A stretch of DNA of 64,000 nucleotides from Limnobaculum xujianqingii (GTDB taxonomy: Bacteria > Pseudomonadota > Gammaproteobacteria > Enterobacterales > Enterobacteriaceae). Below the pieces are notes generated by a model, which saw nothing but the letters and a program-made list of their open reading frames with translations, was not told the origin of the DNA and searched no databases. Every line of letters begins with the position of its first letter. The stretch's first letter is position 1. Location: positions 1,693,501 to 1,757,500 of the forward strand of contig NZ_JABMLK010000001.1 of NCBI RefSeq assembly GCF_013394855.1. Direction: 5' to 3'. Below, one piece after another: positions 1-64,000 of the stretch. The translations under genes were made by a program, and so were the position numbers.

Positions 1-114
1 GTCTATGCTGAGGCGGCAAAAGGCCACTGCCTGATCTGGATTTTAGGACGACGTGCGCCAAATGTAAGGCCGCCTTGGCCTGCTCCTACCTTCCCCTCTC
101 CACGGATGCGAGAC

Positions 115-2546
115 ATGATTGAATCGATCACCCTCTCCGGCATAGCGACCTACAGCCCCGTAACCCCTGAAGCGATTCAAAACCTGAAGGCTTTGAACTA
201 CTTCTACGGTGCAAACGGAGCAGGTAAGACAACGATCAGTAGGCTGATAAACAACCCAGCACTATCAACTGCCTCCAAGGTCACTTGGGTGAAGGGCAAT
301 CCAATTCCGGCACTGGTCTACAACAACGATTTCATCGCGGCGAATTTCACTGATTCTAAACAGTTCAAAGGTGTGTTCACGCTGGGGCAGGCCGAGCAGG
401 CGCAACTTGATCACCTGGAAGAGCTCAAGAAGGAAAGAGACCGCCACGCGCTTTTCAAAACCAAAGCTCAAGAAAACCTGAATGGCCCGGACGGCAAGAG
501 CGGGAGGATTGCCGAAAAAAATGCCTTGGAAGAGAAGCTAGTAGGACGGTGCTGGGAGCAAAAGCAGAAGCACGACGATGAGTTTCAGGGGGGCTTTCAA
601 AGGTCTAAGAAATAACCGGGAGGCCTTCAAAAATAGGGTCTTACAGGAGAGCAAGAATAACACCTCCCAGCTGGTTGATATCGAAGACCTGCGCAAACGT
701 GCAGATGTACTTTATGGTGACGCACCATTACCCATGAATGCTGTCTCCAATCTAGACCTGTCCCGTTTGGTCGCGCTTGAGCAAAACCATGCCCTGAGCA
801 AGAAAGTGGTCGGTAAAGAAGATGTCAATGTATCTGCGATGATCCAGCACTTGGGAAACAGTGACTGGATAAGGCAAGGTATGAAGTACTTGGGCCATAC
901 CGACGATGACTGTCCTTTCTGTCAACAGAAATTACCGCATGAATTCGAAAAAAGCCTCGAAGATTACTTCGACGAAACATTCGAAGCTGATACTCGAGCC
1001 CTTTCGATGTTTCGGGATACTTATAACGACTTAGCAGATACTCTGTTAGCCCAGGCTCAAACAGTCCTGACCACGAATTGCTCGCATCTAGATAAAGATA
1101 AACTTGATCTTGAGTTGCAGGCCCTAAATGCAATCATATTGGTGAACAGGCAACGCATTGACCACAAGGTGGCTAGCCCTAGTACTGAAGTGACGCTAGA
1201 AGGTCTGACAGAAATTTCGCTTAAAATTTCTGAGCTAATCGAGGCGGCCAACCTCAAGGTATCTGAACATAATCGTCTTATTTCGGGATTCTCCGTCGAG
1301 CAAAACAAGTTAACAGATGCGGTGTGGCGATATCTAATTGATGTTGAGCTTAAAGACACTCTTGCTGATTATACTAAAGATATTGACCGTATCGGCAAAG
1401 CAATTGACGGCATAACTGCGAGCATGGATAGGGCAACAGTAGACATATCCACAGCTGACGCAGAAATTGCAAAGATTGAAAATTCGCTGACAAGTGTGAG
1501 ACTTACTGTCGTTGCGATCAACAAAATTCTGAAAGACTTTGGATTCCGAAGCTTCTCGCTAGATCCTGCATGTGCCGACAATTCATATCGCCTGATCAGA
1601 AGCGATGGAACTGATGCTAAAGCAACGCTCAGCGAAGGCGAAAAAACCTTCGTTACTTTCCTGTACTTCTATCATTTGCTTTGGGGAAGCATCTCGACCT
1701 CAGGCATCAGCACTGATCGAATAGTCGTCATCGATGACCCGGTTTCAAGCTTGGATAGCGATGTGCTGTTCATCGTGAGTAGCTTGATCAAGAAGCTTTT
1801 TCACGAAGTTCGCCAGAAGGGGAATAACCTAAAACAGATCTTTGTTCTGACCCATAACGTGCACTTTCATAAAGAAATCACCTTTAATCCCCAGCGAACT
1901 GGAGATGCGTCTATTAAGGATGAGACGTTTTGGATAGTACGCAAGCCCGATCATTTCTCGAAAATTGAAGGTTTTGAAAGTAATCCCATCAAGACGTCCT
2001 ATCAGTTGCTGTGGGCAGAATTGACAAAAAAACCATTGCCGACGCTCACCATTCAAAACACCATGCGTAGGATTTTGGAGAATTACTTTAAAATCCTAGG
2101 GAATATAGACGCATATCATCATCGACAAGTTCGAAGGGCAGGAAAAGGTTCAATGCCAATCATTAATTAGTTGGGTTAATGACGGATCCCACTATTCGCC
2201 AGATGACCTTTACGTAGCAATAAGCGATGGCATGGCACACAGCTATATAAAAATCTTCTTCAAGGTCTTTAAGGCTATGGAACATATGCCTCATTACAAA
2301 ATGATGATGGGCCGAGACTTTATCGATTTAGATCCTGTTGAGGAAGAAAAAGAAGATGAGGATCTTTTCGGAGATGATGGCGGCACTGCAGTAGGGGGAG
2401 ATGCACTTATCGTTGTTTCAGGAGCGCCTGTTGATGTGGGCGCTGTCGAGCCATTGCGCACTGCTGCGTCGTTGGTAATCCCAATTGTAGCTTCTAAGCC
2501 ATTCTCAGCTGAGGCAGATGGTTCGGACCAGGATATCCCATTCTGA
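115..2546 (+). pseudogene. AAA_13-family (PrrC/RloC-like) ATPase, broken by two +1 frameshifts
   Basis: Three successive reading frames (to about 590, about 590-2115, about 2115-2546) join into one protein of about 809 residues if one G is removed from the six-G run at 588-593 and one base near 2113-2123. Seen: Walker A GANGAGKT (residues 32-39), a CPFC pair near residue 266 resembling a zinc hook, the ABC signature LSEGEK near 504, Walker B with D-loop (VVIDDPVSSLD) near 536-550, and an LTHN histidine loop after it. This is the AAA_13 layout shared with RloC and PrrC, which act in anti-phage defence. No anticodon-nuclease motif was identified, so the function is open. A start at 115 is preferred to 106. 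The lesions could be real decay, phase variation in the G run, or sequencing error. Confidence 0.75.
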
Positions 2547-2629
2547 GTCGCTTTATGCTCGCGGGTGAGGTCCTACGCTCTAGGTGATCTCCGTCATCGG
2601 AAGTATGGTTTCGGTTCGATATAAAGATT

Positions 2630-2652
2630 AGGGCCCTGCTGGGCCTTTTTTC
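2630..2652 (+). terminator. Rho-independent terminator after the AAA_13 gene
   Basis: GGCCC (2632-2636), loop TGCT, GGGCC (2641-2645), then a run of T. It separates the ATPase gene from the next gene. Confidence 0.6.
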
Positions 2653-2665
2653 ATGGGGTAGGGGA

Positions 2666-3481
2666 ATGTGGGACTTTTTGAAGGACAAATCGGAAAGGAT
2701 GCTCTGTGCTTGGGCAGTTGGGGCTCTACTATGCCTGTGCGCGATCAAGGTGAAATTTCCGACTACGGATTACATGCTTGCCGAGTGGCCCAGAGCAGTA
2801 CTGATCTTCCAATCAAAAGCGTTTGAGGACATCGTCGGAGACCTCCTGACGGGGCTGATCGCAGCGTATTTTTTCTACGTGGTGATTGAGGTCATCCCAC
2901 GACTCAGGAAGGAAAAGCAGACCATGGACGTCTTGAATCGCCTAGTTGCTTCAGTAGTTGATTCCTACGCCAAGACCCACTGGTTTGGTCACACGATGGC
3001 GATCAATCAGGTGAATTTAGACCTCCTGACACTCGATAGTCTCAACAGGATGATCGAAGAGGTGAAGCAGAATAGTCCGAACCTCGGCAAACTCAAATGC
3101 GCGCTCTTCACTGCTCATTCGAGGTACTCGGACTTTTGCTCGACCCTGAACCTTGCGGCCTCAATGGGCTCTGAGCGTGCTCTGCAATGGCTCGTCCTGA
3201 CTGACAAGATTCGTCTGCTCGTAGACAACTACGAAGCTCACCCGGCAAGCGAGGACTATGATGCGAGCCACGTGTACGGCAGCGGACGATCTGAAATCGA
3301 CGACACCTCAGTGGATTTCCTTGAATATGAGTCAGCCTTAAATAGCTTTATGGGCAGCCTACAATTCGGCGTTTTAGAGTATTTGGAACAAGTCAGAAAC
3401 TGGATCAGCCCTGTCCCGGCTGACGATATTTCTAACGCACCGATCAATCTGAGCGCCGATGGCAAATCAACCGATCACTGA
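2666..3481 (+). CDS. Membrane-anchored protein of unknown function
   Basis: 271 residues; family not recognised. Two hydrophobic stretches near the N-terminus (about residues 11-27 and 57-76, the latter LLTGLIAAYFFYVVIEV) suggest two membrane helices, followed by a soluble mainly helical domain of about 190 residues with no motif I can name. A purine-rich AGGGGA sits just before the ATG. It follows the AAA_13 gene in the same direction after a terminator-like hairpin. A membrane protein beside a defence-type ATPase could be an effector or simply cargo; nothing in the sequence decides this. Confidence 0.65.
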   Translation: MWDFLKDKSERMLCAWAVGALLCLCAIKVKFPTTDYMLAEWPRAVLIFQSKAFEDIVGDLLTGLIAAYFFYVVIEVIPRLRKEKQTMDVLNRLVASVVDSYAKTHWFGHTMAINQVNLDLLTLDSLNRMIEEVKQNSPNLGKLKCALFTAHSRYSDFCSTLNLAASMGSERALQWLVLTDKIRLLVDNYEAHPASEDYDASHVYGSGRSEIDDTSVDFLEYESALNSFMGSLQFGVLEYLEQVRNWISPVPADDISNAPINLSADGKSTDH

Positions 3482-3520
3482 CTAGGCCGTGCCCGCAGTA
3501 TGACGTCAGTTTAAATACCA

Positions 3521-3539
3521 AGGGGCCCTGAAGGCCCCT
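3521..3539. terminator. Hairpin downstream of the membrane-protein gene
   Basis: AGGGGCC (3521-3527), loop CTGAA, GGCCCCT (3533-3539). The stem is perfect but has no T run, so termination is uncertain. The remaining sequence up to 3683 shows nothing else. Confidence 0.4.
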
Positions 3540-3683
3540 GAATAAACGGGCATTTTCGTGACAAGCAATGAGGTTTGAAAGCGTCGTTCGCGACGATTGC
3601 TATCGAGCCATGACAGTAGGAAATGCACCACCCCAACAACCGCCAGAACTGAATTGGATTGCACAATCCACAGAGTTCCAGGT

Positions 3684-4064
3684 TCAGCTCTCACGCTTTC
3701 GAGCATAAACGACAGCGCTCATTTTTTCCCGAATACCGGCTTGCAACTCACGAAACTCGATCATCAACCGCTCCACCTCGACCGAGCTTGCCCCCTGGCC
3801 ATTTTTCTCCGCAAGCCACAGCTTCAACAAGCCCGCGACACGTCCCAAGTCGCCATTAATCTTGCCTAGATCAGCCACTGCTTTCAGGTCGACAACTGAG
3901 CGGATTGGATGGTTTAGGGCTGCCGCCCGAAGTAAAGCCGATAGGGAAAGCCCAGCGTTCCGGGCGCGCCCCTCTATCTCACCTTCTTCAACAGCATTGA
4001 CGCGGAACCGAAGTGTACGGTCGCGATTCAATGTTTCCCCTTTGGTTTCGCTTTGTCTTGGCAT
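3684..4064 (-). CDS. traJ: TraJ-like oriT-binding relaxosome protein
   Basis: 126 residues. The central segment (about 66-85), with INGDLGR and LLKLWL, matches what I know of TraJ of IncP plasmid RP4, which binds beside nic and recruits the TraI relaxase. The N-terminal third has the ribbon-helix-helix-like pattern LRFRV...SLSALLRAAAL. The gene reads away from the oriT-like site at 4156-4194, as traJ does in RP4. In RP4 traI follows traJ at once; here no relaxase gene follows, only about 200 bases and then an unrelated convergent gene. A relaxase would therefore have to come from elsewhere in the element or from a helper. Confidence 0.7.
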   Translation of the reverse strand: MPRQSETKGETLNRDRTLRFRVNAVEEGEIEGRARNAGLSLSALLRAAALNHPIRSVVDLKAVADLGKINGDLGRVAGLLKLWLAEKNGQGASSVEVERLMIEFRELQAGIREKMSAVVYARKRES

Positions 4065-4155
4065 GGTTTCTCCGTTGCTAGATCGCGGCAGCGATTGTGG
4101 CCTCGCAGAGCAAGATACGTTGAGCCACAGGCGAATAAGTGGCGGTGGTTGGAGT

Positions 4156-4200
4156 TACGCGGCGAAGCCGTGTAGCTACAAACACATATCTTGCCGTCTG
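4156..4200. other. Candidate IncP-type origin of transfer (oriT)
   Basis: An imperfect inverted repeat TACGCGGC (4156-4163) / GCCGTGTA (4167-4174), one mismatch, is followed 12 bases later by TATCTTGC (4187-4194), which fits the P-type nic core YATCYTG|Y with the nick expected between 4193 and 4194. RP4 has the same layout: a TraJ-binding inverted repeat, about a dozen bases, then TATCCTG|C. It lies directly upstream of the TraJ-like gene. Assignment rests on motif and position only. Confidence 0.5.
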
Positions 4201-4251
4201 CCTGAGTGCAATTCAAAGAAATTTAGTGCTAATAGCCGTTTCGGTAAAGTC

Positions 4252-4337
4252 AGTTGCCTTAAATTTCCTTGAGTTGCGTTAATTCTCCCTAAGTTGCCTA
4301 TAGTTGCGTTATTTAGGTAAGGAATTGCCTAAAATTG
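4252..4337. repeat. Helically phased AGTTGC/AATTGC repeats
   Basis: AGTTGC begins at 4252, 4272, 4292 and 4302, followed by AATTGC at 4323 and 4332. Spacings are 20, 20, 10, 21 and 9, close to whole turns of B-DNA. They lie between the oriT-like site and the small mobilisation genes, in a 477-base stretch without a gene. Likely a binding array for a regulatory or accessory protein. Confidence 0.45.
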
Positions 4338-4541
4338 CTTTGAACTGACCCAACCGACTAAATCTAAACGAATGGATAAAACAGGGCGGAGAAAGTACAT
4401 GAGTGCCGGCCAACTTGCCGTCGCCACGCTCAGCTCGTAGCGATACAGATCCTGATATGGTTAACAACTCCAGCGGTCGCTAGAATCTCCGCTACCCACA
4501 ATAGATCAAGGCCGATATGGCACCAAAAAGGAGCATGAAAA

Positions 4542-4751
4542 ATGGCTAGAAAAACCCTTTCTGAGCGTCGAGCTGATGCCTATTCTGAATTAGATATGGT
4601 TAAGGCAAAGCTTGCAAAACTAGACAATGAGGCAGCAGAAAGAATTGCGAGAATTGCAATAAAATCAGGATTAGTTAATCTTGATCTTGCGGACGATCAC
4701 ATCCGGGAAGAATTCGACAGAATCGTGGAAAGGATAAGCAAGAGGAATTGA
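4542..4751 (+). CDS. Small TraD/MobC-like mobilisation protein
   Basis: 69 residues, highly charged: N-terminal ARKTLSERR, a short coiled-coil-like stretch (about 12-35), then IAIKSGLVNLDLADDHIREEF. That second half resembles small plasmid TraD/MobC-type accessory proteins ("...KSGL.dl...dd.l...f"). AAAAGGAGCATGAAAA lies upstream of the ATG and gives a good ribosome-binding site. Its position next to the oriT-like site agrees with a relaxosome role. Family assignment is tentative because the protein is so short. Confidence 0.5.
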   Translation: MARKTLSERRADAYSELDMVKAKLAKLDNEAAERIARIAIKSGLVNLDLADDHIREEFDRIVERISKRN

Positions 4752-4753
4752 TT

Positions 4754-4978
4754 ATGAAGACAGCCCACCGCATCAGCGCTTTGGCCACTCAACTCAATGA
4801 ACTGCAAGCCTGCCTCGGTCGAGCCAGCGGGCAATCTGGTAAGCGTATTGTGGAGGCCCAGCGCATTGCGGCCGAGCTAGCTTCTTCACTCGAAGAGTGG
4901 CACCTTGAGACGCTGCACATCCCTGAAACTGAGCGTTGCCTCTACCGCACTCATAATCCTTATTACGCAGCCCACTGA
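4754..4978 (+). CDS. Small hypothetical protein downstream of the TraD/MobC-like gene
   Basis: 74 residues from the ATG at 4754, which has GAGGA about eight bases upstream; the upstream TTG at 4748 overlaps the previous stop and is less likely. Mostly helical, with no recognised family. Two bases separate it from the preceding gene, so the two are probably co-transcribed. A terminator follows at 4997. Confidence 0.5.
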   Translation: MKTAHRISALATQLNELQACLGRASGQSGKRIVEAQRIAAELASSLEEWHLETLHIPETERCLYRTHNPYYAAH

Positions 4979-4996
4979 CGCCGCGCACCAACTTAT

Positions 4997-5023
4997 AAAA
5001 AGCTCACTTCGGTGGGCTTTTTT
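4997..5023 (+). terminator. Rho-independent terminator after the mobilisation genes
   Basis: AAGCTCAC, TTCG tetraloop, GTGGGCTT (one G-T pair), then TTTT. The following 220 bases up to the trb genes hold their promoter region; no clear elements were identified. Confidence 0.7.
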
Positions 5024-5246
5024 CGTCCGCAAAACGCATCAAACCGGACAGCCGATTCTTCTTCCTCATGAAAGAAACACCCTAGACAAACCAGAGAGTT
5101 GGCATCATTTAAAGGGTTGATCAACGGACAGTTTCCGGACGCAACTTATTGAAATCTATGCGGATAGACTATTATCCGCATATTCAAAACAACGCCATAT
5201 CGGAGAATAATCAAACCTCAAGTTACTACAAAATGAGGTATTCGGT

Positions 5247-6041
5247 ATGGAAATAGAATCGCGAAAAACTTCAGTTTATGTCGCTCGGACATTTGGCAGA
5301 GGCGCGGCGCTAGCTGTGGCAATGGCAACCACAAGCCTTGGTGTAATTCTCTATATGACACCTGCCCCGGCTTACGCCATCTACTGCTCTAACTGCTCGA
5401 CGTTCTATCAACAGATGTTCGAGTACGCTGAGCAGGTCAACACGGCGCTGAGCACCGCCGAACAATTGCAAACGCAAATTCAGCAGTACCAAAACATGGT
5501 CACGCAGGGCACGGGCTTGCCCGATTCGATGTTCGGCAGCATCGCGTCTGACTTGAAAAGCGTGGCCAACATCTACAACCGCTCGCAGGCCTTGGGCCGC
5601 CAAATCCAGAACATGGATTCGCAATTCAACACGGTTTTTCCCGGCTTCGAGTACTACCTGAATCAAGCAGCTAACTCGGCAGAGGCCCCGGCGAAAGATC
5701 GCTATCAAAAGTGGTCACAACAGGGCCGCGACAACGTGAAAACAGCGATGGAAGCGACGAACCTCAATACCAGCACCTTCGAGTCCGAGAACGCTCAGCT
5801 AGACCGCATGGTGGCTCGTTCGCAGTCGGCCATTGGTCGGATGCAGGCGATTCAGGCGAGCAATGAAATTGCCTCGCAGAACGTGCAGCAACTGCAAAAG
5901 CTGCGCGACCTACTGGCCACGCAAATCAACATGCAGGGCAATTACATGGCTCAGCAAGGCGACCGGAAGGCTGCCAGCGAAGCCGCCGAACAGCAGTTTG
6001 AAGCGCGCAAAAACACACGTGGCGGCGTGAAGGAATACTGA
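5247..6041 (+). CDS. trbJ: P-type conjugative transfer protein TrbJ (VirB5-like)
   Basis: 264 residues. A long signal peptide (hydrophobic about 20-44, APAYA just before the mature start) is followed by a CSNCS cysteine pair and a long helical, Gln/Asn-rich coiled-coil region. That is the plan of TrbJ, the VirB5-like minor component of the IncP mating-pair apparatus thought to act at the pilus tip. It is directly followed by a trbK-like gene and trbL, the RP4 order. The last residues (FEARKNTRGGVKEY) are nearly identical to the end of the next protein, which is unusual. None of trbB-I is found in the window. Confidence 0.85.
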   Translation: MEIESRKTSVYVARTFGRGAALAVAMATTSLGVILYMTPAPAYAIYCSNCSTFYQQMFEYAEQVNTALSTAEQLQTQIQQYQNMVTQGTGLPDSMFGSIASDLKSVANIYNRSQALGRQIQNMDSQFNTVFPGFEYYLNQAANSAEAPAKDRYQKWSQQGRDNVKTAMEATNLNTSTFESENAQLDRMVARSQSAIGRMQAIQASNEIASQNVQQLQKLRDLLATQINMQGNYMAQQGDRKAASEAAEQQFEARKNTRGGVKEY

Positions 6042-6043
6042 GA

Positions 6044-6232
6044 ATGACTATTTCGAAATGGATCATCGCATTGATGTGCGCCGGATCCGCACTGGCCGGT
6101 TACATGGTTACCGTGGTGGTTCAAAGCAATAGCGAATGTACTGCGATGGCTGAGCAACAACGTCACCAGCGTGACGCTGATGCGTCGTTTGAGGCGCGCC
6201 CGAACACTCGCGGCGGCGTGAAGGGGTACTAG
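6044..6232 (+). CDS. trbK: TrbK-like small exclusion protein
   Basis: 62 residues. An N-terminal hydrophobic segment (about 5-26) is followed by a short hydrophilic part. It lies between trbJ (two bases) and trbL (two bases), where RP4 has trbK, the lipoprotein for entry exclusion. No lipobox followed by cysteine is obvious at the expected place (a cysteine occurs at residue 12 inside the hydrophobic stretch), so identity rests mainly on position. The tail FEARPNTRGGVKGY repeats the tail of TrbJ. Confidence 0.6.
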   Translation: MTISKWIIALMCAGSALAGYMVTVVVQSNSECTAMAEQQRHQRDADASFEARPNTRGGVKGY

Positions 6233-6234
6233 CT

Positions 6235-7779
6235 ATGGATCGTCGTCTATTATTGTTCCTCGCCTTGGCTGGTGCGTTCGTGGCCGGAAATGCTATGGCC
6301 GCGACCGACCTTTCCCATGCTGACACATCGGTTCAGGGCCTACTCGATCTAGTTTTGCAACAGTCGCACCAGTGGTCAGCGAAGCTGTATAATTATGCCA
6401 TCAGACTGTTCTGGCTGCTGGCCTCGATCCAGTTCATCTGGACGTTCATGCCTCTGGTCATGAAGCAAGCCGATTTCGGCGAGATTGTCGGCGAGCTGCT
6501 GCGCTTCGTGCTGGTGATCGGTTTCTTCCTTGCAGTCATGAAGTACTCGGTGGAATGGTCGACGGCCATTGTCGATAGCTTCCGCGATGCGGCGGCATCG
6601 GCGAGCGGCCTCGGGCGTGCATTAGAACCCGGCGATATGCTGGCAGTTGCGCTGGATTTTGGCCGCACCATGGTGGTGGGCATATCAGTGTTTTCTCCAG
6701 CGAAGGGACTTCTGATCGCTGTATGCGCAATCCTTGTGTTGGCATGTTTCGCCTTCATCGCCGCATTCATGTTTGTCACGCTAGTAGAGTCTTACGTCAT
6801 CATCAATGCTTCCGTGCTGTTCTTCGGCTTTGGCGGTTCGCAATGGACGCGGGATTTTGCAATTGCGCCGATGCGCTTCACCGTTGCGATTGGTGCCAAG
6901 CTATTTGTACTGACCCTGATTGTCGGCCTGATCGTACAGTCGGCAAAACAATGGTTGGCCGCCTATACCAATGATGAAGCATCATTGATGACGATGGTCG
7001 GTTTGGCCTTGGTGTGCTGCTACCTCACGAAGACAATTCCTGACCTGATCGGTGGCATGATTAGCGGCACGTCGATGGGCGGCGGACTGGCGGGGGCGAT
7101 TAACTCCAGCTTTGCCGGTGCCAGCTCCGCAGGTGGTGCCGCGTCGTCTATGGGTGCAGCGGCGTCCTCCGGCGTGGGTGCCAGCACCGGCGGCGGAGCG
7201 GCCCAGGGCGCCAGTTCCGCAGGCGCGAAGGTAGGCGGCAGCTCCGCCAATTCTGCCGGGCAGGCGTCGGGCGCTCCGTCCTCGCCAAGCAGCGGCTTAC
7301 AAAAGGCCGCCAAGCAGGCCGGAAAGGCCGCGCAGGGGAACGACGATAAAGACCAGCAGACGACAACAATAGGGGGAGTTGTCAGCTCCGGCAGCGCACT
7401 TTCCCAAGCGGCCAACGGTGGCGCAAAGATGCTCGGCGTGATGGCTTCGATGGCAGTGCCAGGTATGGAAAATGCGCACGTATTGTCTCTTGGTGCAGGA
7501 TCTCCGCCACCTGTTCCCGACGATACCAACTTGACCACTCCAGCCAATGAAGCAGAGTCGGCCGCGGAAGCTTCACAAGCAGAGCCTAACGTCATCCGTC
7601 CGGCCTCGGAAACTAACTCTACTCCTGGACGCCTCGCCTCACTCAAGGTGCCGGGCATGACTCGAACAATGATCAATCGGAGAAATAACCATGATGGACG
7701 TTCTGATATTCGCTGGATTCGTGGTATTAGCCTCGACGTTCGCAGTCGGCATGTGGGCGCTGGGCAAGTGGCTGCGTAG
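6235..7779 (+). CDS. trbL: P-type conjugative transfer protein TrbL (VirB6-like)
   Basis: 514 residues. A signal-like N-terminus ends at NAMA (about 19-22), then several membrane helices lie between residues 55 and 275 (for example about 58-76, 87-102, 160-185, 185-200, 222-240, 251-265). A long Gly/Ser/Ala-rich cytoplasmic tail follows from about 285. This is the layout of TrbL, the polytopic inner-membrane VirB6-type component of IncP transfer systems. The final 30 or so residues are Arg-rich and overlap a small membrane ORF (7691-7822) in another frame, so the native end may have been changed by a frameshift or fusion. Confidence 0.85.
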   Translation: MDRRLLLFLALAGAFVAGNAMAATDLSHADTSVQGLLDLVLQQSHQWSAKLYNYAIRLFWLLASIQFIWTFMPLVMKQADFGEIVGELLRFVLVIGFFLAVMKYSVEWSTAIVDSFRDAAASASGLGRALEPGDMLAVALDFGRTMVVGISVFSPAKGLLIAVCAILVLACFAFIAAFMFVTLVESYVIINASVLFFGFGGSQWTRDFAIAPMRFTVAIGAKLFVLTLIVGLIVQSAKQWLAAYTNDEASLMTMVGLALVCCYLTKTIPDLIGGMISGTSMGGGLAGAINSSFAGASSAGGAASSMGAAASSGVGASTGGGAAQGASSAGAKVGGSSANSAGQASGAPSSPSSGLQKAAKQAGKAAQGNDDKDQQTTTIGGVVSSGSALSQAANGGAKMLGVMASMAVPGMENAHVLSLGAGSPPPVPDDTNLTTPANEAESAAEASQAEPNVIRPASETNSTPGRLASLKVPGMTRTMINRRNNHDGRSDIRWIRGISLDVRSRHVGAGQVAA

Positions 7780-7822
7780 CAAGGGCTATGGGCCACAGCT
7801 CGATAGGCTGGATCATCAATAG
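7691..7822 (+). CDS. 43-residue single-pass membrane protein overlapping the end of trbL
   Basis: ATGATGGAC start with GGAGA about seven bases upstream. The product has one clear membrane helix (about residues 4-27) and a basic GKWLRSKGYG segment after it. It overlaps the last 89 bases of trbL in a different frame and has the more protein-like sequence of the two there. No family recognised. Confidence 0.5.
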   Translation: MMDVLIFAGFVVLASTFAVGMWALGKWLRSKGYGPQLDRLDHQ

Positions 7823-8037
7823 ACGGCCTTGCAGCTTCGAGTAAGCCCGCTCGCCTTGTCGGCTTCCTACCGTATGTTTGCGGGGATGCAAACCATGAAT
7901 CGTTTGCCTCTGCTGGGCAGTAAGAGTAGCGCCGTTCTGAACCGGCAAGTGTTGATGGCCATCCAAGCGGCTCAGGAAACGCAGAAACGAGAGCGTCGCG
8001 GCAGTCGCTGATTGCCGATTGCTGAGCTGTCAACAAC

Positions 8038-8066
8038 AACCCCGCCCTAGCGGGGTTTTGTTTTTC
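8038..8066 (+). terminator. Terminator of the trb cluster
   Basis: AACCCCGC (8038-8045), loop CCTA, GCGGGGTT (8050-8057), then TTGTTTTT. The rest of 7823-8397 has no convincing gene; a short possible frame at 7897-8011 is not supported by any family. Confidence 0.8.
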
Positions 8067-8202
8067 CGAAGTTTACGCTCTTCTCTTATGCCCATTTCTG
8101 AACGGAACGTTTACCACCTCAACCATCAATGCGGACGAACAGCAAAGATCGTGTCCCAGGAAGTGATGTAACTGAACCAACCGAAGCAACGATGGTGCGA
8201 AG

Positions 8203-8233
8203 GGCTTCGCCACCAGTAATACGCACGGACCTG
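8203..8233. repeat. 31-bp direct repeat, copy 1
   Basis: GGCTTCGCCA..AGTAATACGCACGGAC.TG; matches 9392-9422 at 28 of 31 positions. The two copies flank the unknown gene 8398-9147. Confidence 0.6.
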
Positions 8234-8397
8234 TCTCAGCCATGCAACCGGCAGAAATCGACCCAAATCGGACCGTCGCGACTCGCGGCGCTAGCCGCAA
8301 GCTGCCATCTTTCGCGCTTACGCTCATGGCCCCGAATCTGAGGTGGCTATGCACTCATCCTGATAAGCTCTGAACTTGATTGATTTGATAAGGCTAG

Positions 8398-9147
8398 GTG
8401 CCGAAGATGGGGCTTATCCCAAGTTGTGATCACAGAGAAGATGCCATCAGGTCTCTCGCTGAAATCTATGCAGTTTCAACTGAAGAAATCGGAAGGGTTC
8501 TTGAGGCTTCCGAAGTACTAGAAATTGCACAGGTGTATTCCCAAATGGAGTCGCAGGGTTTCCACTTTGTAGTATGCCATCTGCTAAATGCTTCTCCTCG
8601 TTCCGATATTATGCACGCTTGTTACTACCATTCGACGAGCTATGATGGCCGCCCTTCATGGTTCGATGATGGATTGCTTGGCTCGTCGCAAGGCGTGGGG
8701 CGTTTTCTAGAAAAAATCACCGAATGGCTCTCTCTTGAGGAGCAAGTTGTAGCAAAAGAAGCGGTTAAGGGCATCGTGAAGCGTCGCAGCGAGTACGAAG
8801 GTGCCACTGCTGAGACGTGCGGACCATACGCATGGGACACCTTTACTGCTGCCAGCTCTAGCTCAAACGGAGTTAGCTATAGGATTCCAGAGGCGATCCA
8901 GGATTTGTGGTCTTCCAGTCTTTGTGGCGGCGGCGGGTTGGTAAACCTGAGGGGGCTCATCGAAGAAAAGCTGAGACCTGTCGTAGTCAAGTTCAAAGGA
9001 AAAGTTTCAAATATCGATGACTACTGCGCAACCCTCTGGGCCTATTTGCTATCGGATGACGGTGAGTGCCACCTTACTCATACCTTCGCGGGCGACGGAC
9101 AAACTATTCCTAAAGAGGACATTCTTGCGCTGATGGAGGTTTCATAA
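8398..9147 (+). CDS. Hypothetical protein, family not recognised
   Basis: 249 residues from a GTG at 8398; an ATG three codons later is equally possible. Soluble, mixed composition, no signal peptide or membrane segment. A Gly-rich SSLCGGGG stretch near residue 175 and an acidic C-terminus are the only notable points. It stands alone between two 31-bp direct repeats and looks like accessory cargo. No function is proposed. Confidence 0.55.
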   Translation: MPKMGLIPSCDHREDAIRSLAEIYAVSTEEIGRVLEASEVLEIAQVYSQMESQGFHFVVCHLLNASPRSDIMHACYYHSTSYDGRPSWFDDGLLGSSQGVGRFLEKITEWLSLEEQVVAKEAVKGIVKRRSEYEGATAETCGPYAWDTFTAASSSSNGVSYRIPEAIQDLWSSSLCGGGGLVNLRGLIEEKLRPVVVKFKGKVSNIDDYCATLWAYLLSDDGECHLTHTFAGDGQTIPKEDILALMEVS

Positions 9148-9391
9148 ACGCGGCCTGGGGGATACAGCCGGTGGTCCAGCCTACGCAATGGAGCACGTTG
9201 GCCATTTATGGGATTTCTACGATTGAATTGGCCGCTTCTGGTCGGTTCCTGTCGTTAGACTCCATCCAGCTTGCCGGTCGAATTCGATGCAAGCGACAAA
9301 ACAGTAGCAACGCGAAAAGATAGTCATGTGGGGATCAATGACCCGATCCCCTTTGAGCCGGCGAAAAAAGGCTGCCATCCAATTGCCCGGA

Positions 9392-9422
9392 GGCTTCGCC
9401 ATTAGTAATACGCACGGACTTG
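9392..9422. repeat. 31-bp direct repeat, copy 2
   Basis: Second copy of the repeat at 8203-8233, with three mismatches. A GGGGATC/GATCCCC inverted repeat lies about 50 bases upstream of this copy. Confidence 0.6.
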
Positions 9423-9432
9423 GTACACTGAT

Positions 9433-10836
9433 TTATGGGGCGCTTATGTACCTAGACACAGCCATAACTGATACGCCCATACGCTTTGCTATGGCTCGCA
9501 CGCTTAAGCCTTCCGCCCGGAGCGCTTGAGCCTTTGCTAGCTTGCCGTTAGCCGTTTCGAGGTAAGTTTCCCGGTCAACGGCACCGGCAGCGCGCCTACG
9601 GCCTTCCTCGCGCTTCCTGTGACGTTCTGCGGCCTCGGCCTGGCTAACAATGGTCTTGAGCCGCTGCTGTTCCTCTGGGGTAATCCTGAACAGGTTGATA
9701 AGGGTGTCGTTCTTGGGTGTGTAAAGCGGCGCGTATTCCTTGCCTCCAAAACTGACCTTCTCACCGGCCTCGTAGGCTTTGGCCTTGCTGAACAGGGTCA
9801 TCAGCTCTTTGGAGCGGCTACTCCATTGAGGATCAAGCTCGCGGGCCAGTGCGGCCGCTTCGTGGTACATCTGTTTGCTGTTGGTCGCACCGGAAAGCAA
9901 CAGAAAGTTCAACCGCCAGAACAGGTGTTGCATCCGCTGACCTTCCACGACGCCGCCGCGCAGCTCGGCGAGCTTGCGCAGGTCTTCGAGACGATCCCAA
10001 GCAAGCTTGCGGCCTGAGAATCCGCGCAGATTGTCGGCCTTGCCGCCTGGCACCAAAACGAAAGGCTTTTTCGTGGCGCGCTGCTGACTCTGTTCCTGCC
10101 GCTGCTGCTCGATTGTCCAGCGGGCAGCCGGTAGCAGTGCCTCGGCCATGTACTCGAAGTTGTACCGGATCGGCTGGCCATCAATGCCGTTCGTGACATG
10201 CACCACGCGGCAGACTTCACCGCTCTTGCTGTTGACCGTCTCGACGGTGCGCAAGACCCGGCTTGCGTCTTTGGCCATCAGATCGGCCCCGATATGCGCG
10301 AGGCGATCCACTAGATACCGCTGGCAGGCGTTCCAGCGGGGCAGGGCTTGGCGCGGAATCGTGCCCTCTAGCAGCCACTTGGCCTGTATCCCCCGGCCGC
10401 TGTAGATCAGCATGGACGGCGCGGGCACGCCTTCTTCGGCACAAAAATACAACACCGAGGCGGCCAATTTTTCAGGGTCGCGGCCAGCCAGTGCGGGGAT
10501 GCGGTAGGTGTCGAGGTCTGCGAACAACAGACCAAGCCGGGACAGGTTTACGACGCGCCGGTTAGGTCGGATGAATTCGGCCTGAGACATCCAAGTATCG
10601 CGAGTTTTGTCCACCAAATTGAGTATGGTAGGCATATCCGCAAGCGGGTGGGACGACTGACGCTTTTCGCCACGAACGTCAACCAATAGCGAGAAGAACC
10701 CGATCCTGTTGCTGTCGTGGTACATCTGCGCCTCGTCCTGGGAACTGAACAGCGCAAGTTGTGAACTTTGATGTTGATTGCGAGCAGTTCGCACGTGCGG
10801 CTGCGGTATGGGCCCTGAGTCGGGCCCGATCCACAC
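9433..10836 (-). CDS. Replication/primase-like protein of the integrative element
   Basis: 467 residues from a GTG three bases after the stop of the AlpA-like gene, so the two are probably translationally coupled. The N-terminal half has motifs reminiscent of primase/Rep proteins: LLFADLDTYR (about 104-113), SGRGIQAKWLLEG (about 145-157) and an RVLRTVETVNSKSG segment. The C-terminal 25 residues form a helix-turn-helix (GLSVRAIAKRMGVSVMAVSRYI) of the resolvase/Hin type. Similar proteins beside AlpA genes in proteobacterial islands are annotated as replication proteins. The exact enzymatic role is inferred from those; no catalytic residues are proven here. Confidence 0.6.
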   Translation of the reverse strand: MWIGPDSGPIPQPHVRTARNQHQSSQLALFSSQDEAQMYHDSNRIGFFSLLVDVRGEKRQSSHPLADMPTILNLVDKTRDTWMSQAEFIRPNRRVVNLSRLGLLFADLDTYRIPALAGRDPEKLAASVLYFCAEEGVPAPSMLIYSGRGIQAKWLLEGTIPRQALPRWNACQRYLVDRLAHIGADLMAKDASRVLRTVETVNSKSGEVCRVVHVTNGIDGQPIRYNFEYMAEALLPAARWTIEQQRQEQSQQRATKKPFVLVPGGKADNLRGFSGRKLAWDRLEDLRKLAELRGGVVEGQRMQHLFWRLNFLLLSGATNSKQMYHEAAALARELDPQWSSRSKELMTLFSKAKAYEAGEKVSFGGKEYAPLYTPKNDTLINLFRITPEEQQRLKTIVSQAEAAERHRKREEGRRRAAGAVDRETYLETANGKLAKAQALRAEGLSVRAIAKRMGVSVMAVSRYISAP

Positions 10837-10839
10837 TAC

Positions 10840-11064
10840 TCAGGCCCCGATTCCGGGTCTGGGAGCTGGGCCAGAAGCCTTGCACGCATCAATCCATTCT
10901 TCGACTTCAGCCAAATCCCAAGCGACATTTCGACTGGTTAACGCAATACGGCGCGGGAATTCGCCCCGCTGCTCCATGTTGTAGATCGTGCGCTCTGCTA
11001 GCGGGATCATCGCATGCAATTTCTTACGATTGATGAGTGTCTTGCTCTTTGGTTTGGTCTCCAT
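10840..11064 (-). CDS. AlpA-family DNA-binding regulator
   Basis: 74 residues. The pattern LINRKKLHAMIPLAERTIYNMEQRGEFPRRIAL followed by VAWDLAEVEEWID is the winged-helix MerR-like AlpA domain. AlpA proteins activate excision or integrase genes of P4-type elements. It sits upstream of the replication gene and divergent from the HTH gene at 11174. Its likely targets are promoters of this island. Confidence 0.85.
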   Translation of the reverse strand: METKPKSKTLINRKKLHAMIPLAERTIYNMEQRGEFPRRIALTSRNVAWDLAEVEEWIDACKASGPAPRPGIGA

Positions 11065-11173
11065 GGGGTCGCTTTCCTTCGAAGTTGTCAGATGCTTGAC
11101 AATGCCTTCGAGCGCCAGAGCCAGGGCGCAAAAAAGTTAGAATTTGGTTGTCAATCAGAGCTATCATCGACGG

Positions 11174-12004
11174 ATGGGAAAACACTTAAAAACGTCGAGC
11201 ACCTACGACCCGCTTTTGCAAATGCTGGTTAGAGAGAGCGATACATCGTCGGATCGCATCCGTGCCAAGTTGAGTAACCAATACGAGTGGTGCTTCTGCG
11301 AGCTATGTTGGCGCTCCACCGAATATGTGATCAGCATCGCGGCGCCGAAAGTCTTCAAGCGCCTAAAGCGCGGGAATGTCAAAGCAGTCCCATTAACGGA
11401 GTCTGTTCGCACCGAAGCTCAGAAAAAAGCCGATGCTTTGGTGGATCGATACGAACGGGCATTGAATGGGGAGCTCGGCAGGTATGAGCCCCCTCGAATG
11501 TTGTCGAAGTACTGTGACATTCAGGAACTGCGCGGGGACTTTTCGGTAGCAGCATTTCGTGAGCACGTGGAGTGCCGAATGCTCGTTTCTACTTGGGCGC
11601 AACACGGTGAACTACTAAGGCCTGCGGCCCTACCCGGCCAGCCAGAGGGTTCGGCTAAACCGAGCAAATTTTATTGTGAGGCCCACAATCCGCGACGTAG
11701 CGATGAGGCACGCCGCGCTTACCAACGCGATAGGAGGTTCGTGCTGGATTATGAGGATTTGATTGCAAAAATCTGGTCTAAAGAAGCTGCTTTCCTCCCA
11801 AGCTGGGATATCGAGACCCATGCCGAGGTCAGAAAAGAGGCATACCGCCTTCTCCAAGCATTGAAGTCACCAACCAGCACGATAGATGATCTGTTGATGC
11901 GAGGAATTACAAGTCAGGCTGAAATCGCCCGGCAGCTTGGCGTATCACGCCAAGCTGTTTCTGCGGCCATCAAGCGACGGTCTGGAAAGCAGGCATCACC
12001 ATGA
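11174..12004 (+). CDS. HTH-containing protein of unknown function
   Basis: 276 residues from the ATG at 11174; the TTG at 11144 would add ten residues but lacks support. An early CFCELC segment could bind metal together with a later FYCEAHNPRR segment. The C-terminus carries a helix-turn-helix (ITSQAEIARQLGVSRQAVSAAIKRR). It ends 18 bases before the convergent integrase stop. Probably an element-encoded DNA-binding protein; no named family recognised. Confidence 0.6.
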   Translation: MGKHLKTSSTYDPLLQMLVRESDTSSDRIRAKLSNQYEWCFCELCWRSTEYVISIAAPKVFKRLKRGNVKAVPLTESVRTEAQKKADALVDRYERALNGELGRYEPPRMLSKYCDIQELRGDFSVAAFREHVECRMLVSTWAQHGELLRPAALPGQPEGSAKPSKFYCEAHNPRRSDEARRAYQRDRRFVLDYEDLIAKIWSKEAAFLPSWDIETHAEVRKEAYRLLQALKSPTSTIDDLLMRGITSQAEIARQLGVSRQAVSAAIKRRSGKQASP

Positions 12005-12022
12005 AATATCAAAACTCTAATT

Positions 12023-13243
12023 TCATTTTTTTCCGGCATTGCTTGGACGTGGTCGTTTGAGCGTCCACTCGTCAATCATATCCGCCCAATCCTGCAACAT
12101 CGCCCGACGCTGATCACGGTATTCAGCTTTGTTGTAGACGGCCCTTACACCCTTCTGCTCGTGCGCAAGGCACTTCTCAATCCAGTCTGAGTTGTAACCC
12201 GCCTCATGCAGCAGCGTGCTCGCTGTGCGCCTCAAATCATGCGGTCCGAACTTGCTCAACGGCTGCCCTTCTTTCTGCGCAAGCCGGTAGGTTAGCGTCA
12301 GCACCTGATTGATCGTCGCGGTGCTCATTGGCAAATCGGAATCGTACCGAGAGGGAAAGACGTAATCCGAACCACCGGCAAACGTCTTCAGAGCAATGAA
12401 AAAATCCAGTGCCTGCTGAGATAAGAACACCAAATGGGGATTGCGCCGCTTCATCCGCTCTTTCGGAATGGTCCACAGGGCTTCGCTGAAATTGATTTCG
12501 TTCCAGGTAGCGTTGGTCAATTCACTTTTACGAACCATGGTCAGCAACAGCAGCTTAGCGGCGACTCTCACGGATGAGGCAGTGCCGATGCGGTCCAGGT
12601 ACTGATACATCAACGCGATTTCGTCAGGCCCTAAAGCACGGTCACGTGGCTCGAATTTAGCGATGCTTGCAGGACGTACCAAATCAGCCGGATTATCGAC
12701 CTTCTGGCCTCGCTCTATCGCCCATCGGAACACCTGCATCACAATCTCGCGGGAGTGCACGGCCGTGGCTGGAGCTCCACGCTCCACAATTGCATCAGTC
12801 AGCGTTCGCAGATCCTCATGATTGATTTCCACCAGTTTCTGATTACCGAAGTGCGGCTTTAGCTCGCGCTCGTAAACCGATCGGCGCATGTCACGCGTCG
12901 AGTCAGCCATCTGATATCCACGCAGCCATTTCTCAGCCCACGCATCAAACGTCTCTGCCCCTTTGGTGCGTGCCTTGGCACGGGCTTTCTCTTTGGCAGG
13001 GGACTTACCCGCCGAAACCATCTTTTTAGCCTCGCCCAGGCGCTCTCTGGCTTCCGCAAGTGTGATGCCACCCACGCCATAACGACCGAACGTGATGGTC
13101 TCCTGACGGCCATTGATTGAGTAGTTGTAACGAAATGAGATGGAACCGGCAGCGGTGACGGCCACGTACAGCCCGTCGCGGTCGTTCACCTTGTAGAGTT
13201 TTTCTTGCGGTTTGAGGTTACGCAGCTTGGTATCGGTCAGCAT
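12023..13243 (-). CDS. int: P4-type tyrosine recombinase (integrase of element 1)
   Basis: 406 residues from the ATG at 13243, where the conserved start MLTDTKLRNLKPQ begins; in-frame ATGs at 13261 and 13312 would extend it. An N-terminal DUF4102-like arm-binding domain (about 1-95), a core-binding region and a C-terminal catalytic domain can be seen. Catalytic residues: Arg in MVRKSEL, HDLRR, LAHEQ and the nucleophilic Tyr in VYNKAEY. The gene lies 310 bases from the repeat at 13553 with its start toward it, the usual layout for integrases acting at their own att site. It is clearly related to the second integrase at 20578. Confidence 0.95.
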   Translation of the reverse strand: MLTDTKLRNLKPQEKLYKVNDRDGLYVAVTAAGSISFRYNYSINGRQETITFGRYGVGGITLAEARERLGEAKKMVSAGKSPAKEKARAKARTKGAETFDAWAEKWLRGYQMADSTRDMRRSVYERELKPHFGNQKLVEINHEDLRTLTDAIVERGAPATAVHSREIVMQVFRWAIERGQKVDNPADLVRPASIAKFEPRDRALGPDEIALMYQYLDRIGTASSVRVAAKLLLLTMVRKSELTNATWNEINFSEALWTIPKERMKRRNPHLVFLSQQALDFFIALKTFAGGSDYVFPSRYDSDLPMSTATINQVLTLTYRLAQKEGQPLSKFGPHDLRRTASTLLHEAGYNSDWIEKCLAHEQKGVRAVYNKAEYRDQRRAMLQDWADMIDEWTLKRPRPSNAGKK

Positions 13244-13269
13244 GGCAGTTACGGATTCCATGGAAAAAA

Positions 13270-13420
13270 TACCATGCTCAGAAAAGCACTCATGCACCAC
13301 GATAAAACCCAATTAAACCGGGCTGATGATGAGACTTGATACCATGCCCTTCCCTACAAGGGCGACATGGTATCGAGCACCGAACATGGCATTTGGCTCA
13401 GTCAATACCCCGTACCATGC
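13270..13420. repeat. TACCATGC repeats between integrase 1 and its att site
   Basis: TACCATGC at 13270-13277, 13340-13347 and 13413-13420, and an inverted copy within ATGGTATC (13367-13374) that forms an 8-bp inverted repeat with GATACCAT (13338-13345). Candidate arm-type integrase or excisionase/AlpA sites. Confidence 0.5.
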
Positions 13421-13483
13421 CATACAAACACGGTGCTTGGCGATGCACAAAGCTGCCTGAACTTGCCAGATCCAAAAAGCCAA

Positions 13484-13505
13484 AAGCCCGTAATTACGCG
13501 GGCTT
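13484..13505 (-). terminator. Terminator-like hairpin beside the left att copy
   Basis: AAGCCCG (13484-13490) pairs with CGGGCTT (13499-13505). On the minus strand the stem is followed by TTGGCTTTTT. Confidence 0.5.
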
Positions 13506-13552
13506 CAGGACATTTTCGCTAGCAGGTACCGGCAAATCCCGGCAACCCAATC

Positions 13553-13568
13553 ATTCCCACTCAATCGT
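13553..13568. repeat. Attachment-site repeat between elements 1 and 2
   Basis: ATTCCCACTCAATCGT, identical to 22004-22019 in the last codons of guaA. It bounds element 2 on the left and element 1 on the right. Confidence 0.9.
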
Positions 13569-13605
13569 TGAAATGGTATTTAATGCATTGATTTATAATT
13601 GATTT

Positions 13606-13643
13606 ATACCGTTCAAAAATATTAATACCGTCAAATCTACCGT
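13606..13643. promoter_or_regulatory. TACCGT direct repeats at the left end of element 2
   Basis: ATACCGT at 13606-13612 and 13625-13631, TACCGT at 13638-13643. The same heptamer forms two dyads at the integrase end (21811-21888). Likely arm-type binding sites of integrase 2. Confidence 0.55.
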
Positions 13644-13705
13644 CGCAGGAAAAAACTACTTCGCGATAACGATTCTCTCCCGATTTTACCCCTACTGAAT
13701 GATGT

Positions 13706-13996
13706 TTAGTGAGTTGCCTGAGCAACCAGCTTAACCCCAAGAGCAGCACAGACACGGTTAATGGTGTCAAATCGCGGATGAGCATCAGGGCGCAATGCTT
13801 TGTAGAGCGCTTCACGGGAAATCCCGGATGCGTTGGCAATGTCGCTCATTCCACGGGCACGGGCAATTGTACCGAGAGCCTGGGCCAGTGCAGCAGGGTC
13901 ATTTTCTTCCATTACCACGGTCAGGTATTCGGCAAGTGCCTCGGGGCTATCCAGGTATTCCGTAACATCGAATTCGGGCAAGTTGGAAATTTTCAT
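13706..13996 (-). CDS. HigA-type antitoxin
   Basis: 96 residues with an XRE-type helix-turn-helix in the second half (IARARGMSDIANASGISREALYKAL, then FDTINRVCAALG). The N-terminal part (MKISNLPEFDVTEYLDSPEALAEYL) is typical of the "putative addiction module antidote" family. It starts three bases after the toxin stop, giving the toxin-first order usual for HigBA. It should neutralise the upstream toxin and, with it, repress the pair from the dyad at 14306. It probably stabilises the island. Confidence 0.9.
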   Translation of the reverse strand: MKISNLPEFDVTEYLDSPEALAEYLTVVMEENDPAALAQALGTIARARGMSDIANASGISREALYKALRPDAHPRFDTINRVCAALGVKLVAQATH

Positions 13997-13999
13997 GGT

Positions 14000-14305
14000 T
14001 CAGTCCTTAAGGGTTGCAGCAAGGGCAATGGCTTCAGCGATGTCTTTCGACTGCGAGGATTTATCTCCACCGCCCAGCATCACAATCAATACGGTTCCGC
14101 GCTGGATGTAGTACATACGCCATCCAGCACCAAAGTGTTCACGCATTTCCCATACTCCTTCACCGACAGGCTTACAGTCGCCAAGGTTCCCGAACTGGGC
14201 CTTTTCGATGCGTCGCGCAAGGCGACGCTTGGTCATACCATCCTTGATACTGGACAACCATTCGGTGAATTTGTGAGTGGTCTTGATCGTATACATGTTA
14301 TTCAT
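14000..14305 (-). CDS. HigB/RelE-type toxin
   Basis: 101 residues if started at the ATG at 14305 (MNNMYTIKTT); an ATG three codons later is possible. The pattern FTEWLSSIKDGMTKRRLARRIEKAQFGNLGD, then GVWEMREHFGAGWRMYY, is that of the RelE/HigB superfamily toxins of TIGR02683 type, which cleave mRNA at the ribosome. It is paired with the antitoxin just downstream. A perfect 8-bp inverted repeat abuts the start codon. Confidence 0.9.
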   Translation of the reverse strand: MNNMYTIKTTHKFTEWLSSIKDGMTKRRLARRIEKAQFGNLGDCKPVGEGVWEMREHFGAGWRMYYIQRGTVLIVMLGGGDKSSQSKDIAEAIALAATLKD

Positions 14306-14323
14306 TGTAATCGAACGATTACA
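14306..14323. promoter_or_regulatory. Probable operator of the toxin-antitoxin pair
   Basis: TGTAATCG-AA-CGATTACA, a perfect 8-bp inverted repeat directly in front of the toxin start. HigA antitoxins bind such dyads to repress their own operon. Confidence 0.6.
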
Positions 14324-14391
14324 AAATATCAAAAAAATTGTATTTGGGGAGTTTAAAGTGATGACTCAACGCCGGGTCGTGGAGCGTTAAG

Positions 14392-15258
14392 TTATCGTCC
14401 CAGATAAACCGCTGTAATAGCTAAACGCTCATGGCCTAATTCACGGCTGATGATCTGACGTGCGGCCCGATCCTGAACGCGCTGTTCTCGGGTCAATGCC
14501 TTGGCGCTTGGTCCTCCGGCAGCAGGAGCCTGCCAGCCGGTCAAGGCTTCATAACGCTGTTGTGCATAGTGGTGTCGTAACCCGTGCATATGGCTTAATC
14601 CCGCCCCCTTGCACTGTCCATCATAAGTGTGGCGCTGCTGGATGTAGGTTTTTTGCGCAGGGATTAGTGAGCCTGCCCCGACCAACTGGTGCGCTTCATC
14701 GAGTACGGCTCGTTGCTGCGGCGTTGTAAGCGGTACAACCCGCTCCCGTCCGCCCTTCGTCCAGGAGCCTTTCAGCAAAATGAAATCACCCTGATCTGCA
14801 TAGCCAGGACGAAACTTGATTGCTTCTTCACGACGCAGCCCGAAAGCCTGTTGCAGGGCCAGACTCATGCGTACACAGGGATCATTCACCCTGTCCAGGG
14901 CATCACTACCTAACACCTGCGCTTTGCTCTCTTGAGTGACAAAACGCCGCTCAGGAATACCGAGCCGGGTATTGTCTGCCGGAATAATACCGGCCTTGCC
15001 CACTTTCTCAGCCCACCAGCGCACATGTGCCAGACGGTTTTTTAGCGTGCCAGCGGATAAGCCCTCGGTCTGCCAGCGTTGCAACAAGACCTCGATATGC
15101 TTGCCCTTGAGCGAAGTTGCACGCATCTGGCGGAAACCGACGTCACGTAACTGGCGGCTCATCAACGTCAGCGATCGCAGCCGGTCGGCCTGTGTTGCAT
15201 GGCTGCCGTCCCGGTTGCGCTGGCAAAGCTGGCGCAGTGTGTAAGTTAAATCATCCAT
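14392..15258 (-). CDS. Second tyrosine recombinase-like protein of element 2
   Basis: 288 residues from the ATG at 15258, which has AGGAGG five bases upstream; the longer frame to 15561 lacks such support. N-terminal SAM-like core-binding region (about 1-105) and a catalytic domain with GLRREE, HGLRHHY, SRELGHE and a final Tyr in VYLGR at the very C-terminus. All five usual catalytic positions look present. It differs from the P4-type integrases: it lacks the DUF4102 arm domain and resembles the "integrase domain-containing protein" found in enterobacterial islands. Its role is unknown; transposition of a nested unit or dimer resolution are possible. Confidence 0.75.
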   Translation of the reverse strand: MDDLTYTLRQLCQRNRDGSHATQADRLRSLTLMSRQLRDVGFRQMRATSLKGKHIEVLLQRWQTEGLSAGTLKNRLAHVRWWAEKVGKAGIIPADNTRLGIPERRFVTQESKAQVLGSDALDRVNDPCVRMSLALQQAFGLRREEAIKFRPGYADQGDFILLKGSWTKGGRERVVPLTTPQQRAVLDEAHQLVGAGSLIPAQKTYIQQRHTYDGQCKGAGLSHMHGLRHHYAQQRYEALTGWQAPAAGGPSAKALTREQRVQDRAARQIISRELGHERLAITAVYLGR

Positions 15259-15816
15259 CAAAGCCTCCTGCGGCTCTCGTGTGTGTGCGTGTAGGGTCAA
15301 AACTAAGTTTTCATCGGTAAGTGTTGTTGCCAACTCGCCAAAGCGAGATCCCCGAAGGGCTAGGGCCAGGTGCTTAGTCACCTGTTGCCTGCATTGAGGC
15401 ATCCGCCGTACTCCCTGCGGGGAGATCGGGCGGGGTTGCTGCGTGAAAAAGAGCGCACGGCGCTGTGGAGAACCTCCTGTGTGTGAGAAAAGTGATAGAA
15501 AATGAAGACGAACGGTGTCAGGCATTGCGCACTGAACGATTGCCGGTGAGGGTTGAAGCACCTAGGGTACGGAGAGAAGAAGGGGACAGAATAATCAGGC
15601 TCCCCCTATGGGTAAGGGGTCATGCGCATGACGAGCCGGGCGCATAAGAAGGCAGCATCGACAATTTTTTGCCGACCTGACGCTGACTGCCCTGCGTCAG
15701 TGCCGGTGAATGAAGCCCACCGAAAAGGCTATTGCACGGCCAGTCTGCCAGGGCATCATCACGCAAACAATAAACAATAGGATACGGCGCTAACCCATAT
15801 TCTTGCGTAGGTGGTG

Positions 15817-15847
15817 GGGGCTGTCACTGCGGGGCAGTGACAGCCCC
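15817..15847. repeat. Perfect 13-bp hairpin
   Basis: GGGGCTGTCACTG (15817-15829), loop CGGGG, CAGTGACAGCCCC (15835-15847). First of three long stem-loops in the gene-free stretch 15259-16302. Confidence 0.8.
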
Positions 15848-15897
15848 TTTGCGGCAAATGGCTCTGTGTTAGCCCCCCCAAACCCCGCTCGCCGCGA

Positions 15898-15942
15898 GGC
15901 AATTACCGGAGGATGGTTAAACACCCATCCCCCGGCATTGCC
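15898..15942. repeat. 19-bp imperfect hairpin
   Basis: 15898-15916 pairs with 15924-15942 around a 7-base loop (TTAAACA); 16 of 19 positions match. Second stem-loop in this gene-free stretch. Confidence 0.7.
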
Positions 15943-16113
15943 GCCAGCGTCAGGCGTTCCAGTCGCGTCAAGGGTCTGCTTCGCCAGGGTGCTCACCCGG
16001 TCTCTTCGAGCTGCGGTTTCCCCCCCTGCCCTTGACCCGACTTCTACGCCTCACACTTCACAGCACCACATAAAAGCGCCATTGATGCCGCATCGTGCCG
16101 CGATATCATCAGA

Positions 16114-16156
16114 CCTCCCCAGGAAGATAACGGTTGCCGTTGTCTTCCTGGGGAGG
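16114..16156. repeat. 20-bp hairpin
   Basis: 16114-16133 pairs with 16137-16156 with one mismatch around the loop TTG (CCTCCCCAGGAAGA ... TCTTCCTGGGGAGG). Third stem-loop. It precedes the HigA-like gene by about 150 bases. Confidence 0.75.
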
Positions 16157-16302
16157 CACCAAGCGCAGCGCGGTAGTGAACTACCCGCCAGCCTTAAGGG
16201 TTGACGTAGCCGTCTTAATCGCGGATTGAACAGCATATCGCGAGGTGATACCTTACGGTTTTATGTTTTGTTTATCCGTTCTGTCCATCGCTGGAGGTCT
16301 GT

Positions 16303-16614
16303 ATGTCAATGTACGATCCCCCTCATCCAGGCGAAGCAGTACGCTTGGATGTATTGCCTGAAATTGGATTGAGCATTACCGCACTGGCGGAGCATCTGGG
16401 CTATTCCCGTAGCCATTTTTCCGCAGTGCTTAATGGTCGGGCGGCTATCAGTGCAGATCTGGCCCATCGTCTGGAACTGGCTGGCCTGGGTCGAGCACGT
16501 CAGTATCTGGCTGAGCAGGTTGCGCATGATCTATGGCAGACAAAACAGCGCACACATCCACCCATCAGGCGATTGTCTATACGAACTTTCAATGTCGCCG
16601 GTAGTAATTCGTAG
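16303..16614 (+). CDS. Orphan HigA-like XRE regulator
   Basis: 103 residues with HPGEAVRLDVLPEIGLSITALAEHLGYSRSHFSAVLNGRAAIS, the HigA/VapI-type helix-turn-helix, and GGAGG six bases before the ATG. HigA genes are normally preceded by higB; here the upstream 1 kb contains no toxin gene. It ends 21 bases before the large STAND gene, so it may regulate that gene instead of acting as an antitoxin. The last 20 residues after DLWQTKQR look non-conserved. Confidence 0.75.
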   Translation: MSMYDPPHPGEAVRLDVLPEIGLSITALAEHLGYSRSHFSAVLNGRAAISADLAHRLELAGLGRARQYLAEQVAHDLWQTKQRTHPPIRRLSIRTFNVAGSNS

Positions 16615-16635
16615 CAAAGGGAATTGTGAAATCTA

Positions 16636-19600
16636 ATGACTTTTTTTGAGCTTGAACCTCCTGATATTTCAAATCTTAGTGATGCTGATCTAAGAGAAAT
16701 GGTCGCTAGATTGTGTGAAGCTGAATTGATTCGCCAAGAAATTCAGCCATCTTGTGTTTTGTGGGGTGGTGCGCAGGAGGCTGCTGACGGCGGCCTCGAT
16801 ATTCGAGTTACCGATGCAATTCCTTTATCAAATCCAGGCTTTGTAAGCCGTGAGAATACTGGTTTTCAAGTAAAGAAAAACGGTATGAGTAAGGCTGCCT
16901 GCAAAAAGGAAATGCTTGATAAAGGAAAGTTAAAAACTGTTATAGGTGATTTGATAGATAAAAAAGGTGCTTATGTAATTGTTAGTGGCAAAGATGATTG
17001 TTCGGACAAAATGCTATCTGAACGTCTTCTTGGTATGAAATCTGCCGTCGAAGGCTTATCAAATAGTGAAGATATTCTCCTTGATTTTTATGGTAGAGAT
17101 CGGCTTAGCGCATGGTTGAGACAATTTCCTGGTGTTACCCTGTGGGTTCGCTCTAGGCTGGGAAAGCCTCTATCAGGATGGCTACCTTTTGGCAGATGGA
17201 CTGCTACTCCACCTGATAAAGAAGATGAGTTTTTACTGGACGAGCACCCTTGCGTAATCGATATAAATTCTCACCAAAAAAGCCCTATAGCTATTGCTGA
17301 TGGAATTATGCTTGTGCGTGAAAGATTACGTGGAGATGGTTCGGTGGTCCGACTAACTGGTCTATCAGGAGTTGGAAAAACACGATTTGCTCAAGCACTT
17401 TTTGAACAAGGTGTATGCGAAAAATCTCTACCGGAAGCAAATGTAATATATGCAGATCTTGGTGATGATTTATACCCAACGGCATCTGAACTTGTTTCCT
17501 ACTTAATAGCTAACGATTTTTCAAGCTATGTAGTTCTGGATAATTGCCCACCAGATATTCATAGGAAGCTGCAAAACCAAGTATCGTCAAATCAAGCTAA
17601 GTTGAGCCTTCTTACCATCGAATATGACATCTCGGATGATCGACCAGAAGAAACAGAAGTAATACATATTGAACCATCAAGTGAGGAAACCGTTTCTAAA
17701 CTCATTCAAAAAAGATTTTCTTCTCTTGGGCGGGTCAATGCAGACAAAGTTGCAGAATTTTCCGGTGGGAATGCGCGTATTGCTATTGCATTGGCAAGCC
17801 GAGTGGGGGCAGACGAGACTTTAGCAAATTTTTCTGATGAAGATTTATTTCAGAGGTTGTTCAATCAAAGAAAAGGGAAAACTGAAAGTTTACTTGAAAG
17901 TGCAGAGGTTTTATCTTTGGTTTACTCGTTTAATGTCTCTCCAAAGGCGTTCAACGATGAATTGAGTGTTCTCTCTAAAATTGGCGGATTGGATCGTCAA
18001 AAGTTAAATCGTAATCATGCCGAGTTGTTACGGAGGCAATTATCGCAGCAACGAGGAAATTGGCGGGCAGTTCTGCCACATGCTTTAGCTAATCGTCTCG
18101 CACGAAGAGCCCTTCAGAATATCCACCCTGACCAAATTAATACTGAGTTGTTAAAAGTAGATAATTTACGATTATTCAGGTCATGTGCCCATCGACTAGG
18201 TTATCTACATGATTTTGAACCCGCGCGGTATCTTGCTCGTTCGTGGATGAAAACCGGTGGACCATTTCATAATATTTCATTGTGTGGTGCTGAGTTACTT
18301 ACAGCTCTAAGCTATATCGCACCAGTATTTCCAGATGCAGTATTAACCGCTATAGAGGATGCATCAGAAACCCCAGAATTTTGCTCTCGAAACAATCAAA
18401 ACTTCTCTGTTTTTATAAGACTACTTAGAAAAATCGCATATGAAGACCAGTACTTTGACCGTGCTGCTGAGCTAATTCTTCGCTTTGCGGAGACAGAAAA
18501 ATCTGGTGAGAATAACAATAGCATCGCTAGGCAATTGGCGAGTCTTTTTTCATTGTATCTCTCTGGTACACAGGCTAAACCATCGCGAAGGTATTCATTT
18601 GTGAGTAGAATACTAAATTCCGGTAACTTAAGGCAGCTTGAGATTGCACGGGACATTTTTTGTTCTGCGTTTGAGGCTTCTCACTGGACCTCATTTGGAG
18701 GCTTTGATTTTGGCGCCCGTAGTAGGGACTATGGATGGGAGCCAAAGACAAATAAAGAGGAATTAGACTGGTACGTAGGTTTTATTAAGCTGTTAGTACC
18801 ACTTTTAGATTCGAACAATGAGTTACGTAGTGAGTGGGCAAAAGAGATACTGGCAAACCACTTTGTTAGCTTATGGAGCTATGCAGGTTGCTTTGACATC
18901 CTTGAAAAGGTCGTGCGCAAATACGGTACTGGCGGTAAGTGGCTAAATATGTGGATGGCCATTAAGCGGACAATCCATTACAACGGAGATAAACATACCC
19001 CTAAAATATTTACAAGGCTTGAAACGCTTGAGCGTTTAGCTGCGCCGGCTGACCCCTATTCCGAAATTGAGGCATATGCTCTAACTAACACATGGGATCA
19101 TCTAGAGGTTAGAGACGGGGACTACACAAAAAGCTCAGAAGAAATTTATCAAAAGATAGAAAAATTAGGTGAACTTGCGATATCTGAATATAAATACCTT
19201 GAAAGATTGGCACCAAGACTATGGGACAAGCACATTGATTCGCCTTGGGCATTTGGTAAAGGGTTAGCTAAAGGCTCATTAGATCAAAAATCAGCATTTG
19301 ATTCTCTTGTCTGTCTGATGCAAAAGCAAAAGCTAGAAGTAGTTCAACCAGGCCTCTTTTGCGGCTTTATTGCTGGCGTTCATATATGTAATCCTAGCTT
19401 ATCTCGAAAACTCCAAGAGTCTGTATTAGATGTACCAGAGCTAAAACCATATTTTGTAAATATTCTGACTGCAACTCCGATAGCCCCTTGGGGTACAAAA
19501 AAGCTTATTGAACTAGCCAGGGCTGGTGAACTCGAGCCACGGAGGTTTCTACAGATAAGTTCTGGCCGGATGCATGAGTCTATTACTGATGATGATTTAT

Positions 19601-20460
19601 CAAAATTGCTTTCCGCACTTAACAATTTAGACAATGGAATATTTTCAACCATTGAAATATTGAGCATGCGGTTCTTTACTGAAAATGGGAGCAAGTACAG
19701 TCCTAGCGCTGAATTACGTCATGTTGGAAGACAAGCTATTTTTAAAATGCTTTCATTGCACAGAGATGAAATTAGAGGTCGGCAGTCTCATGGAATGAAC
19801 CTCGTTATTAAAGAGTGTTTATCAGAACCAGCAACGGAGAATGAAATACGCGAAATAATTAACTTACTTTGCGGCGGAATTGAGACGTATCGCTTATATG
19901 GTTTCGAACTGGAAAATATTATAGCTCATCTAGTAGAAAATTATCCAGAATACATTTTAGATAGAGTATTTCTAGATAGTGAGAGTAGTGAGCAACTCAT
20001 GCACTTTCTTTTCAAAGATAGGGCGAACCGAAGTAGCTCACCATTAAACTTATCACCTATCGAGCGTGTGCTAAATTGGTGTAATGGAAATCAAGATAGA
20101 ATTCAGAAAGTAACTGGTGCTGTATCGGCATATACGTCTTTAGACAAAGAATTACAGCCGCTAGAAAATCCAAAGCAAATAGCTCTCAGCCAACATGCCA
20201 TATTACTTTTAAATGCTGCAGAAAACAAAGCCGCTATAGTTGAGACTATTTTCTCCAGATCTTTTCCTAGCAGCTGGTCAGAATCGCTTGCCGATATTCT
20301 TGAGGCTCGGTCGCAGGCATTCTCAGAACTACTGAATCATGACTCTCCTGAGGTGCGAGAGATTGCAAAGGCCAAACTTTCTCTTTTAAATAGGTCAATT
20401 AGAGAAAATAGAGAGCGTGAAACGGAGGAGTACAACCGGCGGGAGCAAAGATTTGAGTAA
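16636..20460 (+). CDS. Mrr-like nuclease / STAND NTPase fusion, candidate anti-phage protein
   Basis: 1274 residues. Residues about 20-170 look like an Mrr-type PD-(D/E)xK endonuclease: GGLDI (Asp55) and GFQVKK (Gln78, Lys80). A STAND-like P-loop ATPase follows: Walker A GLSGVGKT (241-248), Walker B YVVLDN (297-302) and FSGGNARIAIALA (374-386), the counterpart of the GxP motif. The remaining roughly 880 residues are helical and may form TPR/HEAT-like repeats for ligand sensing. Nuclease-STAND-repeat is the plan of Avs-type anti-phage proteins, which recognise a phage protein and then cut DNA. The gene is AT-rich compared with the rest of the island, suggesting separate acquisition. Exact family not recognised; the defence role is inferred. 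Confidence 0.7.
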   Translation: MTFFELEPPDISNLSDADLREMVARLCEAELIRQEIQPSCVLWGGAQEAADGGLDIRVTDAIPLSNPGFVSRENTGFQVKKNGMSKAACKKEMLDKGKLKTVIGDLIDKKGAYVIVSGKDDCSDKMLSERLLGMKSAVEGLSNSEDILLDFYGRDRLSAWLRQFPGVTLWVRSRLGKPLSGWLPFGRWTATPPDKEDEFLLDEHPCVIDINSHQKSPIAIADGIMLVRERLRGDGSVVRLTGLSGVGKTRFAQALFEQGVCEKSLPEANVIYADLGDDLYPTASELVSYLIANDFSSYVVLDNCPPDIHRKLQNQVSSNQAKLSLLTIEYDISDDRPEETEVIHIEPSSEETVSKLIQKRFSSLGRVNADKVAEFSGGNARIAIALASRVGADETLANFSDEDLFQRLFNQRKGKTESLLESAEVLSLVYSFNVSPKAFNDELSVLSKIGGLDRQKLNRNHAELLRRQLSQQRGNWRAVLPHALANRLARRALQNIHPDQINTELLKVDNLRLFRSCAHRLGYLHDFEPARYLARSWMKTGGPFHNISLCGAELLTALSYIAPVFPDAVLTAIEDASETPEFCSRNNQNFSVFIRLLRKIAYEDQYFDRAAELILRFAETEKSGENNNSIARQLASLFSLYLSGTQAKPSRRYSFVSRILNSGNLRQLEIARDIFCSAFEASHWTSFGGFDFGARSRDYGWEPKTNKEELDWYVGFIKLLVPLLDSNNELRSEWAKEILANHFVSLWSYAGCFDILEKVVRKYGTGGKWLNMWMAIKRTIHYNGDKHTPKIFTRLETLERLAAPADPYSEIEAYALTNTWDHLEVRDGDYTKSSEEIYQKIEKLGELAISEYKYLERLAPRLWDKHIDSPWAFGKGLAKGSLDQKSAFDSLVCLMQKQKLEVVQPGLFCGFIAGVHICNPSLSRKLQESVLDVPELKPYFVNILTATPIAPWGTKKLIELARAGELEPRRFLQISSGRMHESITDDDLSKLLSALNNLDNGIFSTIEILSMRFFTENGSKYSPSAELRHVGRQAIFKMLSLHRDEIRGRQSHGMNLVIKECLSEPATENEIREIINLLCGGIETYRLYGFELENIIAHLVENYPEYILDRVFLDSESSEQLMHFLFKDRANRSSSPLNLSPIERVLNWCNGNQDRIQKVTGAVSAYTSLDKELQPLENPKQIALSQHAILLLNAAENKAAIVETIFSRSFPSSWSESLADILEARSQAFSELLNHDSPEVREIAKAKLSLLNRSIRENRERETEEYNRREQRFE

Positions 20461-20577
20461 TCATTCAGTATGGGTTTTGGCTTCGTCTAATCTAAGTTCT
20501 AAAAACCTCTACTTCCCGCCGCTGCAGCCGGAGCATACCGGGCGCAGCGGCCACTTCCATTTGGCATAATACAAATT

Positions 20578-21789
20578 CTACACCTTATACTCTTCAATCC
20601 ACCGATCCACCATATCGGCCCAATCCTGCAAAAGCTGCTTTCTTTGCTCGGCGTATTCAGCCTTGTTATACACCGCCCTCACCCCTCGCTGTTCATGAGC
20701 CAAGGCTTTTTCAATCCAATCCGAGTTATAACCGGCTTCATGCAAGTGCGTGGATGCTGTGCGCCGCATATCATGGATAGTGAAATCAGCCAGCGGCAAG
20801 CCCTGTTTCTGAGCTAGCACAATCGCATGGTTCGCCGCACGGTTAAGGGAACTCAACGCTATTGTTCCGTGCTGAGATTGCCCGAAACTCGGCATAACAA
20901 ACGGAGAACCATCAGCCAGAATATGCAGTTGCATAAGCAGATCCAGGGCTTGGTGGGACAGATAAACGACATGCGGACGCCCTGCTCCATGGCGGCTGGC
21001 TTTCATTCTTTCGGCTGGAATCACCCATTCTGCCGTAACAAAATCTATTTCATCCCAAGTAGCGTTGACAATGGAATTCTTTCTGATCATGGTCAGCATG
21101 ACTATCTTGAGCGCCACCTTCAGCGCATGGGACGTTTGAGCATTTTTCAGCGTATTAAAGAACAGGCCAATTTCTCTTTTGGATAAGGCCCTGTCTCTGG
21201 GCTTGAACGTTGCAATGGTCGAAGGGGCCACATGTTCCGCTGGATTTTCGCATTTAACGCCCCTGGCTTTCGCGTAGGTAAATACGTTGCCCACAATATC
21301 GCGTGTCTTGACGGCAGACGCTGAAGCTCCCCTATCCTTGATCTTCTCACAGTGGTTACGCAGCATATCCGGGGTGATTTCACTCAGCAGCTTTTTGCTG
21401 AATTTGGGTCTGACATCGCGCTTGATGATGCCCTCTACGATATTGCGCGTACTATCCTTGTAGTCTGCGTCCTGAAACCAGCGTTCAAGCCAGTCACCGA
21501 AATAGGTCGATTTTGTCTGCTCTTTCTGCCGTTGCTTTTCAGCCGCAGGAGATAGCCCTTGAGCGATGAGCTTCTTTGCCTCGCGTAATCTTTCCCGTGC
21601 ATCTGATAGCGTTATCTGATCATACCTACCGAGTGCGAGGGTTTCACGCCTGCCATTTATGCTGTAGTCGTAACGAAACGACACGGTTCCAGAAGGTAAC
21701 ACGGCAACATACAGCCCATCACGATCAACCACTTTGTAAAGCCGATCTTTTGCTTTCAGCACTTTTAATTTGCTATCCGTCAGCATCAT
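20578..21789 (-). CDS. int: P4-type tyrosine recombinase (integrase of element 2)
   Basis: 403 residues starting MMLTDSKLKVLKAKDRLYKV with GAGGAGGCG just before the ATG. N-terminal DUF4102 arm-binding domain; catalytic residues Arg in MIRKNS, HDMRR, ALAHEQ and Tyr in VYNKAEY. Related along its length to the integrase at 12023. Next to the guaA att copy and preceded by two TACCGT dyads, so it is expected to integrate the island at guaA. Confidence 0.95.
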   Translation of the reverse strand: MMLTDSKLKVLKAKDRLYKVVDRDGLYVAVLPSGTVSFRYDYSINGRRETLALGRYDQITLSDARERLREAKKLIAQGLSPAAEKQRQKEQTKSTYFGDWLERWFQDADYKDSTRNIVEGIIKRDVRPKFSKKLLSEITPDMLRNHCEKIKDRGASASAVKTRDIVGNVFTYAKARGVKCENPAEHVAPSTIATFKPRDRALSKREIGLFFNTLKNAQTSHALKVALKIVMLTMIRKNSIVNATWDEIDFVTAEWVIPAERMKASRHGAGRPHVVYLSHQALDLLMQLHILADGSPFVMPSFGQSQHGTIALSSLNRAANHAIVLAQKQGLPLADFTIHDMRRTASTHLHEAGYNSDWIEKALAHEQRGVRAVYNKAEYAEQRKQLLQDWADMVDRWIEEYKV

Positions 21790-21810
21790 CGCCTCCTCAC
21801 GCTTGTGTGA

Positions 21811-21888
21811 AATACCGTCAGCCTAAACGGTATTTTTTCCAATCTACCACAAATAATGAAAAGCGATACCGTTAAAAATCACGGTATC
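21811..21888. promoter_or_regulatory. Two identical-geometry dyads upstream of integrase 2
   Basis: AATACCGT-N8-ACGGTATT (21811-21834) and GATACCGT-N8-ACGGTATC (21865-21888). Both have an 8-base spacer and their centres are 54 bases apart, about five helical turns. Probably arm sites or an autoregulatory operator of the integrase. Confidence 0.6.
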
Positions 21889-21931
21889 AGAGAGCGGATT
21901 TCAGTGGATTTTGATGGCTTATAAAAAACAA

Positions 21932-21966
21932 AAAAGCCAGTCAATCATTTGATTTAACTGGCTTTT
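21932..21966. terminator. Bidirectional terminator between integrase 2 and guaA
   Basis: AAAAGCCAGT (21932-21941) pairs with ACTGGCTTTT (21957-21966). Because it lies inside the repeat boundary, guaA now uses a terminator carried by the island. Confidence 0.75.
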
Positions 21967-22001
21967 AAAGACATTAACAGTCTTCAGTGGAAGCTAAAAA
22001 C

Positions 22002-23579
22002 TTATTCCCACTCAATCGTCGCCGGTGGTTTACCCGAAATATCATAAACCACACGAGAAATACCATTCACTTCATTGATGATGCGGTTAGAAACCCGACC
22101 AAGGAAGTCATACGGTAAGTGCGCCCAGTGAGCGGTCATAAAGTCGATGGTTTCTACCGCACGCAGCGAAACAACCCAGTCATACTTACGACCATCACCC
22201 ATTACACCAACAGAGCGAACTGGTAAGAACACGGTGAATGCCTGACTGACTTTATTATACAAATCAGCTTTATGCAGCTCTTCAATAAAGATGGCATCAG
22301 CACGACGCAGCAAATCACAATATTCTTTCTTCACTTCGCCCAGAACACGAACCCCTAAGCCTGGGCCCGGGAATGGATGGCGGTACAGCATGTCGTACGG
22401 TAAGCCCAGCTCTAAGCCAATCTTACGCACTTCATCTTTAAACAGCTCTTTCAGCGGCTCAACCAGCCCCATCTTCATCTCTTCCGGTAAACCGCCCACA
22501 TTGTGGTGAGACTTAATCACATGCGCTTTACCCGTCGCAGAAGCGGCAGATTCAATCACGTCAGGATAGATGGTGCCTTGTGCCAGCCACTTCACATTAG
22601 TTTGTTTTGATGCTTCTTCATCAAACACTTCCACAAACACGCGGCCAATGACTTTACGCTTCGCTTCCGGATCGTTAATACCGGCCAGCGCGCTCAGGAA
22701 ACGCTGTTCCGCAGGCACATGGACAATGTTCAGGCCAAAGCGATCGCCAAACATATCCATCACTTGCTCTGCTTCATTCAGACGCAGCAGTCCGTTATCC
22801 ACAAATACGCAGGTCAAACGCTTGCCAATGGCACGATGCAACAGCATAGCGGTTACTGATGAGTCAACGCCACCGGACAGGCCGAGGATAACCTCATCTT
22901 CACCCACTTGCTGGCGAATGCGCTCGATAGCATCATCAATAATAGATGCAGGAGTCCACAGGCCTTCACAGCCACAGATATCCAGCACAAAACGCTTTAA
23001 CAGGCTTAGTCCCTGATTGGTGTGAGTCACCTCTGGATGGAACTGCAGACCGTAAAAATGTTTTTCTTCATTTGCCATAATGGCAAACGGACAGGTATCA
23101 GTGCTGGCAACAGCGGTAAAACCTGCAGGAATAGCGGTAACTTTATCGCCATGGCTCATCCACACGTCTAACTGTGGTTTGCCATCTGCTGACAGCGTGT
23201 CGCGGATATCACGGACAAATTCGCTATCATTAATGATATCAACCTTGGCATAACCAAATTCACGCTCGTCAGAGCCCTGAACTTTGCCACCCAACTGCAT
23301 TGCCATGGTTTGCATACCATAACAGATACCCAGAACAGGAATACCGGCGTTAAATACATATTCCGGTGCGCGTGGGCTTCCGGCTTCAGTAGTACTTTCC
23401 GGACTGCCGGACAGGATAATGCCGGTTGGATTGAATTCACGAATTTGCGCTTCGCTGACGTCCCATGCCCAGAGTTCGCAATAAACGCCGATTTCACGGA
23501 CGCGACGGGCAATTAACTGAGTGTACTGAGAACCAAAATCCAGAATCAGAATGCGTTGCTGATGAATGTTTTTTGACAT
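22002..23579 (-). CDS. guaA: GMP synthase (glutamine-hydrolysing)
   Basis: 525 residues, the usual enterobacterial length. Converts XMP to GMP with glutamine and ATP. The N-terminal class I amidotransferase domain shows GICYGMQ (nucleophilic Cys), the ATP-pyrophosphatase domain shows LSGGVDSS, and the C-terminal dimerisation domain ends in TIEWE. The last codons are the integration site of the island and are restored intact by it. 158 bases downstream of guaB, likely one guaBA operon. Confidence 0.98.
22004..22019. repeat. Attachment-site repeat at the 3' end of guaA
   Basis: ATTCCCACTCAATCGT, covering the codons for the last residues and part of the stop of guaA; identical to 13553-13568. 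Confidence 0.9.
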
Positions 23580-23737
23580 GTATCGCTTTCCAAAAACGGT
23601 AATGTGAGGCCTGATAGCAGACCGGACAAGAAGAAATTGCCCGGTATTATAGCGTTGTTGGCAAGGAGAATACGAGAGGTGAATGTGGATAACTCACACT
23701 CCCGCTTCAATTTATTAGCATTCAGAAGAAATCTGAA

Positions 23738-25207
23738 TTAACCCATACGGTAGTTTGGTGACTCTTTAGTAATGGTCACATCATGTACGTGGCTTTCCTG
23801 AATACCTGCACCAGTGATACGAACAAACTCCGCTTTAGTACGCAGTTCATCGATAGTGCCGCAGCCGGTCAGGCCCATACAAGAACGTAATCCACCCATT
23901 TGTTGGTGAATAATCACTTTCAACAGCCCCTTATACGCTACGCGACCTTCAATACCTTCCGGCACTAACTTGTCTGCCGCATTGTCGGTTTGGAAGTAAC
24001 GGTCAGAAGAACCTTTAGACATCGCACCCAGCGATCCCATACCGCGATAAGATTTGAAAGAACGTCCCTGGTACAGTTCGATTTCCCCCGGAGACTCTTC
24101 AGTACCAGCTAACATTGAACCGACCATGACGCAGGAAGCACCAGCAGCAATAGCTTTAGCAATATCACCAGAGAAACGAATACCACCATCGGCGATCACT
24201 GGAATACCCAAGTGACCAACGGCTTCTACTGCATCAGCAATAGCAGTAATTTGTGGTACACCCACGCCGGTAACAATACGGGTAGTACAGATAGAGCCAG
24301 GGCCAATACCTACTTTCACCGCGTTAACTCCAGCCTGAGCCAGCGCCAGAGCACCTGCGGAAGTCGCCACGTTACCACCGATTATTTGTAAATCAGGATA
24401 AGCTGCGCGAGTTTCACGAATGCGTTGTAATACGCCTTCAGAATGACCGTGGGAGGAATCAATTAGCAGAACGTCAACGCCAGCCTCAACCAGTGCGGCT
24501 ACACGCTCTTCATTACCGGCGCCAGCACCAACAGCAGCACCTACACGTAAACGGCCCAACTCATCTTTACAGGCGTTAGGTTTACGTTCGGCTTTCTGGA
24601 AATCTTTAACCGTAATCATACCGCGCAGATGGAATTTATCGTCAACCACCAGCGCTTTCTCTACGCGCTTTTCATGCATTTTCTGGAATACGGTTTCACG
24701 ATCGGTAGCTTCGGTTTCATTAACGGTTACCAGACGCTCTTTTGGTGTCATCCATGCGCTAACCGGTTGGTTAAGATCGGTCACAAAACGCACGTCACGA
24801 CCGGTGATAATACCTACCAGCTCATTATTTTGAGCTACCACAGGATAACCAGCAAAACCATTAATCAGCGCCAGTTCTTTAACTTCACGAACGGTAGTTT
24901 CCGGCGTTACAGTGATAGGGTCACTAACAATGCCGCTTTCATGTCTTTTCACCCGGCGAACTTCTTCCGCCTGGCGCTCAATTGACATATTTTTATGAAT
25001 AAAACCGATGCCGCCTTCTTGTGCCAGAGCGATTGCCAGACTGGCTTCAGTAACGGTATCCATAGCGGCAGAAAGCATAGGAATGTTTAAACGAATTGTT
25101 GAGGTCAACATCGTTGATAATTCGGCAGTATTAGGTAATACCGTGGAGTGTGCAGGGACGAGCAGAACGTCGTCAAATGTCAGGGCTTCTTTAGCAATAC
25201 GTAGCAT
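23738..25207 (-). CDS. guaB: IMP dehydrogenase
   Basis: 489 residues from the ATG at 25207 ([13 protein letters not shown]), with GGTGAGA upstream; a TTG two codons earlier is not needed. Oxidises IMP to XMP with NAD, the committed step to GMP. TIM-barrel catalytic domain with the active-site loop [13 protein letters not shown], a paired CBS domain insertion (about 95-200) and the flap region [10 protein letters not shown]. Divergent from xseA across 174 bases. Confidence 0.98.
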
Positions 25208-25381
25208 GGGCAATATCTCACCGGGTTAGGGGTTTAGAAACAGATAAAATATTGCCGAGGAAGTATACAGAGATATATCCATCCACACCACACTTTTTTC
25301 AAAAAAAACTTGATTAGCGCGTATAGCTATGTAGTATCGACTAATTAAGTCGCCGTTATCGAGTTTGATCTCCGTCACATT

Positions 25382-26740
25382 ATGTCACTACCTTCATCCC
25401 CTCCAATCTTTACCGTTAGCCGTTTAAATCAGACGGTTCGTCAGCTATTGGAAATGGAGATGGGCCAGATATGGCTATCCGCAGAGATTTCTAACTTCTC
25501 TCAACCCTCTTCTGGTCACTGGTATTTCACCCTAAAAGACGATAAGGCTCAGGTACGCTGCGCTATGTTTCGCACCGCGAACCGTAAAACCACCTTCCAG
25601 CCACAAAATGGTCAGCAGGTTTTAGTACGGGCATCGATAACCCTGTATGAACCGCGCGGAGATTATCAGCTGATTGCCGAAAGCATGCAGCCTGCCGGTG
25701 ACGGTCTATTGCAGCAGCGATTTGAACAACTTAAACAGCGTTTGTCGGATGAAGGATTATTCAATCCGGCGCGTAAACGCCCTCTTCCTTCTCCGGCAAC
25801 CTGCATTGGTATTATTACTTCGGCCACTGGTGCGGCTCTGCACGATATGTTGCAGATCCTTCAGCGACGCGATCCTTCCCTGCCGGTAATCATTTACCCA
25901 ACCATGGTGCAGGGTAGCGAAGCCACATTGCAAATTGCCAGAACCATTGAACTGGCTAATCAACGTAATGAATGTGATGTATTGATTGTTGGACGCGGCG
26001 GAGGTTCTCTGGAAGACCTCTGGTGCTTTAACGAAGAGCTGGTTGCCCGAGCTATTTTTAACAGCCAGATTCCTGTTGTCAGTGCAGTCGGTCATGAAAC
26101 AGATGTCACTATTGCAGACTTTGTTGCTGACTTGCGAGCGCCTACGCCATCTGCGGCGGCAGAACTTATCAGCCGTAATCAGCCTGAATTAATCCGTCGT
26201 TTACAGTCGCAGCAACAGCGTCTGGAAATGGCAATGGATTATTATCTGACTCATTTGCGTCAGCGCCTTACCCGTCAGGACAGTCGCCTGCAACAGCAAC
26301 ATCCACAGTTAAGATTATCCCGCCAACAAACGGCATTATTGAAACTGCAAAATCGGCTGGAAGAGGGAATGCAAACCCGCCTGCGCCTGGCAAGCCGCCA
26401 GACAGAACGTTTACAACAGCGTTTGTTACACACTCAGCCGCAGGTTAAAGTTCATCGTTGCCAGCAACAACTGCAACAGTATCAATATCAGTTACAGCAG
26501 GCGCTGGAACGACAGCTTAATGCCGCGCGTCAGCGTTTTAGCGTTGGTTATTCACAGTTGGAAGCAGTAAGCCCACTGGCAACCCTGGCCAGAGGTTATA
26601 GTGTGACAACCACTGCCGAGGGGAAAACACTGAAAAAACTAAAACAAATACAAACTGGCGATACGCTGAAAACTCGCTTGAGCGATGGCTGGATTGAAAG
26701 CCAGGTCAGCGGTATTCATTCTGCCAATAATAAATCTTAA
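25382..26740 (+). CDS. xseA: Exodeoxyribonuclease VII large subunit
   Basis: 452 residues. N-terminal OB-fold (about 9-105, with [10 protein letters not shown] and GHWYFTLKD), a central catalytic domain with [16 protein letters not shown] and [25 protein letters not shown], then a long Gln-rich coiled coil (about 270-395). With XseB it degrades single-stranded DNA in mismatch repair. Position beside guaB is conserved in Enterobacterales. Confidence 0.97.
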
Positions 26741-26958
26741 TTCTGGAAAATTTCACTATCCAACAGTAGCCATGAGAATCTTCATAACAGGCTAGCTGTT
26801 TTAATCCCTCCATCCCCCATGAATAGACCTCGGTATTATACATTCCACATAATTACATTATGTTACTATTATTAATTCACCTATTTGAGCTGATTAATGA
26901 GATATAGATAGCGCCCCAAAATTGGTGGTCAGTAATTCACAATATATGGAGATATGAA

Positions 26959-27276
26959 ATGAAAAAGCTATTTATCGTTATGATTCTCGGAATGGCATCA
27001 ACATCCGTTATCGCTGCCTCAACACAAAAAACCACTAACTATAGCTGCGATGATGGCGGTTATTCATTTGAACTTACCCGCATAAACTCTAATAAAGTTA
27101 AGATTGTAGACGGTGCGGGCAATACTGCTACATTAAAAGCGCAAGAATCGGCTTCTGGCGAAAAATACGTAAGCAACCAGTATACCCTTTCGTTAAAAGG
27201 AGATATGGGTATGTTGGTATATAAAGATAAAAGCAATAAAAAGTCATATCCTCATAATGACTGTAAATTACAATAA
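26959..27276 (+). CDS. Periplasmic MliC/PliC-like lysozyme inhibitor (probable)
   Basis: 105 residues. Signal peptide MKKLFIVMILGMASTSVIAA, then YSCDDGGYSFELTRI, SASGEKYVSNQYTLSLKGD and a final DC. The Cys near the start and end and the SASGxxY motif fit the MliC/PliC family, whose SGxxY region blocks C-type lysozyme. There is no lipobox, so a soluble periplasmic form is expected. A purine-rich GGAGATATGAA precedes the start and a strong terminator follows. Family assignment is moderate. Confidence 0.6.
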   Translation: MKKLFIVMILGMASTSVIAASTQKTTNYSCDDGGYSFELTRINSNKVKIVDGAGNTATLKAQESASGEKYVSNQYTLSLKGDMGMLVYKDKSNKKSYPHNDCKLQ

Positions 27277-27288
27277 TATCTCTGTCAT

Positions 27289-27316
27289 AAAAATGGGCGT
27301 TAAATCGCCCATTTTT
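27289..27316. terminator. Terminator after the MliC-like gene
   Basis: AAAAATGGGCG, loop TTAAAT, CGCCCATTTTT. It can serve both the gene on the left and the convergent yfgJ. Confidence 0.85.
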
Positions 27317-27372
27317 ATGCGGTCAAACTAATATATTAAAATTGAACAGTGGGTTAATACCCGAATATTCAC

Positions 27373-27600
27373 CTATTTTTCTTCAACATACTTCAACGTA
27401 ATCCGCTTCTTCGATATCAAACCATGACCATGCTGGCAGAAATAATCTACCGCACCGCAGGCCTGCATCTTTTCCAATGGTTTATTGCAGTCGGGGCAAA
27501 GGGCTATCTGCTGATAAGCCTTATGATAGCCTTCACAATAGAAAGTATTACCTTGTTTCCAGAGCATGGCACGATGACAGTGGGGACAGAGCGCATCCAT
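27373..27600 (-). CDS. yfgJ: Zinc-ribbon protein YfgJ
   Basis: 75 residues with CPHC, YC, CPDC and further Cys/His residues that form a zinc ribbon (DUF1407). E. coli has yfgJ at the same place between xseA and der. No molecular role is established for it. Confidence 0.85.
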   Translation of the reverse strand: MDALCPHCHRAMLWKQGNTFYCEGYHKAYQQIALCPDCNKPLEKMQACGAVDYFCQHGHGLISKKRITLKYVEEK

Positions 27601-27612
27601 CAGGATTCCTCG

Positions 27613-28572
27613 CTAAACCAGACCGCTCCCTCTTAACAACAATAAACCAAGAGCGGTGGTGAAAAATGATGTCAGAGTCGTCAGCGCAATGATGTTAGCC
27701 GCTAAGGTAGGATTTCCCCCCATCGCCCGCGCCATAACATAACTGGCTGCTGCTGTCGGTGTCGCCGACAGTAAAAATATAACTCCTAACGGTGCACCAC
27801 GGAAGCCGTATAACCATCCGCCTAAAAACAGCAGTAATGGCACTACAAGAACCCGGGCAACACAGGAGAGCATCGCGACATTCGATGAACGAAACATGGC
27901 GCGAAAATCCAGACTGGCACCAGTACATAACAGTGCCAGTGGTAACGCGATACCAGAGATATAGTTACCGGTCTTAGTTAATACATCAGGAATATGAATA
28001 GAAAAAACAGAGAAGGGTAATGCCAGCAAAATACCGATGATCAACGGGTTAGTGACTACGCCGCGAATAATACTGGTGAAACTTGGCCTGCCATTAGGAC
28101 CGGTTGATAAACTGCGGGCAAGGGTAATTACAGATAAAACGTTATACAAAATCACAGTGACAACAATATAGAATGATGCGACAGAAACGCCTTCACTACC
28201 AAACGCCATTGAGGCATATGCAACACCTAATATTGCCGCATTTCCGCGAAAGCCCCCCTGAACAAAGATCCCTCTTTCTCTGCGATCTTTAACTAAGTAA
28301 GGCGCAGCCAATTCCAATAACAAAAAGCTACCAAGCGTTCCGATAGCGGCATGCATCATCATCGGTAAATGACTTTGAAAATCTTCATGATTTCCGGCAA
28401 TACTGAAGAACAACAGGCAAGGCAGAGCGATATTGAATACCACTCTGCTGGCGGTATCGCAAAAATGATCGTCAATCAGGCGCAGATGCCGTAAGAAAAC
28501 CCCAAGCAGCATCATTAATAAGGTAGGAACCGTTACGCTAAAAGCGAAACTCCATGTTTCCCATGACATCAT
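27613..28572 (-). CDS. AEC-family membrane transporter
   Basis: 319 residues, about ten hydrophobic helices in two groups of five separated by a short loop near residue 155. Typical AEC (auxin efflux carrier) features include the start LLMMLLGVFLRHLRLID. Family members export malonate, malate or other organic acids; the substrate cannot be read here. It lies 12 bases upstream of yfgJ on the same strand. Not part of the E. coli cluster at this position. Confidence 0.85.
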   Translation of the reverse strand: MMSWETWSFAFSVTVPTLLMMLLGVFLRHLRLIDDHFCDTASRVVFNIALPCLLFFSIAGNHEDFQSHLPMMMHAAIGTLGSFLLLELAAPYLVKDRRERGIFVQGGFRGNAAILGVAYASMAFGSEGVSVASFYIVVTVILYNVLSVITLARSLSTGPNGRPSFTSIIRGVVTNPLIIGILLALPFSVFSIHIPDVLTKTGNYISGIALPLALLCTGASLDFRAMFRSSNVAMLSCVARVLVVPLLLFLGGWLYGFRGAPLGVIFLLSATPTAAASYVMARAMGGNPTLAANIIALTTLTSFFTTALGLLLLRGSGLV

Positions 28573-28907
28573 TTTTGTTTATTCCTTTAAACAATTTAGC
28601 AGAGCCTAAAATTTATAAAATATTGTTATTCTATAAGGCTAAAACCACAGTCTCACCATTCTATCCTGCAAAATAAATAAGTAAACACCACACATTTGAG
28701 TAAATTTTCATATAAAAGCCCTAAAGCCATATTATCATTATGAAACTATAACAATTGAAAAAATTTACCCGGCAAGAAAATAAGTTTGTCCCGATCGCAA
28801 AATTGATCTGCGCTAAATGGCCACTGTTGAGTATAATAATTGCTCGGACGTCAGCGTTTACGGGCTTACCCTCCTCCTCAGCCCTTGCGTGATACAACAC
28901 TTCAAAT

Positions 28908-29012
28908 ATGAAACCTGACGATAAAACTGATGATAAGGAATATCTTTCTATGGAGAACCACACTCCCAATAGCTCTACCTTTTCGGGCAATTACTACAGG
29001 AAGCATGCCTGA
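28908..29012 (+). CDS. Possible leader peptide coupled to the antiporter gene
   Basis: 34 codons (MKPDDKTDDKEYLSMENH...). The stop overlaps the antiporter start as TGATG. An inner ATG at 28950, with AAGGA about ten bases upstream, is the more likely start (20 residues). The sequence resembles no known protein. The rest of 28573-28907 contains a TATAAT at 28832-28837 and no gene. Confidence 0.35.
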   Translation: MKPDDKTDDKEYLSMENHTPNSSTFSGNYYRKHA

Positions 29013-30835
29013 TGAATGAGCCTTTGTTACTACTTACTATTATCCTGTTTGTTGCTGCGGTTACTGTTACGCTATCAAAAAAGATCGGATTAGGTTCCAT
29101 TCTGGGCCTGTTGATCACGGGTGTGATTATCGGTCCTCATACGCCGGGTCAGGTTATTCATAAGGAACATGTTGATGGAATTTTGCATGTTTCTGAATTT
29201 GGTATTGTTCTGCTGCTATTTATCATCGGCCTGGAAATGCAACCTAAGCGCCTTTGGTCAATGCGAAGAGTCGTTTTTGGCTTAGGCTCGCTGCAAATAT
29301 TACTTTCTGGTATCGCTATTGGTGCCTATTTCTATTTGCTTGGCAATTCAGCCAATGCGGCCATCATTATTGGCCTGACGCTGGCGCTCTCTTCTACCGC
29401 ATTCGTGATTCAAATATTGCAGGAGCATAATGAGTTCTCCAGCGAACACGGACGTATTGGTTTTGCCATTCTGCTAATGCAGGATTTAGCCATTGTTCCA
29501 TTACTGGCGCTGGTTCCATTACTTTCCGATAAGATTGCGGTACTGCCAGATGATTCCCCTATGTGGATGCAGACCATTTCAGTTATTGGCGCGCTACTGC
29601 TGGTTATTATATTTGGTCGCTATGTGGTGCCCTGGTTATTGAACCGGATGGCGCGTAAAGGCTATCGCGAGAGTTTCTCGCTGTTTGTGATGTTTGCCGT
29701 GGTGTTAGCTGCTTATGTGATGGAACACTTCGGTTTATCCATGGCACTGGGCGCATTTATTATGGGTATGATGCTGTCTACCTCTAAATATGGCTTCCAA
29801 ATTCACGCCAGCGTTGAATCAGCTAAAAGCCTGCTGATGAGTATCTTCTTTATTTCAGTAGGTATGTCTATCGACTTTATGACACTGGCACAAACTCCGG
29901 TGCTGTTTGTCAGTAATGTGGCCGTTGTCCTGCTGATTAAAATTGTTGTTCTGTTTTTCCTGTCGCTACTGTTTGGCACCTCCAAAGAAGCCGCAACTAA
30001 AGTTGCTTTCCTGCTCTGTCAGGGCGGTGAATTCGGCTTTGTATTATTTGGTGTCGCTAAAGCCTTTGGTGTAATTGATGATACAACCTTTATCATGGGT
30101 ATCGGCGTCATCTCGGTAAGTATGGCGTTTACACCAAGCCTGTATGCTTTTGGCTGTCGCCTGACCAGAAGAGGCGTACTGTCTGAGATTGACCAGACTC
30201 TGACACCGGATGAAACGGCTAATAACGCACGAGTAGTCGTTGCAGGTTACGGTGATACCGGTCATGTACTGGCTCAAATGCTGCAGGATTCCTCCATTCC
30301 TCATATTGTGATCGAGAAGAATCCGGAAGTGGTGAAGAAAGCCCAAAAAGCCGGTATTCCTGCCTATTTCGGTGATATCACTGACCCAAAACTGCTTAAC
30401 GTGATTGGTGTTGAACAAGCGCAAATGGTAATTGTCTCTATCGACCATAACGCCAGTGCACTTAAAGCGGTATCAACGCTGCGTTCACTTTATCCTATGC
30501 TAAAAATATTAGCCCGGGTGCTGGACAAAGATTTAAAGGACCAACTGCTGGAAGCCGGTGCCAACTGGGTTGTTATTGAAACTCTGGAAAGCAGTCTGCA
30601 CATTGGTGCCGAAGCGCTGAAAGTTCTGGGTGTGGCAGATGAGGAAGTATCCGAACTGGTCGATTCTCTGCGTAAAGATGAGATGATGGCTCCGGTAGAG
30701 GAACCTGAAAATGACGATACTGAAGCAGAATCAAATACGGTAAGTGAACCTATCGTTACCGATACTGACTTTGAACTCCCGTCTGATGACGATGATAAAA
30801 CTCTGGAACCACATCAGCGGCCAGAAGCCGGTTGA
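29012..30835 (+). CDS. CPA2 cation:proton antiporter with RCK domain (KefB/KefC-like)
   Basis: 607 residues. About twelve membrane helices (residues 5-385) with the family motif STAFVIQIL and a conserved QDLAIVPLL. A cytosolic RCK/TrkA-N domain follows (VVVAGYGDTGHVLAQML at about 408-424, GDI, then MVIVSIDHN) and a very acidic tail (about 555-607). KefB/C proteins exchange K+ for H+ under glutathione-adduct control. The unusual acidic tail and the lack of a KefF/KefG-type partner gene nearby leave the exact ion and control open. Stop codon of a short upstream frame overlaps the start. Confidence 0.88.
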   Translation: MNEPLLLLTIILFVAAVTVTLSKKIGLGSILGLLITGVIIGPHTPGQVIHKEHVDGILHVSEFGIVLLLFIIGLEMQPKRLWSMRRVVFGLGSLQILLSGIAIGAYFYLLGNSANAAIIIGLTLALSSTAFVIQILQEHNEFSSEHGRIGFAILLMQDLAIVPLLALVPLLSDKIAVLPDDSPMWMQTISVIGALLLVIIFGRYVVPWLLNRMARKGYRESFSLFVMFAVVLAAYVMEHFGLSMALGAFIMGMMLSTSKYGFQIHASVESAKSLLMSIFFISVGMSIDFMTLAQTPVLFVSNVAVVLLIKIVVLFFLSLLFGTSKEAATKVAFLLCQGGEFGFVLFGVAKAFGVIDDTTFIMGIGVISVSMAFTPSLYAFGCRLTRRGVLSEIDQTLTPDETANNARVVVAGYGDTGHVLAQMLQDSSIPHIVIEKNPEVVKKAQKAGIPAYFGDITDPKLLNVIGVEQAQMVIVSIDHNASALKAVSTLRSLYPMLKILARVLDKDLKDQLLEAGANWVVIETLESSLHIGAEALKVLGVADEEVSELVDSLRKDEMMAPVEEPENDDTEAESNTVSEPIVTDTDFELPSDDDDKTLEPHQRPEAG

Positions 30836-30898
30836 TAAAAGAAATTCTCTGAAGCCAGAGATCTCATCTCCACTGGAGATAGTTTAGAGCTGACAAAC

Positions 30899-30925
30899 AA
30901 AAGGGGCGCATATAGCGCCCCTTTT
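30899..30925. terminator. Bidirectional terminator between antiporter and der
   Basis: AAAAGGGGCGC, loop ATATA, GCGCCCCTTTT between two convergent genes. Confidence 0.9.
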
Positions 30926-30939
30926 ACTTTTCCGAATAC

Positions 30940-32439
30940 TTACTTACCACGACTCTTAATATGCTGCATCAAACGACGACGTTTACGCTGCTGAGTTGGC
31001 GTCAGTTTATTACGACGGCCCGCAAACGGGTTATCACCTTCTTTAAACTGAATACGAATTGGTGTTCCCATTACTTCCAGCGAACGGCGGAAATAGTTCA
31101 TCAGATAGCGTTTGTAGGAGTCCGGCAGGTCTTTCACTTGATTACCATGGATAACCACAATTGGTGGGTTATATCCCCCGGCATGGGCATATTTCAGCTT
31201 CACACGACGACCGCTGACCAAAGGTGGCTGATGGTCATCCTGCGCCATTTGCATAATCCGCGTCAGTAACGAGGTACTTACTCTGCGGGTTGCACAGCGA
31301 TAGGCTTCCTGTACTGATTCAAACAAATTACCCACACCACTACCGTGCAGAGCAGAGATAAAATGAACCCGGGCAAAATCAACGAAACCCAAGCGCAGAT
31401 CCAATGTCTCTTTAACCTGCTCTTTGATTTCCTGCGATAAACCATCCCATTTATTTACCGCGATAACCAGTGAGCGCCCACTATTGATGATGAATCCCAA
31501 CAGGGAAAGATCCTGATCGGAAATGCCTTCACGAGCATCGATCACCAGCAATACCACGTTTGCATCTTCGATGGCTTGTAGGGTTTTAATCACAGAGAAC
31601 TTTTCTACCGTCTCTGTAACTTTTGCCCGTTTGCGCACACCTGCTGTATCAATCAGGATATATTCCCGCTCATCACGCGTCATCGGAATATAGATACTGT
31701 CACGGGTTGTTCCCGGCATGTCGTAAACCACGACGCGTTCTTCACCCAGAATACGGTTAGTTAGCGTTGACTTACCCACATTAGGACGACCAACAATCGC
31801 CAGTTTAATCGGTAAATTTTCCAGATAAGAGGAATCTTCTTCTTCCTCTCCTTCTGCGGCATCTTCATCAAACTCTTCATCCCAGATATCAGTACCGATA
31901 TCTGCAAATTCATCATCCTGATTTTCTGATTCAGCAGACTCATCTTCTTCAACTACCGGGCCCAGCACCTGCTCAATCAGAGAGGTCACACCACGCCCAT
32001 GAGAAGCAGCAATCGGGTAGACTTCCCCTAATCCCAGCGCATAAAAATCGCCTACCGCACTGTCAGGATCCAGACCATCGGTCTTATTCGCCACCAGGAA
32101 AGTCGCCTTTTCACGCATCCGAAGATGTTGAGCGATACCCTGATCCGCAGGCATAAGTCCTGCACGGGCATCCACCATAAATAAAACGACATCGGCTTCT
32201 TCAATCGCCAATAGCGACTGACCTGCCATATGGGTTTCAACGCCGTCTTCGGTTCCATCAATACCACCGGTATCGATGACGATAAATTCGTGGCCAGCAG
32301 ATTCGGCCTTACCGTATTTCCGGTCACGGGTTAATCCCGGGAAATCAGCAACCAATGCATCACGAGTACGCGTTAAGCGGTTAAATAGCGTGGACTTACC
32401 CACGTTGGGACGCCCGACCAGCGCGATAACAGGGATCAT
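30940..32439 (-). CDS. der: Ribosome biogenesis GTPase Der (EngA)
   Basis: 499 residues. Two tandem G domains, each with GRPNVGKS (about 8-15 and 211-218), DxxG (DTGG, DTAG) and NKxD (NKTD, NKWD). An acidic linker between them (about 165-200) is rich in Glu/Asp. A KH-like C-terminal domain ends in Lys/Arg-rich [11 protein letters not shown]. Needed for 50S subunit maturation. GAGG lies about ten bases before the start. A hairpin separates it from bamB, so it may have its own promoter. Confidence 0.98.
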
Positions 32440-32516
32440 TATTAAAGCCTCTTTCTTTTTAACTCTATGATTTTAAAATGGTTAATTAAAAAACATCACC
32501 ATCTTTATAGAAGACG

Positions 32517-32546
32517 AAACGGCCCCTGATGTCAGGAGCCGTTTTT
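32517..32546 (-). terminator. Terminator after bamB
   Basis: AAACGGC..CCTGA / TCAGG.GCCGTTTTT stem between bamB and der on the same strand. Confidence 0.7.
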
Positions 32547-32593
32547 CAGCAGGCATAATTCAATAACATCATGCCTTTTGGATAATCATTAAC

Positions 32594-33775
32594 TCAGCGG
32601 CTATAGGAGTAAACGCTACCGCCACGAGCCTGAATTACCAGTCGATCGCCTGCAACGATTGGCGAGGACAGGAATCCATCACTATCAACTTTATTCTGTG
32701 CGACGAACTGACCGGTGGAGCTGTCCATCCAGTGCAGATAACCTTCTGAGTCGCCGACCACAACATAACCATTAAACAATACTGGTGCAGTCAGTTGGCG
32801 ATGCAACAGATCGTTCTGTGTCCACAGAATAGTTCCGCCATTCAGCGTCAGAGCAACCACTTTATCATCCTGGTCTACCAGAAAAACGCGACCGCTGTCG
32901 ATAAAGAAATCATTAACTGAGCCCATATCGCGTTTCCAGATAATCTGGCCTGAGCGCAGGTCCATGGCAGTAAAGCTACCATTATAACCCTGAGCATAAA
33001 CAACGTTGTCAACGATCACCGGGGTACTATCTACGTCAGCTAAGCGATCAATTTCCGTTGCGCCACTTGGCTGAGAAATGCGCTGTTGCCAAATTAACTG
33101 ACCTTGATCTAACAGTACCGCATTCACACGACCGTTATCACCACCAACAACTGCTGCACCATGTGCAACAGCTGGCGCTGATTCGCCACGCAGAGAAAGC
33201 AGTGGCATTCCCAGGTTGGCGGTCCATTTAATGGTACCATCCGCTTCACTTAACGCCTGCAACATACCGTTAGTGGTATGAACCAGCACTAAACCATTAC
33301 TCACTACCGGACGAGACAGTACTTCACCAGCAACCAGGGTTTTCCATGCCAGCGCGCCATCAGCAGTATTAAGGGCATAAACCATGGCATTTTCACTGCC
33401 AACATAAACATGCGCGCCCGCTGCCGTTACTCCACCAGATAACATTGGTGATTTTGCAGAAGAGAAGAAACCTGCGCTTTCAGTTACGTCAACTTTCCAA
33501 ACCTGGCTACCGCTATCGGCATCCATTGCTTTAACCTGACCATTACGCGCTGCCGCATAAATGCGACCGTCCTGCCAGGATGGGCGCAAGTGAGAATAGT
33601 ATTCACCAACGCCGTTCCCCACTGAAGTACTCCAGTGCTTATTCGGTGAAAATTGGTTACTCACCTGTGGCAGTGGTGACATTTTTACAGCATCATCATC
33701 GCCGCCAAACAGCGAACAACCACTCAGCATGGTTACAGACAGCAATCCTACGCAAAAAATTCTACGTAATTTCAT
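32594..33775 (-). CDS. bamB: Outer-membrane assembly lipoprotein BamB
   Basis: 393 residues. Lipoprotein signal with lipobox LSGC (Cys20), then an eight-bladed beta-propeller of PQQ-like repeats with recurring "VYALN.ADG...W" motifs. Part of the BAM complex that inserts beta-barrel proteins. Starts 10 bases downstream of yfgM in a hisS-yfgM-bamB order as in E. coli. Confidence 0.97.
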   Translation of the reverse strand: MKLRRIFCVGLLSVTMLSGCSLFGGDDDAVKMSPLPQVSNQFSPNKHWSTSVGNGVGEYYSHLRPSWQDGRIYAAARNGQVKAMDADSGSQVWKVDVTESAGFFSSAKSPMLSGGVTAAGAHVYVGSENAMVYALNTADGALAWKTLVAGEVLSRPVVSNGLVLVHTTNGMLQALSEADGTIKWTANLGMPLLSLRGESAPAVAHGAAVVGGDNGRVNAVLLDQGQLIWQQRISQPSGATEIDRLADVDSTPVIVDNVVYAQGYNGSFTAMDLRSGQIIWKRDMGSVNDFFIDSGRVFLVDQDDKVVALTLNGGTILWTQNDLLHRQLTAPVLFNGYVVVGDSEGYLHWMDSSTGQFVAQNKVDSDGFLSSPIVAGDRLVIQARGGSVYSYSR

Positions 33776-33785
33776 TCAAATCCCC

Positions 33786-34391
33786 TTAGGCGGCCAGATT
33801 GTTCAGTTTAATGCGCAGTAGCTCTTTTAGTACCGGTGATGGATTATCTTCAAATGCTTGCGTATAGGCATCACGCGCGCCTTTTGTATCACCTTTAGCC
33901 ACTAAAACATCACCACGAATTGCCTGAGCCTGTGCAAACCAACCACCTTTTTGTACTGCATCCAGCGTTTTCAGCGCATCATCAAACTGCTTCTCTTGCA
34001 GTTGAACACGCGCCAGACGCAGATTGATGGCTGGCAATAGATTATCGTCCTTGGTATGAGTCTGCGCCCACTGCAGTTGTTGCTTAGCTTTGGCAAAATC
34101 ACCCTTCTCAACCAGATCCTGAGCCAGTTTCAGTGCACCGAAAACACCATAGGTGTTATCGTTAGCCTGAATAAATGCTTCTAAACCGGCCGTATTCTCG
34201 CTTTGCAACATCGCATTATCAAAGGAGACCGAAGCAGTTGTTAAGTTGGTATGCTGATGTGACTGCCAGTAACGCCAGCCAAACAGACCACCGATACCTA
34301 AAACGACACCCACTACGATAGCTTTTCCGTTTTCACGGAAAAAGTTACGCACCGCATCTAACTGCTCGTCTTCATTGTTATAGATTTCCAC
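33786..34391 (-). CDS. yfgM: YfgM, ancillary SecYEG translocon subunit
   Basis: 201 residues from a GTG (MEIYNNEDEQ). One membrane helix (about 24-41, AIVVGVVLGIGGLFGWRYW) then a periplasmic TPR-like domain. It works with PpiD at the translocon and influences RcsB stability in E. coli. Upstream GAGGGA supports the GTG start; hisS ends 14 bases before it. Confidence 0.93.
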   Translation of the reverse strand: MEIYNNEDEQLDAVRNFFRENGKAIVVGVVLGIGGLFGWRYWQSHQHTNLTTASVSFDNAMLQSENTAGLEAFIQANDNTYGVFGALKLAQDLVEKGDFAKAKQQLQWAQTHTKDDNLLPAINLRLARVQLQEKQFDDALKTLDAVQKGGWFAQAQAIRGDVLVAKGDTKGARDAYTQAFEDNPSPVLKELLRIKLNNLAA

Positions 34392-34405
34392 GGTGTCCCT
34401 CTTGA

Positions 34406-35695
34406 TTAACCGATCAATGTTGCTAAATGCGCAGCAGCTTCAGCCTGCGCTACAGTTTGTTGTTCGCCATTACGCAGATCTTTTACTACTACCTGCCCGG
34501 CTGCTACTTCATTTTCACCCAGAACCAGAGCCACTTGAGCACCCCATTTATCGGCACGGGCAAACTGCTTTTTAAAGTTACCGCCGCCGTAGTTGGTCAT
34601 CAGACGCAACTCAGGCGTTGTATCACGAATGGTTTCTGCCAGCTTCATGGCCGCAATTTGCGTACCTTCACCGGAAGAGATCAGATAAACATCCACTGCC
34701 CGCGCGGCTTTAAACTCGGGGTTAACCGCCTGCACTAACAGTACCAGACGTTCCAGCCCCATGGCAAAACCAACGCCAGGCGTTGCATGCCCACCCAGTT
34801 GCTCAACCAGACCATCATAACGACCACCGGCACAAACTGTACCCTGAGCACCCAAACTGGTGGTTACCCATTCAAATACCGTGCGGTTGTAATAGTCCAA
34901 GCCACGAACTAAGCGTGGATTAATTGTATAACCGATACCAACATTATCCAGAAATGCGCACAGCCCGGCAAAATGCTGTCTGGACTCTTCATCCAGATAA
35001 TCCATCAATGTCGGAGCACCGTTTAACAGTGCCTGAACTCCTGCATTTTTGGAATCCAGTACCCGCAGCGGATTGGTATACATACGGCGTTTGCAGTCTT
35101 CATCCAGTTGGTCTTTATGCTGCTCCAGAAACGCGACTAACGCTTCTTTGTAATTGGCTCTGGCATCCAGTGAACCAATAGTGTTCAGCTCCAGAGTCAC
35201 GTGCTCTGCAATGCCCAGTTCACGCCACCAACGTGCTGTTAACATAATCAGTTCAGCATCAACATCCGGCCCGGCAAGGCCAAATACTTCGGCGCCCATT
35301 TGGTGGAATTGACGATAGCGACCTTTCTGTGGACGTTCATGACGAAACATTGGACCTAAATACCACAGGCGTTGTTCCTGATTGTAGATAAGACCACGTT
35401 CAATACCAGCACGAACGCAACCAGCAGTCCCTTCCGGGCGCATAGTTAACGATGTTACCTCTTCACCATCACGCTCGCGATCGTTGAAGGTATACATCTC
35501 TTTCTCTACTACATCGGTAACTTCACCAATTGCACGCTTAAATAATGGGGTTTGTTCAAGAACCGGCGTGCGAATCTCACTATATCCATAAGATTCAACA
35601 ACACGCTTAATAATGTCCTCAACTCGCTGCCATACTGCGGTGTCTTCTGGTAAATAGTCATTCATACCACGTACAGATTGAATTTTCTTTGACAC
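34406..35695 (-). CDS. hisS: Histidyl-tRNA synthetase
   Basis: 429 residues from a GTG start. Class II synthetase with motif 1 region, motif 2 ([11 protein letters not shown] and [16 protein letters not shown]), the His-specific [15 protein letters not shown] and motif 3 [11 protein letters not shown]-terminal anticodon-binding domain follows (about 330-429). Charges tRNA-His. Confidence 0.98.
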
Positions 35696-35842
35696 GTCAA
35701 TTCTCTATATTCTTAAAAATTTCGTTGATTATAGGAGGTATTCCCTCTCCACATCAATGCAAACAGGCGGTTATTACACAGTAACACCGCCCGATTAATC
35801 TGTCTTTTTACCAATCGCTACTCATATTGTCACGATTTCTCA

Positions 35843-36958
35843 TTAATCCTGACTGATATCGATACGCTTGGATTTATCCAGCATACTGGCTCTGGCGCGG
35901 ATCTTCGCTTCCAGTTGATCAATCATATTTTCGTTATCAAAGCGTTCTTTCTGGCGCTCACCATTTTCATAGTAACCGCTTTTATTATGACCGCCTGTCA
36001 CGCCAATATCAGAGACCAAAGCCTCACCTGGCCCGTTAACCACGCAACCAATAATGGAAACATCCATCGGGGTAATAATATCTTCCAGACGCTGTTCCAG
36101 TGCGTTAACCGTACCGATAACATCAAATTCCTGACGGGAGCAGGTTGGGCAGGCAATAAAATTGATCCCTCTGGAGCGAATACGCAGCGCCTTCAGAATA
36201 TCAAAACCAACTTTCACTTCTTCTACCGGGTCCGCCGCCAGTGAAATACGTAACGTATCACCAATGCCTTCTGCCAGTAACATACCTAAACCAATTGCTG
36301 ACTTCACAGAACCGCTACGCGCTCCCCCTGCTTCAGTAATCCCTAAATGCAAAGGTTGCTCAATTTGTTTTGCCAGCAGGCGATAAGATTGCACCGCCAA
36401 AAAGACATCTGAAGCTTTAACGCTAACTTTAAAAGCATCAAAGTTCATACGGTCAAGAATTTCAACGTGACGCAAAGCTGACTCTACCAGCGCCTCAGGC
36501 GTTGGTTCACCATACTTTTCCTGAATGTCTTTTTCTAACGAACCGCCGTTAATACCAATACGGATAGGAATATTTTTGTCGCGAGCACAGTCAACAACGG
36601 CACGGATGCGGTCTTCACGTCCGATATTACCCGGGTTAATACGCAGGCAGTCAACACCATATTCAGCGACCTGCAGCGCAATACGGTAATCAAAATGAAT
36701 ATCTGCCACCAAAGGAACCGAAACGCGCTGCTTAATCAGCTTAAACGCTTCTGCGGCTTCCATGGTTGGTACAGAAACCCTGACGATATCTACACCGACC
36801 CGTTGTAGCGACTCAATTTGCTTTACCGTTGCCTCTACATCTGTAGTGCGGGTATTGGTCATTGACTGAACGGCAATGGGAGCTCCATCACCAATAGGTA
36901 CATTACCTACATAAATACGTTTTGATTTACGACGAACAATCGGCGTTTCATTGTGCAT
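35843..36958 (-). CDS. ispG: 4-hydroxy-3-methylbut-2-enyl diphosphate synthase
   Basis: 371 residues. TIM-barrel N-terminal domain and a C-terminal [4Fe-4S] domain with [13 protein letters not shown] and [10 protein letters not shown]. Seventh step of the MEP isoprenoid pathway, reducing MEcPP to HMBPP. GGGGAG lies seven bases before the ATG. Follows rodZ with 45 bases between them. Confidence 0.98.
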
Positions 36959-37003
36959 TATAAGCTCTCCCCGAAAACTACCACGGCTGGTTAACCTAGT
37001 TGG

Positions 37004-37942
37004 TTATTCAGCCGCTAACGTCAGGCGAGCAGTACGACTTGAACTTTTATACGGGCTCATATCGACAGGTTTGCCTTTGTAACTAATTTCTACTCCAGCT
37101 GGCGCTCCCAGTTTAACCCGATAAGGGGCTTGTCCGGAAAGTGACAACTTACCATCTTTTCTCTGTAAACCGCTGTACAGGTTCTGCCCTCTGGCATCGA
37201 TTACCTCTACCCAACAATCCTGAGTAAATGTCATATAGATATCATTAGTATCCTGTACCAGTTGAGCCGTTGTACCTGCGGCTGCTTCAGCTTCAGCAAC
37301 CTGAGCTGCTACTGCTTCTTCCAGCGTTGGCGCCACATTTTGAGCAGGTTGAGTTGGAGACTGTGTCTGACCAACATTATTAGCTGCAGGCGCGTTGTTG
37401 GTAGAATCCGGGGTTACCGATGGCTGAGTCGTGATTGTATTAGAGGACGTGGTATCAGGCTGGTTATTTGACAATAAAATTTGGTTTTGTTCACCAGATG
37501 ATGGCATTAACTCGCTTTGCTGTGCCTTATGATTCTCCCACCACCAGGCTCCAGTTAAACCAAGTACCACAAATAAAATCAACCAGGTAAACAAGGTTAA
37601 CCAACGGTCAATCTTTTTACGCGGTTTACCTAACGTAAAACCTTTAATGCGGTTAGTTTCAACAATATTTTTTTCTACGTTACTTTTTGGCAGTAATGCA
37701 ATTAACTCATCCTCTGGCACCTGAACCAGCTTGGCATAAGAACGGATATAACCTTTGATAAAGGTTGGCGCTAAATCTAACGGATTTAAGCCATCCTCCA
37801 GTTCCCTGACGGTACTCACCTTTAAACGCAGTTGCTCAGCCACCGAACGCTGGCTAAGGTTCAATGCTTTTCTGGCTTCGCTGAGTCGGTAACCGATTTC
37901 AGCCAGTGGTGTTTCTCTTTCTTGCGGTGTATCAGTATTCAT
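37004..37942 (-). CDS. rodZ: Cytoskeletal protein RodZ
   Basis: 312 residues, slightly shorter than the E. coli protein. Cytosolic helix-turn-helix domain (about 15-85), one membrane helix (about 114-134), a Thr/Asn/Gln-rich periplasmic linker and a C-terminal beta domain (DUF4115, about 235-312). It links MreB to the cell envelope to maintain rod shape. Start overlaps the pilW end by 11 bases. Confidence 0.95.
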   Translation of the reverse strand: MNTDTPQERETPLAEIGYRLSEARKALNLSQRSVAEQLRLKVSTVRELEDGLNPLDLAPTFIKGYIRSYAKLVQVPEDELIALLPKSNVEKNIVETNRIKGFTLGKPRKKIDRWLTLFTWLILFVVLGLTGAWWWENHKAQQSELMPSSGEQNQILLSNNQPDTTSSNTITTQPSVTPDSTNNAPAANNVGQTQSPTQPAQNVAPTLEEAVAAQVAEAEAAAGTTAQLVQDTNDIYMTFTQDCWVEVIDARGQNLYSGLQRKDGKLSLSGQAPYRVKLGAPAGVEISYKGKPVDMSPYKSSSRTARLTLAAE

Positions 37943-38684
37943 GAGCTAAAAATAATTGATATTGTTTTGATTGTGAAAAACCTTGCGCCAGTTGCTTACC
38001 AAAACGTTTTATATCGTTTAAGCGATTATCTGACGCCGCAAATTGAATCTGTATCCATAAACTTTCAGCACTGACAGGTAGTAACTGTTGATAGAGGTTA
38101 ATCAATGACTGAGCCTCTTCATGCTTGCCCTGCTGCCAGTAACGAGCTGCGGTATTTAATACTCGCACGCCCTTCTCTGGATTCTGCTTTAATGCCCGGC
38201 TTAATTTTTTGTCTGCTTCATCTGGTTGCCCGGCCTGCAATAAACAATAACCTGAATACTCAAGGCTATTAGAAACATCATCGAGACGCTCAGTGGCTGC
38301 TGCCAGCTCGAAATAACGTTGTGCTACATCATACTGCCCTAAACTACAGAGAAACGCACCGTAATTATTTAACACATCGCCATTCTCTGGTGCTAGCTGT
38401 AAGGCCAAATGATAACGGGAAGCCGCCTGTTCATTCTCTCCGATACCCTGCAGATATAGCCCCATACCCAGCTGTGTTCGATAATCGTCCGGAGCATAAT
38501 TCACTGCCCGTTCAAGATTTTTTCGAGCAGCCGTTGTATCGCCCTGTGATAAATAGGCCATACCTAAGGTTAGTCGAATCTCTGCAGCCTGCCCCATATC
38601 GGCGGCACGTTCTTCTGTTCTCTGGCTGTTACAGCCAATCAATATTCCAGCCAATAACGGTATAGATAACAATATCTTCTGCAT
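37932..38684 (-). CDS. pilW: PilW-type TPR lipoprotein
   Basis: 250 residues. Lipobox LIGC (Cys18), then TPR repeats (for example AEIRLTLGMAYLSQGDTTAARKNLE spaced by about 34 residues). PilW/PilF is an outer-membrane pilotin for type IV pilus secretins. No other pilus gene is present here, and this location next to rodZ occurs in several non-Escherichia Enterobacterales, so its present role may be vestigial or different. Confidence 0.85.
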   Translation of the reverse strand: MQKILLSIPLLAGILIGCNSQRTEERAADMGQAAEIRLTLGMAYLSQGDTTAARKNLERAVNYAPDDYRTQLGMGLYLQGIGENEQAASRYHLALQLAPENGDVLNNYGAFLCSLGQYDVAQRYFELAAATERLDDVSNSLEYSGYCLLQAGQPDEADKKLSRALKQNPEKGVRVLNTAARYWQQGKHEEAQSLINLYQQLLPVSAESLWIQIQFAASDNRLNDIKRFGKQLAQGFSQSKQYQLFLAHEY

Positions 38685-38765
38685 TGATTTTACAGTCCTT
38701 GTATCTACAACGCTCTATACTACAACAATAATTCACTTTCATATATTGTTGTAACGCATCATGTT

Positions 38766-39932
38766 TTAGAGCGTTTTAATTGAAATAGGTTCCCCATTCA
38801 TTTTCTTTTTTAAAGTACGTTTGGTTCTGTCGATAACTTCGCCCGCCAATTGACCGCAAGCGGCATCAATATCGTCTCCACGGGTTTTACGCACAATGAC
38901 AGTAAAACCATATTCCATCAGTACTTTAGAGAATCTGTCTATCCGGCTATTTGAGCTGCGGCCATAGGGAGCACCGGGGAATGGGTTCCACGGAATTAAG
39001 TTTATTTTCGAAGGAGTGTTTTTCAAACACTCAGCTAACTGATGGGCATGTTCTGTTCCATCATTGATGTGATCAAGCATCACGTATTCAACGGTAACTC
39101 GCCCCTGATTAGCGTTAGACTTATCCAGATAACGGCGAACCGCTGACAGGAAGCTCTCAATATTATATTTACGATTTATCGGCATGATTTCATCACGGAT
39201 TTGATCGTTAGGTGCATGCAGTGAAATTGCCAACGCTACGTCGATCATCTCTCCCAACTTATCCAGTGCAGGAACCACACCCGATGTTGATAACGTTACC
39301 CGACGCTTGGACAGGCCAAAACCAAAGTCATCCAGCATGATTTCCATTGCCGGTACTACATTAGTTAGATTCAGTAAGGGCTCGCCCATACCCATCATCA
39401 CTACGTTAGTAATTGGACGCTGTCCGGCAATCCGGGCTGGCCCGATCACTCTGGCGGCTCGCCAGACCTGACCGATAATTTCTGATACCCGCAAGTTGCG
39501 GTTAAAACCCTGCTGTCCGGTTGAACAAAACTTACACTCCAGAGCACAGCCAACCTGTGATGACACACACAGCGTTGCCCGATCGTCTTCCGGAATATAT
39601 ACCGCTTCAACCTGTTGATCGCCAACTGCCAGAGCCCATTTAATCGTGCCGTCAGATGAGCGCTGCTCCGTTACTATTTCCGGAGCCCGAATTTCTGCCA
39701 CTTGCTGCAAGCGGGCGCGCAGAACTTTATTAATATCCGTCATCTGCTCAAAATCGTCATAACCGAACTGGTAAATCCACTTCATGATTTGATCGGCACG
39801 GAATGGTTTTTCACCTAATGAAGCAAAAAACTCACGCATTGCCTGTCGATTAAGATCTAATAAGTTAATTTTTTCTGACGGATTAGCTGATAAAACAACA
39901 GCGTCAGATGACGTTAATATCTGCTCGGACAT
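38766..39932 (-). CDS. rlmN: Dual-specificity 23S rRNA/tRNA (adenine-C2) methyltransferase RlmN
   Basis: 388 residues. Radical-SAM enzyme with the CX3CX2C cluster motif CALECKFCS (about 131-139) and GMGEPLLN. Methylates A2503 of 23S rRNA and A37 of some tRNAs. The catalytic second Cys lies in [12 protein letters not shown] near the C-terminus. Confidence 0.97.
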
Positions 39933-40222
39933 GGTATTGAAGGCCTCGTTATTACACTTTATGGCGCTAGAAAATCTAGAGAATGTAAAGGGTATTAAAG
40001 TTATCTCTGCGCTCTTTTATTTGCGGAGAGTTATGCGGGCAGCATTGTACTGCTTTTAGTGAAACGTTTCTATGCGCATCAGTATAGTTAAAAATGGATA
40101 TTCAGTCACAATCAGACCGACTCAAAAATACTGTTTGATATTAAAGGAATTTTAATACCGACCCGGTAATATTGTCATTAACTGATACACTTATTTACCG
40201 CTGAAATAAACCTGAAATCAAT

Positions 40223-40252
40223 AAAAGCCAGAAGATTAACCCTCTGGCTTTT
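40223..40252 (-). terminator. Terminator of ndk
   Basis: AAAAGCCAGA (40223-40232) pairs with TCTGGCTTTT (40243-40252); on the minus strand it is followed by A/T-rich sequence. Confidence 0.85.
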
Positions 40253-40269
40253 ATAATAAATAATTCAAA

Positions 40270-40701
40270 TTAACGTGTGCGCGGGCAAACTTCATCATCA
40301 CTGAAGAAATAAGCAATTTCGCGCGCAGCTGAGGAGGTAGAATCCGAACCATGTACTGCATTTTCAGTCATGCTATCCGCATAATCAGCGCGTAACGTTC
40401 CGGCTAATGCATTAGCTGGGTTAGTTGCCCCCATCAGATCGCGATAACGCTGGACAGCATTTTCACTTTCCAGCACTTGCACAACTACCGGGCCGGAAGT
40501 CATAAAATCCAGCAGGCCATTGAAGAACGGCTTTCCATCATGTTCCGCGTAAAAACCTGCCGCCTGATCTCGAGTCAGGTGTAGCATTTTTGCAGCAACA
40601 ATGGTGAATCCTGCATTTTCAAAACGCGAGTAAATAGAGCCAATTGCATTTTTAGCAACGGCATTAGGTTTAAGAATGGAAAAAGTACGTTCGATAGACA
40701 T
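40270..40701 (-). CDS. ndk: Nucleoside diphosphate kinase
   Basis: 143 residues from the ATG at 40701 ([15 protein letters not shown]), the E. coli length. The GTG two codons upstream belongs to the ribosome-binding site (GAGGTG). Contains the active-site His in AVHGSDS. Balances nucleoside triphosphates by phosphoryl transfer from ATP. Confidence 0.98.
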
Positions 40702-41013
40702 ATTCACCTCGGGGTTACTGATAGCTGTTCTATATATTTTAATTTATAGGGTAAATCATTGTAGCCAGACGTAATTCGCGGCTGATTATACGAGCAGATA
40801 TAAGGCTTGCCTATCTCGGATGTAACATTTTTTTAAAATAAACCGAAGTTAGTACACATTTTTGGATGTATACCGCATTTTTGGTGTCGAATAACTACAG
40901 ATTGAGACTTGAGGTACAATTTTAAAACGAAATACGATGAAATTAGTATCGCAGAAGTTTCGTCCACTAACAGTACTGAGCCTAAATGAGCAAATGTGCG
41001 AGTGGCCGAGCAA

Positions 41014-41164
41014 GAGGCGTTAAGGCGAACGCCTCCTGCACCTCCGCGCCTTCGCACCCGAATCCAGGTCGCTACGCGACTTCCCTCCGTCTTCGTTCGG
41101 GCTTACGCACCGGCACTGATTCGCTCCCGGCGAAGCAGTGCCTCGAGCAACATCCATGTTGCTC
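41014..41164. repeat. Chain of short hairpins between ndk and pbpC
   Basis: Four perfect inverted repeats in a row: GAGGCGTT/AACGCCTC (41014-41035), GTCGC/GCGAC (41068-41080), GGCACTG/CAGTGCC (41112-41142) and GAGCAACAT/ATGTTGCTC (41145-41164). The surrounding gene-free stretch (40702-41241) is locally GC-rich unlike its flanks. No gene seen. Confidence 0.55.
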
Positions 41165-41241
41165 GTGCTACCCTCTCTCAGTTGTCGGCTGAATTCCAGT
41201 GCTCTAATAAAGGGCAGAACATAAGGTCAAGGGCATAAATA

Positions 41242-43593
41242 TCACTCCAGCACGAACCCCACACTACTTACCTGCCCGCTCTCATCCAACACACTAATCT
41301 GATATTTACCGGAATTGGTCAGGGTATGAACCATTGGCTTATCTTCTTCGGTTTCCATCAAGGATTCACCGTTAATAAACCACCAGCGTTTACCCCGCCC
41401 GCCTTGAGTATCCAGACGTAGGTCGAGAGATTGAGTCCCGGGTATTCGCTTAAGAATCGCGCCGTCTTTTAATCCCAAAATCAACAACGGAGGGCTGACA
41501 TCATAGCTGATAGGCGGACACACGGAATCTCGTTCAGGCAGGCGACTGGCGCGTCGTTCCGACAAAGGCAACCAGGTTTCCAATGCAATCGGCCATAGCG
41601 CAATTCGACGTGATACCGCGCCGCTGCAATCTGGAGCCACCCGTTTTCCTTCGGCATTAACCCAAAGGTTCAACCAGCCACCAATACCGGTATCCTGCCC
41701 GATAGAAGGTAACGTCGGCGGTATAGTGCCATCCAGAATCCATGCCTGACGACGCTGACGGCAATTGGTATCACCAGCATCCAGACTTTGTCCCTGAGGC
41801 CAACAAATAACTGCCCGACTAACTGAATAGGGGCGCGGATCCTTTGGCCAATTTTTAGCTAGCTGACTATTACGATTTATCAGCAGATGGTTAATTTGAT
41901 GCAGAATCGGCACCGCTGTAGCATAACCAAACTGACCCGCTACCGGCGTTCCATCCGGACGCCCTACCCAGATACCAATTAAGTAACCACCATTCATACC
42001 GATAGTCCAGGCATCACGATAGCCATAGCTGGTACCGGTTTTCCATGCCAGCGGAGTAATGTCTGAAATTTGGCTATCGGGAACTGGTCGCCCTTCTCCG
42101 GCCATAATTCTGCGTACAATCCATGCCGCTCCGGGGGAAACCAGCTGTCGCTCCACCAGTGGATCTTCCGGTCGATAACGTAATGCAGCAACTTTGCCCT
42201 GTCGTACAAATGCACTGTAACCGCTAACTAACTGGTCCATACGCATACCAGTTCCGCCCAGAATCAGGGACAGATTAGGATCGCTGTTAAGCGGGAAACG
42301 TAAAACGATGCCGGCATTGCGCATATTGCCGGTAAATCGTTTAGGACCATAAGCTTCCAGCACCTGAACCGCTGGCAAATTCAGTGAACGAACCAGCGCG
42401 TCAGAAGCACTCACCGGACCACTAAATCCGGTATCAAAATTTCCGGGACGATAATCACCAAATTGACGCGGAACATCCTGTAACAGCGATTCCGCATGAA
42501 TCAACCCATCATCTAACGCCATAGCATAGGCAAAAGGCTTCAACGTTGAGCCGGGAGAACGCCAGGCGCTAATCATGTCCACATGACCAAATCGACTACG
42601 ATCGTTGAGATCGGCTGAGCCGATATAAGCTTTTACTGACATGGTTGAATGGTCAACTACCAGAATACCCATGGAAGTGCTGGGAGGTAACTGACTCTTC
42701 CAGCCCATTACCATATCTTCAAGACGACGCTGCAATGAAGCATCAATAGTGGTATGAATTACATCAGTACTGCTTTCTGCCAGCAAACGTCGGGAAAGCA
42801 ACGGTGCCAGTTGCGGGGCCTGACGCTCCGCCAGCCAGACACTTTCTTGTTTAATATCATCGGCCTGCGCTTTATCCCAAACGCCATACTCTTCGAGGCG
42901 ATCGAGCACTTTATCTCTGGCTGCTTGCGCTCGTTCAGGATAACGATCGGGGCGTAAACGACTGGGTGCCTGAGGCAATACCGCCAATAAAGCCGCTTCT
43001 GAACGGGTAAGTTCTGACGGAGGCTTATCCAGATAGGCCCAACTGGCTGCACCGATGCCCTGTAACGTGCCACCATAAGGTGCACGGTTGATATAAATCG
43101 TTAATATTTGATCTTTGGTGTAATGCCACTCCAGTTGCAGAGTACGAAACACCTGCCGCAGCTTACCAACCAAAGTTTTATCATGAGGTTCAATCAGGCG
43201 AGCTACCTGCATGGAAAGCGTACTACCGCCGGAGACAATGCGCTGGTTAGTCAGGTTCTGCCATAAAGCCCGCATAATGGCTAACGGGTTTATTCCCGGA
43301 TGAGAATAAAACCAGCGATCTTCATAGGTCAGCAAGGCTTGCAGATAGTAAGGGGACACTTCATTTAGCGAAACCGAATAGCGCCATACCCCATCCGCAT
43401 CGGCAAAACGCCACAGAGGAGAACCATCTTCCGCCACCACGACCTTGGCTACTTGCACATCGGGAGCAGGCAAAGGCCAAACCTTATCTGCCAGCCATAG
43501 CCCCGATGCCGTAACAGCAACCAACACCACCACGACAACAGCCAACCTGCGCCAAAAAAGAAATGTGAACAATCGGGAAAATAAACTACGCAA
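41242..43593 (-). CDS. pbpC: Penicillin-binding protein 1C
   Basis: 783 residues. N-terminal membrane anchor (about 14-33), glycosyltransferase family 51 domain (about 60-230, with EDRWFYSHPGINPLAIMRA and GGSTLSMQVARL), transpeptidase domain with SPGSTLKPFAYA (catalytic Ser) and a KTGTSYG box, and a C-terminal BiPBP_C beta domain (about 690-783). Builds peptidoglycan and is thought to work with the neighbouring alpha-2-macroglobulin YfhM, as in E. coli. Confidence 0.97.
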   Translation of the reverse strand: MRSLFSRLFTFLFWRRLAVVVVVLVAVTASGLWLADKVWPLPAPDVQVAKVVVAEDGSPLWRFADADGVWRYSVSLNEVSPYYLQALLTYEDRWFYSHPGINPLAIMRALWQNLTNQRIVSGGSTLSMQVARLIEPHDKTLVGKLRQVFRTLQLEWHYTKDQILTIYINRAPYGGTLQGIGAASWAYLDKPPSELTRSEAALLAVLPQAPSRLRPDRYPERAQAARDKVLDRLEEYGVWDKAQADDIKQESVWLAERQAPQLAPLLSRRLLAESSTDVIHTTIDASLQRRLEDMVMGWKSQLPPSTSMGILVVDHSTMSVKAYIGSADLNDRSRFGHVDMISAWRSPGSTLKPFAYAMALDDGLIHAESLLQDVPRQFGDYRPGNFDTGFSGPVSASDALVRSLNLPAVQVLEAYGPKRFTGNMRNAGIVLRFPLNSDPNLSLILGGTGMRMDQLVSGYSAFVRQGKVAALRYRPEDPLVERQLVSPGAAWIVRRIMAGEGRPVPDSQISDITPLAWKTGTSYGYRDAWTIGMNGGYLIGIWVGRPDGTPVAGQFGYATAVPILHQINHLLINRNSQLAKNWPKDPRPYSVSRAVICWPQGQSLDAGDTNCRQRRQAWILDGTIPPTLPSIGQDTGIGGWLNLWVNAEGKRVAPDCSGAVSRRIALWPIALETWLPLSERRASRLPERDSVCPPISYDVSPPLLILGLKDGAILKRIPGTQSLDLRLDTQGGRGKRWWFINGESLMETEEDKPMVHTLTNSGKYQISVLDESGQVSSVGFVLE

Positions 43594-43666
43594 TTCAGTT
43601 ACTCATAGAAGGCGGAAATTAGCTCGATAACGACAACAATATCAAATCAATATTATTAGCAGAGTT

Positions 43667-43910
43667 AAACGGAGGGAGACCTTTCCGTTGGGGTCGACTT
43701 GGCGTAAGCCAACGACAAACAGGCAAAGCCTGTTTGAACAGCGCTTGCGCTGACCCGGAGGGTGAAACACCGTGAGGTGTTTCATAACTGCCCCTAGGAA
43801 AGGTAGGCCCGACGCACACCATTGCAAAGTACAGATGGTCTTCCGGCCGCACACATAAAACAATATAGGCATAATGCCCTTACGGCCGGAATATTCTCTA
43901 AAGCCAATTT
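43667..43910. repeat. Structured intergenic repeat, copy 1 (long form)
   Basis: 244 bases between yfhM and pbpC, matching copy 2 (49084-49256) over both ends. Contains ACCTTTCC (from 43679) facing GGAAAGGT (to 43804) and TTCCGGCCG/CGGCCGGAA arms around a 33-base loop. An extra 73-base insert (about 43716-43788) consists of three hairpins: AAACAGGC/GCCTGTTT, CAGCGC/GCGCTG and GAAACACC/GGTGTTTC. Confidence 0.75.
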
Positions 43911-43920
43911 AAATAAGCAT

Positions 43921-43946
43921 AATGGGGCGATGCTTATCGCCCCATT
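43921..43946 (-). terminator. Terminator-like hairpin after yfhM
   Basis: AATGGGGCGAT, loop GCTT, ATCGCCCCATT, just past the yfhM stop. Confidence 0.75.
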
Positions 43947-43953
43947 TACACCA

Positions 43954-46900
43954 CTATTTAATCTCTAACCTCGCCGGAGTCGCTCCAATAGCATGCCACT
44001 CTGGCTTATACATCGATTCAACCTGCGGAGCCGGAATGCTATAGCTACCCGGAGTGACCGCACGAACCAGATACAACAGTGTTACCGGATGACTCTTCGA
44101 GCCATCGACTTTAACCGCTGCAACATAACGATCGTCACGGTATTCCTGATACTTGATTTCAGCGCTTTGCATCTTGGTTTGTAATGCCATCAGTTCACCA
44201 GCACTTTCGCTCAGACTGGCACTGCTGCTGCCCAGATTTTGGTTTTCCAGCTCAAAACCCGCCGGTAACAAATCAACCACCAGAGCATCGTTCACCTGAT
44301 TGTCAGCCCATAGATTCAAATGCACTACCAACAACTGACCACTACTGACATGATCAAGTGAAGCGGTAGAACCATCCAGATTCAGGAAGTTACGTTCAAT
44401 ATGCAGACGGTTACTAACCGGAGCTGGCTGCTTCAGTGGATAACCAGTGATATCAATACGTGGATATACCGTTACGCTACCGCTGTTAGTCAGATTGATA
44501 CCTTTTGCCAACTGAGTGGCATCATACAGAGCAGAAACTGACTTAGTCTCTTCATAGTCTTTACTTTCAACACCCGAGACTTCAACTTCCCACTCTGCTG
44601 ACTCACGTTTTGGTAGGTCACGACCCGCCAGATAAACAGCGTTACGTTCTTGCGTTGACAGATAACGGTTTGAAACCAGCGCATCTGACAGCGACATCAA
44701 CGCACTATCCTGCTGCTGAGGTAACAGGTGATACTCATTCAACAGCGACAGAATTAAGGCGTTATCACGCAAATCGCTACCATAATCACCTAACCAGGTA
44801 TTACGGTTCGCTCCACCCATAGCAACACCCTGCTGAATCAGTTGATTAGCTTTCGGCATATCACCCATCAATTGCAATGCAACACCCAGTTGAACCTGCG
44901 GTAAACCAGACATTGCTTCACCACGACGTTCATACAGCTGACGCAGCGCTCCTAATGGAGCCTGCTGTTGACGTGCCAATACTAATCCAGCATAAGCCTG
45001 CACGCTAAACTTGGCAGCATTGGTCGCTGAAGCGTTAGAGATATATTGAGGCTCGATCTGGTTGCGATCCTGCAAATAACGCAGCAAACGCTGATTAGCT
45101 TTATTCAATGCATCTTCACGTACTGAATAACCCTGTTCACGCGCACGTACCAGGAAGTCGGTCACATACGCCGTTAACCAGTACTCTTCACTACCTTCAC
45201 GTTCCCACAGTGAGAAGCTGCTGTTATATTTCTGCATGCCCAGCAGGCGCTCAATACCAACATCAATATTGCGACGACGTACATCATCACTGTCACTCTT
45301 AATACCTAACGCAGCCAGTTGAGCCTGATTGGTATACAGCGATGGATACAGCCCACTGGTGGTTTGTTCCAGACAGCCATACGGGTAGGCGAACAGTTCA
45401 CGAATATGCTGAGCCACATTCAGCGGTGGCACGGCTGTTAGCGACATCTGGCCTTCCACCGTTGGAGTGGATAGTCCCAGCAATGCATCCTGAGGCAGCG
45501 CCCAGCTTTCTCCCGCACGTAGCGTCATGGCATAACTGTTAGTCTTCGCCGGAGTTGCAGGACGAACACCCAGCGTCCAGTGACGTTCAAACGCGGTTGA
45601 AGCTTCTCCCGGTAACACCAGGCCATTGACCCGAACGGTAACATCTCCCTGACCAAAGCCATTTAATGCTTCAATCGGAATGCTCAGTGTCTTACGCTGG
45701 CCTTTGGTCAGTTTAATCGTCTGTTGTGCAGCGCCCGTTTGTTTCACTAAACCTTTGGTTTCAACCGTCACATTAAGAGACTGCTCGCCATCGGTAAGAT
45801 TACTTAAGTCCAGCGCCAGAATGCTGCGGTCACCGCCGGCAATAAAGCGCGGCATAGACAGCTCGGCAATTAATGGTGCAGCAACGATCATTTTACGTTC
45901 TGCGCTACCAAACTCTTCATCACTCCAGGCCTGAGCCATGAGTCTGAGTTCGCCATTAAAGTCAGGGATCGGCATCTGAATTTCGCCTTCACCCTTATCA
46001 TTCAACACTACCGGCATAGCCTGTTGAGCAACGATTTTCACTACGGTAACCGGTTTTTTACCACCGCGAGCCAGTGCATCATCCTCTCCATCACCACCAA
46101 AGCTCAACTTGGCAGTTTTACCTTTTCCTTCAATTAGCTGACCATAAATATCCATTTGATCAACGCTATAACGTTTACGACCAAAGAAGGCTTCATACGG
46201 GTCCGGCGTAACATAGTTGGTGATGTTTAATACACCGCTGTCTACCGCAGACATCAGTACGTTGATTGATTTAGGCAACTCGCCATTTTTAACTGAAGCT
46301 TTTACTTTTACTGTTAACGTTTGGTTAGGACGCATACGCTCCGGAGCATCCAGCGCCAGAGTGATTTTACGGTTTTCATCCACCAATGGCAGATGCAACA
46401 ACCCTACCGCACGTTTTGGCGTGGCCTGTAAATTCTTATCACCCGGGCGAACCACTAACGCACTCAGGTAAAGATCGTGGCGGTTCCACTCTTCATTAAT
46501 AGGTACGCTAAAGTTAGCCCCACCAACCGGTACTTCAATCTCTTGCCACCATAATGGGCCATCGCTGGATTCCAGCATCAGATAGCCTTTACCGGCAGTC
46601 GGTGCTTCAACGTGCAGATTAACTTTCTCGCCCGTACGGTAAGCCGGTTTATCCAGTTTCAGTTTGACCTGATCCGGACGTAATGCCCCGGTACCATCGG
46701 TATTATCCTGCCAGCTATAACCGGCCCAGAAACGCAGGCTGGTTACCATGCCGCTATGAGGGTCTTCAACTTCAAGGCGATATGAACCCCACTCTACCGG
46801 ATAGCTAACTTTAGCTACCTGATCGGCACCAATGGATATGTTTTCCTGATTAATAATTAAATCTTTTTGGTCGTAGCGGGAACTCCAACCATCGCTGGAA

Positions 46901-48906
46901 GACCATTCCCAGTAATAATCACGACGTTCACGAACCAAACGCACATTCAGCCCATCAGCCGACAGCATATTGCCTTTGGCGTTAGCATAAACAATATCGA
47001 ACCCAGCTAAGCTGTCAGAATCCACCATAAACTGAGGTTTATAGTTATTGGTCTTGTAGTCGTAAACTTCCTTTTTGTTAAACAGCGGGCGAATACCCGG
47101 CATGTTAGTGGCAGGCCAGATAGCCTGCTCGGCACGACGAGTTACAGGGCGACCGCCAGATTCCATCAGACTGGCCTGAATAATTACCTTCATCGGCGAT
47201 TTACTCTCTGCCCAGCCGCTCGGTACTGTTACGCTGGTTAACCCTTCAGAATCTAACTTCAGGTCAAATTCATTAAGTGAACGGCTCAGATTAGTATCCA
47301 GAACCGAACCAAACTCATAGCCAGGTAATTTCGCTACCGCATCACGGGCAGGACGCAGGAACATCTGTCCCTGCAAGCGGTTACCAGAGGCTGGTGCACC
47401 GTATAAGTAGCGGCCAGTAACATCGAAGGTAATCTCCTGAGAAGGAGAGACCGGAACATCTTCAACTGACTTCAGATCCAAAGCCATACGCTCAGGCAGG
47501 AAATCTTCTACTTTAAACTTATAGAAACGGGGCTGTTTATCCCCTAAATTGATGCGTAATGACCATTCACCGGTTGCTGCATTGTTAGGAATGTCATACA
47601 TAAACTGATAGAAGCCGTTCTTTTTCGGCTGCCAGACAAAACTGCGGGTAACCTGATTATCCGGCTTAAGCACATCAACTTTTACCGGCTGATCGGGCAA
47701 CTCGGCACCGTCAGAATCACGCAGTAATCCGTTAACAATCAGCGTTTCACCAGGGCGATATAAGTCTCTTGGGCCAAAAGCGAAAAATTGAGTAGCGAAG
47801 CCTTCTGGTCCGGCAATATCAAATTCCGACAGGTCCAATGCCGATTTACTCAGATCGATTAAGCTGGTTTGCCCATCTTTGGTAGCCAGCATAATTTTAG
47901 CTTTATCATCTTTGATCAGTTGAGCGTGGCCATCAGACGAGGTTTTAGCCTGTGCCAGCGAGTTGCCTTTTTCATCAAACAGCTCAACTTTAACGCCGGA
48001 AACACCCTCACCACCTTCCAGCGCCTGGGTGAACACATCCAGACGGTCGTGATAACGGTGTAAAGAGATACCAATATCGCTCAGGGTAAAAATAGTCACC
48101 GGATTACTGTATTGATAAACACCGGCTTCCTGCATCATTGCCAGATATACACCTGGCTGTTGCAGCTCTTTAATACTATTTAGTGGCAGTAATACCTGTT
48201 CACGCGTATTGCGCTGCGGGTTTAGATCAAAACGTCCGGTATAGGCCAGATCGACTTTATTCAGGAATTCTTGGGATTCCCAGTAACTTTTTGATCCGGT
48301 ACCTTCCCAGTTCGCCAGGAAACCAGAAAGCATTTCAGGCTTAATGCGGTAAAAGTTAACGTCAACTTTATTCACATTCAGTGCAATAACCGGAAGCCCG
48401 GTAATGACTTTGCTCGGTAACAGAGAACCTCTGCTGGCAAAACCAATAGAAGGCTCAATGTCCCGGGTGGTTAACTTTTGCTGGAACTCTTTGTCCAGCT
48501 TCATACCGTTAACACCACTCAGATTTTTATTAATGGTCAGAATCAGCTTACGGGAAGGTTCCAGATGACGAAGACGCAGCTCCATCATATTGTCTGACAT
48601 CTCCCATGCCCCATCGACTTTACCGCTGGCCTCATCCACCAGATTCAGTAAAGAGGCAAAATTCTGATTAGCCGCCAGCGGAATTGAAAAGGTCACCACC
48701 ATTGCACTGGCACCGTCCAGTTGGACTTCAGAGGCATCAAGAATAGTAAATGATTTACCGGCATAGCGAGCGGCGGCTTGCTGCTCTGCAGTTTGGGTAG
48801 CCGGTGCAGTTTCCGGTGCAGCATGGAGTGGTAAAGAAGCGAAGCCAAGACATGAGGCAAGAAGTAGCCCCTTCAGCCTCCAAAAATCAGAATTTCCCTG
48901 ACGCAT
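43954..48906 (-). CDS. yfhM: Bacterial alpha-2-macroglobulin YfhM
   Basis: 1650 residues, close to the E. coli protein (1653). Signal region with LLASC near residue 18 that could act as a lipobox, MG1-type domains, a long macroglobulin body, and the thioester motif CLEQ within AYPYGCLEQTTSG. Bacterial alpha-2-macroglobulins trap attacking proteases through this thioester and are partnered with PBP1C. The two genes are in the same order and direction as in E. coli, with the structured repeat between them. Confidence 0.95.
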   Translation of the reverse strand: MRQGNSDFWRLKGLLLASCLGFASLPLHAAPETAPATQTAEQQAAARYAGKSFTILDASEVQLDGASAMVVTFSIPLAANQNFASLLNLVDEASGKVDGAWEMSDNMMELRLRHLEPSRKLILTINKNLSGVNGMKLDKEFQQKLTTRDIEPSIGFASRGSLLPSKVITGLPVIALNVNKVDVNFYRIKPEMLSGFLANWEGTGSKSYWESQEFLNKVDLAYTGRFDLNPQRNTREQVLLPLNSIKELQQPGVYLAMMQEAGVYQYSNPVTIFTLSDIGISLHRYHDRLDVFTQALEGGEGVSGVKVELFDEKGNSLAQAKTSSDGHAQLIKDDKAKIMLATKDGQTSLIDLSKSALDLSEFDIAGPEGFATQFFAFGPRDLYRPGETLIVNGLLRDSDGAELPDQPVKVDVLKPDNQVTRSFVWQPKKNGFYQFMYDIPNNAATGEWSLRINLGDKQPRFYKFKVEDFLPERMALDLKSVEDVPVSPSQEITFDVTGRYLYGAPASGNRLQGQMFLRPARDAVAKLPGYEFGSVLDTNLSRSLNEFDLKLDSEGLTSVTVPSGWAESKSPMKVIIQASLMESGGRPVTRRAEQAIWPATNMPGIRPLFNKKEVYDYKTNNYKPQFMVDSDSLAGFDIVYANAKGNMLSADGLNVRLVRERRDYYWEWSSSDGWSSRYDQKDLIINQENISIGADQVAKVSYPVEWGSYRLEVEDPHSGMVTSLRFWAGYSWQDNTDGTGALRPDQVKLKLDKPAYRTGEKVNLHVEAPTAGKGYLMLESSDGPLWWQEIEVPVGGANFSVPINEEWNRHDLYLSALVVRPGDKNLQATPKRAVGLLHLPLVDENRKITLALDAPERMRPNQTLTVKVKASVKNGELPKSINVLMSAVDSGVLNITNYVTPDPYEAFFGRKRYSVDQMDIYGQLIEGKGKTAKLSFGGDGEDDALARGGKKPVTVVKIVAQQAMPVVLNDKGEGEIQMPIPDFNGELRLMAQAWSDEEFGSAERKMIVAAPLIAELSMPRFIAGGDRSILALDLSNLTDGEQSLNVTVETKGLVKQTGAAQQTIKLTKGQRKTLSIPIEALNGFGQGDVTVRVNGLVLPGEASTAFERHWTLGVRPATPAKTNSYAMTLRAGESWALPQDALLGLSTPTVEGQMSLTAVPPLNVAQHIRELFAYPYGCLEQTTSGLYPSLYTNQAQLAALGIKSDSDDVRRRNIDVGIERLLGMQKYNSSFSLWEREGSEEYWLTAYVTDFLVRAREQGYSVREDALNKANQRLLRYLQDRNQIEPQYISNASATNAAKFSVQAYAGLVLARQQQAPLGALRQLYERRGEAMSGLPQVQLGVALQLMGDMPKANQLIQQGVAMGGANRNTWLGDYGSDLRDNALILSLLNEYHLLPQQQDSALMSLSDALVSNRYLSTQERNAVYLAGRDLPKRESAEWEVEVSGVESKDYEETKSVSALYDATQLAKGINLTNSGSVTVYPRIDITGYPLKQPAPVSNRLHIERNFLNLDGSTASLDHVSSGQLLVVHLNLWADNQVNDALVVDLLPAGFELENQNLGSSSASLSESAGELMALQTKMQSAEIKYQEYRDDRYVAAVKVDGSKSHPVTLLYLVRAVTPGSYSIPAPQVESMYKPEWHAIGATPARLEIK

Positions 48907-49046
48907 AAGCGATTCTCTCTGAGATGAAGATGATGTGATAAACAGATCTGTGGCGATATCTTAGCCGGAATACGGCTAAAAAAATAGATGAGTGTGTAAA
49001 GGCATAACGCTATGAGGTTAGCTTGATAGTAGTCACCAAAAAGAAA

Positions 49047-49066
49047 AGCCAGCCTTAAGGCTGGCT
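49047..49066 (-). terminator. Terminator after the pepB transcript
   Basis: AGCCAGCC, loop TTAA, GGCTGGCT; on the minus strand followed by TTTTCTTTTT. It lies beyond copy 2 of the structured repeat, so that repeat should be part of the pepB 3' UTR. Confidence 0.85.
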
Positions 49067-49083
49067 CTATCTTAAACATAGTC

Positions 49084-49256
49084 AAACGGAGGGAGACCTT
49101 TCCGTTTGGGTCGACTTGGCGTAAGCCAACGAAGCGCCCATAGGAAAGGTAGGCCCGACGCACTCTAATGCTAAGTACAGATGACCTTCCGGCCGAGCAC
49201 ATGAGCTATATTCGCTCAATTGTATTTACGGCCGGAATATCCACTGAAACCAATTT
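49084..49256. repeat. Structured intergenic repeat, copy 2 (short form)
   Basis: 173 bases between pepB and yfhM. Shares with copy 1 the block from AAACGGAGGGAG to GTAAGCCAACGA, the AGGAAAGGTAGGCCCGACGCAC block and the TTCCGGCCG/CGGCCGGAA arms, whose 33-base loop differs in sequence but not in length. Lacks the three-hairpin insert. Confidence 0.75.
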
Positions 49257-49263
49257 ACCAGAC

Positions 49264-50559
49264 TTACTGACCCTGCTTCAGCAACAAATTAGCTATTGCT
49301 CTAACACCTAATCCTGTTGCTCCTGCCGACCACTGGTCAACAGCACCCTTGCGGTAAGTTGCCGAGCAATCAATATGGATCCAACCCTGCTGATAATTTT
49401 TCACAAAGTGAGACAGGAAAGCAGCAGCGGTACTGGCTCCTGCGGTATAAGCAGCACCAGCCATATTGTTTAATTCTGCAAAGTTTGATGGTAATTGGCT
49501 ACGATGAAACTCAGCCAGCGGTAGACGCCAGAATGGTTCATTTTCGCTATTAGCACTGTTTAACATCTCGTTTGCCAGAGCATCGTCAAAACTAAACAGC
49601 GCGTGATAATCATTACCTAACGCCATTTTGGCGGCACCAGTCAGGGTGGCACAGTCAATAATCATCTGTGGGTTTTGTGCTTCTGCATCAATCAGGCCAT
49701 CCGCTAATACCAAACGCCCTTCTGCATCGGTATTCATTACTTCAACGGTTTTACCATTGCGATAACGAATAATATCACCCAACTTGAAAGCATTACCGCT
49801 GACCAGGTTATCGGCACAGCACAGATACAGTTTTACACGCTGCTTCAGACCACGACTAATCGCTAATGCCAGCGCACCGGCGATCGTTGCCGCTCCGCCC
49901 ATATCGGACTTCATTGAGTCCATAAAGGCACTTTGCTTCATGCTATAACCGCCTGAGTCAAAGGTGATACCTTTACCTACCAGGCTGGCGAATACTGGTT
50001 CATCCGGATTACCGGTTGGATTGTAATCCAGAGCCAGTAGTGCAGGCTCACGCTCTGAACCACGACCTACGGTATAAAGCCCCATGTAGTTCTGCTCACG
50101 CAGCGTTTCACCTTTAACAATACGGTAGCTCACTGCATCACAAGAAATATTGCAGAATAGATCAACCGTACGTTTAACCAACTCCTCAGGCCCCAGCTCT
50201 TCTGCTAGCATATTGATAGTGTCACGAACCCAGTCAATGATTTGTAAACGACGCTCCAGCTCTTGCTGTTCTTGTTGTTCCAGCGTTGCCCACTCAACTT
50301 TTCTTTCGCCTTTTGGCCCACGGAAGCCTTGCCAGAAACTCCAGCTACGCTCTAAATCCCAGCCTTCACCTGCCAGCTTAACTTTTTTAATACCCTGTCC
50401 GTCGATCTTACGGGCTGCACGTTGAATAGCGCCCAGCTTACCATTGCCATGAAGATGAATAGTCATTCCTTCACTGTTGGTGCTTAACAGGGCTTTGTCT
50501 CCCCAAACCGCATCCGCAGGCTCATGAGAAAGATAAACAGGCATAAATTGATTTGTCAT
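49264..50559 (-). CDS. pepB: Aminopeptidase B (peptidase B, M17)
   Basis: 431 residues. M17 leucyl-aminopeptidase fold with the metal/active-site motif [12 protein letters not shown] and [14 protein letters not shown]. Cleaves N-terminal residues from peptides in the cytosol. Located after iscX as in E. coli. Confidence 0.95.
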
Positions 50560-50637
50560 TGTTATGGCTCCCGCTATTTTTATATTTACTTAAACCAATA
50601 AAATAAGGGCCCCCAAAGGCGGCCCCATTAATGATTG

Positions 50638-50838
50638 CTATTCTGCTTCGTCCAGCCAGACTAACAGAATCGCCTCAAGGATCTTTTCGTTTGAGGCGTT
50701 AGGATCATCTTCAAAATCTTCCAGCTCACACACCCATCGGTGTAAATCTGTGAAGCGTACCGTTTTTGGGTCGGTATCCGGAAACTGATCGTACAACGCT
50801 TCGCCAATTTCGCGGCTGTCTTTCCAGGTTAAGCTCAT
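50638..50838 (-). CDS. iscX: Fe-S cluster assembly protein IscX
   Basis: 66 residues, acidic ([15 protein letters not shown]... LVWLDEAE). Binds IscS and iron and modulates cluster assembly. Starts 20 bases after fdx; last gene of the isc cluster before pepB. Confidence 0.95.
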
Positions 50839-50858
50839 CTTTTATATCCCGTTATTCA

Positions 50859-51194
50859 TTAATGCTCGCGGGCATGATTAACCGTATAGCGAGGAAGCTC
50901 AACAACCAGATCTTCATCGGTTACTTTCGCCTGACAGCTTAAACGGCTCTCTGGTTCTAATCCCCAGGCTTTATCCAGCATGTCGTCTTCCAACTCGCTG
51001 CTTTCTGCCAGAGAATCAAATCCTTCACGCACAATGCAGTGACAGGTAGTACAGGCACAGGACATTTCACAGGCATGTTCCACTTCGATACCGTTACGTA
51101 GCGCGGCATCTAATATGGTTTCACCCTCTTTTGCTTCAACAACCGCACCTTCCGGACATAAGTCCTGATGGGGCAGAAATACTATCTTAGGCAT
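50859..51194 (-). CDS. fdx: [2Fe-2S] ferredoxin of the isc system
   Basis: 111 residues. Cluster ligands in CEMSCACTTCHC plus a later Cys in RLSCQAKV. Supplies electrons for cluster assembly. Two bases separate it from hscA. Confidence 0.97.
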   Translation of the reverse strand: MPKIVFLPHQDLCPEGAVVEAKEGETILDAALRNGIEVEHACEMSCACTTCHCIVREGFDSLAESSELEDDMLDKAWGLEPESRLSCQAKVTDEDLVVELPRYTVNHAREH

Positions 51195-51196
51195 GC

Positions 51197-53047
51197 TTAA
51201 ACCTCATCTACGGAATGACCCGCCAAAGCGCGGCGTATTGATGAATCCATACGGCGGGCGGCAAAATCTTGAGTTACAGAATCCAGTGTTTTGATTGATG
51301 CTTCTATCGTCGCAGTATCATTACCCTGCATAGCCGTTTGTAATTGGCTGATAGCGCTGTCTATTTCGACTCGTTCGGTTTCAGTCAGCAGATCGCTATC
51401 GCTGTTCAAAGCGGCATTCAGACTTTCCAGCACGCGGGCAGCCTCTACTTTTTGCTCTGCCAGCATACGAGCGCTAACGTCTTGTTGTGCGTTAGTCATC
51501 GAGTCTTTAATCATGGTGGCGATTTCATCATCGCTCAGGCCATAAGAAGGCTTCACTTGAATCGATGCCTGTACGTTGGTGGACTTTTCCATCGCCGTAA
51601 CGCTGAGTAAACCATCCGCGTCAACCTGATAGGTAACACGAATATGTGCGCCACCAGCCGGCATTGGTGGTAAACCCCGCAGCGTAAAACGCGCCAGTGA
51701 ACGGCAGTCATCAACCAGCTCACGCTCACCTTGCAACACATGAACCATCATCGCCGTCTGACCATCCTTAAAGGTGGTGAACTCTTGCGCTCTGGCTACC
51801 GGAATGGTGGTATTACGTGGAATAATTTTTTCAACCAGTCCGCCCATGGTTTCAATGCCCAGAGAAAGCGGAATGACATCTAATAATAAAATGTCGGAAT
51901 CGGGCTTGTTACCAACCAGCACATCGGCCTGAATCGCAGCACCAATTGCCACAACCCGGTCAGGGTCAATACTGGTTAATGGGGTGCGACCAAAAAACTC
52001 ACCCACTAAAGTACGCACTAATGGCACGCGGGTGGAACCGCCAACCATCACCACTTCCAGCACTTCATCTGCGCTGACACCAGCATCTTTCAGTGCGCGG
52101 CGGCAGGCTAATAATGTCTTTTTCACCAGCGACGAAATCAAATCGTCAAACTGTTCACGGGTAACCGTACCCTGCCAGTTACCGACTCTGACTTCAGCAC
52201 TGTTACTGTCACTAAGGGCTATTTTGGCCGCTATCGCCGCATCCAGTAACTGACGCTGAAGCTGATGATCGCTGTGGGCACCAAATCCTGCCTGTTCACG
52301 TAACCAATCTGCCAGCAAATGGTCAAAATCATCGCCACCCAGCGCAGAATCTCCGCCGGTTGCCAACACTTCAAACACACCGCGACTCAGACGAAGAATA
52401 GAAATATCAAAGGTACCGCCACCCAGATCGTAAACAGCGATAATGCCTTCCTGACCGGAATCCAGACCATAGGCAATGGCCGCCGCCGTTGGTTCATTCA
52501 GCAAACGCAACACGTGCAAACCCGCCAGACGAGCGGCATCTTTGGTGCCCTGGCGCTGAGCATCATCAAAATAGGCCGGAACGGTAATCACCACACCGTC
52601 AAGATCGCCGCCTAAGGTATCCTGAGCGCGTTTCGCCAGCGTCATCAGAATCTCCGCGGAAACCTGAACCGGATTAACCATTCCACCTGCGGTAACAATA
52701 ACCGGTAAACCATTCTCGCTGGCTTGCAGCTGGTAAGGCAGGTTTGGGTAGCGCTGAACGATATCGTTCAGTGAGCGCCCCATCATTCGTTTCACCGAAC
52801 TCAGGGTATTGGAAGGATCGGCAGCCGCCTGAGCGCGTGCGCTCCAGCCAACATCCGTTCCTTCATGTTGATAGTGCACTACGGAAGGCAGTAAATGGCG
52901 CCCTTGATCGTCGGGTAACGTTTCGGCTTGCCCACTGCGGACAGTGGCAACCAGAGAGTTAGTGGTTCCTAAATCAATACCCGCTGCGAGCCGACGCTGA
53001 TGAGGTGCTGCCGTCATCCCCGGTTCGCTAATTTGTAATAAAGCCAT
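51197..53047 (-). CDS. hscA: Hsp70-type chaperone HscA
   Basis: 616 residues. Actin-like ATPase domain starting [15 protein letters not shown], with [14 protein letters not shown] and [14 protein letters not shown], then a substrate-binding domain that recognises the LPPVK loop of IscU. Works with HscB to release clusters from IscU. Follows hscB by 12 bases. Confidence 0.97.
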
Positions 53048-53059
53048 GTTCAGTTTCCG

Positions 53060-53590
53060 TCAGGCGTCGAATAACTTCTCTTCCAGTTGTTCGACCTGCT
53101 GTTGAAGCTTATCCAGAAAACTCAGTTTACGTACGGTATCTGCCGCACTCTTCCAGTTCTGGCTATCCAATTCTTGTTTTAGTTGTTCACTGCGCTGCCG
53201 GGTCATTTTTTCTACTCGTTGGCTAAAGGCAGACAGTGCTGATTCGGTCTCTTTCTGACTGGTGTTACGGTGTTCAATACCGTCCAACTCTTCACGCAGT
53301 TCCAGCTGTTCCATCAGAAACACCGTATCGTGCATGGTTTGTTGTTCATTTCTTACATCTATCCCATTAAGGGACAGCAAGTATTCTGCACGACGCAGCG
53401 GATCTTTCAACGTTTGATAAGCATCATTAATCGTTGCCGCTTGTTGAACCGACTGAAGACGTTCACTCTCAGAAGCCGTGGCATAACGATCGGGATGGTA
53501 CTGGCGCTGTAATTCCTGATAGCGGGAGGAGAGCGATGAAGTATCCACTACGTAGTGGACCGGCAGGTTAAACAGTGTGAAATAGTCCAT
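53060..53590 (-). CDS. hscB: J-domain co-chaperone HscB
   Basis: 176 residues. N-terminal J domain with the HPD motif (YHPDRY, about 36-38) and a C-terminal three-helix bundle for IscU binding. Delivers IscU to HscA. Confidence 0.97.
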
Positions 53591-53632
53591 GACGTGCTCT
53601 GATGATATCTAATGATATAAGTTAGGCGAAAA

Positions 53633-53659
53633 CTCCCTTACCGGTTATCAGTAAGGGAG
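53633..53659 (-). terminator. Attenuator-like hairpin between iscA and hscB
   Basis: CTCCCTTAC (53633-53641) pairs with GTAAGGGAG (53651-53659); on the minus strand followed by TTTTCG. Its position suggests partial termination, giving more iscRSUA than hscBA-fdx transcript. Confidence 0.6.
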
Positions 53660-53720
53660 CGCTTTTCAAAGTCGACATTTTCGAATGCTGTATTTAATCT
53701 ACAAACGTTACGATAGCAGA

Positions 53721-54044
53721 CTAGACGTTAAAACTTTCGCCACAACCACATTCACTTGAAATGTTCGGGTTATTAAACTTAAACCCTTCATTCAGGCCTT
53801 CTTTAACAAAATCCAGCTCGGTGCCGTCCAGATAGACCAGACTTTTTGCATCTACAATTACCTTCACGCCCTTGTCTTCAAACACCGTATCTTCATCGTG
53901 TAATTCGTCAACAAATTCGAGAACATACGCCATTCCAGAACAGCCCGACGTTCTTACCCCCAGACGCAGGCCGACGCCTTTGCCCCGATTAGATAAAAAT
54001 GTCTGAACTCGTTGTGCAGCGCTGTCGCTCATGGTAATCGCCAT
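53721..54044 (-). CDS. iscA: Fe-S cluster carrier IscA
   Basis: 107 residues from the ATG at 54044 ([13 protein letters not shown]), the E. coli length, with GAGG seven bases upstream. The three conserved Cys lie in TSGCSG and ECGCGES. A-type carrier that transfers clusters to target proteins. Confidence 0.97.
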
Positions 54045-54068
54045 AACCAAACCTCAATCGTTTATTGC

Positions 54069-54455
54069 TTATTTACTACTATGTTTGTTTTTATAATCCG
54101 CAATGGCTGCTTTGATGGCATCTTCCGCCAAAATCGAGCAGTGGATTTTTACCGGCGGTAACGCCAGTTCTTCAGCAATTTCAGTGTTTTTAATTGCTTC
54201 AGCCTGATCTAAAGATTTTCCTTTAACCCACTCGGTAATCAAAGAGCTGGAAGCGATCGCTGAACCACAGCCATAAGTTTTAAAACGGGCGTCTTCAATA
54301 ATACCCTGATCGTTAACTTTAATCTGCAATTTCATTACGTCGCCACAGGCTGGCGCGCCCACCATACCGCTACCAACGGTAGGGTCTTCATTATCAAATG
54401 AACCAACGTTACGAGGATTCTCGTAGTGTTCAATAACTTTTTCGCTGTAAGCCAT
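54069..54455 (-). CDS. iscU: Fe-S cluster scaffold IscU
   Basis: 128 residues. Cluster ligands Cys in APACGDV, YGCGSAI and IHCSILAED, and the HscA-binding LPPVK motif is present as ALPPVKIHC. Clusters are built on it from IscS sulfur. Confidence 0.98.
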   Translation of the reverse strand: MAYSEKVIEHYENPRNVGSFDNEDPTVGSGMVGAPACGDVMKLQIKVNDQGIIEDARFKTYGCGSAIASSSLITEWVKGKSLDQAEAIKNTEIAEELALPPVKIHCSILAEDAIKAAIADYKNKHSSK

Positions 54456-54510
54456 GTTTATTACTCCCGCTGCTTATCGCGCCAGGTACTACGGCGCGAT
54501 ATCAAATCAA

Positions 54511-55725
54511 TTAATGATGAGACCACTCAATGGTACTGATATCCACGCCTTGTTTGAACATATCCCACAGTGGAGACAGGTCACGCAGGCGGCCAATCGA
54601 CTTCTTGACTAAATCAATGGTGTAATCGATCTCTTCTTCAGTAGTAAAACGTCCCAGAGAGAAGCGAATTGAGCTATGCGCCAATTCATCACTCATACCT
54701 AAAGCACGTAACACATAAGACGGCTCCAGGCTTGCAGAAGTACAGGCTGAACCAGAAGAAACGGCCAAATCTTTCAGGGCCATCATCAGAGATTCACCTT
54801 CAACGTAGTTAAAACTGACGTTAAGAATGCTGGCTACGCCTTGTTCCAGGCAGCCGTTCAGGTTAACTTCTTCGATATCTTTCAGACCGTCCCACAGACG
54901 ATCGCGCAGTGCACGAAGGCGAGGGATTTCGGTATCCATCTCTTCTTTGGCAATACGGTAAGCTTCACCCATGCCAACGATTTGGTGCACCGGTAAAGTA
55001 CCAGAACGCATACCGCGCTCATGACCGCCACCGTGCATTTGAGCTTCAATTCTTACTCGTGGTTTACGACGAACATATAAAGCACCGATACCTTTTGGCC
55101 CATAAATTTTATGACCGGAGAAAGACATCAGGTCAACTTTAAGCTGGGACAGGTCAATAGGTAATTTACCCACGCTCTGGGTAGCATCCACATGGAAAAT
55201 AATACCGCGACTACGGCACATTTCACCAATGGTCGCGATATCCTGAACCACGCCAATTTCGTTATTCACATGCATGATAGAAACCACACAGGTGTCATCA
55301 CGCATAGCTGCTTCCAGCTCGCTTAAATCGATAATTCCATTAGCCTGTGGCGCTAAATAAGTCACTTCGTAACCTTCGCGCTCCAGCTGACGGCAGGTAT
55401 CCAGTACGGCTTTATGCTCCGTTTTACTGGTAATAATGTGCTTACCTTTCTTTTGGTAAAAGTTAGCTGCACCTTTAATCGCCAGGTTGTCCGCTTCCGT
55501 AGCACCAGAGGTAAATACAATCTCGCGAGGATCGGCACCGACCAGCTCAGCAATCTGGTTACGGGCAATATCAACTGCCTCTTCTGCCTGCCAGCCAAAA
55601 CGGTGAGAACGCGAGGCTGGGTTACCGAAAATGCCATCGAGGGTCAAATACTGCATCATCTTCTCGGCAACGCGCGGATCGACCGGTGTTGTTGCAGAGT
55701 AGTCCAGATAGATAGGTAATTTCAT
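54511..55725 (-). CDS. iscS: Cysteine desulfurase IscS
   Basis: 404 residues. PLP-dependent fold with the Lys in [12 protein letters not shown] and the active-site Cys in [14 protein letters not shown]. Takes sulfur from cysteine for Fe-S clusters and tRNA thiolation. The C-terminal IscU-contacting tail ([10 protein letters not shown]) is intact. Confidence 0.98.
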
Positions 55726-55772
55726 TCTTTGCTCCGTACACGACTTCTAAATAATGCAATCATTACTGCCAG

Positions 55773-56276
55773 TTAAGCGCGCAGATTGATCTTTTTTGCC
55801 TCATCAAATGCACGATGAGTGCTGGTAACCGTACCTTGAGTTTCGTTATTTTGACGGTCGGCTACATCCAGAATTTCTTGATTCTTTACCAGTTCAGACA
55901 GCGTAATCTCATTAAGAAAGCTGCTGATGCGTTCACTGAGATCGTGCCACAGTGTATGGGTCAAGCAACGCGTACCGCTCTGGCATCCACCGCTTCCCAT
56001 ACAACGGGTTGCATCGACAGATTCATCAACGGCACTAATAACTGAACCAACGGCAATATCACCAGCATCTTTGCCCAGCAAATAACCGCCACCAGGACCA
56101 CGAACGCTGGTCACTAAACCATTCTTGCGCAAACGGGAGAACAATTGCTCAAGATAAGACAAAGAAATCCCCTGACGTTCGGAAATATCAGCTAAAGGGA
56201 CCGGTCCTTCTTGTGAGTGCAAAGCCACGTCCAACATGGCTGTTACTGCATAGCGACCTTTTGATGTCAGTCTCAT
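55773..56276 (-). CDS. iscR: Fe-S cluster regulator IscR
   Basis: 167 residues. Rrf2-type winged helix (about 1-80) and the cluster-binding Cys triad [13 protein letters not shown] followed by the ligand His in LTH. Represses the isc operon when loaded with [2Fe-2S]. Two candidate IscR sites lie right upstream. Confidence 0.98.
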
Positions 56277-56317
56277 TGTTAATGCCCATCTGTTTGTGAA
56301 GATGCAGATAGTTTGGC

Positions 56318-56367
56318 ATTCCCAACTATTTCAGTCAACTATTTAGTTGAGTAATTTAGTCAAGTAT
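56318..56367 (-). promoter_or_regulatory. Two abutting type-1 IscR sites upstream of iscR
   Basis: 25-bp sites at 56318-56342 and 56343-56367, directly adjacent. On the minus strand they begin ATAGTTGACT and ATACTTGACT, fitting the type-1 pattern ATASYYGACT. This is where the E. coli isc promoter is repressed by its own product. Confidence 0.7.
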
Positions 56368-56453
56368 TATTGAGCCAGAAAAATGTCACCAAATCGAGAT
56401 ATGTCCGCTATTGTCGCCCGTATTGTAACAATTGAAAAGATGTTAATTCAGGA

Positions 56454-57227
56454 TTATTTCTGCCTATTTCTTGTATCGGGGTTTTCTATAGCGCTTAAAA
56501 TCCCGCGCAGAATGTTTAATTCCTGACTCTCAGGACGAGCGCGATTAATCAGGCGACGCAGTTTATTCATTATCTGCCCCGGATGAGCGGCACGAATAAA
56601 ACCAATATTCAACAGCGTTGATTCCAGATGCTGATAGAAACGCTCCAGATCTTCCGCCAGTGGATAAACTTCATCTTCCACTACGGCTGGTTGCGGCTTG
56701 CCACTTTCTTGCTGATCCAACCAGGCAACGCGAATTTCATAAGCCAGAATCTGTACCGCCATTGCCAGATTTAATGAGCTGTAATCCGGATTGGCAGGGA
56801 TCGCCACGTGATAGTGACACTTTTGCAGTTCGTCATTAGTAAGCCCAACACGCTCACGACCAAACACTAACGCGACCGGCGCCTGAGCAGACTCCTGACA
56901 CATTTTTACGCCGCACTCCCGCGGTTCCAGCATTGGCCACTGTAAAGTACGAGAGCGAGCGCTGGTTCCAACCACCAGACGACATCCTTCTAATGCCTGA
57001 TCCAGCGTATCAACAATAGTAGCATTGCCAATGATATCGCTGGCACCGGCAGCTAAAGCAATAGCCTGCGAGTCTGGTTTTACCAGTGGATTAACCAGAT
57101 ATAAGTTGGTCAGCCCCATGGTTTTCATGGCTCTGGCAGTAGAACCCATGTTGCCGGTATGGGAAGTTTCGACTAGTACAATACGGATATTATCCAGTCC
57201 AATTTTCTCGGAGATAAGCTCTGACAT
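56454..57227 (-). CDS. trmJ: tRNA (cytidine/uridine-2'-O-)-methyltransferase TrmJ
   Basis: 257 residues. SPOUT/SpoU-family fold: [23 protein letters not shown] near the N-terminus and [16 protein letters not shown] and [22 protein letters not shown] farther on. Methylates the ribose at position 32 of several tRNAs. Divergent from suhB. Confidence 0.96.
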
Positions 57228-57358
57228 AAAAAACTAAATTCTGTGGGCTAAAAGTTATGAGAATGAATAGTAACACAGCCTGTATATTTTGCCGATCCTC
57301 TGGTATACTTCGCCCGCTTTATATTTCTCTGTTCTTTAACATTTAGTGGAAGATACCC

Positions 57359-58162
57359 ATGCATCCTATGCTGAACATCGCCGTACGTGCTGCACGTAAG
57401 GCTGGTAACCTGATCGCCAAGTTTTATGAAACACCTGACGCCGTTGAAGCAAGCCAAAAAGGTAACAACGATTTTGTCACCAACGTTGACCGCGAAGCAG
57501 AACATCTGATTATTGATGTTATTCGTAAAGCTTATCCTCAACATACCATCATCAGTGAAGAACGCGGTGAACTGGTTGGAGAAGACCAGGATGTACAATG
57601 GGTTATTGATCCACTGGATGGCACCACCAACTTTATCAAACGACTCCCTCACTTCAGCGTCTCTATTGCTGTGCGCGTTAAAGGCCGCACGGAAGTCGCT
57701 GTCGTTTACGATCCTATGCGTAATGAACTGTTTACCGCAGCTCGCGGCCAGGGCGCACAGTTAAACGGCTACCGTTTACGTGGTTCAAACGCAAAAGATC
57801 TTTCTGGTACCGTTCTGGCTACCGGTTTTCCATTTAAAGCAAAACAGCATTCTGCAACTTATATCAATATGGTTGGCAAGCTGTTTACTCAGTGTGCAGA
57901 CTTCCGTCGTACCGGTTCTGCTGCGTTAGATCTGGCTTATGTCGCCTCTTCCCGCGTTGATGGTTTCTTTGAGATTGGCCTGAAGCCATGGGATTTTGCT
58001 GCCGGTGAACTGCTGGTTCGCGAGTCTGGCGGTATTGTGACCGACTTCGTTGGTGGACATAACTCTTATGTTTCAGGCAACGTTGTGGCAGGTAATCCAC
58101 GCGTAGTTAAAGCGCTGCTGTCAACTGTGCGTGATGAATTAAGCGATGCATTAAAACGTTAA
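57359..58162 (+). CDS. suhB: Inositol-1-monophosphatase SuhB
   Basis: 267 residues. Metal-binding motifs EERGE, DPLDGTTNFIKRLPHF and WDFAAGELLVRESGG of the IMPase family. Besides phosphatase activity it takes part in rRNA transcription antitermination with NusA in E. coli. Starts 131 bases from the divergent trmJ. Confidence 0.97.
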   Translation: MHPMLNIAVRAARKAGNLIAKFYETPDAVEASQKGNNDFVTNVDREAEHLIIDVIRKAYPQHTIISEERGELVGEDQDVQWVIDPLDGTTNFIKRLPHFSVSIAVRVKGRTEVAVVYDPMRNELFTAARGQGAQLNGYRLRGSNAKDLSGTVLATGFPFKAKQHSATYINMVGKLFTQCADFRRTGSAALDLAYVASSRVDGFFEIGLKPWDFAAGELLVRESGGIVTDFVGGHNSYVSGNVVAGNPRVVKALLSTVRDELSDALKR

Positions 58163-58171
58163 TCATCGGAT

Positions 58172-58201
58172 ACCGGGTAATCTGTTATAAGATTGCCCGG
58201 T
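58172..58201 (+). terminator. Possible terminator after suhB
   Basis: ACCGGGTAATCT pairs with AGATTGCCCGGT around GTTATA, but no T run follows. Confidence 0.4.
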
Positions 58202-58219
58202 CATATTGGTTCATTGATA

Positions 58220-58969
58220 ATGATGGATATTATTCAGTTTCCCTGTCCCACCCTATTCTTAGAGTTTTTTGTTCGGGAATTTTCTTTCTATGGCAAAGGA
58301 ATCGTCAGAACCACATTGCCAGAAGATGCGTTCTTTTATACCGGCCCTTCCAAAGCGACTGAATATCGATTCTTTGAACTAGTTGACAGCCGCCCGATGC
58401 GGGGAGTTCGCCAATATAAAAGCTCGAACTATCTTTCATTCATCAATCAAGTTCCCAGGTTGTCTATCGCTGCGAAGCAAAATTCGTTGGTAGAATCGCT
58501 ATTTACTCCCAATACCAATGCCATTTTAAGCCTGTCCGGCGAGTATTTTTTCGAAAATCAGTGGGTGCGTAGCGAAAACCGGATTAAGTCGAATAAATAT
58601 GTCGGGGAACAGTCTGAACTGATGTACCACAATATTCGTTCTCTTGCCCCATACCAGTTCCATATTTCCAGCGTGACTAATGATGGAACAATCTGGACTC
58701 AATTTCCCCGCTCAGATGTTGAATTAAGCATTCTTCCCGGGCAAACCGCCTGCTTTCTCTGCCGTCGGGAGCAATATGAATTTAATGGTATGGATATATC
58801 ACAACCTAATTTGAATCTGGTTCTATGGGTAAAAAATCATGGATTACACCATCAGATTAGCTATATCAGCGAACCAGAAGCTGAACAATATGACAGCAGC
58901 TCACTATGCGTCGGTGAATTCACACTGAAAGATTTCCGCAAAAGCCGTCTTAAATACCAGTTGGGATAA
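58220..58969 (+). CDS. Hypothetical protein, family not recognised
   Basis: 249 residues from the first of two ATGs (58220); a TTG at 58193 lies inside the hairpin after suhB. Soluble, beta-rich by eye, with a CFLCRR motif near residue 180 and no signal peptide or membrane segment. The start MMDIIQFPCPTLFLEFF is not familiar. E. coli has other genes here, so this may be lineage-specific. No function proposed. Confidence 0.65.
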   Translation: MMDIIQFPCPTLFLEFFVREFSFYGKGIVRTTLPEDAFFYTGPSKATEYRFFELVDSRPMRGVRQYKSSNYLSFINQVPRLSIAAKQNSLVESLFTPNTNAILSLSGEYFFENQWVRSENRIKSNKYVGEQSELMYHNIRSLAPYQFHISSVTNDGTIWTQFPRSDVELSILPGQTACFLCRREQYEFNGMDISQPNLNLVLWVKNHGLHHQISYISEPEAEQYDSSSLCVGEFTLKDFRKSRLKYQLG

Positions 58970-59025
58970 GCTATCTCCAAACGTTTATTTAAATTCAGCC
59001 ATCATTCAGAAAACCATTTGTAATC

Positions 59026-59766
59026 TTAACCTTTCCGGTACTTCGAGGAAAAACTCTGAGGGAAATCGGTAAATATGCCATCCACACCCCAGTTAAATAG
59101 CTGATTAGCGCGGTCTTTAGCGTTAACCGTCCAGACATTTACCCGATAACCCTTACTTTTAAAGAGCTGTACCTGCTGTTGAGTCAGTCCCTCATTTTGA
59201 GGATGAATATATTCAGCACCGACCCACTCCATAATCACATGCCAGTCATCATTTAAAGTATGATTTTCAAACAGGCAGGCCACAGGTGCCTGAGGACGTA
59301 ATCGCTTAAACTCCGCCAGCAGCATAGGGTTAAAACTGGAGATGATATATTCCCGTCCGTCATCAAGCTGATTTAACGCCCGATCTAATCCTGCCAGTAA
59401 ACGACGGCTTGCTTCTGCACTAACATCGCCAGATTTAATCTCAATATTGGCGTTTAGTTGATACTGATTCATCAACGCTATCAGTTGATTCAGTGTAGGA
59501 ATGCGCTCACCGCGATATTCATCGCTAAACCAGCTTCCGGCATCAACTCCATCCAAATCTTGTTGATTTAATTCAAACAGCGAACCTGAGCGATTAGTGC
59601 AACGATCGAGCGTTGAGTCATGGGAAAGGACAATAGTATCGTCCTGAAGAATATCAATATCACACTCAAACCAGCTTACCTGATAATCAACACATAACTT
59701 TATGGCAGACAACGTATTTTCCGGCGCCAGTGATGACACACCGCGATGCGCAAACACAGTTTTCAT
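59026..59766 (-). CDS. ugpQ: Cytosolic glycerophosphodiester phosphodiesterase
   Basis: 246 residues from the ATG at 59766, which follows GGGAG. GDPD TIM-barrel with AHRGVSSLAPENTLSAI and ECDIDILQDDTIVLSHDSTLDRCTN. No signal peptide, like UgpQ and unlike GlpQ. Releases glycerol-3-phosphate from phospholipid head groups. It stands apart from any ugp transport operon. Confidence 0.88.
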   Translation of the reverse strand: MKTVFAHRGVSSLAPENTLSAIKLCVDYQVSWFECDIDILQDDTIVLSHDSTLDRCTNRSGSLFELNQQDLDGVDAGSWFSDEYRGERIPTLNQLIALMNQYQLNANIEIKSGDVSAEASRRLLAGLDRALNQLDDGREYIISSFNPMLLAEFKRLRPQAPVACLFENHTLNDDWHVIMEWVGAEYIHPQNEGLTQQQVQLFKSKGYRVNVWTVNAKDRANQLFNWGVDGIFTDFPQSFSSKYRKG

Positions 59767-59796
59767 AACTTCTCCCGTGAATAAACTCAAACCACA

Positions 59797-60804
59797 TTAA
59801 CCGAAATAACGTAAGCCGCCAGATGCCGCTGGCGACACCCCATAATACAGAACCAAACCAAACAAAATCAGCAGTACACCACCAAATAATGAAAAGGAAA
59901 TAAGCGCCACCTTGCCCCATTCGGAACGCTGGCGAGTTGCCGTCACTTTTTCTGCTAAACGGCGAGCATAATGCACAAACAGTGCTAACAGTGAAATGGT
60001 AGTGGCCGTTCCTAACGCCATCACCATCGCTGCGGCTATTCCCCACGGATAAGCATCAATTACTTTAGAAAACAACAATACCAGTATTGCGCCGGAACAA
60101 GGCCGAATACCTATAGAAAGAATAATCGCCAGATTGGTTTTCCAGCCACCGGAAACCTCCAGTTCATCGGCAGTAGGTAAATGACGATGAACACATCCAC
60201 AACTGTCACTATGTACGTGTCCTGGTTCCAGCGGGGTCAGAGCGTTTATCTTAAGGGTTTGTGGCACTGGCTTTTGCTTCACCATACTGCGTAATTGCCG
60301 GATAGCCCGGTAGCAAAGTATTCCGCCCACCAGCACAATTAATAAATAGCTGCCCTTTTCCATCCAGAAATTACTTTGATGAATAGTGCGTGTTGAAAGC
60401 TGAAGTACTGAAAGCACAATGGTAACCAGCAAAATAGCCACCACACCCTGTACCAGTGAAGCGGCTAAAGTTAGTAGCAGACTGGCACGCAGTTTCAAAG
60501 GATGGGTTGCCAGATAGGCGGTGATAATGACTTTGCCGTGGCCCGGCCCGGCAGAATGGAGTACGCCGTAAATAAAACTGAATAACATCAGCATGCCACC
60601 GGTTTCCAGTGGATGTTGCTTAACTTGTTGCAACAGCGAAACCAGCTGCTGATGCAATTGCTTTTGCCAAATGGCGCTTTGCAATAAAAAGTCCGGCCAC
60701 TTTAACCAGACCAGTACTGCCAGCAGTACAAGAGCTATCAGACAAAGATATAGCGGCCAAAAACGACCAGAAAAATAGTTGGGTTTATTATCAATCAATG
60801 GCAT
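59797..60804 (-). CDS. NicO-family nickel/cobalt-type exporter
   Basis: 335 residues, about seven membrane helices. Family motifs HSAGPGHGKVIITAYL (about 87-102) and SIGIRPCSGAILVLL, with a His-rich loop between (GHVHSDSCGCVHRH, about 192-205) that could bind metal. NicO/RcnA proteins export Ni2+ or Co2+. The gene overlaps the upstream DUF1007 gene by 10 bases, a pair known from other proteobacteria; the transported metal is not certain. Confidence 0.85.
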   Translation of the reverse strand: MPLIDNKPNYFSGRFWPLYLCLIALVLLAVLVWLKWPDFLLQSAIWQKQLHQQLVSLLQQVKQHPLETGGMLMLFSFIYGVLHSAGPGHGKVIITAYLATHPLKLRASLLLTLAASLVQGVVAILLVTIVLSVLQLSTRTIHQSNFWMEKGSYLLIVLVGGILCYRAIRQLRSMVKQKPVPQTLKINALTPLEPGHVHSDSCGCVHRHLPTADELEVSGGWKTNLAIILSIGIRPCSGAILVLLFSKVIDAYPWGIAAAMVMALGTATTISLLALFVHYARRLAEKVTATRQRSEWGKVALISFSLFGGVLLILFGLVLYYGVSPAASGGLRYFG

Positions 60805-61433
60805 TTCAACGTCACGATCTGGGCAAACTTGCTGCCCAACATCATGTCTTCTCCAGGAGAATCATTTTTATCTAATGAGCGGGCATAAGCCATCAGAGAA
60901 GCGTCCGGTTTAGGTGTGGTTAACTTCACACTGCATATTTCAGCGATATCATCGGATAGATGGATGGACTTTTCTGAAGGATAACGCATATCCACATAGT
61001 AACTCTGTTCATAGGTTGATAGCGTGATAGTGCTGTTTTTCAATGGTACAGGATTGGCTAACGGCAAAACAAAAGTAAATACTGCTTTATTACCATAACG
61101 CGATAGCGAATAGTTATCCGCCTTCTCAGCAAACTGAACTGGCTTATCGTTGAGCTTCATGTAGCTAAAGTAAAGCTGGTTACGGGTATTTTCCATTAGC
61201 TCATCCGCCATACTCTGCCAGACTAACGGTGAATCTTTTGCCATTGAGGCATCTAACAGCAACGCTGCCGATGTCAACTCATCCATCTCCCATACCATAC
61301 GAACGCCAACCAACTGCTGTTTTTGAATAACCAGGCTGGAATCAATATCAATAAAACTATGGGGGTGAGCGCCTGCTAATGGGCTCAGCAGGCACATCAT
61401 GGCAAACACTATGGTTCGAGTTATCAGCGTCAT
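60795..61433 (-). CDS. DUF1007 periplasmic protein
   Basis: 212 residues. Signal peptide ending at LAGAHPHSF (about 21-29), so the mature protein begins with a His-containing stretch HPHSF that may bind metal. DUF1007 proteins accompany NicO-type transporters and are thought to be their periplasmic partners. Confidence 0.85.
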   Translation of the reverse strand: MTLITRTIVFAMMCLLSPLAGAHPHSFIDIDSSLVIQKQQLVGVRMVWEMDELTSAALLLDASMAKDSPLVWQSMADELMENTRNQLYFSYMKLNDKPVQFAEKADNYSLSRYGNKAVFTFVLPLANPVPLKNSTITLSTYEQSYYVDMRYPSEKSIHLSDDIAEICSVKLTTPKPDASLMAYARSLDKNDSPGEDMMLGSKFAQIVTLKCH

Positions 61434-61451
61434 GGGGATTTGCTTAATTGA

Positions 61452-61826
61452 TTACTCTTTTACCAACGGATAACTAGCCTCATTCCAGCCACGGTATCCA
61501 CCATCCATTGAAAGCACATTGGTATAACCCATCTTTTGAATACTTTCTGCTGCCAATGCAGAACGATAGCCACCACCGCAGTACAACACCATCGGAGTTG
61601 CTTTATCCGGAACAACAGTTTCAATATCACGTTCTAACACACCACGTCCCACATGTTTTGCCCCGGGAATATGGTCTTTTTGATATTCACTCTCTTCACG
61701 AACGTCCAGAACCAGTGGAATTGTCCCCTTGTCCATCATCTCTTTTACTTGCTGAATGCTAACTTCATGTACATTTTTACGCGCAGCTTCACACAACTGC
61801 TCAAAACCTGGGTTATGCTTTTTCAC
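61452..61826 (-). CDS. Rhodanese-like sulfurtransferase
   Basis: 124 residues from a GTG at 61826, which has AAGGAGAA just upstream; an ATG at 61847 would add seven residues. Single rhodanese domain with DVREESEY and the active-site loop LYCGGGYRSA (catalytic Cys). The last residues DGGYRGW are typical. Transfers sulfur between small thiol compounds; the partner is unknown. Confidence 0.85.
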   Translation of the reverse strand: MKKHNPGFEQLCEAARKNVHEVSIQQVKEMMDKGTIPLVLDVREESEYQKDHIPGAKHVGRGVLERDIETVVPDKATPMVLYCGGGYRSALAAESIQKMGYTNVLSMDGGYRGWNEASYPLVKE

Positions 61827-61897
61827 ACACTTCTCCTTGGTTATCATAAAGACACTATAGATTATCAGCGCCCACAGTGACGATTTCCAGTAAAAAA

Positions 61898-61928
61898 ACA
61901 GGCGCTATATTATCGATATAGCGCCTGT
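61898..61928 (-). terminator. Terminator of glyA
   Basis: ACAGGCGCTATAT, loop TATCG, ATATAGCGCCTGT, followed by seven T on the minus strand. Confidence 0.9.
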
Positions 61929-61998
61929 TATTAATAGTTCTGTTGCTGGCACTGATTATCACTGTATATGAAAATCGGCGCTATTGCTGTTGGAACAA

Positions 61999-63252
61999 CT
62001 ATGCGTAAACCGGATAACGTTTACAAATATCCAGAACTTTAGCTTTTACTGCAGCAATGGTGGCGTCATCATTGATGTTGTCCAGCACGTCACAGATCCA
62101 ACCGGCCAGTTCGCGTACTTCTGCTTCTTTAAAGCCACGACGAGTCACCGCAGGTGTACCGATACGCACACCTGAAGTAACAAACGGGCTTCTTGGATCG
62201 TTTGGTACGCTGTTTTTGTTTACTGTGATGTTTGCTCTGCCTAAAGCAGCATCAGCATCTTTACCGGTGATATCTTTATCCACCAGATCCAGTAGCATCA
62301 GGTGGTTTTCAGTTCCACCAGAAACAATCTTATATCCGCGAGATTTAAATACTTCCACCATCGCTTTTGCGTTTTTAGCAACTTGCTGCTGGTAAGTTTT
62401 AAACTCAGGCTCCATGGCTTCTTTTAACGCTACCGCTTTTGCTGCAATCACGTGCATTAACGGACCGCCCTGACCACCCGGGAATACCGCAGAGTTCAGT
62501 TTTTTATACAGCTCTTCATCACCGCCTTTCGCTAAAATCAGGCCGCCACGAGGACCCGCTAACGTTTTATGCGTAGTGGTAGTGACTACATGAGCATGAG
62601 GAACCGGGTTTGGATAGACATCAGCAGCAATCAGACCTGCAACGTGAGCCATATCAACAAACAGGTAAGCACCAATTTTATCTGCAATTTCACGCATTTT
62701 TGCCCAGTCAACGATACCGGAATAGGCAGAGAAGCCACCGATAATCATTTTTGGTTTGTGAATTTCAGCCTGACGAGCCAGATCGTTATAGTCAATCTGA
62801 CCACTCTCATCAATACCATAAGGGACGATGTTATATAACTTACCGGAAAAGTTAACTGGTGAACCGTGGGTCAGGTGACCGCCGTGTGCCAGATTCATCC
62901 CCAGTACGGTATCTCCCGGATTCAGTAACGCCATATAAACTGCAGAGTTAGCCTGTGAACCTGAATGTGGTTGCACGTTAGCATAGTCAGCACCAAACAG
63001 CTCTTTGGCACGATCGATAGCTAACTGCTCAACAATATCAACATACTCACAGCCGCCGTAATAACGCTTACCCGGGTACCCTTCGGCATATTTATTGGTT
63101 AATTGAGTTCCCTGAGCCTGCATTACGCGTGGGCTGGTATAGTTTTCAGAAGCAATCAACTCGATATGCTCTTCCTGGCGAACATTCTCTTTTTGTATGG
63201 CCTGCCATAATTCGGCATCATAATCGGCAATGTTCATGTCTCGCTTTAACAT
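61999..63252 (-). CDS. glyA: Serine hydroxymethyltransferase
   Basis: 417 residues from the ATG at 63252 ([16 protein letters not shown]), the E. coli length; the ATG two codons upstream touches the AGGAG ribosome-binding site. PLP-Lys in [16 protein letters not shown]. Interconverts serine and glycine and supplies one-carbon units. A PurR box lies upstream. Confidence 0.98.
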
Positions 63253-63360
63253 CCGCATCTCCTGAGTAAGCTAATTAACTGGTAAAGGTGCAACTAAGTA
63301 CAACATCGAACCAGTGTAATATGTTTTCATCTTGTTAAATAGACCCAAATTAAGGTTTTT

Positions 63361-63376
63361 ACGCAAACGTTTGCTT
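63361..63376. promoter_or_regulatory. PurR box upstream of glyA
   Basis: ACGCAAACGTTTGCTT matches the PurR consensus at 15 of 16 positions. glyA is a known PurR target in E. coli. Confidence 0.75.
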
Positions 63377-63453
63377 TTCATCCAATAAACAGACAAAGCC
63401 CCCATAAGACAACTTAAAACACTGTTTTCCACTCATACTAAAAATCATCTTAC

Positions 63454-63489
63454 TGATTTAATTGCTGATTTAATTGCTAATTTATCTGC
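63454..63489. repeat. 12-bp tandem repeat in the glyA-hmp region
   Basis: TGATTTAATTGC at 63454-63465 and 63466-63477, then the degenerate TAATTTATCTGC (63478-63489). It lies upstream of the hmp -35 region. Confidence 0.6.
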
Positions 63490-63529
63490 TATTTTTGTAT
63501 GGGTAAAACTATTGACATGGATCAATTAA

Positions 63530-63552
63530 AACATGTATTTTAAATATATGTT
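63530..63552. promoter_or_regulatory. NsrR-type dyad at the hmp promoter
   Basis: AACATGTATTT-T-AAATATATGTT, an 11-1-11 inverted repeat like the NsrR consensus. A TTGACA (63512-63517) lies just upstream, so the dyad should cover the -10 region. NsrR represses hmp until nitric oxide is present. Confidence 0.7.
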
Positions 63553-63580
63553 AATTAATCCCTATCAAAAGGATATGAGA

Positions 63581-64000
63581 ATGCTTGATAGTCAAACGAT
63601 TGCCACCATTAAAGCTACCATCCCCGTATTAACTGCTACTGGCCCATCGTTAACCGCTCATTTTTACGATCGCATGTTTCAGCACAATCCTGAGTTGAAA
63701 GATATTTTTAACCTAAGCCATCAATTCAGCGGTGCCCAACGTGAAGCATTATTTAATGCGATATGTGCCTATGCGGTAAACATTGAAAATTTAGCGGCCA
63801 TCCTTCCGGCAGTTGAACGTATTGCCCATAAACACACCAGCTTTAACATTCAACCAGAGCAATATGCCATTGTTGGCGAACACTTACTTGCCACTCTGGA
63901 TGAAATGTTGAGCCCCGGTGAAGAAGTACTAAATGCCTGGGGGAAAGCCTATCAGGTACTGGCTGATGTATTTATCAAACGGGAAAATGAAATTTATCAG
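63581..64000 (+). CDS. hmp: Flavohemoprotein Hmp (nitric oxide dioxygenase), partial
   Basis: First 140 codons; the gene runs off the right edge. Starts [17 protein letters not shown], the globin domain of Hmp, with the proximal heme His in IAHKHTSF (about residue 87). The FAD/NAD domains would follow outside the window. Converts NO to nitrate. Divergent from glyA as in E. coli. Confidence 0.95.

Follow-up and report, generated by a model that had tools for sequence, protein, structure and literature searches.

The locus and its surroundings

The window analysed, a 64,000-nucleotide stretch of the Limnobaculum xujianqingii genome, contains on its forward strand an intact open reading frame (16636..20460) that begins with ATG and encodes a protein of 1274 amino acids: by our reading a PD-Lambda-4_A family protein made up of a Mrr-like nuclease, a STAND NTPase and a putative C-terminal sensor. 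The gene is present as a single copy in its genome and is under purifying selection, with dN/dS of about 0.13-0.15 against the three close relatives tested. No DNA match to it was found in the E. coli genomes searched, nor any protein match in the phage records searched.

The gene lies on a probable genomic island of about 8.5 kb at guaA (13553..22019), whose likely ends are marked by an exact 16-bp direct repeat, ATTCCCACTCAATCGT, at 13553-13568 and at 22004-22019, the latter copy at the 3' end of guaA, together with a tyrosine integrase gene adjoining guaA (20578..21789, reverse strand; Pfam Arm-DNA-bind_3 and Phage_integrase). Two controls for chance repetition, each of which differs from the exact-repeat case, gave an expectation of 0.52 occurrences for a 16-mer allowed up to 3 mismatches (two or more in 14 of 100 shuffles) and of 0.03 for an 18-mer at guaA (two or more in 1 of 100). 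The island also carries a toxin-antitoxin pair recognised by Pfam (13709..14332, reverse strand; HI1420-type antidote at 13709-13996, Gp49-like protein at 14000-14332) and an orphan HigA-type antitoxin/HTH gene (16303..16614, forward strand; TIGR02607, 70.7 bits, cut-off 47.7) which stops 21 bp before the 16636 reading frame. A guaA island with a toxin-antitoxin pair had been proposed in the preliminary description, as had a base composition setting the gene apart from the rest of the island; both agree with what we find, GC content being 39-42% in the gene but about 48-58% on its left, within the island, and 46-51% on its right.

Membership of the PD-Lambda-4_A family

The PADLOC PD-Lambda-4_A profile matches residues 1-1274 over profile positions 1-1283 with 1022 bits (E 0), and E. 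coli 3036 WP_063100146.1, which itself scores 2525 bits with this profile, aligns with 34% identity and 664 bits, again from 1-1274 to 1-1283. On its sequence, then, the protein belongs to an already catalogued family, and the earlier suggestion that it was undescribed falls with this full-length match. The two proteins are colinear throughout and of similar length, and have the same motifs and the same EQRFE at the C-terminus; they differ in their neighbours.

By its name, PD-Lambda-4_A derives from the PD systems that Vassallo et al. described in 2022 (PMC9519451), and the naming rule of that screen, as given in the available part of the paper, implies that PD-lambda-4 came from the lambda-vir selection; "lambda-4" is absent from the main text. 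Such literature passages naming PD-lambda-4 as were available describe it as a P-loop NTPase or simply list it, without mechanism. An N-terminal Mrr_cat nuclease on STAND proteins was likewise in print by 2022, in the available excerpts of Rousset et al. (PMC9122126): the proteins of P4-satellite hotspots combine the nuclease with a STAND NTPase and a C-terminal part, a build which, compared by description only, is that of the 1274-residue protein.

A Mrr-like nuclease joined to a STAND NTPase

The residues originally picked out by eye are all present: GGLDI (52-56), FQVKK (77-81), GLSGVGKT (242-249), LDNC (301-304) and GGNARIA (377-383). They are not there by chance, since relatives across several phyla have kept them. 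Conservation was counted in an alignment of 88 rows, which includes the protein itself and one protein twice (L012 and L084), and leaves out the short or broken reading frames at four of the 80 genome loci (L022, L034, L041, L081).

The N-terminal domain (residues 1-180; 16636..17175) carries a Mrr-like, PD-(D/E)xK-type nuclease signature, D..D..QxK, whose residues D51, D55, Q78 and K80 are each found in 87 of the 88 rows; the row lacking them, to judge from the alignment, is L010, a relative in which the nuclease is replaced. Aligned by hhalign with Mrr_cat members (a profile of 23 of 26 fetched loci, three repeats being dropped), the nuclease region reaches 74.5% (P 2.7e-5, 78 columns), with DGGLD paired with DGGID and FQVKK with an IQAKR-type motif, whereas two control regions of the same protein family, from the NTPase and the C-terminal part, give 0.5% and 0.7%; L009 and L010 were excluded from all three alignments. 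Pfam Mrr_cat did not appear in a plain hmmscan of the protein at E up to 1, and the source genome yielded no PF04471 match at E 1e-8. An AlphaFold model of residues 1-640 (pLDDT 89.3) has an alpha-beta pattern in residues 1-180, and the order of helices and strands over residues 16-161 is compatible with the restriction-endonuclease topology, but the structure matches mostly span residues 178-483.

Residues 205-400 (17248..17835) are a STAND-type, NACHT-like NTPase. They hold a Walker A motif (242-249) with K248 invariant in all 88 rows, a Walker B aspartate (D302) followed by N303 in 87 rows and by D in the remaining one, LLTxEYD (325-331) and GNAR (378-381). The hhalign comparison with NACHT members gave 96.3% (E 1.7e-9, 125 columns); AAA aligned over 114 columns and more weakly, ABC over 23, and the nuclease and C-terminal regions reached at most 5.4% with NACHT (the profiles drew on 26 of 30 loci for NACHT, 17 of 25 for AAA and 25 of 25 for ABC). 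Among the Pfam STAND families none exceeded its curated cut-off, AAA_16 and others lying below theirs. Searching the solved structures with the single protein sequence gave a chance match only, and with a profile of residues 1-640 weak P-loop matches, the best being MsbA (E 0.049), with the plant NLR Roq1 at 0.075. A comparison with Avs structures had been proposed as a check: Foldseek with the 1-640 model places STAND/NLR proteins at ranks 1 to 14, Avs3 (E 2.6e-7) and Avs4 taking ranks 3, 5 and 6. The VIA list is headed by AAA+ machines.

Beyond the NTPase, residues 401-500 (17836..18135) form a helical, possibly winged-helix-like segment, judging from the secondary structure of the model, in which R467, Q471, R473, L480 and P481 are present in all 88 rows. 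The remainder (501-1274; 18136..20457) is a putative sensor, helical where modelled, that is to residue 640, and its FE end is conserved in 82 of 86 relatives. Of the roughly 880 helical residues in the preliminary description, the 1-640 model covers those up to 640, and it is mostly helical from about 480 onwards. Comparison of windows of residues 420-1274 with each other by hhalign gave no clear internal repeat (best P 0.0021 among many pairs); the P4-satellite hotspot proteins are said, in the available part of the paper, to carry C-terminal repeats (PMC9122126).

The order of effector and NTPase followed by a long C-terminal part is also that of Avs1-Avs4 (AVAST), though the Avs3 and Avs4 chains listed by Foldseek are longer (2028, 1541 and 1534 residues). 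From the type IV restriction enzyme Mrr, with which it shares the nuclease signature, the protein differs in that its nuclease is followed by an NTPase and a long C-terminal part. Neither the PADLOC nor the NCBIfam copy searched listed an Avs-named profile at E up to 1; NF041812, an accession guessed to be Avs, turned out to be another family, class_D_Cupria. What stands of the first reading of the protein as an Avs-like sensor-nuclease is its build, with Mrr-like nuclease, STAND NTPase and long C-terminal part; sensing belongs to the working proposed below.

Exchange of the effector and a proposed working

Three plasmid relatives (L010, L113, L114) have a DUF676 serine esterase in place of the nuclease: the N-terminal effector is exchanged between relatives. 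The swap offers a natural experiment in which sensor core and effector come apart, and bears on how the protein of the window might work. One possibility is a restriction-type enzyme: the nuclease would itself detect foreign or modified DNA, in the manner of type IV Mrr enzymes, and the NTPase would drive translocation or dimerisation instead of responding to a phage protein. The nuclease domain does align with Mrr_cat, with AAA too there is an alignment of 114 columns, and AAA+ machines come first in the VIA list; Vassallo et al. report, in the available part of their paper, that among 11 systems whose components bind or cleave DNA, 7 gave direct immunity (PMC9519451). Yet NACHT is a better profile match than AAA, and relatives that carry an esterase on this NTPase and C-terminal part are more readily explained by a sensor than by a DNA translocase. 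We consider direct restriction unlikely.

We favour, with a probability of roughly 0.7, a phage sensor that is Avs-like, needs one gene only and belongs to the PD-Lambda-4_A protein family. At rest, the C-terminal half (about 500-1274) would hold the STAND NTPase (205-400, together with the residues up to 500) in a closed state. On meeting a phage product, the protein would bind ATP and form an oligomer; this would bring together the Mrr-like nuclease domains at the N-terminus (1-180; D51, D55, Q78, K80), and the joined domains would cut DNA, stopping the phage and perhaps the cell too. We infer sensing, oligomerisation, DNA cleavage, the death or survival of the cell and action without a B protein alike. 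The family thereby gains a concrete and testable build, nuclease-STAND-sensor, and the protein, with its 34% identity to that of E. coli, would test whether one conserved phage feature is sensed across the family.

A separate clade without the usual partner

In E. coli 3036, and in G006, PD-Lambda-4_B lies directly downstream of the A gene. No PD-Lambda-4_B was found beside the gene at 16636-20460, where the integrase gene at 20578, on the opposite strand, comes next. In the tree, which includes L022 although this is absent from the 88-row alignment, the protein falls in a clade of 28 rows separate from the E. coli clade. What is new here is that the gene belongs to this separate clade and is without the partner usual for the system.

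The gene could accordingly be half of a two-gene PD-Lambda-4 system from which B has been lost, and either no longer work or need a B-like protein encoded elsewhere. The downstream B of E. coli 3036 and G006 speaks for this, as does the practice of Vassallo et al., in the available part of their paper, of counting as homologues only those encoding all components (PMC9519451). Against it, tblastn finds B, besides that of G006, at only one (L082) of the 80 loci of the best relatives. A distant B could escape this search, and of 85 loci checked 7 had less than 700 bp downstream. Of the 96 loci examined, L082 and L011/L015 (a single gene) are the only ones at which B is found. Since the 80 loci represent the best of 434 stretches, other clades are under-sampled. 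Three sister proteins within the E. coli clade (L063, L085, L086) are likewise without B, and the gene of the window is intact and under purifying selection. Such a half-system is, in our view, improbable.

A wider reading, to which we give even odds, is that PD-Lambda-4_A constitutes a broad and distinct lineage of bacterial STAND sensors spread over several phyla, with a conserved NTPase-sensor core, nearly always FE-ended, to which either a serine esterase or a Mrr-like nuclease is joined; a single gene would be enough, and the B of E. coli would be a late local addition, outside the machine.

Neighbouring genes

The proximity of the HigA-type gene raises the further possibility that the protein acts with it as an island regulator or conflict protein, perhaps aimed at other plasmids or islands, and is not primarily anti-phage. 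The island and plasmid settings would suit such a role, as would vapBC, annotated directly upstream of L010, and the helix-turn-helix-like stretches which, by eye, are fused at the N-terminus of more distant relatives (L101, L102, L104-L106, L227). HTH_3 is nevertheless rare upstream: 3 of 46 genes carry it, the locus studied here being counted. The neighbours on both sides were picked mechanically as ORFs, a procedure that the vapC of L010 escaped. The family label, besides, derives from a phage-selection screen. We regard such an island role as very unlikely. The rarity of HTH_3 led us to reject the HigA-type gene as a general conserved partner; given the helix-turn-helix-like stretches and the vapBC, it may matter locally.

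All-against-all phmmer comparison of neighbouring genes (45 upstream, 32 downstream, two from L011 and the HigA-type gene) found no conserved neighbour of the 28-row clade. In favour of the phage-sensor reading, some relatives' neighbours carry UvrD, ResIII, RT, JetD, SLATT or ApeA domains, counted without a background rate over the families listed (25 of 50, and 25 of 31); these defence-type counts are inflated by near-identical pairs, L032/L040, L033/L043 and L085/L086, which have neighbours in common. The recurring neighbours otherwise are B, at L011 and L082, and one upstream gene common to L063, L082, L085 and L086.

Assignment of the protein to the PD-Lambda-4_A family

The open reading frame at 16636-20460 on the + strand runs from ATG to stop over 1274 codons and is present in a single copy in the 4.76-Mb genome. 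Its product gives no match above cut-off in Pfam or NCBIfam. The PADLOC profile PD-Lambda-4_A nevertheless matches its entire length, scoring 1022 bits (against 2525 bits for the E. coli 3036 reference, WP_063100146.1), and it aligns with WP_063100146.1 over the full length of both proteins at 34% identity. The view of the preliminary description that this was an undescribed protein thus has to be abandoned: it is a well-preserved representative of a family of defence proteins that is already catalogued. By its name, PD-lambda-4 would come from Vassallo et al. 2022 (PMC9519451); the main text of that paper does not contain "lambda-4", so the attribution rests on PADLOC's label. Full-text searching found PD-lambda-4 placed under P-loop NTPase in the table of a review, and named also in a survey of Citrobacter genomes.

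Domain organization and an exchanged effector

Every sequence motif named in the preliminary description is found in the protein. Conservation was judged from an 88-row alignment that includes the window protein; one protein is present twice in it, and four short ORFs were excluded. D51, D55, Q78 and K80 are each conserved in 87 of the 88 rows, and K248 in all of them. In profile comparison residues 11-114 align with Mrr_cat members (74.5%, P 2.7e-5, 78 columns), DGGLD lying opposite DGGID and FQVKK opposite the QAK motif. As controls, a further two regions from the same family gave 0.5% and 0.7%.

The one row judged from the alignment to lack the nuclease residues is an Enterobacter plasmid relative (L010, 4404-8525), in which a DUF676 serine esterase, above the Pfam cut-off and with the motif GHSLGG, makes up the N-terminal part, while residues 264-1359 retain the PD-Lambda-4_A match. 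The swap of nuclease for esterase is repeated in Vibrio and Lelliottia plasmid relatives, L113 (2206-6333, CHSLGG) and L114 (2239-6366, GHSLGG). PADLOC also calls the esterase part of L010 and L114 DUF626_VIII. Six distant relatives (L101, L102, L104-L106 and L227) have, by eye, a helix-turn-helix-like stretch before the Mrr-like nuclease; in the window, unlike these fusions, the HigA-type gene (16303-16614, +) is separate, 21 bp upstream.

The NTPase region aligns with NACHT members over 125 columns (96.3%, E 1.7e-9), with AAA over 114 columns (E 7.8e-7) and with ABC transporters over 23 (E 3.3e-7), a good part of all these scores coming from the P-loop; the nuclease and C-terminal regions reach at most 5.4% against NACHT. 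The DN in Walker B, first described as replacing the more usual DD, is the rule in this family: position 303 is N in 87 of the 88 rows and D in one. A GxP motif is a feature of STAND proteins, and the GFP that two distant relatives (L009 and L115) carry where others have GNA resembles it. There is good evidence, then, for a nuclease-STAND build with a putative sensor, and by inference the protein may work like an Avs protein, though it is not assigned to any Avs type. A C-terminal Phe-Glu (20452-20457 in the window) forms the exact end of 82 of 86 family members and lies one residue before the end in three of the other four; that so constant a tail recurs in different phyla suggests a role, for example in docking or autoinhibition.

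Relatives and the partner gene

Scanning 84,980 species genomes yielded 434 stretches encoding a relative, of which the best 80 were retained. The closest relatives of the window protein, at 78-82% identity, include proteins of Alcanivorax, Aeromonas, Alloalcanivorax, Vreelandella and Klebsiella, a spread that indicates horizontal transfer. A quick 91-row tree, midpoint-rooted for drawing only, places the window in a starred clade of 28 rows whose sister is a 16-row clade with the E. coli protein. A further 43 rows, Bacillota and Chloroflexota among them, form a third group, and the three esterase forms and L009 fall outside all three under this root. The family is sparse in whole-genome samples: counting the window's own genome each time, matches occur in 13 of 369 genomes from the class, several of them distant or partial, and in 8 of 398 from the phylum; among 40 genomes of relatives 4 match, one by short pieces only.

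PD-lambda-4 is a two-gene system, and in E. coli 3036 the PD-Lambda-4_B gene (544 bits) lies directly downstream of WP_063100146.1. The window locus departs from this A + B make-up, and its branch is without the usual partner. By tblastn, PD-Lambda-4_B was found at one of the best 80 genome loci (L082) and at G006, a locus arranged as in E. coli 3036, and was absent from E. coli-clade sisters such as L063, L085 and L086. DNA matching part of the G006 locus occurs in 145 of 5426 E. coli genomes, in none over 80% of its length. Four members of the E. coli-like clade, L063, L082, L085 and L086, have an upstream gene in common (364 aa long in L082 and L085) that may be a candidate partner; the upstream gene of L011 is different and carries DUF5677. 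Some relatives have neighbours with UvrD, ResIII, RT, JetD, SLATT or ApeA domains.

The probable guaA island

An exact 16-bp repeat (13553-13568 and 22004-22019, the latter at the end of guaA) encloses the family gene, a guaA-type integrase (20578-21789), a toxin-antitoxin pair (13709-13996 and 14000-14332, -), the HigA-type gene and, within this probable 8.5-kb island, a third and different recombinase (14392-15561; Phage_int_SAM_2/Integrase_1 by Pfam). Such repeats are not rare once mismatches are allowed, so the case for the island ends rests on the exactness of the repeat, its position at guaA and the adjoining integrase. The contrast in base composition noted earlier holds, the gene having 39-42% GC, the island to its left about 48-58% and to its right 46-51%. 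Just left of each repeat copy lies a guaA-type integrase, the second at 12023-13312 on the same strand and 51% identical to the first; there may thus be two tandem islands at guaA. Among the best 80 genome loci, 5 were found to have guaA close to the family gene. In Pseudomonas caspiana (L031) the integrase adjoining guaA is 91% identical to that at 12023-13312, guaA ends in the same 16-mer, which recurs in weaker form, with 3 mismatches, about 130 bp past the family gene. Left of the islands, a 31-bp direct repeat of 90% identity (8203-8233 and 9392-9422) is possibly an old island end.
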